DNA of 31,531 nt. Origin: a virus. The notes beneath the pieces were generated by a model. It made no database searches and was not told where the DNA came from. It saw only the letters and a list, made by a program, of their open reading frames with translations. This document shows, one piece after another, positions 1 to 31,531 of the stretch. The stretch is from IMG/VR virus record IMGVR_UViG_3300027833_000155, positions 1 through 31,531 of that record; one strand, 5' to 3'. The first letter of the stretch is position 1. The number at the start of each line of letters is the position of its first letter. The translations under genes were made by a program, and so were the position numbers.

Positions 1-205
1 CGATACGCATGTCTTCACTGACTACATTTGCGCCAAACTTAGCTTTTAACGCCTTCTCGATTGTGTCCATCACAATTGATTTTCCGCATTGGGTTGGGCC
101 TGAAATTACAATATGCGCCACATCAGGCACTTTAATTTTTATTTCTTTCATATCTACACCTTCCTCAGTTAACCTTTCGATAATCGGATACATTTTAACT
201 TTCAT
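1..205 (-). CDS. P-loop NTPase, partial (cut by left edge)
   Basis: Only the first 68 codons are present; the gene runs off the left end. Residues 36-43 read GPTQCGKS, a Walker A nucleotide-binding loop after a short beta-strand (HIVIS), so this is the start of a P-loop ATPase or kinase-like protein. The ATG at 205 overlaps the stop of the upstream gene as ATGA and has GGAG 7 bases before it. A second in-frame ATG at 151 also has a good site (GAGGAAGG), so the protein could be 18 residues shorter. It is the last visible member of the replication operon. The missing C-terminus prevents naming a function. Confidence 0.75.
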   Translation of the reverse strand, partial: MKVKMYPIIERLTEEGVDMKEIKIKVPDVAHIVISGPTQCGKSIVMDTIEKALKAKFGANVVSEDMRI

Positions 206-816
206 CTCGATACTCCACTGTTTCTGTTATTATCCTCAAGCTTTTGTAGTTCTTCTCGTAGATTTTTAGCTTTACGCTCATTGGCCGTGCTTCTATATAG
301 TTCACGGTGCTTTTTTACTATTTCGTCATAGTTCTGCAAAAACAAGCCTGCTTTTTCTTTTGTGAAATACAAACTTTTATTACGACTGTCTTTAAAGCTC
401 GGCCCGTATGTTTCAAGCTCTTGAAAGAAAGCTTTAAAAAATTTAACGTCATAGTCCTCGCCAAAGAAATACGGCCCCGTGGAGAAGCTGACGCACAAAA
501 GAAATTCATTGTTAGGGTCTTTCGCCTCATCCTCCCAGGTTATTGATCTTTTAGTGTCGCCACCAAATGTGCCCGCCGTTAAATTACTGCTAATCCGAAA
601 CCAATTTTCATTCCCATGAACATGCGCCGGTAAATTCCAGCCACAGTCCTCGATAAGCTCTCGTGTAAAAACCTTGTCTTTAATTGTGCCTAAACATCGA
701 AGATCACGGTCTTCGGCTATTAACTCTTTGTGCTTCTCTATATCACGCAAGAGCGCAATATAATTCGCTTTCGTCTTCATACTCTTCTTGCCTTCGTGTG
801 TCTGTCCTGTAGCCAT
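202..816 (-). CDS. hypothetical phage protein with GQTH-G-K-S N-terminus and C-terminal coiled coil
   Basis: I do not recognise this 204-residue protein. It starts MATGQTHEGKKS, which closely resembles the start of the 53-residue protein at 8908-9069 (MASGQTHGGKGS). The rest differs: a basic and acidic helical stretch to about residue 45, a mixed alpha/beta middle, and a charged probable coiled coil over the last 40 residues (KHRELYRS to KLEDNNR). The start codon overlaps the stop of the DUF3310 gene by one base (TAATG), which points to translational coupling. An in-frame ATG at residue 13 is an alternative start. No catalytic motif is visible. Confidence 0.8.
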   Translation of the reverse strand: MATGQTHEGKKSMKTKANYIALLRDIEKHKELIAEDRDLRCLGTIKDKVFTRELIEDCGWNLPAHVHGNENWFRISSNLTAGTFGGDTKRSITWEDEAKDPNNEFLLCVSFSTGPYFFGEDYDVKFFKAFFQELETYGPSFKDSRNKSLYFTKEKAGLFLQNYDEIVKKHRELYRSTANERKAKNLREELQKLEDNNRNSGVSR

Positions 817-1199
817 TAGTCAGTCTCCTCTGTCAGCACTACTTCCTGCAACAGTTTAGCTAAGTACCACTGAGCCTTCTGTAAGTCTTCTACAGGCTTA
901 TTCTTGTACTTGTAGTCATAACGCCATAGATACTTAATGCAGTTACCCTTGAGATAGCCCTTGAAAGCTTCACTGGACATGGACTCTTCAATGGCTTCAA
1001 TACACTCAATGTTACCTGTGTTGTAGTGACTAGGGTTATTTACTACATCCTCTACTTCCTCTTCCCACGCCTCAGATGCTTCATCATGTGCTGCTTTCAT
1101 CCATGCGTCTAACCCTGTGGCTTTCTTTTCAATGGCGGGTGCTTGCTGGCGCAGCCTGTCCCAATCTGTTGGTGTTGCATCATCTATGCTCATTTTCAT
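816..1199 (-). CDS. DUF3310 family protein
   Basis: A 127-residue protein whose second half matches the DUF3310 pattern common in phages: NPSHYNTGNIECIEAIEE at 55-72, then a GYLKGNCIKYLWRY block at about 81-94, and a DLQKAQWYL block at about 105-113. The family is often labelled nucleotide kinase-like, but no P-loop is present and its activity is not established. Residues 1-50 are variable and acidic. The start lies inside the end of the preceding 45-codon gene (20-base overlap). Met3 is an alternative start. Its place behind endonuclease I in the replication operon suggests a DNA metabolism role, which is inference. Confidence 0.88.
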   Translation of the reverse strand: MKMSIDDATPTDWDRLRQQAPAIEKKATGLDAWMKAAHDEASEAWEEEVEDVVNNPSHYNTGNIECIEAIEESMSSEAFKGYLKGNCIKYLWRYDYKYKNKPVEDLQKAQWYLAKLLQEVVLTEETD

Positions 1200-1317
1200 G
1201 TGCCTTATTATGTTTACGTTTAGTTTTTTTTAGCTCTGTCGCAGAAGATACTTTCTTAAACTTCTTCTTCCTGTCAAATCTAGACCTTCTTTCATCTTTG
1301 CGACTCTGCTCGTTCAT
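1180..1317 (-). CDS. small basic hypothetical protein (45 aa)
   Basis: A 45-codon reading frame fills the gap between endonuclease I and the DUF3310 gene. It starts at an ATG that overlaps the endonuclease stop as ATGA. The product (MNEQSRKDERRSRFDRKKKF...) is extremely rich in Lys and Arg and would be highly positively charged, so nucleic acid binding is possible. It overlaps the start of the DUF3310 gene by 20 bases. The coupled start and tight packing support it as real. There is no family match I can name. Confidence 0.6.
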   Translation of the reverse strand: MNEQSRKDERRSRFDRKKKFKKVSSATELKKTKRKHNKAHENEHR

Positions 1318-1778
1318 TTGAATGTTTCTCTTTTAGCAACATTAATCCAACCATCTGGTATAGTATCTTCACTGTACCAAGTAAATCCGTTTGCTGTTGC
1401 CCATTCTCCATGACTTCTTTTAGTACCGTCTTTTCTACGCTTGGCTTGAGGCATTGGAGCAGAAGAGTTAGCAAAAAGAAAAACAAGTTCAGTATCTTCG
1501 GGTAACACTTTGCTTATCCAAATGTATTTACTGTATTCAGCATAGTCCCAGAAACGTCCTTTAGCTTCTAGAAGGATTGTCTTCCCCGCAACTTCTTTAA
1601 CAAAGTCTGGTTCATATTTATGTTGAACAGTATACTCAATTTTATCAGAGTGGAAACTCCAAGCATCTAAGATACCTGAATGTAATTCATACTCCCAGTT
1701 AGAATCGTACCCTGTCATAACATTTTTCTCAACAGGCCGCTTGACTCTTGCTTTTCTAAATCCTTTTTTATTTTTCAA
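1314..1778 (-). CDS. endonuclease I, T7 gp3-like Holliday junction resolvase
   Basis: A 154-residue protein aligning over its length with T7 endonuclease I (149 aa), which resolves branched DNA and helps break down host DNA. The PD-(D/E)XK metal-binding residues are in place: Glu29 or Glu31 (NWEYEL), Asp58 (YEPDFV), Glu71 and Lys73 (LLEAKGRFW). The family's C-terminal pattern is also present, with a basic stretch, SHGEWATANGF and IPDGWI. It begins with an ATGA overlap with the 56-codon gene upstream. Context in the replication and recombination operon agrees with clearing junctions before packaging. Confidence 0.93.
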   Translation of the reverse strand: MKNKKGFRKARVKRPVEKNVMTGYDSNWEYELHSGILDAWSFHSDKIEYTVQHKYEPDFVKEVAGKTILLEAKGRFWDYAEYSKYIWISKVLPEDTELVFLFANSSAPMPQAKRRKDGTKRSHGEWATANGFTWYSEDTIPDGWINVAKRETFK

Positions 1779-1945
1779 TGTAACTGTGCCTCTCTTCTTT
1801 CTAGTTCTGCCTCTATTAAATCCATAAGGTCTTCTAAAAAGTTTTTATCTAGATCCATGATAGAGTTATCAGTATTGTATAGGAAACTACCTACAGCAAT
1901 AATTGCATTTTCAATTTCTATACCTGACTTTTTGCCATTTTCCAT
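1775..1945 (-). CDS. small acidic hypothetical protein (56 aa)
   Basis: A 56-codon gene (MENGKKSGIEIENAII...) between the 97-residue protein and endonuclease I. Its stop overlaps the endonuclease start as ATGA, and its own start lies 28 bases inside the preceding gene with GGAG about 8 bases upstream. The protein is helical and acidic, ending in a charged amphipathic stretch (LEDLMDLIEAELERREAQ) that could dimerise. I cannot assign a family. The ribosome site, coupling and clean frame support it. Confidence 0.65.
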   Translation of the reverse strand: MENGKKSGIEIENAIIAVGSFLYNTDNSIMDLDKNFLEDLMDLIEAELERREAQLH

Positions 1946-2211
1946 TGTACCATCTCCAAAGTTATATCTTTAATTTCAAGTTCTGGAAAAATTTTAATAA
2001 GCTGTTTGATTTTTTTAGACATCCACTTAGGGTGATAAGCACTCAACCGCATATTGTTAGATACAAAGATATGTGTTTGATCAGGCATCAATTCTTTGTA
2101 GTTATCAAGTGTGACAGCGTTTGCTTCTTCTTCATTTAACAAAGATCTTAGCCACTCTACCAATAAAACATCTGTTTGTTTGCGAATGCTTTTTGCTTTT
2201 TTACTGTTCAC
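1918..2211 (-). CDS. conserved-looking phage hypothetical protein (97 aa)
   Basis: A 97-residue, Lys-rich, mostly helical protein directly after the exonuclease gene, overlapping its end by 4 bases. It starts MNSKKAKSIRKQTDVLLVEWL and contains a MRLSAYHPKWMSKKIKQLIK segment. Small proteins of this kind sit next to nuclease genes in several T7-like marine phages, but I cannot give a function. No catalytic or metal-binding motif is visible. Its basic character and location would fit a DNA-bound accessory factor, which is only inference. Confidence 0.8.
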   Translation of the reverse strand: MNSKKAKSIRKQTDVLLVEWLRSLLNEEEANAVTLDNYKELMPDQTHIFVSNNMRLSAYHPKWMSKKIKQLIKIFPELEIKDITLEMVQWKMAKSQV

Positions 2212-3065
2212 AGTAGTTCCTCTACTTTAGGTTCAACAACAACCTTAGTCAAATATGAAAGGCCGTTAGAATATTTAAATGTCCGTAAGCCCTCACCGTC
2301 ATTTGAATCCGCATGGCATTGATACTTATATTTACACCAGCTACAACCTTTTGCTAGTTTCATGTTTCCTTTCTTGCCATCCTCTACTGGATCGTAGCAA
2401 TAGTCAGGGGGCGTGTCAAGATCTAAAGAAGGGATTAGCTGGTTTATCTTAAACTTAATGTTGGGCTTATCTAAATCATCGGGAACATACATACATAGCT
2501 CACCGCTTTCTTTATTCAAAACTAAAAACCCGCCTTCAGAAGTTCCTTCAGCTTCCTCATATCCTGAAAGCTGCCCAAGATAACCAAAAGGATCGTCCTG
2601 TGCTAGTCTCCCATCACGAAACTTATTGAATGCAAACCGTGATGCTGTTTTAACATCAACAACTTCTCCATTAATTTTACAATCCATATGGCCTACAACA
2701 CCTTCGACAACCACTTCTTTCTGTTCATCGGTAACTTCGTGTTTAGCCATACGTACCAACATTAGTACAACTTCTTCCAGCAAATGCCCATAAAGAAACT
2801 TTATCTGTGTCGGCCCGTCAATATCGCTGCGTCCTTGTGGATCTCTTTTCTCGTACCACAACTGACGATGGGGCTTACCTGCATTAGACATACGCACAGT
2901 GAAGTCTTCATTTTGTTTACGAGGAGTTGCCCAAGACTTTAAGGCGGCTCTAATGTCTTCTACTGTCTTATCTATGTCTTCGTCTGTAAGCGGAAGAGGC
3001 TCTCCTGCACTTAAATTTTCTAAGTGCTTATAAATATCAGGCACTACTGTTGATAGCTTACTCAT
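2208..3065 (-). CDS. RecB/Cas4-like PD-(D/E)XK exonuclease
   Basis: A 285-residue nuclease of the PD-(D/E)XK superfamily, likely the functional counterpart of T7 gp6 exonuclease. Core motif: Asp127 in GHMDCKING, then Glu134, Asp137 and Lys139 in EVVDVKTAS. A conserved QLSGYE (about 165-170) corresponds to the Q-x-x-x-Y motif of RecB/Cas4 nucleases. A C-terminal cluster CSWCKYKYQC (Cys241, 244, 250) plus Cys223 could bind an Fe-S cluster or zinc as in Cas4. I choose the ATG at 3065 because GGAG lies 6 bases before it; an in-frame TTG at 3077 has no such site. No cas genes are nearby, so a replication or recombination role is likely. Confidence 0.88.
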   Translation of the reverse strand: MSKLSTVVPDIYKHLENLSAGEPLPLTDEDIDKTVEDIRAALKSWATPRKQNEDFTVRMSNAGKPHRQLWYEKRDPQGRSDIDGPTQIKFLYGHLLEEVVLMLVRMAKHEVTDEQKEVVVEGVVGHMDCKINGEVVDVKTASRFAFNKFRDGRLAQDDPFGYLGQLSGYEEAEGTSEGGFLVLNKESGELCMYVPDDLDKPNIKFKINQLIPSLDLDTPPDYCYDPVEDGKKGNMKLAKGCSWCKYKYQCHADSNDGEGLRTFKYSNGLSYLTKVVVEPKVEELL

Positions 3066-3537
3066 CTTGTTCTCCAATAACGGAATCTATAATTCTAGTG
3101 GCAATAGCAACGCTACATTTAAACCATTCATTACGCTGTTCAAATAAGTCTGCAAGTCTTTTGTGTGCTTCTGTTTCAACGGCTCTTCGATCAAGAGCAG
3201 AGACAACATAAGCAAGTTCATAGTCTCTAAAAGGGGAAGAGGTCTGATAGTTTTTAGCTCTATCAGACGCTTCTACTGCCATGCCTACCTTAACCCAACC
3301 TTCCCAAGCAGGGTTAGTAATAATATAAATTTCACCTGAGATGCTGTCAGTATAATTAGGTAAAGACTTAAAAGCTGCATCTTCAAATCCTTTATATCTA
3401 CCAGCTTTATATAAGGGATGTAGTTTTTTCACTTCTTTACTATCTACAAACATACGTTTTTGATCTCTAGCTTTAACAGCTTGGGGGTTATCTTTATAGT
3501 AATACTCTTTACCTGTCTTGGGATTGATTGCGTTCAT
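3058..3537 (-). CDS. GIY-YIG superfamily nuclease, T5orf172 type
   Basis: A 159-residue protein whose C-terminal 90 residues match the T5orf172/GIY-YIG fold. GEIYIIT (68-74) stands for the GIY motif and WVKVGMA (81-87) for the YIG motif, followed by an Arg in DRAKNYQTSSP, then ETEAHKRL with its conserved Glu and His, and NEWF near the end. The family cleaves DNA as free-standing or homing-type nucleases. The N-terminal 65 residues are basic and may bind DNA. It sits between two PD-(D/E)XK nucleases in the same operon and overlaps the exonuclease start. Whether it is a homing nuclease or a phage recombination enzyme cannot be told here. Confidence 0.82.
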   Translation of the reverse strand: MNAINPKTGKEYYYKDNPQAVKARDQKRMFVDSKEVKKLHPLYKAGRYKGFEDAAFKSLPNYTDSISGEIYIITNPAWEGWVKVGMAVEASDRAKNYQTSSPFRDYELAYVVSALDRRAVETEAHKRLADLFEQRNEWFKCSVAIATRIIDSVIGEQDE

Positions 3538-3540
3538 GCC

Positions 3541-4017
3541 TTACTCCTTTAAAACTTCTAAGGTTTTAAGGGCTGACTGATCTAAAGCAAACAGTTCGCC
3601 CCAACCTAGATTCATAATGTTTTTTTGATTTAACAGTTCTTCTTTAGAAGCAAGACCTGCAAATGTATAACTAGGGAAAGAGCCTACCATTAACATATAG
3701 TAATCGCAAGACTTATTTACTTTATGAAGTCCTGCACACAGCCTTCCAGTTTTATACTTAGTAGATTTAACATCTATAGTTTTACCATTAAACATAAGAT
3801 CATGGTCAGGGATAACATCTAAATCTAAATCGGGCCAGACATTTAAAAGTTTTGCTGCGGCCAACTCCGAACCAAATCCTTCTAGGTCAGTTTCAAAATC
3901 AGACTGTGGGCCTTTCCGGTTATTCTTAATACCCGCTGCTCTAGATGTTTCGTATATAGACTTAGCCATGTGTTTAGCAATGCGCTGTTCAACAGCATTT
4001 AAATTAATGTGTTTCAC
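3541..4017 (-). CDS. putative PD-(D/E)XK endonuclease-like protein
   Basis: A 158-residue protein with a plausible PD-(D/E)XK core: Glu51 in GFGSELAAAKLL, Asp73 in DHDLMFNGKT, and Asp82-Val-Lys84 in TIDVKST. This spacing (helix with Glu, then D-x9-D-x-K) resembles small restriction-like or resolvase-like nucleases found beside phage polymerases. The start overlaps the polymerase end by 14 bases and the GIY-YIG gene follows after 3 bases. The fold is inferred from motif spacing only; a catalytically inactive relative is possible. Confidence 0.7.
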   Translation of the reverse strand: MKHINLNAVEQRIAKHMAKSIYETSRAAGIKNNRKGPQSDFETDLEGFGSELAAAKLLNVWPDLDLDVIPDHDLMFNGKTIDVKSTKYKTGRLCAGLHKVNKSCDYYMLMVGSFPSYTFAGLASKEELLNQKNIMNLGWGELFALDQSALKTLEVLKE

Positions 4018-5776
4018 TCCAGTTCTCCCCGACTTTATAGTCTCCGTCCAATGGACAGTTTAAGTTAAGCATACACCCTGCTTCTATAATAGCTTGAACA
4101 CCTGCCTTACCAACGTCTAAAGCGTCATAAAGGTGACACTCAATCTGCCATTCGTCATGTACGTTAGCTACAAACTTAGCGTCCCAACCGTTATTCTTTA
4201 TTTTCTGATCCAGAATAATCAACGCTTGTTTCATTACAATCGCCCCTGCTCCCTGCAATAAAGTATTTAAAGCTGCGTGTTCAGACCGGACTAAAAGCTT
4301 GCGGCCATCAAGACCTTTTATTTTGCCTGACTTAGCTTCTCTTTGTACTTTTCCTGAAAGATTTTTAAATGATGGGAGATTATCAAAGAAAGACTTTCTA
4401 AGTTCTTTACCTGCTGCTCTGCCTCTTCCAGCCACTGAGCCAAGCTTTGCATCTCCTGCTCCGTACAAGAGTGCATAGATAAAAGTTTTTGCCTGATTTC
4501 TAGATTCAAGTCCTGCAAGTTTTTGGTTAGCTGTGTGGATGTCTCCATTGAGTATTTCATTTGTATAAGCCTCGTCATTTAAATAATGTGCAAGCATCCT
4601 AAGTTCTAAGCCAGACGCATCAATGCCTACAAGTTTATATCCTTTTGGCACAATCCAACACGACCTACACTCTTTGCCATAAGGGGAGTTGCTACTGGGG
4701 ATTTGAGCCATGTTCGGGTGGGAATGTGTCATTCTAGATGTCACTGCTCCGTTAGGATTAACATAGCCATGCACTCTTCCTGTATCTTCATCCAACTCTT
4801 TAAGCCAACTGTTCACTTGAGCTAAACGCTTTTGAAGCATTAGATAGTTAGCAATGAGGGCAGCTTCGGGAATATGCTTAACTTTATTTAAAGTACCTTC
4901 ATCAACAATAGGCTGTCCTGTAGGAGTATAGTTCTTGGGCTTCCATCCGAACCGAATAAGATACTCTCCGATCTGTTTGCGTGATCCAAGGTTAAACTCA
5001 ATAAATGTTTTTCGTGCAATAGGTTTGCGTTCAATATCTAAAGCAAGTATTTCATATTCCCTATCATTAAGTCTTACACCTTTTCCATGTTGATCAACTG
5101 CTGTTTTAGCTAATGCTCCGGTAGCAGTAAACTTAGGGGTTAGTATCTGAGTTATAACAGTAGGTTTAAATCTTTCTTGAACCTCCTGTTTAACTTGATC
5201 TAGCTTTTCTTGGAACATTGCAACAAGCAGCATTGCTTTACGTTGATCAAGTACAAACCCATTAGTTCTTTGTTGATCTACAATCTTGGCTGTAGCGTGT
5301 TCAATCTTAACGGATGTAGGGGTGAAGCCTCTGCTTTCTAACTTCAAGGCTTGATATACTTTATAGTTCAACTCGACATCTCTGCGACAGTAATCTAACA
5401 TCTCAGGGCGATAGGAGTCCCAAGCATCTTCCTGTTCGCCATATGTTCCTTTGTTAAATCCTAAACGATAGCCCCAACTCTCAAGACCGTGGCCTCCTTC
5501 TCTTGTAGGTTTAAACAAGCGGGAGAGAACTAAGGTATCAACAACCTTACATTTAGATAGGTCTATACCTGCAATTCTCTCTACCACAGGAATGTCATAG
5601 CCTATTATGTTATGTCCTATTAACTTTGTTGCAGACATTAACATATCATATCCTTCTTGTAGCTGAGTGTTGTCAAATGTAAACACATCATTAGTGTCTA
5701 CATCCAGAGCTACAATACAAAATATTTTAGTGGGGTTTAGTCCATCAGCTTCTATATCAAAAACTAAATTACTCAT
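4004..5776 (-). CDS. family A DNA polymerase, T7 gp5-like
   Basis: A 590-residue replicative polymerase with a 3'-5' exonuclease domain. Exo I: Asp7 and Glu9 (DIEADGL). Exo II: GHNIIGYD (54-61). Exo III: Tyr129 to Asp133 (YCRRD). Polymerase motif A: GIDASGLELR, Asp386. Motif B: Arg426-x3-Lys430-x3-Tyr434-x3-Tyr438-Gly. Motif C: VHDEW, His540-Asp541-Glu542. All catalytic residues are intact. Tyr434 matches position 762 of E. coli Pol I. The protein is over 100 residues shorter than T7 gp5 (704), and the exo-to-palm stretch is about 50 residues shorter, so the thioredoxin-binding loop is probably absent. It starts by ATGA overlap with the primase-helicase. Confidence 0.97.
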   Translation of the reverse strand: MSNLVFDIEADGLNPTKIFCIVALDVDTNDVFTFDNTQLQEGYDMLMSATKLIGHNIIGYDIPVVERIAGIDLSKCKVVDTLVLSRLFKPTREGGHGLESWGYRLGFNKGTYGEQEDAWDSYRPEMLDYCRRDVELNYKVYQALKLESRGFTPTSVKIEHATAKIVDQQRTNGFVLDQRKAMLLVAMFQEKLDQVKQEVQERFKPTVITQILTPKFTATGALAKTAVDQHGKGVRLNDREYEILALDIERKPIARKTFIEFNLGSRKQIGEYLIRFGWKPKNYTPTGQPIVDEGTLNKVKHIPEAALIANYLMLQKRLAQVNSWLKELDEDTGRVHGYVNPNGAVTSRMTHSHPNMAQIPSSNSPYGKECRSCWIVPKGYKLVGIDASGLELRMLAHYLNDEAYTNEILNGDIHTANQKLAGLESRNQAKTFIYALLYGAGDAKLGSVAGRGRAAGKELRKSFFDNLPSFKNLSGKVQREAKSGKIKGLDGRKLLVRSEHAALNTLLQGAGAIVMKQALIILDQKIKNNGWDAKFVANVHDEWQIECHLYDALDVGKAGVQAIIEAGCMLNLNCPLDGDYKVGENWSETH

Positions 5777-7443
5777 AGCTCTTCTCCAGTAAACTCGTCA
5801 TCGCTATAATCTAAAATTTCTTTGAGTCTTCCTGTCTCATTCTCATATAAGAGGTGAGTAGCTATACCAACATCTCCAGTGTATCGAGACTTCAATACCC
5901 TGACTCTAGTAGTAGATGCTTCAATCTCATCATCGCTCTGCTGATTTCGTTCCAAAGCTATGACACAATCAGACAACTGTGCAATGCTCTGAGAGCCTCT
6001 AAGGTGCGATAGCCCTGTCTCAATACCATTCTCATGGCCTCTATTGCCATCTATTCTCCGCAAGTGAGACACTAGAATCATGCCACAGCCTGTCTCTTCG
6101 ACCAGTGTTCTGAGTCTGTGCATAATACTATCAATAGCTTTACGTTCGTCATTCTCCAGTGTAGAGAGAACTAACATATGCAGGTGATCAACAACTATCC
6201 ACTTGCAGTCTAATCCAATAATCATATATCTAAGCTTGCTGAATATATCATCAAGATTATTAACACCGTGGTGAGCGTGTATCCAAACCCTTCCTGTGTT
6301 CTCACCCATAAAGACTTTCTCAAAGCAAGCGTCTAGTTCTGAAGGGGTGTATCTATTCTTTACGCTTTCCAAGTGTAGCTTTGCATTAGCCTCAATAGAC
6401 ATTATTCCTTCAGCAGTTCTAGCCCAGTTCTCTTCTAAAGCTAGAACCCCTACATTATCTTTAGTGTTTTGTATTAGCCAGTGTTCTAGCTCTCTGGTAA
6501 CACTAGACTTACCAAGACCTGTACCTCCAGTGAGCGTCAGAAGTTCTCCTGCTCTTAGTCCTTCTAGCTTTCTGTTGAGGCCGAACCAAGGGTAAGGGAT
6601 AGCGGTTATTTTATTAGCCCTTAGTTCTTGATAAGCCTCAAGCTGCTCTGATAGATTCAACACGCCAGAGGGTGTGTAAACTTTAGCATCCCAGAAGCAG
6701 CTAACAAAAGTAGAATGTCTGCCTTGCCGCAACATATCATTGGGATCTTTGAAGTCCGTAGGGAGGGTCATTAACTTGGCTTTGCCGGGGGTCAGTAGCT
6801 TCGCTATTTTTCTTGAAGCTTCTTGACCAGCAGAGTCGTTGTCAAAACAAACAACAACAGAATCAAAAGATTCTAAAAACTCTAGATTATTTTTAACATC
6901 TTTTACTCCACCACCTGCACCATTCTTTACAGAAACTACAGGCCACTTGCTGCCCATAAGTTCATATGCTGCCATAGCATCACACTCGCCTTCAACCAAG
7001 GTAATAAATTTACCACCCGCCTTGAATAGCTGTTCACCAAACAGGCCGCTTTCTTTAGCATTACCTGTCCAAACAAAGTCTTTATTGGGCTTGCGGATTT
7101 TAGATCCTACATACTCGTTCTTGTGGTAGTAGGGATAATGATGGGTAGTGATAGAGTTATTGGATAGTGTAGATTTTACACCGTATTTTTTAGCTGTTGC
7201 TAAACTGATCTTGCGATCAATCAACTCATTGAACTGAGCAGAAGGGTTGTTGTCAGACATCTTTTTATTTCTCTGATACGTATCAAATTCCGTTATTGTA
7301 TCTGGTTGTTGTACTTCCTGTGTACTATAGTTTTTAAAATATTTAGTACAGCTAAAACACCAAGCTGAACCATCGTCATTTATTGAAGCGGCATCAGAAC
7401 TTCCGCACTCGAAACAGGGTTGATGAAATTTTACAAAAGGCAT
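5773..7443 (-). CDS. primase-helicase, T7 gp4-like
   Basis: A 556-residue fused enzyme that unwinds the fork and makes RNA primers. The N-terminal zinc ribbon uses Cys10, Cys13, Cys29 and Cys32. The TOPRIM primase core shows VEGECDAMA (150-158) and CFDNDSAGQ (199-207). The RecA-like helicase shows Walker A GGTGLGKS (306-313), an EE pair at 337-338, Walker B WIVVDHLHM with Asp419, VSHLRR (458-463) and an arginine-finger candidate Arg520. The tail is acidic and ends DDEFTGEEL, as in T7, where the tail contacts the polymerase. GAGGA stands 6 bases before the ATG. Met62 is an internal ATG close to where T7 starts its short helicase form (Met64). Confidence 0.97.
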   Translation of the reverse strand: MPFVKFHQPCFECGSSDAASINDDGSAWCFSCTKYFKNYSTQEVQQPDTITEFDTYQRNKKMSDNNPSAQFNELIDRKISLATAKKYGVKSTLSNNSITTHHYPYYHKNEYVGSKIRKPNKDFVWTGNAKESGLFGEQLFKAGGKFITLVEGECDAMAAYELMGSKWPVVSVKNGAGGGVKDVKNNLEFLESFDSVVVCFDNDSAGQEASRKIAKLLTPGKAKLMTLPTDFKDPNDMLRQGRHSTFVSCFWDAKVYTPSGVLNLSEQLEAYQELRANKITAIPYPWFGLNRKLEGLRAGELLTLTGGTGLGKSSVTRELEHWLIQNTKDNVGVLALEENWARTAEGIMSIEANAKLHLESVKNRYTPSELDACFEKVFMGENTGRVWIHAHHGVNNLDDIFSKLRYMIIGLDCKWIVVDHLHMLVLSTLENDERKAIDSIMHRLRTLVEETGCGMILVSHLRRIDGNRGHENGIETGLSHLRGSQSIAQLSDCVIALERNQQSDDEIEASTTRVRVLKSRYTGDVGIATHLLYENETGRLKEILDYSDDEFTGEEL

Positions 7444-7445
7444 TG

Positions 7446-7676
7446 TTATTCCTCATTAGATGTAGCACTCCTTACTACTATAGCCTCTTCCGTTAGATGG
7501 GTTTTAAGATTATTTATTAATGTTACTGTAGCTGCTTGCATAATAGATACAGTATTTGTTGCTTCTTGAAGTTTTAAATCTGCCTCCAGTAAAGCCCTAA
7601 CAAGAGCTTTACCTTCGGCAGTGAACTTCTCTGTATCATAAGAGCAATCATCTACTGTTATGATAGAATCAGACAT
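7446..7676 (-). CDS. small hypothetical protein between SSB and primase-helicase (76 aa)
   Basis: The frame could be opened from 7739, but I choose the ATG at 7676, directly after the SSB stop (TAA then one base), because the extension lies wholly within the SSB coding tail. The 76-residue product starts MSDSIITVDDCSYDTEKFTAEG and continues as one long helix with heptad-like hydrophobics (ALLEADLKLQEATNTVSIMQ). This layout resembles DUF6447-type proteins, a short beta hairpin followed by a coiled coil, but the match is by eye only. The operon position suggests a replication accessory factor. Confidence 0.7.
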   Translation of the reverse strand: MSDSIITVDDCSYDTEKFTAEGKALVRALLEADLKLQEATNTVSIMQAATVTLINNLKTHLTEEAIVVRSATSNEE

Positions 7677-7677
7677 C

Positions 7678-8106
7678 TTACAACTCGTCTTCCATGTTTG
7701 AGTCAAACGCATCGAACTCTGATCCGTCAGGTGAACCAACTTCTACTAAGTCAACTACCTGCATTGCTTGGAAATCTAGCCCCTTAAAGACTTTCCCTTT
7801 CCATTCCGACTCCCACTCCTTGTACTGAACACGCACATTAGAACCATTACCTACTCTAGCATCTAGTGGATTCTTAAACTTATCTACTAAACGTGGGGCA
7901 GGGCGTACCATTCCGTTCGGGCCATTAACTTTACGCTTAATAACCAGTGCCTGTCCTTCATCCATTTGTTTTACAGTGAACCCCCGTGATTGAAAGTCTT
8001 CTGCTGTTGCTTCGTCAACCACTAGATTTACTGTGTATACAGCATCATAGGCTGTGTTTGGTGTTGTTACTGAAGCCCAATAAGCTTCGCCTTGTAGTAT
8101 AGCCAT
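7678..8106 (-). CDS. single-stranded DNA-binding protein, T7 gp2.5-like
   Basis: A 142-residue protein with the usual phage SSB layout: an OB-fold core beginning AILQGEAYWASVTTPN and containing RPAPRLVDKFKNP, followed by a highly acidic C-terminal tail (SEFDAFDSNMEDEL). In this family the tail contacts the polymerase and helicase and the core coats single-stranded DNA. T7 gp2.5 is longer (232 aa), so this is a compact version. It is the first gene behind a sigma70-type promoter at 8141-8169 and heads the replication operon. Confidence 0.87.
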   Translation of the reverse strand: MAILQGEAYWASVTTPNTAYDAVYTVNLVVDEATAEDFQSRGFTVKQMDEGQALVIKRKVNGPNGMVRPAPRLVDKFKNPLDARVGNGSNVRVQYKEWESEWKGKVFKGLDFQAMQVVDLVEVGSPDGSEFDAFDSNMEDEL

Positions 8107-8140
8107 GCTATGTTACCTTTGGTTAGGTGAGTGAATTCGT

Positions 8141-8169
8141 ACTGTATCATGCTTAAAAACTGCTGTCAA
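8141..8169 (-). promoter_or_regulatory. sigma70-type promoter before the SSB gene
   Basis: On the minus strand a perfect -35 box TTGACA (8169-8164) is followed after 17 bases by TACAGT (8146-8141), 4 of 6 matches to the -10 consensus. It sits in the 64-base gap between the MazG-like gene and SSB, about 35 bases before the SSB start. The first bases after the -35 box (GCAGTT) are the same as in the promoter at 10254-10282. It would give the replication genes their own start in addition to read-through. Confidence 0.6.
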
Positions 8170-8170
8170 G

Positions 8171-8506
8171 CTATTTATTTCCGTCAACTTCAACGGCTTC
8201 TTCCTTAATAAAAATACCGTCCAACATCTTACCGCGCCTATCTTTAATATCTTGATAGGCGTGATCTATACATTCCTTTAAAGACAAGTTGTGTCGGACA
8301 GCAATGTTTACCAGCACCACAATGATGTCTCCAATGTCATCAATGGGTGTGGTCTTTTTGCAAACGCTGTCAGAAAGTTCGCCTACTTCTTGAATAAGTT
8401 TTAACACTTGCTGCTTATCATCAGACCCATGAATAAGATTTCTAGCTAAATGCCAAGAAACAATATTCTGAATTGATAATTCAATACCTCTATTTTCTTC
8501 GCTCAT
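8171..8506 (-). CDS. MazG-like nucleotide pyrophosphohydrolase
   Basis: A 111-residue all-alpha NTP-PPase of the MazG type, which hydrolyses NTPs or dNTPs to monophosphates and pyrophosphate and in phages may tune nucleotide or alarmone pools. Metal-binding positions are visible: Glu40 and Glu43 in LIQEVGELSD, then Asp57 and Asp60 in DDIGDIIVVL, where Asp57 replaces the more common Glu. The length fits single-domain phage MazG proteins. It overlaps the preceding gene by 4 bases (ATGA) and is the last gene before the SSB promoter. Substrate cannot be predicted. Confidence 0.83.
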   Translation of the reverse strand: MSEENRGIELSIQNIVSWHLARNLIHGSDDKQQVLKLIQEVGELSDSVCKKTTPIDDIGDIIVVLVNIAVRHNLSLKECIDHAYQDIKDRRGKMLDGIFIKEEAVEVDGNK

Positions 8507-8799
8507 TTTTCCTTACTCCATATTTGTCCACCTTTCACAGAAACTTTAACGACATCTTTGCAATTAGGTACTGGTAATGTAGGAGGTGTAGATATATTAT
8601 TTAATCTTTCCATATCTATTATCGTGTTGTATTCTGTTTGTTCCACTATAAATTGTATCACATCTTTCTCTTTTACATTGTAATGTTTACAAGCATCTGA
8701 TAGTTTAGTTTCTTGCGTTGTTACTGCCATAGCTGCTTTGGCCGTTGCCATTGATTCTGTACTAGGATATCCTGATAGGGATTCTTCAAACATACTCAT
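8503..8799 (-). CDS. hypothetical protein (98 aa)
   Basis: A 98-residue soluble protein of unknown function. Residues 1-30 are Ser, Thr and Ala rich. Then comes a helical part (DACKHYNVKEKDVIQFIVEQ) resembling the second half of a small helix-turn-helix, and a C-terminal VVKVSVKGGQIWSKEK. It overlaps both neighbours by 4 bases as ATGA, so it is translationally coupled with the membrane peptide before it and the MazG-like gene after it. No diagnostic motif. Confidence 0.75.
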   Translation of the reverse strand: MSMFEESLSGYPSTESMATAKAAMAVTTQETKLSDACKHYNVKEKDVIQFIVEQTEYNTIIDMERLNNISTPPTLPVPNCKDVVKVSVKGGQIWSKEK

Positions 8800-8915
8800 A
8801 CAGTTACTCCTGTTAGTACAGTAAATGTGTAATACATTATAACTAGTGTGCCTAAAACTAACGTGGCTCTAGCTATCTTGGGTAATCTTAAACCTGTTCT
8901 TTTAAGATTAAACAT
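8796..8915 (-). CDS. 39-residue single-pass membrane peptide
   Basis: A 39-codon gene whose product has a basic N-terminus (MFNLKRTGLRLPKIAR) and one clear hydrophobic helix (ATLVLGTLVIMYYTFTVL), which predicts an inner-membrane protein with its N-terminus inside by the positive-inside rule. It overlaps the preceding gene by 8 bases and the next by 4 (ATGA). The double coupling makes chance unlikely. Function unknown; small phage membrane proteins of this type can be holin-like, superinfection-exclusion or host-takeover factors, none of which is shown here. Confidence 0.68.
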   Translation of the reverse strand: MFNLKRTGLRLPKIARATLVLGTLVIMYYTFTVLTGVTV

Positions 8916-9069
8916 TCTTTTTAGTTTCTTTTTCACTCCTTTTCTCCTGTTCATTTACTAACTTTTTAAATTCTTTATTAAAGATTTTATCAAAGTTTGA
9001 ATTAAATTTATCCTTGTCTACTGGTCTGGCGGTAGATCCTTTACCGCCATGTGTCTGTCCTGATGCCAT
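8908..9069 (-). CDS. small GGKGS / D-x-IF family phage protein (53 aa)
   Basis: A 53-residue basic protein starting MASGQTHGGKGSTARPVDK followed by KFNSNFDKIFNKE. This matches a widespread family of very small phage proteins with the layout GGKGS-x-x-RP, then (Y/F)-x-x-N(W/F)D-x-IF. Their function is unknown. Its start overlaps the stop of the preceding gene by one base (TAATG). The protein at 202-816 shares the N-terminal motif and the protein at 24665-24841 shares the second motif. Confidence 0.78.
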   Translation of the reverse strand: MASGQTHGGKGSTARPVDKDKFNSNFDKIFNKEFKKLVNEQEKRSEKETKKNV

Positions 9070-9275
9070 TAACTTTCTTCCTGATAAGGTTTGCCTACAC
9101 TGAAGATTAACAGGGGGAGTAAGATTATAACTCCTTCAAAGGTCATATACTCTCCTTCATCTGTTAAGGTGTTGTGTACCCAGATTGGTCTTGCGTCACA
9201 AAACTCTAGGTCTAAGCCCACACCGTTTCTTAGTTCTAATGATACGCTATATCCTCTTACATTAATTGAAAACAT
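9069..9275 (-). CDS. hypothetical protein with C-terminal hydrophobic helix (68 aa)
   Basis: A 68-residue protein following the DUF932 gene with a 1-base gap after its stop. The first 50 residues are a soluble beta-rich part with a WVHNTLTDEGEYMTFEG segment that I have the impression of seeing in small early proteins of marine podoviruses. The end (VIILLPLLIFSVG) is hydrophobic enough to be a membrane anchor, giving an N-in or N-out single-pass protein. No clear ribosome site precedes the ATG, so coupling to the upstream stop is likely. Function unknown. Confidence 0.75.
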   Translation of the reverse strand: MFSINVRGYSVSLELRNGVGLDLEFCDARPIWVHNTLTDEGEYMTFEGVIILLPLLIFSVGKPYQEES

Positions 9276-9276
9276 A

Positions 9277-10227
9277 TTAAGCCGCCAGTTGTATACGTTG
9301 GTTAGTAAATGCAGATCGAACTGTCTGCTGTCTTTGATTTTGAATAGCTGCTATGTTGTGCATAGAAGATTCCCTTGAGGTTTCTGCATGAGTTGACCAG
9401 TCTGTCATAGCATTATATACAGCCCAGAAATTACTACCTAATCTGTGTTTGTATACTCCTACATATTTTGCCCAGATAAACTCTAAACTTTTATTCCTGC
9501 GGGGCATGTCTTGCAACGCTGTTTCCGGTGTTCCACCATCGGCTATCAACTCTAATGCTTTATTAGCTTTAAGAGACTTACAAAAGAATATAAACGCTTG
9601 CTGATCTGTGACTTGTTTGTTAGACCACTCTGCCCACAACTCTCTCTCTTTTTCAAAGACTTCTAAAGATTTAGTGATTGCTCTACCACCATGCTCAATG
9701 TTCAAAGAGCGAGTGTGTTTAGCTTTATATACTGCAACCTCACCCCCAACAAAGACTTGTAGATTTGTACAAGCTTGTTGTATAGCTGCGGCACTAATCA
9801 TAAACGGCCAAGTACCATCAAAAGACGATATAGATAATAAACTTAACGATGCTGTATCACCATCTGGTGTTCGATAAGTATGCTCTGGAAGTCTATACTG
9901 AACAAAAGTTCTTGATCCATTGTGTGATGTTCGGATTATCTCCTGCATATTATTTAACTGTAGACCTGATCGCTCTAAGATATGACGGGTTACATCTATC
10001 ATGTGCTTCGGTGGTACAGCTTTATAGCCATGACCATGCACCCCAAGTTCTTCTCCTGTATCTGTCCGATAAATTACAGACTTAGAACTAGGGAACTCTG
10101 TGCCGTCTTCATCAGCAGAATAAACTAAGGGTGCAGTAGCTATATCAAAACCTGCTTGGCCGTAACCACCATCTCTAATAGAGTTGAGGGCTGTGTTGTT
10201 TGTAAACATCGGTGTAATATTATTCAT
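9277..10227 (-). CDS. DUF932 domain protein (phage/plasmid-like)
   Basis: A 316-residue member of the DUF932 family, found on phages and plasmids and sometimes called TIGR03299. Typical blocks are visible: YRTDTGEELGVHGHGYKAV near residues 53-71, SHNGSRTFVQYRLPE at about 105-119, SISSFDGTWPF near 130-140, and a helical C-terminal half. The role is not established; association with DNA metabolism or anti-restriction has been suggested but is not shown. It is the first gene behind a perfect consensus promoter and has GGAG 7 bases before its ATG, so it should be strongly expressed. Confidence 0.87.
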   Translation of the reverse strand: MNNITPMFTNNTALNSIRDGGYGQAGFDIATAPLVYSADEDGTEFPSSKSVIYRTDTGEELGVHGHGYKAVPPKHMIDVTRHILERSGLQLNNMQEIIRTSHNGSRTFVQYRLPEHTYRTPDGDTASLSLLSISSFDGTWPFMISAAAIQQACTNLQVFVGGEVAVYKAKHTRSLNIEHGGRAITKSLEVFEKERELWAEWSNKQVTDQQAFIFFCKSLKANKALELIADGGTPETALQDMPRRNKSLEFIWAKYVGVYKHRLGSNFWAVYNAMTDWSTHAETSRESSMHNIAAIQNQRQQTVRSAFTNQRIQLAA

Positions 10228-10253
10228 TTGGATTCTCCAATTATTGAGATTAA

Positions 10254-10282
10254 ATTATATAAAATTAAACAACTGCTGTCAA
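10254..10282 (-). promoter_or_regulatory. perfect consensus sigma70 promoter before DUF932 gene
   Basis: On the minus strand TTGACA (10282-10277), exactly 17 bases, then TATAAT (10259-10254): full matches to both E. coli sigma70 hexamers. The expected start is near 10247, about 20 bases before the DUF932 ATG at 10227. This is the natural start of the operon running to 8171 and probably beyond. It indicates use of host RNA polymerase. Confidence 0.85.
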
Positions 10283-10296
10283 TAATAAAACATCAC

Positions 10297-10324
10297 TTGA
10301 CAGTATTAAAAATACCTTTAAAAT
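10297..10324 (+). promoter_or_regulatory. possible rightward promoter, antisense to flanking genes
   Basis: On the plus strand TTGACA (10297-10302), 16 bases, then TAAAAT (10319-10324), 5 of 6 matches. It lies back to back with the leftward promoter, their -35 boxes separated by 14 bases. No plus-strand gene follows; transcripts would be antisense to the accessory operon at 10337 and above. It overlaps a weak hairpin (CCTTTAA / TTAAAGG, 10315-10334). It could be fortuitous in AT-rich DNA. Confidence 0.35.
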
Positions 10325-10336
10325 ACCTTAAAGGGT

Positions 10337-10516
10337 TTATGCACTTTTTAAGTTATCTTCAGTAGGATATACACAAGTATCCTCTAAATCTTTAAAGTTA
10401 ATTGAATCTTTAAAACATCTTTTACATAACTGTTCGCTATACTTGTGGTCTTCATAATCCCTTAAACACATACTACAGTTTAAAATTCTTCTATGTTTAT
10501 CTGATCTAATAGTCAT
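10337..10516 (-). CDS. 59-residue zinc-ribbon-like protein
   Basis: A 59-codon gene that overlaps the end of the preceding 66-codon gene as ATGA. The product begins MTIRSDKHRRILNCSMCLRD and contains two CxxC pairs: Cys14 and Cys17 (CSMC), then Cys31 and Cys34 (CKRC), spaced 13 apart as in small treble-clef or zinc-ribbon modules. The N-terminus is basic. DNA, RNA or protein binding (for example to host polymerase) is conceivable, but only the metal-binding pattern is visible. Last gene of its operon. Confidence 0.7.
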   Translation of the reverse strand: MTIRSDKHRRILNCSMCLRDYEDHKYSEQLCKRCFKDSINFKDLEDTCVYPTEDNLKSA

Positions 10517-10713
10517 AGTGGCTTCACCTTTTTTCTTTCTTTAGCTTTAAATTTCTTTAAGGAGCCTGTCGATATGACATAAATATATTGCCATTTATAT
10601 CCTGTCTTAACTCTCCAACCCCCATACCAACCACCAAGCCAGACTCTGACAGGCTCATAACCTCTATCTAAAACCTTCTGCATTGTGGCATTTTCAATAG
10701 CATATTTACTCAT
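10513..10713 (-). CDS. hypothetical protein (66 aa)
   Basis: A 66-residue basic protein with an unusual Gly/Trp/Tyr-rich centre (VRVWLGGWYGGWRVKTGYKW) that suggests a small beta-sheet or barrel, then a Lys-rich C-terminus (KKFKAKERKKVK). It overlaps the 63-codon gene before it by 8 bases and the zinc-ribbon gene after it by 4. I do not recognise the family. Confidence 0.65.
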   Translation of the reverse strand: MSKYAIENATMQKVLDRGYEPVRVWLGGWYGGWRVKTGYKWQYIYVISTGSLKKFKAKERKKVKPL

Positions 10714-10897
10714 CTAGCCTCTCCCTTTTCTCAACATAGTAAGTATTATCCGTCTCAGCATTTGTTAAATATTCAGCCGAATCAAGGGCGTTTTCTTTCC
10801 AATAGTGAGCCTCTAATTTATAGCCATCGTTTTGACGGATGACATACCAAAGGCCAGAGCAACGGTTAGGACTAGGTTCACGTTTCATTAGCTTCAT
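10706..10897 (-). CDS. hypothetical protein (63 aa)
   Basis: A 63-residue protein with the look of a small alpha/beta domain: a CSGLWYVIRQNDGYKLEAHYW strand region with alternating polar and aromatic residues, then DSAEYLTNAETDNTYYVE. It overlaps the preceding gene by 20 bases. A second ATG three codons in (10888) is an alternative start. No motif I can name. Confidence 0.62.
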   Translation of the reverse strand: MKLMKREPSPNRCSGLWYVIRQNDGYKLEAHYWKENALDSAEYLTNAETDNTYYVEKRERLDE

Positions 10898-11099
10898 CTT
10901 CTACCACCTCTACGGGTTCTCTATCTACTATTTTTTTACCATAGGTTTCATAAAACTTTCCTACTTTAGCAAACTTTAAAGCTTCTTCTGGACTACTTGC
11001 CGGAACATCTATGTAGTATCCACAAACTTCTGACATTAAAACCTTATAAGTTTTTATTTCAGAGGTAACATCTATTTGCATTACAAGTTTATCAGCCAT
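10878..11099 (-). CDS. hypothetical protein (73 aa)
   Basis: A 73-residue acidic protein. The central part (VCGYYIDVPASSPEEALKFAKVGKFY) looks like one beta strand followed by a helix, a pattern also seen in small phage proteins that mimic a beta-alpha repeat. It overlaps its upstream neighbour by 8 bases and its downstream neighbour by 20 bases. Function unknown. Confidence 0.65.
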   Translation of the reverse strand: MADKLVMQIDVTSEIKTYKVLMSEVCGYYIDVPASSPEEALKFAKVGKFYETYGKKIVDREPVEVVEDEANET

Positions 11100-11373
11100 T
11101 AGAATTATTCTCCTTTAGAACTATGGGTTGTCTAAGCCACTCACCCATCATAACTTCTTCTTTAGTTTCTAATCTAGGAATCGGTGGCGGTTTGACATAA
11201 GGTTTAAGCAAATCATCTGTCATCTCAGGATACCTATACATCTTATTGTGTAGTCTTTTATAGTCTAAACCTGTAGCTTCAGCATACTCAAAGACTGTAT
11301 AGTACATTCCTGTTTGTAGTTTAGGATGAGTACCTACAAATTTAATTTTTTTTGTCTTCATCTTTGACGGCAT
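11092..11373 (-). CDS. hypothetical protein, possible HTH-like DNA binder (93 aa)
   Basis: A 93-residue basic protein. Residues about 22-47 (MYYTVFEYAEATGLDYKRLHNKMYRY) resemble a helix-turn-helix in which ATGLDYKRLHNKMYR would be turn plus recognition helix, so DNA binding is possible but not certain. AGGAG stands 6 bases before the ATG. It starts inside the end of the 50-codon gene (32-base overlap). The C-terminal part contains PPPIPRLETKEE and is probably flexible. Confidence 0.68.
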   Translation of the reverse strand: MPSKMKTKKIKFVGTHPKLQTGMYYTVFEYAEATGLDYKRLHNKMYRYPEMTDDLLKPYVKPPPIPRLETKEEVMMGEWLRQPIVLKENNSNG

Positions 11374-11494
11374 CGGGTTCTCCTAAATAAGTTATAATAT
11401 AAAACTCTCCAAACTGCTGACCAATTAAATGTGCATCTTCTAAAGTTGCAGCATACTGAGTACAGCCCATCTCACTCCAATCAATTGCCCACAT
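11342..11494 (-). CDS. small hypothetical protein (50 aa)
   Basis: A 50-codon gene with GGAG 7 bases before the ATG. The product starts MWAIDWSEMGCTQYAATLED, continues with a helix (AHLIGQQFGEF), a short hydrophobic strand (YIITYL) and an acidic tail. The fold looks like a tiny alpha/beta domain. It overlaps the next gene by 32 bases in another frame. The good ribosome site supports it. Function unknown. Confidence 0.62.
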   Translation of the reverse strand: MWAIDWSEMGCTQYAATLEDAHLIGQQFGEFYIITYLGEPDAVKDEDKKN

Positions 11495-11511
11495 AGCTAT
11501 TCTCCAGTTAG

Positions 11512-11545
11512 ACAGCACATAGAACTATTACGCCCTATGTGCTGT
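11512..11545. repeat. 11-bp perfect inverted repeat between two genes
   Basis: ACAGCACATAG (11512-11522) pairs perfectly with CTATGTGCTGT (11535-11545) across a 12-base loop. It lies in the 59-base gap between the coiled-coil gene and the 50-codon gene and just before the latter's ribosome site. No T-run follows on either strand, so it is not a classical terminator; an mRNA processing or stability hairpin is more likely. Confidence 0.6.
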
Positions 11546-11553
11546 AAATTATA

Positions 11554-12042
11554 TCAACGCTCAATAGTTACTCTGAAATCTACAGCATCTAGTTCAGATC
11601 TTACTGCACTGATAACGTGTTCACTTATATCATCTTGTACAGCCCTAAGTACAGTTCGCTCTATATCTTCAGGATCTATTTCATCTTTATGTAATTGCTC
11701 CAACTCGTCTACTCTATATTCAAGATCATTACACTCAGAATAAGCATTTTCTGCCAGCGTATTAGCATCTTCTATACCAAAATCTAAATCATCTAGTCTG
11801 CTTTCTATAGCATCTAATCTTTCATCTTCTGTTACAAGCACAGCATCGTCAGACGATACTTCTTTAGCTTTTAATTTTAACTCTAAAAGCTCGCCCTCTA
11901 AACTTGAAATCCTTTTAGCGTGTGCTTCTTGTAAATATTCTAAATCATCTATTCTTATTCTACATTTTACAAAAGCAATTTCTGTCTTGTTCATAATTCT
12001 AGTATCAATCCACGCTTCTACTGCTTCAATTAAACTTTTCAT
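11554..12042 (-). CDS. acidic coiled-coil protein (162 aa)
   Basis: A 162-residue, strongly acidic, almost fully helical protein. Residues about 30-120 carry heptad-like patterns (RIDDLEYLQEAHAKRISSLEGELLELK and later LDAIESRLDDLDFG split by charged gaps), which predicts a long coiled coil and oligomer. The start overlaps the small zinc-ribbon gene as ATGA. Sequence is low in complexity, so database similarity to other coiled coils would not be informative. Function unknown. Confidence 0.75.
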   Translation of the reverse strand: MKSLIEAVEAWIDTRIMNKTEIAFVKCRIRIDDLEYLQEAHAKRISSLEGELLELKLKAKEVSSDDAVLVTEDERLDAIESRLDDLDFGIEDANTLAENAYSECNDLEYRVDELEQLHKDEIDPEDIERTVLRAVQDDISEHVISAVRSELDAVDFRVTIER

Positions 12043-12161
12043 TTTTTAATCCTCATTTCATTTTTAAAGAATGGAAACACATATCTAACCCAACAATCTG
12101 CACATAGATATTGATCCTTATTTTTTACATCTGCTCGTTTACCGCATTTACATTTCGACAT
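12039..12161 (-). CDS. 40-residue zinc-ribbon-like protein
   Basis: A 40-codon gene overlapping the HhH-like gene by 14 bases and the coiled-coil gene by 4 (ATGA). The product is MSKCKCGKRADVKNKDQYLC followed by ADCWVRYVFPFFKNE and a short tail. Cys4, Cys6, Cys20 and Cys23 form a CxC...CxxC zinc-ribbon pattern like that at the start of many nucleic-acid-binding proteins. It is the second tiny zinc protein in this accessory region. Function unknown. Confidence 0.65.
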   Translation of the reverse strand: MSKCKCGKRADVKNKDQYLCADCWVRYVFPFFKNEMRIKK

Positions 12162-12780
12162 TACTATATTCACCTGTTAAATATGTATAATGAACTTCAC
12201 TAACATGATTACCATCTTGCCACTTAGGTGACTTTGTAGCTAAGAAACTACACCAACTATCCCATAAATTTTCAGTACCATATTCATGGCACAACTCTAT
12301 ATAAGCTAGAATCTTTTTAGCATTTGCTTCTAAGCCCTTGATAGTCTTAGGGTTTTGAGATAACGAAAACGCTTTAAGATCTAAATTATACATTTTAATA
12401 TTGTGAACATCCATGCAACCAACCAACCCCGCTGTCAATTGACAAGCGAATCCTGCCTTTGGCACTCCTAAACCATCAACTCTAAGAAATATTTTCATTA
12501 AAGACTGAGCCTTTTCAGTGTCGTTTTTCTTAGAATTTATAACAGCCATTACCTGACTATACATTTTATGCTTGTGAGTCTGTAAGTATCTATAGGTTTT
12601 GCCTTTGTTACCCCACAAAAATTTACTGTCTGCTTTATTTTTTCTTACATCAGCAAGCTGATCTCCAACACCCAACCAGTTTTGCTGGATGCTAAGAACT
12701 ACCATGAGTATGACATCTGCCATATTGTTTACTGATCTTTGTGCATACTGCTGACAATTAACTGCATGAACTTTGTACAT
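12148..12780 (-). CDS. HhH-GPD-like phage protein (possible DNA glycosylase relative)
   Basis: A 210-residue, largely helical protein. Residues 101-110 (VDGLGVPKAG) fit the helix-hairpin-helix loop of the HhH-GPD superfamily (LPGVGxxTA), and 20 bases' worth of helix later Asp124 in CMDVHN lies where these glycosylases hold their catalytic Asp (VDTH). This suggests DNA binding and perhaps base excision, but Lys of the bifunctional enzymes and the Fe-S cysteines are not evident. Its own weak promoter lies upstream (12811-12839) and GAGG stands 6 bases before the ATG. Could also be a non-enzymatic HhH DNA binder. Confidence 0.6.
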   Translation of the reverse strand: MYKVHAVNCQQYAQRSVNNMADVILMVVLSIQQNWLGVGDQLADVRKNKADSKFLWGNKGKTYRYLQTHKHKMYSQVMAVINSKKNDTEKAQSLMKIFLRVDGLGVPKAGFACQLTAGLVGCMDVHNIKMYNLDLKAFSLSQNPKTIKGLEANAKKILAYIELCHEYGTENLWDSWCSFLATKSPKWQDGNHVSEVHYTYLTGEYSNVEM

Positions 12781-12810
12781 AAATCACCTCGTTTTGTTTT
12801 GACGTTTTCC

Positions 12811-12839
12811 AAGCTACAGAACCCCCGTTTTGCTGTCAA
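12811..12839 (-). promoter_or_regulatory. possible promoter before the HhH-like gene
   Basis: On the minus strand TTGACA (12839-12834), 17 bases, then TAGCTT (12816-12811), only 3 of 6 matches at the -10. The extended motif TTGACAGCA is shared with the promoters at 8.1 and 10.3 kb, and the site sits in a 110-base gene-free gap in front of a gene with a strong ribosome site. The poor -10 keeps this tentative. Confidence 0.4.
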
Positions 12840-12890
12840 CACATTTCCCTGCGATAGTAACCTTGTGAAATACACATACACATATAAACT

Positions 12891-13058
12891 TTATAACAAC
12901 AATCCCTTCTTTTTTAAGTGCTTAAAATTTAATTCACACACTATATCTACCATCTCATATAGGATTATTCTATCTTTGCTTTCAAGCTTCTGACTACAAA
13001 TCCACTTGTATAACTCTTCAAAATTATCTATATCTTTTACTTCAGTAAGCTTCTGCAT
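12891..13058 (-). CDS. small hypothetical protein (55 aa)
   Basis: A 55-codon gene starting right behind a terminator: the T-run is followed immediately by GGAG, 7 bases, then the ATG. The product (MQKLTEVKDIDNFEELYKWI...) is helical, with a LYEMVDIVCELNFKHLKKK second helix, and looks like a small helical bundle. The excellent ribosome site and clean frame support it. It might be expressed only by read-through of the terminator. Function unknown. Confidence 0.62.
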   Translation of the reverse strand: MQKLTEVKDIDNFEELYKWICSQKLESKDRIILYEMVDIVCELNFKHLKKKGLLL

Positions 13059-13068
13059 AATATCTCTC

Positions 13069-13095
13069 CAAAAAAAAATGCCCTCCGAAGAGGGC
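13069..13095 (-). terminator. rho-independent terminator, leftward
   Basis: On the minus strand GCCCTC (13095-13090), loop TTCG, GAGGGC (13085-13080), one A, then nine T (13078-13070). A 6-bp GC-rich stem with a stable tetraloop and long T-run is a textbook intrinsic terminator. It ends the transcript of the 96-codon gene and touches the ribosome site of the next gene. Confidence 0.9.
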
Positions 13096-13113
13096 TAAGA
13101 GGGGTGATAAACT

Positions 13114-13404
13114 TTATAATCTACCTGCCATAAGAGTTCCGGCATCATAGGGTTCGGAATAGAATCCAAATTCGTGGAGCATATTATATAAAACTGGATG
13201 GACACCATCAGTATCTTTGTGGACACCAAATGTCATATAATAATCCCAAAGCGGCAAACCATCTGGAGCCAAACCACACTCAGAATTCTTAAACCACATA
13301 CCATTATTTTCTTCATAGTCACTATCAAATTCTACAGAATCTACAGCATCTAACTGTGGGAAATGAGTATTCAATATACTCAACATAGTCTCTACTTTAA
13401 TCAT
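13114..13404 (-). CDS. hypothetical protein (96 aa)
   Basis: A 96-residue acidic protein. The frame is open to 13455, but the ATG at 13404 has GAGGA 8 bases upstream and is the better start. The product begins MIKVETMLSILNTHFPQLDA, with an acidic EFDSDYEENNG stretch and several aromatic residues (LWDYYMTFGVH, LHEFGFYSEPYD). A helical N-terminus followed by a beta-rich domain is suggested. It is followed 19 bases later by a strong terminator. Function unknown. Confidence 0.7.
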   Translation of the reverse strand: MIKVETMLSILNTHFPQLDAVDSVEFDSDYEENNGMWFKNSECGLAPDGLPLWDYYMTFGVHKDTDGVHPVLYNMLHEFGFYSEPYDAGTLMAGRL

Positions 13405-13408
13405 AACT

Positions 13409-13492
13409 TTATTCCTCTGCGTTTTTATCAACAATATAAGCGATAACAAATCCACTTAATATAATTATTAATACTGTATTAAAATCAATCAT
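13409..13492 (-). CDS. 27-residue single-pass membrane peptide
   Basis: A 27-codon gene: MIDFNTVLIIILSGFVIAY followed by IVDKNAEE. One membrane helix nearly fills it, with an acidic C-terminus. Its start context (GAGGAATAAAGTT then ATGATT) is repeated exactly at the next gene 88 bases downstream, so the two share a duplicated ribosome-binding leader. Size makes it uncertain, but the good ribosome site is real. Function unknown. Confidence 0.5.
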   Translation of the reverse strand: MIDFNTVLIIILSGFVIAYIVDKNAEE

Positions 13493-13563
13493 AACTTTAT
13501 TCCTCAGTTTTTTATCTACCTAATAAACTATAAAGTCCTCCATATGAGCCAAAAGTCTATGCT

Positions 13564-13588
13564 TAAAAAAAACCCCTCCGAAGAGGGG
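13564..13588 (-). terminator. rho-independent terminator, leftward
   Basis: On the minus strand CCCCTC (13588-13583), loop TTCG (13582-13579), GAGGGG (13578-13573), then eight T (13572-13565). Nearly the same hairpin as the terminator at 13069-13095. It ends the first accessory transcript after the 77-codon gene. Confidence 0.9.
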
Positions 13589-13663
13589 AAAAGGACTGCT
13601 AGGGGAAATCAGTTAATTTATTGAAGCCTACTACTAACGTAATAGGCTTTATAAATTTACTTA

Positions 13664-13897
13664 TTAATCAGATTCAACCCACTTCAAACCAAATACAGAC
13701 GGGTATAATTCTCTATTAAAGTTTTTATTACCTAATAAAGATACCCACACTTTACCTTGGCTAGAAGGTTTATGTGGTGGGTTGCCACCTTCTAGAATAT
13801 AAGATTCATCTCTAAAAGACTTTACCATTTCACTTTTAACAGTGCGTTCACCACTATCCTGATGTACCAAAATCCAACCGTTTTTAGATATAAACAT
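13664..13897 (-). CDS. hypothetical protein (77 aa)
   Basis: A 77-residue protein starting MFISKNGWILVHQDSGERT. The pattern of short strands and a Gly/Pro-rich loop (LEGGNPPHKPSSQGKVWVSL) suggests a small beta barrel. GGAG lies 7 bases before the ATG, which also overlaps the stop of the membrane peptide upstream by one base (TAATG). It is the last gene before the terminator at 13564-13588. No family recognised. Confidence 0.65.
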   Translation of the reverse strand: MFISKNGWILVHQDSGERTVKSEMVKSFRDESYILEGGNPPHKPSSQGKVWVSLLGNKNFNRELYPSVFGLKWVESD

Positions 13898-14007
13898 TAT
13901 AATACTCCTTCAGCTATTGCTTTATATACAACTAAACCAAACCACACTGTAGCTATAACACTACAGAACAAAAACATTTCTACGAAAAACCTAGTTAAAT
14001 TACTCAT
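13897..14007 (-). CDS. 36-residue single-pass membrane peptide
   Basis: A 36-codon gene coupled on both sides: its ATG overlaps the end of the 51-codon gene by 8 bases and its stop overlaps the next start by one. The product is MSNLTRFFVEMFLFCSVIAT followed by VWFGLVVYKAIAEGVL, one membrane helix of about 21 residues. It is the third membrane peptide in the leftward genes. Function unknown. Confidence 0.6.
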   Translation of the reverse strand: MSNLTRFFVEMFLFCSVIATVWFGLVVYKAIAEGVL

Positions 14008-14155
14008 CGTTGCATTCCTTTTTAGATTCTTTACGAAAGCGTTTGTTGTAACCACGCTTAACTCTTTTAACTACACCTTTTTTAAAGTTATGTAGCTTGC
14101 GGTGTTTTGATAATACATCAAACTCATCACCAGATTTTAACTTAATTTTATCCAT
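14000..14155 (-). CDS. 51-residue highly basic protein
   Basis: A 51-codon gene with GGAGG 8 bases before its ATG, the strongest ribosome site in this part. The product starts MDKIKLKSGDEFDVLSKHRK and continues with VVKRVKRGYNKRFRKESKK, giving a large positive charge over residues 15-46. Nucleic acid binding is the obvious possibility, unproven. It overlaps the following membrane peptide by 8 bases. Confidence 0.65.
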   Translation of the reverse strand: MDKIKLKSGDEFDVLSKHRKLHNFKKGVVKRVKRGYNKRFRKESKKECNDE

Positions 14156-14156
14156 A

Positions 14157-14474
14157 CTAAACCTCCGCTAAAAACACTTCTGGTTTTAATTCTATTACTT
14201 GTTCCCAATGCTCACAATAATCTCTTATATTAAAATCAGCATCATCAACCAGATCAGCATCAATAATATATTCTTCAAAGTAATCATCTCTCATTACAAT
14301 CTTATCATCAATAAGATCCCAGAAAGCTTTATCCTGACCCATAGTTACATCAACATCTGATATAACGTAAGTAGAACCAAACTTAGACTTCCAGCTTTGT
14401 GGGCAGTCACCCTGACCATCCCAATCGTGGGCGGCATAGTTTTCATAGAGTTGAGTAATGATTACAATTTTCAT
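14157..14474 (-). CDS. hypothetical protein (105 aa)
   Basis: A 105-residue acidic protein starting MKIVIITQLYENYAAHDWDG. The N-terminus (IVIITQ-YENY-AHDWDG-G-CPQSWKSKFG) is a recognisable block that I associate with small proteins on phages and plasmids, without known role. The centre and C-terminus are rich in Asp and Glu (FEEYIIDADLVDDADF). It lies between the first leftward gene and the basic 51-codon gene. No catalytic motif is evident. Confidence 0.75.
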   Translation of the reverse strand: MKIVIITQLYENYAAHDWDGQGDCPQSWKSKFGSTYVISDVDVTMGQDKAFWDLIDDKIVMRDDYFEEYIIDADLVDDADFNIRDYCEHWEQVIELKPEVFLAEV

Positions 14475-14532
14475 AGCTTCACCTATAAATTATATTATTA
14501 ATAGAAATTAAACGCCATCCTTGGCCGATAGA

Positions 14533-15018
14533 TTATTTAGCCGCTTGTAAGATTTCAAGCATTGCATCCAGTTTAGAATCAATATCAGAGACTTTAGTCT
14601 CAAGTGCAGTAATTCTATTGTCCATCTTTTTAGCTACGCTATTCACCGGAGTAGCTTTCTTGACAGCCTTTGGCTTGTTAGAATCTAAAGCCTCTTCAGC
14701 TTGCTGAACTGTCTGCTGTTTAGCTTTAGCTACTGGTTTAGCTTTAACTTTCTTAGCAGCCTTCGGCTTTTTAATCAGCTTCAAAATTTCCTTTGGAACA
14801 ACCTGATGCTCTCTGAAATCTGTCACATCACCATGAGTCATGTGAGAGTCCTGATCGCCATAGAATTTATTCAGAACGGCGTTGAACACTTTGGTCAAAC
14901 CGTATCGCTCCGAAGGATTCTTGGCATGGATATTAGCAAAGTGGCAAGCTACGCCATAGACTTGTTTAGCACTAGCAATTTTGTTGTTGTCGATATTAAC
15001 GAAGTTAATGTTGTTCAT
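14533..15018 (-). CDS. three-part phage protein: N-terminal domain, K/A-rich linker, coiled coil
   Basis: A 161-residue protein and the first gene after the large control region. I choose the ATG at 15018 with AAGG 8 bases upstream; a GTG nine bases earlier overlaps that site. Residues 1-80 form a folded, helical-looking domain (QVYGVACHFANIHAKNPSERYG). Residues about 80-130 are a Lys/Ala/Pro/Val linker typical of DNA-bound tails. The last 30 residues (MDNRITALETKVSDIDSKLD...) are a clear coiled coil. This arrangement suggests an oligomeric DNA-binding protein, possibly nucleoid-like. The promoter at 15762-15790 would place over 700 bases of leader in front of it. Confidence 0.75.
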   Translation of the reverse strand: MNNINFVNIDNNKIASAKQVYGVACHFANIHAKNPSERYGLTKVFNAVLNKFYGDQDSHMTHGDVTDFREHQVVPKEILKLIKKPKAAKKVKAKPVAKAKQQTVQQAEEALDSNKPKAVKKATPVNSVAKKMDNRITALETKVSDIDSKLDAMLEILQAAK

Positions 15019-15085
15019 AATAATCACCTTGAGAAAAATTTATAATTTTTGGACTGACTCAATCGGTCAGCAGTTTTCGACTTTA

Positions 15086-15150
15086 GCTTCTATATTAAAT
15101 AACTTAAAAAGTCATAAATGACTTCTTTTTAAGTTATTTAATATAGAAGC
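15086..15150. repeat. large AT-rich inverted repeat (about 30-bp arms)
   Basis: The left arm 15086-15115 (GCTTCTATATTAAATAAC...) is the reverse complement of 15118-15150 except for two extra bases (CT) in the right arm, with only two bases between arms. Transcribed, it gives a hairpin of about 30 base pairs; as DNA it could form a cruciform. It is 68 bases before the first leftward gene and has no T-run, so it is not an ordinary terminator. Long near-perfect stems of this sort are typical RNase III targets in phage leaders. Confidence 0.85.
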
Positions 15151-15154
15151 TTTA

Positions 15155-15191
15155 TTAGTACATTAGTATATATAGTATACTAATGTACTAA
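15155..15191. repeat. perfect 16-bp inverted repeat with 5-base loop
   Basis: TTAGTACATTAGTATA (15155-15170) pairs without mismatch with TATACTAATGTACTAA (15176-15191) across the loop TATAG. It directly adjoins the larger inverted repeat at 15086-15150, so two long hairpins stand side by side between the palindrome-rich tract and the first leftward gene. Confidence 0.88.
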
Positions 15192-15659
15192 AAGTTTGAG
15201 GCAACAGCAAAGCTGTCGTGTGAGTCTGGGTGCATCTGAAGTCTTTAAAAGACTTTTAAGCTACTTGGTGGAAATCGCCAATTCCTCCTTCGGAGGGTTG
15301 TTAGCTAAGAAATCTAGCAATCTCTTTAGAAGTATAATCCTTAGATTATAAATCCTTGTAAGTCGTTGAAATCCTTGGAAGTCTCTATAGAAATTCTAAA
15401 GAATTTTAAAAGTCTCTAAAGTCTCTACAGTTTGGAAACTAGATTATAAATCTATGGAGATCTCTCAAGTCTTTTAAAGACTTTATAGCGTGGGCGATAG
15501 AATCTATGGATTCTCTGGAAGTCTTTTAAAGACTTTAAGGGGCGGGCAGGTGGCCATACCCCCACCCCCCTATATATACACAATCATATACATTTTGGCA
15601 GACTTTAGAGTGTCAACCAGTTAGCGCGGCAGCTTTAAAGACTTTAAAGGGTAAACATG
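15192..15659. other. gene-free palindrome-rich tract, candidate structured leader RNA or replication origin
   Basis: No convincing reading frame exists on either strand. At least eight short dyads follow one another: AAGTCTTT-AAAGACTT with one central base at 15239-15255, 15467-15483 and 15519-15535; a branched fold at 15259-15306 (TTGGTG/CGCCAA and CCTCC/GGAGG inside AGCTA/TAGCT); AGATT-ATA-AATC at about 15343-15354 and 15441-15452; AAATTCT-AA-AGAATTT at 15391-15406; AGAATC-TATG-GATTCT at 15499-15514; and CTTTAAAG twice at 15633-15649. Direct repeats include AGTCTCTA and AAATCCTTG, the latter with a 19-base period. A GC island lies at 15538-15570. Leftward transcription from 15.76 kb would make all of this a leader RNA. 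Confidence 0.7.
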
Positions 15660-15761
15660 GTGCAGATAAATGTACACAAAGAACACTTATATGTACATAA
15701 AAAGGGGGAGGAAGATGGTTGTGTCTGAAATGACTATATAACCCCGGTGGGCTTAATATCT

Positions 15762-15790
15762 ATTATAGGAGTAATATTGAATTCTGTCAA
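15762..15790 (-). promoter_or_regulatory. perfect consensus sigma70 promoter, leftward
   Basis: On the minus strand TTGACA (15790-15785), 17 bases, TATAAT (15767-15762), both hexamers perfect. The start would be near 15755, which gives a leader of about 735 bases before the first ATG at 15018. It forms a divergent pair with the rightward promoter at 15895-15923. Confidence 0.85.
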
Positions 15791-15822
15791 GCTATTTCGT
15801 ATGTATTCGCTGCATGAGCCTC

Positions 15823-15854
15823 CACTTACATATACCATTAATGATATATAAGTG
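15823..15854. promoter_or_regulatory. dyad element between the divergent promoters, possible operator
   Basis: CACTTA (15823-15828) and TAAGTG (15849-15854) flank alternating AT sequence around the palindrome CATTAATG (15836-15843). The arms match at 10 of 11 positions if a two-base offset is allowed. It lies about midway between the two -35 boxes, the usual place for a shared operator. No repressor gene is seen in this window. Confidence 0.4.
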
Positions 15855-15894
15855 TATATATGACGTATAATATATCATAAAAGGTATAAACTAC

Positions 15895-15923
15895 TTGACA
15901 GTAATGCTTTTTAGGTATATACT
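15895..15923 (+). promoter_or_regulatory. sigma70-type promoter for the packaging and virion genes
   Basis: TTGACA (15895-15900), 17 bases, TATACT (15918-15923), 11 of 12 hexamer positions. The start would be near 15930, some 25 bases before the small terminase ATG. No good ribosome site precedes that ATG, so translation from this short leader may be weak or depend on AT-rich context. It is the only strong rightward promoter found before the late genes. Confidence 0.8.
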
Positions 15924-15954
15924 ATATATATATAATAGATAAACTAGATTAGAT

Positions 15955-16353
15955 ATGAGTCAGACTAAAGAATTAACAACCAAGCAGGAAGCTTTTCTCA
16001 ACCACTTAGTTGAAGTAGGAGGTGATCCGCGCAAAGCAGCAGAATTAGCTGGCTATGCAGATAGTAGTTATCCATCGGTTGTTAAATCATTAAAGACGGA
16101 GATCTTGGATCTAGCTACAAATATCTTAGCCCAGTCTGCACCAAAAGCAGCGATGAAGCTCGTAGACATTATGGATAGTGCAGAGCCAATTCCACAGGCC
16201 AATATGCGTATACAAGCAGCACAAACCATATTAGATCGTGTAGGTTTAGGGAAGACCGACCGTTTAGATGTAACGGTAAACACGGCAGGTGGTATTTTTG
16301 TATTACCCGCAAAACAAGAAACAGTGTTGGAGGGTGACTATGAGGAGGTCTAG
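15955..16353 (+). CDS. terminase small subunit-like protein
   Basis: A 132-residue protein with a helix-turn-helix-like N-terminus (LTTKQEAFLNHLVEVGGDPRKAAELAGYAD split over residues 7-36), the usual start of small terminase subunits that recognise phage DNA. The central helical region (LATNILAQSAPKAAMKLVDIM) would build the oligomeric ring, and the C-terminus ends in an acidic tail. It is the first late gene and precedes the large terminase by one small gene. It overlaps that small gene by 14 bases. Position and length fit the family. Confidence 0.82.
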   Translation: MSQTKELTTKQEAFLNHLVEVGGDPRKAAELAGYADSSYPSVVKSLKTEILDLATNILAQSAPKAAMKLVDIMDSAEPIPQANMRIQAAQTILDRVGLGKTDRLDVTVNTAGGIFVLPAKQETVLEGDYEEV

Positions 16354-16564
16354 TAGCACAATTCCTTTTGGTTATAAGTTAAACGAAAACAACCCAAAGC
16401 TGTTGACAGAAGTACCCGAACAATTAGAAGAGCTTGATAAGATGATTGATATGATCAAGCAAAGAACTTTAAGCCTACGAGAAGCGTCATTGTTTTTAGA
16501 ACATAAAACAGGAAGAGCAATCTCTCACATGGGTTTAAAAAAGATAGCAGATAAAAGACAATGA
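16340..16564 (+). CDS. small protein between terminase subunits, recombinase-like HTH segment (74 aa)
   Basis: A 74-residue protein; the ATG at 16340 follows GGAGGGTGACT and is the plausible start, as the frame upstream lies inside the small terminase. The text IPFGYKLNENNP, then EELDKMIDMIKQRTLSLREASLFLEHKTGR and ISHMGLKKI (quoted in parts), resembles the domain that follows the catalytic part of serine recombinases (VPFGYxxxE...G.S.R.IA..L...G). Without the catalytic domain it is likely a small DNA-binding helper of packaging. Its stop overlaps the large terminase start as ATGA. Confidence 0.72.
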   Translation: MRRSSSTIPFGYKLNENNPKLLTEVPEQLEELDKMIDMIKQRTLSLREASLFLEHKTGRAISHMGLKKIADKRQ

Positions 16565-18246
16565 AAGATTGGGAAGTTAATCCCGACAATTATGCAAAGG
16601 ACGATACTGGAGAGTTTATACTAAAGGTTGATGGGACTCCGCGCAAAAAGTCAGGAAGAGCTAAAGGATCTAAGGGAAGAGGATATACATATCATTCCCA
16701 AACTAAAGCTAAAATGGCTGCAAAGAAACAAGTAAAAGAAAAAGAAAAGAAACTTAAAGCAGCACAGAATAAAGTCGATAGTTATAAAAAGGCTATCAGC
16801 AGCACCAAGAAAACTTTAAATAAATTAGACAACAAAGAATCTTCTATCGAAGGTAAGATAGTAGAAGATGTACAGTTAGACAGTTTACCTAGTGCATTAG
16901 CTCAAGAAGCTACAGATGATGTTATCTTCAAGGCTAACGAAGGGCCACAAGAAGACTTCCTTGCAGCAGGTGAAACAGACGTTCTGTACGGAGGAGCAGC
17001 CGGAGGCGGTAAATCCTACGCGATGCTCGTAGACCCTCTTAGATACGCTCACAGGGCGGCTCACAGGGGTTTGATTATTAGACGGTCTATGCCAGAACTC
17101 CGCGAGTTAATAGACAAGTCTAGAGAGTTATATCCTAAAGCTTTTCCGGGATGTAAGTATAAAGAAGTAGAAAAGCTTTGGACGTTTCCAAGCGGAGCTA
17201 AGATAGAGTTTGGATTCCTTGAGCGTGATGCGGATGTTTACCGCTATCAGGGTCAAGCATATAGTTGGATAGGTTTTGATGAAATTACACACCTACCTAC
17301 AGAGTTTGCTTGGAATTACTTAGCATCACGATTACGTACTACTGATCCTGAAATTGAAGTATATATGCGTTGCACAGCAAACCCCGGAGGTGCTGGAGCA
17401 ACATGGGTTAAAAAGCGTTATATTGATGTCGCTCCACCCAACAGTTCTTTTTTAGGTAATGATGGATTAACCAGAAAGTTTATACCAGCACGATTACAAG
17501 ACAATCCTTTTCTAGCAACAGATGGTAGATATGAAAAGATGCTTCAGGCTTTGCCGCCTACACAGCGTCAACAACTGTTAGAAGGGAATTGGGATGTTGC
17601 TGAAGGTGCAGCATTCACAGAGTTTAATCCAAGGGATCATGTAATAACTCCTTTTGAGATTCCGTTACATTGGGAACGTGCAAAAGGAATTGACTATGGA
17701 TATGCTTCAGAAAGTGCATGTGTATGGGGTACAGTTGATCCTAGTGATGGAACTTTAATTATATATAGAGAACTATATAGAAAAGGTCTTTTAGGTACAG
17801 AGTTAGCTGATATGCTAATGAACATGGAACTAGAAGATCCTACAAGTGTTGCGGGAGTTTTAGACACAGCTTGCTGGAGTCGCACCGGAACAACAGGCCC
17901 AACAGTCGGAGAAACTCTTCAACGAGCAGGACATAAGTTAAGAAGAGCAGATAAGAACCGAATACAGGGCAAAATACAGATCCATGAATACTTGAAGTTG
18001 CAGCCAAGCGGTAGGCCACGCATTCAAATATTTAATACTTGCCCGAACCTGATACGCGAACTACAAAGTATTCCTCTGGATAAAACAAATCCTGAAGATG
18101 TTAATACACATGCTCCAGATCACGCATATGATGCTTTAAGATACTTGATCATGTCTAGACCTCGTATAAACGATACTTTACAGCAGATGCGACAGTTTCA
18201 GCGAGAACAACACTTTAGACCTTTAGACACAACTTTTGGATATTAA
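16561..18246 (+). CDS. terminase large subunit
   Basis: A 561-residue packaging motor. ATPase: Walker A GGAAGGGKS (144-152), Walker B WIGFDE with Asp240 and Glu241, motif III CTANPGGAG (271-279). The RNase H-like nuclease shows Asp378 (GIDYGY), Asp435 (VLDTAC) and Asp524 (DHAYDALRY). Residues 1-110 precede the ATPase domain and are unusual: a basic, Gly/Lys-rich start (KKSGRAKGSKGRG) followed by a Lys/Glu-rich probable coiled coil. Its start overlaps the preceding small gene by 4 bases (ATGA). Confidence 0.95.
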   Translation: MKDWEVNPDNYAKDDTGEFILKVDGTPRKKSGRAKGSKGRGYTYHSQTKAKMAAKKQVKEKEKKLKAAQNKVDSYKKAISSTKKTLNKLDNKESSIEGKIVEDVQLDSLPSALAQEATDDVIFKANEGPQEDFLAAGETDVLYGGAAGGGKSYAMLVDPLRYAHRAAHRGLIIRRSMPELRELIDKSRELYPKAFPGCKYKEVEKLWTFPSGAKIEFGFLERDADVYRYQGQAYSWIGFDEITHLPTEFAWNYLASRLRTTDPEIEVYMRCTANPGGAGATWVKKRYIDVAPPNSSFLGNDGLTRKFIPARLQDNPFLATDGRYEKMLQALPPTQRQQLLEGNWDVAEGAAFTEFNPRDHVITPFEIPLHWERAKGIDYGYASESACVWGTVDPSDGTLIIYRELYRKGLLGTELADMLMNMELEDPTSVAGVLDTACWSRTGTTGPTVGETLQRAGHKLRRADKNRIQGKIQIHEYLKLQPSGRPRIQIFNTCPNLIRELQSIPLDKTNPEDVNTHAPDHAYDALRYLIMSRPRINDTLQQMRQFQREQHFRPLDTTFGY

Positions 18247-18247
18247 T

Positions 18248-18625
18248 ATGTACGGAAAAAAGAAATTAAAATATAATAACGGTGGTCTAGTAGCTCAAAA
18301 ACAATTTGGAAATGTGGGTTCTTTAGTAGCTCAAGCATCAGGTGATCAAGGATTTAAAGCAGGAAGTATTACAGGAAGTTTAAGAAAAGGAAGTGCTGCT
18401 GTATCAGCTAGTCAATATAAAGACTCTGCTGGTGGTCGTAACAAGAACATTAGTATAGAAAAACAATTAAAAAATAAGTCTTCTGTAGGTGCAAACAAAT
18501 CATCATATGGTATGGGAGCTTCTTATAATAAACAACTAAAAAGCGGCTTTAATTTAAGAGTAGAAGCACGTAAAGATGGACGAGGCCAATTATCTGGCAG
18601 TATGTCTATTTCTAAGCCACTTTAA
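18248..18625 (+). CDS. Gly/Lys/Ser-rich hypothetical protein (125 aa)
   Basis: A 125-residue basic protein starting MYGKKKLKYNNGGLVAQKQF. It is low in complexity, with Gly, Ser, Lys and Ala making up much of the sequence and two GxLVAQ repeats (GGLVAQ, GSLVAQ). The C-terminal half alternates polar and hydrophobic residues (LRVEARKDGRGQLSGSMSI), suggesting beta structure. I take the ATG at 18248, just after the terminase stop; a TTG 12 bases earlier is in the terminase. Similar Gly/Lys-rich small proteins occur beside portals in other podoviruses. Possibly virion-associated. Confidence 0.72.
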   Translation: MYGKKKLKYNNGGLVAQKQFGNVGSLVAQASGDQGFKAGSITGSLRKGSAAVSASQYKDSAGGRNKNISIEKQLKNKSSVGANKSSYGMGASYNKQLKSGFNLRVEARKDGRGQLSGSMSISKPL

Positions 18626-18636
18626 AGGTAATTTAA

Positions 18637-20817
18637 ATGCAAGAAGAAAATTCGTTATACTCAAATGCAAACGACATCTTTTATAAAGTAGAAGGTGAAA
18701 ACGGTTTAGAAATGAACCTTGAAGATAGTGTGCGTTCTAAACTTGTTGGGTTAATTGAAGATCGTTTTGAACAATCTCAAAGTGCAAGAGAAGCTGACGA
18801 ACAACGATGGCTAAAAGCCTATCACAATTTTAGAGGCTTGTACGGGAAACAACAAAGCTTTAGAGAATCTGAAAAATCTAAAGTATTTATTAAAGTTACA
18901 AAAACGAAAGTTTTAGCTGCTTTTGGGCAGTTAGTAGATGTTATTTTTGGAACGGGACAGTTTCCAATTGGAGTTAAAGAAACTCTTATTCCCGAAGGTG
19001 TTGCAACATATCGACACATTGACACAACTCCCGGAATAGAGACATCTCTTTCAGAAGAAGAAGAAAAAGAAGAACAAGAAATTGTTAATCCTTTTGATGT
19101 TGGTTATGAAGGGGATGGTAAAGTTTTAAAAGCTGGAGCAACTTTTGGACAAGGTGAATCTCGTTTTGAAAGACTTCTAAATGAAGCAGAAGAAAATGGT
19201 GAAATTGCTTTAACAGATGGCCCTTCTCCTGATCCTAATGTATTAGAAGTTTCTCCAGCTAAAGAAGCTGCTAGAAAAATGCAGAAGTTAATTCACGATC
19301 AAATAGAAGAATCAAACGGATCTTCTGAATTACGAAACGCTATTTTTGAAGCAGCTTTATTTGGTACTGGTATTATCAAAGGCCCGTTTAACCACAACAA
19401 AACTATTGGAAGGTGGAGAAAGGATGAAGCAACGGGTACTCGTAACTATGACCCTCTTAGTGTGCGTGTACCACGTATTGAATTTGTTAGTATTTGGGAC
19501 TTTTTCCCCGACCCTAGCGCAACCACAATTGATGAGTGTGAATACACTTTCCACCGTCATAAGCTCAATCGTTCTCAGTTAAGAGCATTATCAAAGCTAC
19601 CTTATTTTGATAAAGATGCTATACGTGATGCGTTAATGCTTGGGCCTAATTATGTTGAACAAGATTATGAGCATGAGTTAAAAGACGATGCGCGTACAGA
19701 AGAATATGGTTCAGGACAGTTTGAAGTTTTAGAATACTGGGGAATCATGGACGCAGAGTATGCGCGTGAAGCGGGTATGGAGCTTGATGAAGATGTTGAT
19801 GATTTAGATGAAGTACAAATTAATGCTTGGATTTGTAATGGCAAGCTTCTCCGCACAGTGGTTAATCCATTTACTCCATATCGACTGCCCTATAATGCCT
19901 TTAGTTACGAGCGTAATCCTTATAGCTTTTTTGGCATTGGTGTTGCCGAAAATATGGACGACTCGCAACAGATAATGAACGGCCACGCACGTATGGCAAT
20001 TGACAATCTTGCTTTGAGTGGTTCTTTAGTTTTTGACGTAGACGAGTCTGCTTTAGTTGGTGGGCAGTCAATGGAAATATATCCCGGAAAAGTCTTCCGT
20101 AGACAAGCAGGAATGCCGGGGCAAGCTATTCATGGAGTTAAGTTTCCAAACACTTCTCAAGAAAACATGATGATGTTTGATAAATTTAGACAGCTTGCTG
20201 ACGAGCAAACCGGAATACCTAGTTATTCACATGGTCAAACAGGCGTTCAGTCTATGACCCGTACCGCTTCTGGTATGTCTATGTTGCTGGGTGCTGCGTC
20301 ACTTAATATTAAAACTGTTGTTAAAAACCTAGATGATTTTTTATTAAAGCCTTTAGGTCAAGCATACTACCAATGGAACATGCAGTTTTTTGATGGTCAG
20401 TTAGAAATAGAAGGCGATTTAGAAATTAAAGCTATGGGTACAAATAGCTTGATGCAGAAAGAAGTACGTAGTCAACGATTGACAATGTTCTTACAAACTG
20501 CACAAAATCCTGCTATTGCACCGTTTGTTAAGATCTCTAAGATCATTAGTGAGCTTGCATACAGTCTTGATCTAGACCCTGATGAAATTCTAAATGATCC
20601 TGAAGAAGCAGCTATTATGGCTCAAATTATAGGAGTACAAAATGCTGGACAAGGAAATGGCAGCGAGGCTGTCCCCCCTAGTGACCAATCAGGAGCTATG
20701 GGAAGCCCTCAAGGAACACCTCAACAACCTCAAGATGTTGGAGCTACAGGGACTGGCGGTGGCAACATCGGAACTGGAAGTGTTCCGCAAGCAGGGGAAA
20801 GTGAGTTCTCTGGCTAA
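18637..20817 (+). CDS. portal protein (large podovirus type)
   Basis: A 726-residue head-tail connector. It lies directly after the terminase block and before scaffold and capsid. Recognisable segments: an N-terminal helical start with RWLKAYHNFRGLYG, a membrane-free alpha/beta body with IEFVSIWDFFPDPSATT (about 286-302), GVAENMDDSQQIMNGHARMA (about 435-455) and QTGIPSYSHGQTGVQSMTRTA (quoted in part; about 530), a pattern of large marine podovirus portals. It is longer than T7 gp8 (536). The last 60 residues are Gly/Pro/Gln-rich and probably disordered; this is exactly where another gene overlaps it. AAAGG stands before the ATG. Confidence 0.9.
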   Translation: MQEENSLYSNANDIFYKVEGENGLEMNLEDSVRSKLVGLIEDRFEQSQSAREADEQRWLKAYHNFRGLYGKQQSFRESEKSKVFIKVTKTKVLAAFGQLVDVIFGTGQFPIGVKETLIPEGVATYRHIDTTPGIETSLSEEEEKEEQEIVNPFDVGYEGDGKVLKAGATFGQGESRFERLLNEAEENGEIALTDGPSPDPNVLEVSPAKEAARKMQKLIHDQIEESNGSSELRNAIFEAALFGTGIIKGPFNHNKTIGRWRKDEATGTRNYDPLSVRVPRIEFVSIWDFFPDPSATTIDECEYTFHRHKLNRSQLRALSKLPYFDKDAIRDALMLGPNYVEQDYEHELKDDARTEEYGSGQFEVLEYWGIMDAEYAREAGMELDEDVDDLDEVQINAWICNGKLLRTVVNPFTPYRLPYNAFSYERNPYSFFGIGVAENMDDSQQIMNGHARMAIDNLALSGSLVFDVDESALVGGQSMEIYPGKVFRRQAGMPGQAIHGVKFPNTSQENMMMFDKFRQLADEQTGIPSYSHGQTGVQSMTRTASGMSMLLGAASLNIKTVVKNLDDFLLKPLGQAYYQWNMQFFDGQLEIEGDLEIKAMGTNSLMQKEVRSQRLTMFLQTAQNPAIAPFVKISKIISELAYSLDLDPDEILNDPEEAAIMAQIIGVQNAGQGNGSEAVPPSDQSGAMGSPQGTPQQPQDVGATGTGGGNIGTGSVPQAGESEFSG

Positions 20818-20872
20818 CTTAATAAATCTTAAAGAACAAGTAACAGAAGCTAAACAAAGAATTGAGGATTAA
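20642..20872 (+). CDS. overlapping small helical protein (76 aa) in the portal tail
   Basis: A 76-codon gene in the +1 frame relative to the portal; its first 176 bases lie inside the portal C-terminus. AGGAG stands exactly 6 bases before its ATG, the best-placed ribosome site in the area. The product is a sensible helical protein: VTNQELWEALKEHLNNLKM, later TSELEVFRKQGKVSSLANLI and a final LKEQVTEAKQRIED. The Leu-Trp...Leu pattern with QGK and a closing coiled coil looks like a real phage family found behind portals. The portal text in the overlap is low complexity. Stop TAA is 3 bases before the next ATG. Confidence 0.78.
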   Translation: MLDKEMAARLSPLVTNQELWEALKEHLNNLKMLELQGLAVATSELEVFRKQGKVSSLANLINLKEQVTEAKQRIED

Positions 20873-20875
20873 CCC

Positions 20876-22615
20876 ATGAAGATACCTAAAAAGTCAGCTA
20901 AGAAAGTTTTAAGTTTGTTATCAAAACTTTCTGATAAAGAAGTTGCTGAAGCAGGTGCTAAAGCATCAACGACAAAAAAGAATAAAGTAGATTCTGAACG
21001 TATACGCGAAGCTTTAGAAGAACGTATGGCTGACAATCCTCAGTATTTAGATACTTTAAGTGATGATGAATATATAGATCTTATGGATGCTCTCCCTGAA
21101 AAAGAGCGTTTAAAAATGTTAGGAGATGATTACGGTGTTGAAATAGCTGAGTCTCAAGAGGGTATGATGACTTCTATGACACCTAAAGAAGCAGCGAATA
21201 GCTTAGAACTATTTACAGGTGCTTCAGAAGTTTCTCAATATTTAAATACATTAGATGCTAAAGGTCTTAAAGAGTTTAGAGAAAATGTAAATGAATCAGA
21301 TGTAGATTTATATGGCCCTGCCTTAGATCGTTTAGAATCTACTGGCCCTAGAGTAGTTAAAGCTGAAGGCGGTTCTATGTTAGTACCACCAGAGCGTGAA
21401 GAATATAGCAAGGGCGGTAGAGTTGGAGAAATGATTATAGGCATGTTGCGTAAGAATGTTAAGAAAGGCAAGAAGCCAACACGCAAACAAATAGATACTG
21501 CTGTAGTTGAAACAAAAGAAACATATCCTAATTTAATTACAAAGCTAACTAAAGAAAACAAAGAAGACGAAAAGAGTTTACGTTTTTTTGAAAACTATGC
21601 TACAGGTGGTGGTGGTAAAACTGATTTAGATTCAATTATTGCAAGTCTTAAAGATAATGCAACTGAAAGTCAAGAAGCTACAAAACCTTTAGTAAGGAAA
21701 CAAAAAACTTATCGTAGTGATATGGCTAAAAATACTGCGGGTACAGCAGGTGTAACAATGTTGTTACTAGAAGGCCCAGAAGCAGTTAAAGATGTATATG
21801 AAAGTTTAACTGAAAGCAAACGTGAAAAGTTTGAAAGTGCATTTAGCGAAGCTCACAATGCAGGAGAAAATACTTTCATGTTTGACGGTCAAGAATATAC
21901 TACAGATGTAGCTAAAGGAAGAGAAGCTAAAGCTTTTGGTGGAATATTTAAATTTCTTAAAGAAAAAATAAAAACAATACAAAAAGCAGAAGCACCTAGT
22001 ATCAATGAAATGGAAGCTGCTTTAGCTCCTGCGGATATGTCTTTAAGAATGATGTCTGAAGGCGGTTCAATGTTACTGCCCCCAGAACTACAAGATACTT
22101 ATGACAATATTCCAGAAGAAGAAAAAGAAGCGGCTGAAAAGTCACAGCTTCCTGACGCTGAAATGGAAAATAACTATTTGCAATTTATACTTGACGAGTC
22201 TTTAGAAGAAGACGATCAAGATTATTTAATGGACGTTCTAGAACAAGACGAACGTCTAAGCAGCATCTTTGATCAAGTTATGGATGTTGCAGGAGAATTC
22301 TCAGGTGAAGGGGAAGTAGACGGCCCCGGAACTGGAGTATCAGATTCGATACCCGCAAGGTTATCGGATGGTGAATTTGTTTTCACCAGAAAGGCTACTG
22401 ATCAACTAGGCGCGGAACAGCTACAAACTATGATGGACGATGCTGAACGTGCTTATGACGGTGGTTTAATGAAAAAAGCATTTGGTGGTATTGCTTATAA
22501 TCCTATGGGAAGCGGTAAAATGACTAATAGGATAACTGAGGATGAACTTACGGAAGAAGAAATTAAGCGACAAATGATTAATTCTAACCGTATGCCAAGT
22601 GTAACCCCACGATAA
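20876..22615 (+). CDS. large acidic phage structural protein (579 aa)
   Basis: A 579-residue, acidic and Lys-rich protein between portal and scaffold. It holds two copies of a short motif: EGGSMLVPPE (164-173) and EGGSMLLPPE (about 396-405). Near the C-terminus it has GPGTGVSDSIPARLSDGEF (from about residue 483), a motif widespread in virion proteins of marine phages. Long charged helical stretches suggest flexible, possibly internal virion packing. The assignment as a virion protein rests on motif and position; scaffold-like or ejection roles are both possible. GAGG lies 8 bases before the ATG. Confidence 0.75.
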   Translation: MKIPKKSAKKVLSLLSKLSDKEVAEAGAKASTTKKNKVDSERIREALEERMADNPQYLDTLSDDEYIDLMDALPEKERLKMLGDDYGVEIAESQEGMMTSMTPKEAANSLELFTGASEVSQYLNTLDAKGLKEFRENVNESDVDLYGPALDRLESTGPRVVKAEGGSMLVPPEREEYSKGGRVGEMIIGMLRKNVKKGKKPTRKQIDTAVVETKETYPNLITKLTKENKEDEKSLRFFENYATGGGGKTDLDSIIASLKDNATESQEATKPLVRKQKTYRSDMAKNTAGTAGVTMLLLEGPEAVKDVYESLTESKREKFESAFSEAHNAGENTFMFDGQEYTTDVAKGREAKAFGGIFKFLKEKIKTIQKAEAPSINEMEAALAPADMSLRMMSEGGSMLLPPELQDTYDNIPEEEKEAAEKSQLPDAEMENNYLQFILDESLEEDDQDYLMDVLEQDERLSSIFDQVMDVAGEFSGEGEVDGPGTGVSDSIPARLSDGEFVFTRKATDQLGAEQLQTMMDDAERAYDGGLMKKAFGGIAYNPMGSGKMTNRITEDELTEEEIKRQMINSNRMPSVTPR

Positions 22616-22749
22616 GGCCACTCTATTTTAGACCCCTTATCATTTTTAAAACCTAGAGGCCACCTTGAAGTATCAAGACCCTTTGTTGTAAACGCGAACA
22701 ATGAAGCCACCTTGAAAGACTAGCAAGCCCCAAAAGGAGTGTGACGATT
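22616..22749. other. 134-base gap with a repeated GCCACCTTGAA element
   Basis: GCCACCTTGAA occurs at 22659-22669 and 22706-22716, and GGCCAC also at 22616-22621. No reading frame of note and no convincing sigma70 promoter. AGGAG near 22735 is the ribosome site for the scaffold gene. The repeats could be a leader element before scaffold and capsid. Confidence 0.45.
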
Positions 22750-23604
22750 ATGTCCGAAGCAATTGAAAGTATAACTGAAGAACAAGCACCTAATCCGTAC
22801 AATTCACGAAAGGAGTGGCATGTACCAGATGCTCCAAGTAGAGGAAGTGCAGATGGGCTGTTTTATGATGATAGATCTGAAACACAGGCTACCCGCAATG
22901 CGGCCCCTGAAGAAGTTGAAGAAACATCAGCAAAAAGAACTAACTATAAAAAACGCTATGATGATTTAAAAAAGCATTATGATCAAAGGATTTCAGATTT
23001 TAAACAACGAGAACTAGAGTTACAAGCAGCGGCTATGGAGCAACAACCTGCTTACGCACCGCCTAAGTCACTTGAAGATCTTGAAGAATTTAAAAGCCAA
23101 TATCCTGATCTATATGAAACTGTTGAAAGTGTTGCTCACCTACAAAGTGAACAACAACTAGAGCAGATAAAATCAAAGCTTTCTGTTATCGAAGAAAGAG
23201 AAGCTGCCATAACACGTAGAGAAGCTGAAACAGCCCTACATGAGAGGCATCCCGATTTTGACGATATAAGAGGTGATGATCGTTTTCACAACTGGGCCAA
23301 AGAACAGCCAGAACAAATTCAAGGCTGGATCTATAACAACCCAGATAATGTACCTTTAGCCATTAAAGCAATTGATCTTTATAAGTTGGAGACAGGACTC
23401 AGTTCTACTAAGTCTGCTAAGAACAAAAAGTCGCAACCTACTTCATCAGCGGCTGATTTTGTTTCTACTAAAACAAATGCAGTAGATGCAAAACAACCGA
23501 AGGTGTGGACTCAACGGGAAATCTCTAAACTTTCGATGGCTCAATTTGACAAATATGAAAGTGAAATTGATCAAGCCATTATGGAAGGCAGAGTAATCCC
23601 ATAA
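22750..23604 (+). CDS. capsid scaffolding protein
   Basis: A 284-residue, highly charged, helical protein directly before the major capsid gene, the normal place for a scaffold. It has a central coiled coil (about 50-105, KKRYDDLKKHYDQRISDFK) and another around 120-160, low hydrophobicity, and a helical C-terminus ending SKLSMAQFDKYESEIDQAIM, as scaffold C-termini contact the coat. I choose ATG 22750: AGGAG is 10 bases before it, while the GTG at 22741 is one base from AGGAG and cannot be served by it. Confidence 0.83.
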   Translation: MSEAIESITEEQAPNPYNSRKEWHVPDAPSRGSADGLFYDDRSETQATRNAAPEEVEETSAKRTNYKKRYDDLKKHYDQRISDFKQRELELQAAAMEQQPAYAPPKSLEDLEEFKSQYPDLYETVESVAHLQSEQQLEQIKSKLSVIEEREAAITRREAETALHERHPDFDDIRGDDRFHNWAKEQPEQIQGWIYNNPDNVPLAIKAIDLYKLETGLSSTKSAKNKKSQPTSSAADFVSTKTNAVDAKQPKVWTQREISKLSMAQFDKYESEIDQAIMEGRVIP

Positions 23605-23634
23605 TAATTTAATGTCTTTTTAGGAGAATATAAC

Positions 23635-24609
23635 ATGGCTCAATATTTTGAACCCTCAACGGATACTAATGCTAACTTTGCAAACAGTGTCGCAGGTCAA
23701 ACTAACTCGTACTTCCTTCCAGCAGTTTACTCAAAGAAGGTTCTAAACTTCTTCCGTAAAGCTTCTGTATGTGAAGCAATCACTAACACTGACTATGCTG
23801 GTGAAATTACTGCTTTCGGTGACTCTGTAAAGATCATCAAAGAGCCTGTAATTTCTGTTTCTGCTTACACCCGTGGCAGCGACACTACAGCTACTAAGCT
23901 AACTGACCAAGAAGTTAATTTGGTTGTTGACAACGCTAACGCTTTCAAGTTTATCGTTGATGACATCGAAACTTCTATGTCTCATGTAAACTTCAAAGAA
24001 GTTGCATCTTCATCGGCTGCTTACGCTCTGCGTGATGCTTTCGATTCTGCTGTAATTTCTGAGATGTTTGCTGGTGTATCGGCTGCTACTCCTAACCATA
24101 TCCTTGGTTCTGACAACGCAACTGACCTAGCTGGCGGTACTTTTGATGGTACTGGTAACTTGGACATTGGTCAAGCTTCTGGCGAACACGATCCTTTGGA
24201 TGTTATGGCTCACATGGCCCGTCTACTTGACGAGCAAAACGTGCCAGAAGAAGGTCGTTGGTTCCTAGCACCACCTAGCTTCTACGAGCAGCTTTCACAA
24301 GCAAGCTCTAAGTTGATGTCTGTAGACTTTAACGCTGGTCAAGGCTCTATCCGTAACGGTCTGGTTTCTTCAGGCAAGCTACGTGGCTTTGACATGTATA
24401 AGTCTAACAACATTGCAGCTACTTCTAACGCTGCGGGCAAGATCCTTGCTGGTCACGTTAGTTCTACTGCAACTGCACAGACTATCACTAGCACTGAGGT
24501 CATTCGTGATCCAGATAGCTTTGGTGACATCTGTCGTGGTCTGCATGTATTTGGAGCAGAGGTTCTACGACCTGAAGCTCTAGTATCTGCATTCTACGGT
24601 ATAGACTAA
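23635..24609 (+). CDS. major capsid protein
   Basis: A 324-residue coat protein of HK97-fold type as in podoviruses. Recognisable parts: LPAVYSKKVLNFFRKASV near 28-45, a FIVDDIETSMSHVNFKEVA block at about 106-124 followed by AYALRDAFDSAV, and a C-terminal EVLRPEALVSAFYG. AGGAG lies 8 bases before the ATG. Codon use differs from its neighbours, with more C-ending codons (AAC, TTC, GAC, ATC), as expected for the most highly expressed gene. A terminator follows the stop. Confidence 0.93.
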   Translation: MAQYFEPSTDTNANFANSVAGQTNSYFLPAVYSKKVLNFFRKASVCEAITNTDYAGEITAFGDSVKIIKEPVISVSAYTRGSDTTATKLTDQEVNLVVDNANAFKFIVDDIETSMSHVNFKEVASSSAAYALRDAFDSAVISEMFAGVSAATPNHILGSDNATDLAGGTFDGTGNLDIGQASGEHDPLDVMAHMARLLDEQNVPEEGRWFLAPPSFYEQLSQASSKLMSVDFNAGQGSIRNGLVSSGKLRGFDMYKSNNIAATSNAAGKILAGHVSSTATAQTITSTEVIRDPDSFGDICRGLHVFGAEVLRPEALVSAFYGID

Positions 24610-24624
24610 GCTGTAAATTAAAGT

Positions 24625-24652
24625 CGGGGGTGTAAAAGCCCCCGCACTTTTT
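24625..24652 (+). terminator. rho-independent terminator after the capsid gene
   Basis: CGGGGG (24625-24630), 8-base loop, CCCCCG (24639-24644), CAC, then five T (24648-24652). It starts 15 bases after the capsid stop and ends right before AAGGAG of the next gene. Position matches the T-phi terminator of T7, which also follows the capsid gene and is leaky. Confidence 0.85.
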
Positions 24653-24664
24653 AAGGAGAAATAA

Positions 24665-24841
24665 ATGCCTCAAGTTGGAAGTAATGCAAAGCCTATAATG
24701 ATTAAAGGCAAAAAAACTGGAAAGATTTTAGGCGATACAGGAAGTTGGTACAAGCCCGATAATAAAAAGAAATATGAAAACAACTGGGACGCAATATGGG
24801 GAAATAAAGAAACCCCTAAAACTAAATCAAAGGCACAGTAA
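24665..24841 (+). CDS. small phage protein with YENNWDAIWG motif (58 aa)
   Basis: A 58-residue basic protein with AAGGAG 6 bases before its ATG. It starts MPQVGSNAKPIMIKGKKTGK and contains WYKPDNKKKYENNWDAIWG. The second part resembles the (Y/F)-x-x-N-(W/F)-D-x-I(F/W) motif of the small protein at 8908-9069. It lies between the capsid terminator and the adaptor gene (2-base gap). Likely a virion-assembly or structural small protein by position; function unknown. Confidence 0.72.
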   Translation: MPQVGSNAKPIMIKGKKTGKILGDTGSWYKPDNKKKYENNWDAIWGNKETPKTKSKAQ

Positions 24842-24843
24842 TT

Positions 24844-25614
24844 ATGTCAACAAGTTATTTAGACTTAACAAACGAACTTCTCCGCGAACTAAACGAAGTT
24901 CCTTTAACAGCAGGAAATTTTGCTGCTTCTATTGGCGTTCAACAACACGTTAAAGATTCTGTAAATCGTGCATACTTTGATATAATTAATGAAGAACCAC
25001 AATGGCCTTATTTAGCAGTTACTGAAAGTGGTGATGTAGATCCCATGTACGGAAATGTATATGTAGAAACAGTAGCTGGACAAAGATATTATGAATTAAA
25101 ATCTACAAGTGATTCTATCACTACTGATTATGGTTCAATAGACTGGGATAACTTTTATCTCACAACTGTAGGTGTTAGCGGTGAATCTGCTCCCTTTGAA
25201 GGGCGTAATTTACGTTATATTACCACAGAAGAATTTAAAGATTTTCGGAGAGTTTCTGAAAATTTAGATGATGCAGACACTCAAAACTATGGCGTTCCTA
25301 ACGCTGTTACTAGAAGCCCAGATGCTAGAAAATTTGGATTAAGTCCAATACCAGATAAAGTTTATCGTATTTGGTTTTTTGCGTGGAGCCTTCCTACAAA
25401 ACTATCAAGTGCTACAGACACTTTAGTTTTTCCTGAAGTATATAGTTCTGTTTTATTATCAAGAGCTAGATATTACATACATCAATTTAAAGATAACCCA
25501 CAAGCAGCAGCGTTTGCATTAGACGATTACAAAAAAGGCTTACGTAGCATGAGGTCTAATTTATTAGAGCCTACTCCTGCGTATTTTAAAGATGATCGAA
25601 TGAGATTCGTATAA
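24844..25614 (+). CDS. tail adaptor protein (T7 gp11-like position)
   Basis: A 256-residue protein starting with a helical MSTSYLDLTNELLRELNEV motif that is typical of podovirus adaptor proteins, which form a ring below the portal and join the tail. The middle contains aromatic beta-rich segments (IDWDNFYLTTVGV), and the end is helical (YYIHQFKDNPQAAAFALDDY). Length and order (capsid, adaptor, nozzle) agree with T7 gp11 and related tail tubular A proteins. No obvious ribosome site precedes the ATG, 2 bases after the previous stop, so coupled translation is likely. Confidence 0.78.
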   Translation: MSTSYLDLTNELLRELNEVPLTAGNFAASIGVQQHVKDSVNRAYFDIINEEPQWPYLAVTESGDVDPMYGNVYVETVAGQRYYELKSTSDSITTDYGSIDWDNFYLTTVGVSGESAPFEGRNLRYITTEEFKDFRRVSENLDDADTQNYGVPNAVTRSPDARKFGLSPIPDKVYRIWFFAWSLPTKLSSATDTLVFPEVYSSVLLSRARYYIHQFKDNPQAAAFALDDYKKGLRSMRSNLLEPTPAYFKDDRMRFV

Positions 25615-25615
25615 T

Positions 25616-27211
25616 ATGGCAGCTTCACAACCTTTTGGTATTTCATGCAAAGGTGGATTAAACACTAATCTTAATCAGCTTGAAATGCTTTCACAGCCGG
25701 GACTTGCTACAAAGTTACAAAACTTTGAAGTAGATCCTGACGGGGGCTACCGTAGAATAAATGGCTACACAGCTTATGGTTCTGCGCGTCCAAATGCGGC
25801 AAATAAAATTTTAGGCTTGCATGTATATGCAGACGGCTTAATTATATGTTCTGGAACAAACATTTATTTTAGCACTACTGGTAATAGTTGGTTGCAAATA
25901 AACAAAGCAAGCGTCAGTAATAGCGGAGATAACTACAGCACTTTTAATGGCAGATCTGCTTTAACAAGAACTAATCAAGGACAAATAACTTTTACATCTT
26001 TTGAAGGCAACACAGATTACGGAAAAGTTATTATTACAGACGGTGTTAATAAACCATATTTTTTCCACATGACAGGTACTGGAGGTTTAGAAACTCGTAC
26101 TTTTTTTGCTGAAGAAATAACTGTAAATTCAACTGAAGGCCCAACTGTAGGCGAATATCATAAAACAGTTTTTGTAGTTGGTGGTTCTTCAGCTAATCCT
26201 AACACTATTTATTACTCTGCTTTAAACGACCCCACAAGTTTTACTGGCGGTCATGCTGTAGTAATTGATGATAAAATAGTAGGCTTAAAAAGTTTTCGTG
26301 ACGATATAATTATTTTTTGTCAAAACAGTTTACACAAACTATCAAATGTTGAAGATCATAATAGTGTTAGCATTACTCCAATAGCGCAAAACGTAGGCTG
26401 TGTATCTAGCCACAGCATTCAAGAAATAGGCGGTGACTTAGTATTTTTATCGCAAGACGGTATACGTTCTGTTGCGGGTACAGTACGTATTGGTGACGTT
26501 GAATTAGGATCAGTAAGCAGACAAATACAAGAACGTATTTCAAATATTGCGGCTACAATAGATGAACTTACAATTTCTAGTGCTGTTCTTAGAAATAAAT
26601 CTCAATATAGATTATTTTATAGCACTGCTAATGCAACAACAGAAGGATCAAAAGGAATTATAGGTACTTTAACTGCTAACGGTTTTGAGTGGTCTGAAAC
26701 TTTAGGAATACAAGCAACAGGTTTTACTACAGGATTTAATTCTAGCGGAGTTGAAAAAGAGTATCATGGAGATAATAAAGGTTATATTTATAATCACGAT
26801 ATCGGTACTTCTTTTTTAAGTCAGGGAACAGCTTTAAACATAGACGCACAGTACATTACTCCTAATTTTGATTTTGGTGACGTAGGAACTAGAAAAACAA
26901 TTCACTATGCAAAAATATCTATTTCTCCTGAAGGAGAAGTTAACCCTTCATTACGATTAAGATATGATTATGAAAGCACTGACATACCACAACCAGCAGA
27001 TTATCAACTAGCTTCTATACCTTTACCTGCTATTTTCGGATCAGCGTCTTTTGGAGGTGCTGTTTTTGGAGCAAGCAATGATCCAATGATTAGACAGGCA
27101 GTAGAAGGAAGTGGACACTCTGTAAGTTTTAGAATTAGTAGTAACGACACAAAAGCCCCTTATTCAATTAACGGTATATATATTAATTACGTTCCAGCAG
27201 GTAGGAGATAA
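25616..27211 (+). CDS. tail nozzle-like protein (T7 gp12 / P22 gp10-like position)
   Basis: A 531-residue beta-rich protein. Its start, GISCKGGLNTNLNQLEML, followed by LQNFEVDPDGGYRRINGY, is typical of tail hub or nozzle proteins that begin by wrapping around the adaptor. The body contains repeated short beta motifs (ILGLHVYADGLIICSGTNIY, VGLKSFRDDIIIFCQNSLH) as in a beta-propeller. Length lies between P22 gp10 (472) and T7 gp12 (794). It is one base after the adaptor stop. Function as nozzle is inferred from position and beta-propeller character. Confidence 0.75.
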   Translation: MAASQPFGISCKGGLNTNLNQLEMLSQPGLATKLQNFEVDPDGGYRRINGYTAYGSARPNAANKILGLHVYADGLIICSGTNIYFSTTGNSWLQINKASVSNSGDNYSTFNGRSALTRTNQGQITFTSFEGNTDYGKVIITDGVNKPYFFHMTGTGGLETRTFFAEEITVNSTEGPTVGEYHKTVFVVGGSSANPNTIYYSALNDPTSFTGGHAVVIDDKIVGLKSFRDDIIIFCQNSLHKLSNVEDHNSVSITPIAQNVGCVSSHSIQEIGGDLVFLSQDGIRSVAGTVRIGDVELGSVSRQIQERISNIAATIDELTISSAVLRNKSQYRLFYSTANATTEGSKGIIGTLTANGFEWSETLGIQATGFTTGFNSSGVEKEYHGDNKGYIYNHDIGTSFLSQGTALNIDAQYITPNFDFGDVGTRKTIHYAKISISPEGEVNPSLRLRYDYESTDIPQPADYQLASIPLPAIFGSASFGGAVFGASNDPMIRQAVEGSGHSVSFRISSNDTKAPYSINGIYINYVPAGRR

Positions 27212-27214
27212 CCA

Positions 27215-30200
27215 ATGGCAGGTACAAGCTATACAAGACAAAGTACACTTACAGATGGAGACACCATCACCGCTTCATTGTTTAATGATGAGTATAATAA
27301 ATTAGTTAGTGCGTTTTCTTATACTACTTCTGGAACCACAGGACACCAACACGATGGTGGAGCAGGAGAAGGCGGTAACATTGAAATCATTGGCGACCAA
27401 GATTTTTTAAACAAGATAGTTGTTGATAGTTCTAACAACCGATGGAGCGTCTTTGTAGAAGTAGGTGGCAGTGCAGTTGAGCAAGTACGCATTGAAGACG
27501 GTGTAGTATATCCAGTAACCGACAGTGACGTAGACCTTGGTACAAATGCTTTGCGTTTCAAGAACGCATACATCGACAGCCTTACAGCTACTGGCAACCT
27601 TACAGTTGGTGGAAACATAACTGTAACAGGCAACGTAGATGTTGACGGCATTGTAGAGTTTGACGGTCTATCAGGCACAGGATCAGTCACAGTCACAGAC
27701 ATTTTAGATCAAGACGATATGTCAGGCAACAGTGCTACAGCTCTTGCAACTCAACAAAGCATTAAAGCCTACGTAGACGCACAGCAAGATACTGTAGATA
27801 CTTTTGGCGAAGTCTTAGCACTCAGCAACACTACTGCGGGTACAGACATTTCTGTATCGACTGACGATAAAGTACAGTTCCGTGATTCAGCTATTTATAT
27901 TAACTCTAGTGCTGACGGACAATTAGACATTGTTGCAGACACTGAGATTCAAATAGCCGCCACAACTATAGATATTAATGGTGCAATCAATGCAAGTGGC
28001 GAAATTATTGCCGCAAGCTTAGACATCTCTGGAAACATTGATGTTGATGGAACAACAAATCTTGACGTTGTTGACATTGATGGCGCTGTGGACATGGCTA
28101 CAACGCTTGCAGTAGCAGGTAATGTAGACTTTAATGGCGATCTAGATGTAGATGGAACAACTAACTTAGATGTTGTGGACATTGATGGTGCTGTGGACAT
28201 GGCCTCTACACTTACTGTTGCAAGTAATATTGTAGTAGGCGGCACAGTTGATGGCCGTGATGTAGCTACAGATGGTACAAAGCTAGATGGCATAGAAGCC
28301 TCCGCAACCGCAGACCAATCAAATGCAGAGATTCGTACAGCCGTTGAAGCCGCAACAGATTCTAATGTATTTACAGACGCTGACCACAGTAAGTTAAATG
28401 CTGTTGAAGCCTCCGCAGACGTAACGGACACAGCTAACGTCACAGCCGCAGGAGCTTTGATGGATAGTGAAGTTACTAACCTAGCACAAGTTAAAGCTTT
28501 TGACTCTTCTGATTATGCTACGGCTGCTCAAGGAACTTTGGCTACAAACGCTTTGCCTAAGTCTGGCGGTGCAATGACCGGAGCGATAACAACTAACAGC
28601 ACTTTTGACGGTGTTGATATTGCAACAAGAGATGGTGTACTAACTACGACTACAAATACTGCAAATGCAGCACTTCCTAAAGCTGGTGGAACTATGACTG
28701 GCGCGATTGCTATGGGAACTTCAAAAATTACTGGAGCAGGAAATCCTACAGCCAACCAAGATGTAGCTACAAAAGCTTATGTTGATACAGAAGTAGCGGG
28801 GGTCGTTGACTCTGCTCCCGCAGCTTTGAATACTTTAAACGAGTTAGCCGCTGCTTTAGGTGACGATGCTAACTTTTCTACAACTGTAACAAATAGTATA
28901 GCTGCTAAACTTCCTAAAGCTGGAGGCACGATGACTGGTGCAATAGCTATGGGAACTTCTAAAATTACAGGCATGGGAAACCCTACAGCGGCTCAAGATG
29001 CTGCTACTAAAGCTTATGTTGATAATAATTCTAATTATTCTCTTCCAGTAGCAACTAATTCAGCTTTAGGAGGCATTGAATTATTTAGTAATACAGATCA
29101 GTCCGTAGCCGCTAATGCAGTAACTACTACTGCTTCAAGAACTTACGGCATTCAATTAAACAGCGCAAACCAAGCTGTTGTTAATGTTCCTTGGACAGAT
29201 ACTAACACAACATACAGCGTTGGGGATGGTGGTCTATCACAAATCAACTTTACGTCTGCTGATCATACTAAGTTAAATGGCATAGCTACAAGTGCTAATA
29301 ATTATACTTTGCCTTTGGCTACTAACACCGTTAGAGGCGGTATAGAATTATTTAACAACACAGATCAATCTGTCGCGGCAAATAGTGTGACTACTACTGC
29401 AAGCAGAACTTACGGCATCCAACTAAATAGTGCGAATCAAGCTGTTGTTAATGTTCCTTGGACAGATACTAACACAACGTACAGCGTTGGAGATGGTGGT
29501 CTAACTCAAAATAATTTTACAGATGCGGATCATACTAAGTTAAATGGAATCGCTACTGGAGCTACAGCTAACGTAGGTGATATTACAGGCGTTACGGCAG
29601 GAACAAATCTCAATGGTGGAGGTACTAGCGGTGCTGTCACTATAAACGTAGATGCTTCACCTTCTTTTACTAATGTAACAGCCAGTGGCGATATGACTGT
29701 AGGCGATCAAATTTTCCATGCTGGCGACACTGATACTTACATGCAGTTCCACGCTGCTGACCAGTGGCGTGTAGTTACTGGTGGAGCAGAGCGTTTAGAA
29801 GTTAATAACACTGATGTTACAATTGCTGGAACACTTAATGTTCGTACTGCTATTGATCTTGCAGATAATGATGTTCTACGCTTTGGTTCGGGCGATGATG
29901 CAGAGTTTTTCCACAATGGCTCACACCTGTATACAGATTTAAATACAGGAGATTGGTATATTAGAAATGGAACAACTGCTGAGTTTTTCTTTAATGACAA
30001 CGGAGACTTTCATGCTGATGGTAATATTTTTGCTTATTCAACATCTACAGGCTCTGATATTAAATTAAAAGATAATGTTGAAACTATACCAAATGCTTTA
30101 GAAAAACTAGATGCTATTACAGGCTGCACATGGGATTGGAAACACAATAATAAAGAAGGAGCAGGAGTTATTGCTCAAGATTTAGAAAAAGTTTTACCTA

Positions 30201-30337
30201 GTGCTGTTAGTGAAACTAAAGATTTAAATAGTGAAGATACTTTTAAAACTGTTGAATATAATCAAGTTGTTGGCCTTTTAGTTCAAGCAGTTAAAGAACT
30301 CAAAGCAGAGGTTGAAGAACTAAAAGGAGTTAAGTAA
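27215..30337 (+). CDS. tail fibre with C-terminal peptidase S74 chaperone domain
   Basis: A 1040-residue fibre. The N-terminus (LTDGDTITASLFNDEYNKL, then GHQHDGGAGEGGNI) is the attachment domain seen in many marine phage fibres. The middle is made of repeats: two 35-residue copies with GTTNLDVVDIDGAVDMA, copies of GGTMTGAIAMGTSKITG with ATKAYVD, and two 88-residue copies with NTDQSVAAN and GIQLNSANQAVVNVPW. The C-terminal 94 residues are an intramolecular chaperone (SDIKLKDN, GVIAQDLEKVLP, VEYNQVVGLLVQAV); Ser947 is the expected self-cleavage residue. It defines host binding. AGGAG precedes the ATG. Confidence 0.93.
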   Translation: MAGTSYTRQSTLTDGDTITASLFNDEYNKLVSAFSYTTSGTTGHQHDGGAGEGGNIEIIGDQDFLNKIVVDSSNNRWSVFVEVGGSAVEQVRIEDGVVYPVTDSDVDLGTNALRFKNAYIDSLTATGNLTVGGNITVTGNVDVDGIVEFDGLSGTGSVTVTDILDQDDMSGNSATALATQQSIKAYVDAQQDTVDTFGEVLALSNTTAGTDISVSTDDKVQFRDSAIYINSSADGQLDIVADTEIQIAATTIDINGAINASGEIIAASLDISGNIDVDGTTNLDVVDIDGAVDMATTLAVAGNVDFNGDLDVDGTTNLDVVDIDGAVDMASTLTVASNIVVGGTVDGRDVATDGTKLDGIEASATADQSNAEIRTAVEAATDSNVFTDADHSKLNAVEASADVTDTANVTAAGALMDSEVTNLAQVKAFDSSDYATAAQGTLATNALPKSGGAMTGAITTNSTFDGVDIATRDGVLTTTTNTANAALPKAGGTMTGAIAMGTSKITGAGNPTANQDVATKAYVDTEVAGVVDSAPAALNTLNELAAALGDDANFSTTVTNSIAAKLPKAGGTMTGAIAMGTSKITGMGNPTAAQDAATKAYVDNNSNYSLPVATNSALGGIELFSNTDQSVAANAVTTTASRTYGIQLNSANQAVVNVPWTDTNTTYSVGDGGLSQINFTSADHTKLNGIATSANNYTLPLATNTVRGGIELFNNTDQSVAANSVTTTASRTYGIQLNSANQAVVNVPWTDTNTTYSVGDGGLTQNNFTDADHTKLNGIATGATANVGDITGVTAGTNLNGGGTSGAVTINVDASPSFTNVTASGDMTVGDQIFHAGDTDTYMQFHAADQWRVVTGGAERLEVNNTDVTIAGTLNVRTAIDLADNDVLRFGSGDDAEFFHNGSHLYTDLNTGDWYIRNGTTAEFFFNDNGDFHADGNIFAYSTSTGSDIKLKDNVETIPNALEKLDAITGCTWDWKHNNKEGAGVIAQDLEKVLPSAVSETKDLNSEDTFKTVEYNQVVGLLVQAVKELKAEVEELKGVK
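28040..28249 (+). repeat. tandem 105-base repeat in tail fibre gene
   Basis: Two copies, beginning at 28040 and 28145, of a 35-codon unit with D-V-D-GTTNLDVVDIDGAVDMA. At the DNA level they differ mostly at third codon positions, so the duplication is old and kept by selection on protein sequence. It would form successive turns of a fibrous beta structure. Confidence 0.8.
29028..29555 (+). repeat. tandem 264-base repeat in tail fibre gene
   Basis: Two 88-codon units (about 29028-29291 and 29292-29555) with near-identical protein sequence: GGIELF-NTDQSVAAN, TTTASRTYGIQLNSANQ, VVNVPWTDTNTTYSVG and DHTKLNGIAT. A core of about 60 bases around AACCAAGCTGTTGTTAATGT is almost identical between copies, pointing to recent duplication or gene conversion. 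Repeats of the GGTMTGAIAMGTSKITG unit precede them at about 28673-28790 and 28912-29020. Confidence 0.85.
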
Positions 30338-30924
30338 TGTCTGATATTCCCACTTCAGGTATGATTAGCATAAACCAAATGCACACTGAGGCTGGTGGTA
30401 ATTCTGGTACTGCCTGTACTCTTAATGATGCAGACATACGTGGTCTTATAAATAAGTCTAGTGGCGCAGCAATGAACTTTGGTGAATGGTATGGTGCTTC
30501 AAATTCAATAGATACTCAATCTTTAGTTGTAGGTACAATTACTCCTAACGCAACATACACAGGAACATATATAGGCGCAACGCAAAGCGGTCAACATTCT
30601 GCAAGTAGTGCAGGTACTTGGTCAACAGGTTCAATGTCTGATGGCACATGTAACTTTAAATCAGGTGCCTATTATAGAGGTCTTTACTGGCAATCAACTT
30701 ATACTTATAGTTCGGACACAAAAGCGCATTTAAATATTGCAGGGAGTCATAGCAATAGTGGATGGACTTCTTTAAATACAGGAACAGGAACGACACTTAC
30801 ACGTTCTAGTATGTCATATGCAACCAATAGTTTCTTTAATACAACAACATGGCAGAAAACTAATCCACCTGCTTTTTACACAAGCTCAATGGTAGGGCAA
30901 ACTAAAACGGTAACTTTCCAATGA
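30337..30924 (+). CDS. phage tail-associated protein, DIRGLxxxSSGxxM motif (195 aa)
   Basis: A 195-residue Ser/Thr/Gly-rich protein. Its N-terminus (GMISINQMHTEAGGNSGT, then LNDADIRGLINKSSGAAM) is the recurrent start of phage tail and fibre proteins with the pattern ISxxxIxxELG...SLNDxxVRxLxxxxSGxISMxdFYG; here it ends NFGEWYG. The remainder is beta-rich with repeated T-x-T-Y and S-x-S motifs, likely a receptor-facing or adhesin domain. Its ATG overlaps the fibre stop (TAATG), so expression is coupled to the fibre. Confidence 0.78.
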   Translation: MSDIPTSGMISINQMHTEAGGNSGTACTLNDADIRGLINKSSGAAMNFGEWYGASNSIDTQSLVVGTITPNATYTGTYIGATQSGQHSASSAGTWSTGSMSDGTCNFKSGAYYRGLYWQSTYTYSSDTKAHLNIAGSHSNSGWTSLNTGTGTTLTRSSMSYATNSFFNTTTWQKTNPPAFYTSSMVGQTKTVTFQ

Positions 30925-31121
30925 TTGACTACACAGTAATAGAAGAAGAAGGCAACATTCGTGCGGCTTTTAATTATTCGGATTCTTATTTTGAAATTGT
31001 TATAACAGATGTTTCAGAAGAAGAAATACAAAACTATATAAAAACAGAAGCAGAGAACATGTACGCATCTATGCAATATATGTATGAGTTAGAAAATCAA
31101 AATAATGGAGATTCAGAATGA
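30921..31121 (+). CDS. small acidic hypothetical protein (66 aa)
   Basis: A 66-residue acidic protein starting MIDYTVIEEEGNIRAAFNYS. A beta hairpin (YTVIEEEGNIRAAFNYSDSYFEIVITD in two pieces) is followed by a helix (SEEEIQNYIKTEAENMY). It overlaps its neighbours on both sides by 4 bases (ATGA). Position behind the fibre suggests a tail assembly helper, for example a fibre chaperone, but this is inference from order only. Confidence 0.72.
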   Translation: MIDYTVIEEEGNIRAAFNYSDSYFEIVITDVSEEEIQNYIKTEAENMYASMQYMYELENQNNGDSE

Positions 31122-31246
31122 CAACCATTATAATTAAAGACAGTTCTGCGCTGATAAAGGACTGTCGTATCCACTACCACCAACGACCCACACAGACTGT
31201 GACGTTGTATGGTGCTGGGGTTTTGTTTTTAACAAAAACACTTTAG
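31118..31246 (+). CDS. small hypothetical protein (42 aa), possible -1 frame extension
   Basis: A 42-codon frame starting at an ATG overlapping the previous stop: MTTIIIKDSSALIKDCRIHY then HQRPTQTVTLYGAGVLFLTK and TL. From about 31161 to 31288 the -1 frame is also open and reads like protein (YPLPPTTHTDCDVVWCWGF, then VFNKNTLEYGPVKAYARYNL). Either the gene is short as given, or the true product continues in the other frame. I see no classic slippery heptamer at a fitting place. Confidence 0.5.
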   Translation: MTTIIIKDSSALIKDCRIHYHQRPTQTVTLYGAGVLFLTKTL

Positions 31247-31305
31247 AGTATGGGCCTGTTAAAGCTTATGCTAGATATAATTTATAATTTAGTAAGGGGA
31301 ACTAT

Positions 31306-31531
31306 ATGCTTGCAGAACTAGCCGCAGCTAATGCCGCCTTTGCAATTATTAAAAAAACTATAGCCAACGGTCAAGAACTAGCAAGTGTAGCACAACAAGC
31401 AACTACATACTTTGATTCTAAAAGTTCTATAGCTAAACAAGCTAATAAAGGTGGAAATAAATCAGACATGCAAGCTTTTATGGCTTTAGAAACTTTAAAG
31501 CAACAAGAAGAAGAGCTTAGAGAAATTATGA
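31306..31531 (+). CDS. conserved phage helical protein, partial (cut by right edge)
   Basis: At least 75 codons are present, with AAGGGG 6 bases before the ATG. The product starts MLAELAAANAAFAIIKKTIA, continues with TTYFDSKSSIAKQANKGGN and ends here in FMALETLKQQEEELREIM. An Ala-rich helix followed by a coiled coil. I have the impression that proteins of this form follow tail-fibre genes in several marine and T4-like phages; its role is not established. The end lies beyond the window. Confidence 0.75.
   Translation, partial: MLAELAAANAAFAIIKKTIANGQELASVAQQATTYFDSKSSIAKQANKGGNKSDMQAFMALETLKQQEEELREIM

Follow-up and report, generated by a model that had tools for sequence, protein, structure and literature searches.

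Gene order and features of the gap

The DNA analysed here (the window) is a 31.5-kb virus fragment that is identical to its source record. Leftward genes lie left of 15027, DNA polymerase A (4004-5776) among them, and rightward genes, terS and terL, run from 15955 on. The gap between the two divergent operons (Table 1) contains no ORF longer than 51 aa wholly within it. TerL is 64-67% identical to that of the Pelagibacter phages HTVC115P, HTVC104P and HTVC103P, over 85-86% of the query, and its identity to HMO-2011 and the roseophages is lower; the window is an HTVC103P-related marine podophage. Passages of one report describe HTVC103P-type phages and an uncultured 'group IV' as having packaging modules of the HMO-2011 type together with other replication genes (PMC8528129), and we infer that the window belongs to group IV. 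The HMO-2011-type group, with which the window lineage has packaging genes in common, is dominant in the ocean and broadly distributed according to parts of two reports (PMC9038755; PMC8528129).

Of 598 TerL relatives the best 80 were kept; 77 of these had a terS match and 37 had both flanking genes. Gap length was 591-1026 bp in 36 of the 37 and 1448 bp in the other. In 27 of the 77 terS loci (L005-L082) the contig starts no more than 950 bp ahead of terS; the starting points are scattered and are either assembly breaks or genome ends. A distant DNA search among phages gave no match, a tRNA/tmRNA search found none, and nothing on this region was found in open-licence papers.

Table 1. Coordinates of genes, promoters and repeat elements in and around the gap
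Feature	Position	Strand	Remarks
First leftward-operon gene	14533-15027	-	164 aa from GTG; 40 homologues aligned; AlphaFold2
Gene-free gap between divergent operons	15028-15954		leftward replication genes on one side, rightward terS/terL on the other
Hp-B, 27-base perfect arms, 13 bases between	15085-15151		inner pattern in 16/54 nonredundant sequences
Hp-A, TTAGTA...TACTAA, 16-base arms, 100%	15155-15191		pattern in 16/54 nonredundant sequences
Hairpin CGACAGC-UUU-GCUGUUG	15202-15218	-	one G-U
Palindrome copy 1	15239-15255		AAGTCTTTNAAAGACTT
Stretch matched by R1	15265-15413	-	60.5 bits, E 1.9e-11; sequence-only 31.9 bits, E 4e-8
Hairpin CCTCC-TTC-GGAGG	15284-15296		relatives: similar hairpins, other stems
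Motif UUUCAACGACUUA, then hairpin UAUAAUC-UAAG-GAUUAUA (15333-15350)	15333-15371	-	
Hairpin AAATTC-UUUA-GAAUUU	15391-15406	-	first helix of R1
Hairpin TAGATT-ATA-AATCTA	15440-15454		
Palindrome copy 2	15467-15483		AAGTCTTTNAAAGACTT
Hairpin AGAATC-TATG-GATTCT	15499-15514		
Palindrome copy 3	15519-15535		AAGTCTTTNAAAGACTT
Core block, nearly invariant, ~75 bp	15545-15620		200-440 nt before terS; 67/74 regions
Palindrome CTTTAAA-GAC-TTTAAAG	15633-15649		less symmetric in several relatives
Small hairpin, expected leader 5' end	15739-15755	-	sequence kept in relatives
Promoter P_L, TTGACA-17-TATAAT	15762-15790	-	12/12 positions
Promoter P_R towards terS, TTGACA-17-TATACT	15895-15923	+	11/12 positions
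Terminase small subunit (terS)	15955-16353	+	phrog_2538, E 7.1e-7

The perfect leftward promoter claimed in the sequence-only reading of this DNA is present. Of 74 terS-upstream regions, 73 carry TTGACA-17-TATA[AC]T on the P_L strand; the one without it has 238 bases. The leader length claimed there also holds: counted from ~15755, where transcription would probably start, the first leftward gene is about 730 bases away, whichever of its two starts (GTG 15027 or ATG 15018) is used; ATG 15018 is the more likely start. The product of this gene, modeled by AlphaFold2 (mean pLDDT 74.7), has a helical domain followed by a linker rich in Lys and then a coiled coil, and a fold search gave no PDB match at E <= 0.001. 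This basic protein is a candidate nucleic-acid-binding partner.

Palindromes and their covariation

The same reading had placed a long chain of palindromes at 15192-15659. The chain is real, lies far above chance and is found again in relatives that share the gene order, but those limits cut it, since the two longest inverted repeats (Hp-A and Hp-B) lie just to the left. The palindrome AAGTCTTTNAAAGACTT is present in exactly three copies and is absent elsewhere in the window at up to two mismatches, and shuffles give 0.04 +/- 0.20 copies. The second palindrome pair, AGATTATAAATC (15343-15354 and 15441-15452), and the joining repeats AAAGTCTCT and AAATCCTTG are likewise present, and the window has an excess of 6-base matches at a 9-base lag (z 11.8), as do 4 of 10 relatives tested. 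Stems of at least 6 pairs numbered 245 in 28 regions, from which 10 named near-duplicates had been left out beforehand, against 80.4 in shuffles; in a second, larger set downstream of P_L (21 near-duplicates left out beforehand) there were 376 against 151.6. Hairpins occur at like distances from the core block in different phages, with differing stems. Alignment of the whole region was unworkable because the spacing varies, and the analysis was therefore made per element.

Two checks proposed in the sequence-only reading, namely folding of the leftward transcript against dinucleotide shuffles and a search of relatives for compensatory changes, both gave positive results. The leftward strand from 15755 to 15192 folds with z -5.57, with 0 of 100 shuffles as good, and from 15755 to 15019, which takes in the long hairpins, with z -11.49 (0 of 20 shuffles as good). 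The rightward strand without the long hairpins also folds better than its shuffles (z -3.91, 0 of 100 as good). In a set made up of the window and 36 relatives, with near-duplicates retained and L072 left out for its length, the mean z is -6.13 leftward and -5.09 rightward. Covariation was examined for five named helices in 14 relatives with 500 shuffles and slid controls. Paired cells made up 97.3% of 413 (shuffled mean 91.5), 10 pairs had changed on both sides (3.9 in shuffles), and the covariation score was 0.174 against 0.077 +/- 0.008, slid controls all being at or below 0.059. Each of these three values was reached by none of the 500 shuffles, and the number of further pair types, 20, by 27 of 500. 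Related sequences may exceed shuffles even without structure, which the slid controls and the held-out search described below answer in part. We conclude that the predicted hairpins are kept through compensatory letter changes. The small hairpin at the expected 5' end was rejected as a covarying element, as its fixed-register covariation was not above shuffles.

A further case is a motif followed by its hairpin. The UUUCAAnnACUUA pattern was found in 26 of 49 sequences long enough to hold it, where 0.4 are expected, and in all 21 distinct stretches of the motif alignment (A7; L178 left out) it is followed by a hairpin with five or more stem pairs and three or four loop bases. The inner arms at the aligned place are of six kinds (UAAUC, UAGUC, UAAGC, UAGAC, UGAGC and UAAUA), and L181 has a second, equally long stem after the motif. 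The motif is a conserved element, predicted to be unpaired, beside a covarying hairpin.

A covariance model (R1) was built from the 14 relatives, with the window excluded, and was searched together with a model of sequence only (R2) on 32 sources outside the R1 training set. With a cut-off of E < 0.001, 14 of the 32 gave an R1 match on the P_L strand and the other 18 gave none. The 14, with R1/R2 bits where compared, are the window (60.5/31.9), L043 (69.0/42.5), L004 (59.8/30.0), L042 (57.3/33.8), L049 (50.5/21.9), L047 (50.5/20.8), L159 (48.4/24.5), L032, L029, L188, L006, L070, L022 and L106. Two of the R1 helices fit the window fully, one mostly does not, and one has a broken pair. Because of the palindromes R1 also reaches 35.3 bits on the window's opposite strand (15384-15519); in L070 it scores the other strand slightly higher than the P_L strand, and in L077 it reaches E < 0.001 on the other strand only.

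The question then is which strand carries the structure. In alignment A5, from which L022 and L043 had been left out beforehand for different spacing, reading as leftward RNA gives 17 G-U against 4 A-C cells, and U-A and U-G exchange within the first helix of the 14-relative covariation set. Single-mismatch stems read leftward show 46 G-T (13.9 expected), about ten of them from one conserved place, and 28 A-C (19.2 expected). Against a leftward preference, the neighbour-pair alignments gave 96 G-U and 102 A-C, which we count as equal. The RNAalifold consensus of one clade, with the window, L122, L109, L103 and L113 left out for different spacing, has a weak energy on either strand, and a slightly better one on the other strand (-10.0) than leftward (-8.6). 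Of the stems that neighbours have kept, 53 were double-changed, 6 had an internal G-U and 21 had one internal broken pair; the inferred pairing is stricter in its Watson-Crick form than is usual for RNA. Thus the structured leftward RNA proposed earlier agrees with the folding and the compensatory changes, while the evidence on strand is mixed, and a leftward RNA appears the more likely.

Long terminal hairpins and the core block

Counts of Hp-A and Hp-B are based on patterns that require end or inner letters, arm extension being stopped at two close mismatches. In 13 distinct Hp-B hairpins there are 346 pairs, of which 2 are mismatched and none is G-U, and at least two pair types occur at 18 of 27 positions. 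Their arms of 27-28 bases change in sequence together with almost no mismatch, a pattern that looks more like correction at the DNA level than like the ordinary evolution of an RNA. The 3' arm carries AAGG or GGAG in 8 of 12 distinct strictly perfect arms, with an ATG 3-5 bases after the arm, and in many relatives this arm holds the putative ribosome-binding site of the first gene. In the window the Hp-B is of another type (L151), in which the ATG is 66 bases on and the ribosome-binding site lies outside the hairpin. A role of the Hp-B U-run as terminator was dropped, because the run is inside a longer stem and a gene start follows just after it in many relatives.

In some relatives the first leftward gene is preceded by a second promoter-like site and by no Hp-A or Hp-B. 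L004 is one of these; its TerS is 99% identical, yet the left end of the gap (15028-15240) is wholly different, which is, judged by sequence comparison, a module exchange.

The seven regions of 74 in which the core block was missed have only 202-281 bases upstream. The block pattern was found in 98 stretches of the viral collection, with terS alongside in 90 of 94 new loci, the remaining 4 ending too near to tell, and the exact pattern had no match in the genome_contigs collection. Invariance of the pattern letters in A1 comes from the way the stretches were picked, because the search pattern forces them; the flanks are not forced. A profile of the block, from which 19 near-duplicates had been left out beforehand, finds HTVC103P (E 4e-6) and HTVC104P (E 1e-4), leaves unreported a similar stretch read by eye in HTVC115P, and has no significant match in HMO-2011, the whole of CRP-9 or 5 kb of CRP-1. 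The block is probably a separate DNA site. Read on one and the same strand, its G/C tract (15558-15570), beside TATATATA, is rich in G in some relatives and in C in others. We disfavour an R-loop or a quadruplex at this tract, as many relatives are C-rich there on the strand in question.

A proposed leader of the replication operon and its alternatives

The explanation that we prefer, to which we give an even chance, is that the palindromes are helices of a structured, untranslated 5' leader of about 730 nt made from P_L ahead of the replication operon. A promoter upstream and a gene downstream lie on the same strand, with covarying helices between them. P_L would produce a long leader RNA with its chain of hairpins and then the early replication operon, and the hairpins would control the extent of its transcription or translation. 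This could take place through RNase III cleavage at the long terminal hairpins, through attenuation, or through binding of a phage protein, possibly the basic product of the first gene, while the core block would act apart from the leader as a DNA site. We regard it as possible, but doubtful, that the leader is instead freed by the two terminal hairpins as a stable noncoding RNA of several hundred bases that belongs to no Rfam class; a phage or host protein would then bind at the UUUCAAnnACUUA motif and its hairpin.

The leader of the phage lambda pL-N system consists of a strong promoter, an untranslated leader and an RNase III hairpin before the first early gene. The region described here is similar in its strong promoter, predicted untranslated leader and long hairpin before the first early gene and, in many relatives, in a long hairpin that would hold the ribosome-binding site of this gene; it differs in having about 730 nt and ten or more hairpins. 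The put antitermination RNA of HK022 is short and promoter-proximal. Like put, the RNA predicted here is structured and lies downstream of an early phage promoter, but the region is long and has no Rfam match. At the gathering threshold no Rfam family, GOLLD, ROOL and put included, was found in the whole window or in 8 related loci, and at E <= 1 there were sub-threshold matches, 12 of 13 to microRNA models and nearly all on the long hairpin. GOLLD and ROOL, as presented in sections of one paper (PMC12286853), are also long structured noncoding RNAs linked to phages; here a chain of short hairpins is predicted, and again without a match in Rfam. Clusters of contiguous short hairpins with stems of 2-10 pairs serve as intrinsic terminators after operons, according to portions of another report (PMC8355165); the hairpins are alike in size and contiguity, but the chain of the window is located between a promoter and the first gene. 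Among the HTVC103P-type pelagiphages the likeness extends to TerL and the core block, whereas the end regions of HTVC103P, HTVC104P and HTVC115P give no R1 match at E <= 1. HMO-2011 (1-42600) and CRP-9 (1-50000) give none either.

A replication origin, considered in the sequence-only reading as well, is a possible but rather unlikely alternative. The core block, with its AT-rich stretch and G/C tract, would open, the palindromes would be sites or single-strand hairpins for replication proteins, and transcription from P_L may prime synthesis. A place where gene orientation and GC skew change over would suit an origin, although gene orientation explains the skew equally. The block is tied to the lineage, being found in HTVC103P and HTVC104P and not significantly in HMO-2011 and CRP-9, which have other replication modules; the hairpin chain starts beside it, the 9-base repeats would suit an origin, and the strict Watson-Crick pairing is consistent with DNA. 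Iterons would be repeats of one binding site; there are three identical palindromes but also many other stems. The palindromes vary by place within one genome, unlike iterons for one protein. The change of the G/C tract between G-rich and C-rich argues against an R-loop primer there.

It is improbable that the palindromes have little function and are kept mainly by replication, which would correct imperfect inverted repeats through template switching. This would account for arms that change together with few intermediates (the 2 non-Watson-Crick pairs of 346 in Hp-B) and for the excess of double-changed stems (53) over stems with one internal broken pair (21), but it would explain neither why hairpins stay at similar offsets next to a conserved unpaired motif nor why U-A and U-G alternate within one helix.

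That TerS recognises the region as a pac or cos site, where packaging would start, is very improbable: the core block precedes terS by 200-440 nt in all loci that are long enough and many contigs start nearby, but those starts do not fall at one point, and CRP-9 and CRP-1, which have homologous TerS (39-42%), show no block match over the whole of CRP-9 and 5 kb of CRP-1, which also makes the packaging RNA suggested earlier less likely. Hairpin promoters of the N4 type, which would call for a phage RNA polymerase, were considered as well; no such polymerase was found in a test without positive control: PF00940 was detected in 0 of 12 relatives but also in 0 of 14 control genomes. In one relative, covered in three stretches that make up 36.3 of its 49.7 kb, the largest ORF is 1083 aa.

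A conserved structured control region between divergent operons would be a concrete candidate for the early/late switch of this lineage, on which a search in print found nothing. No phage RNA polymerase was detected in the relatives, with the same lack of a positive control. P_L and P_R of the same phage agree on average at 5.6 of the last nine spacer positions, against 3.7 when P_R is shuffled among phages (maximum of 2000 shuffles 4.4; n=56; kinship ignored). The spacer bases beside the -10 box are thus common to both promoters of one phage and differ between phages, and perhaps one co-evolving regulator binds both P_L and P_R.
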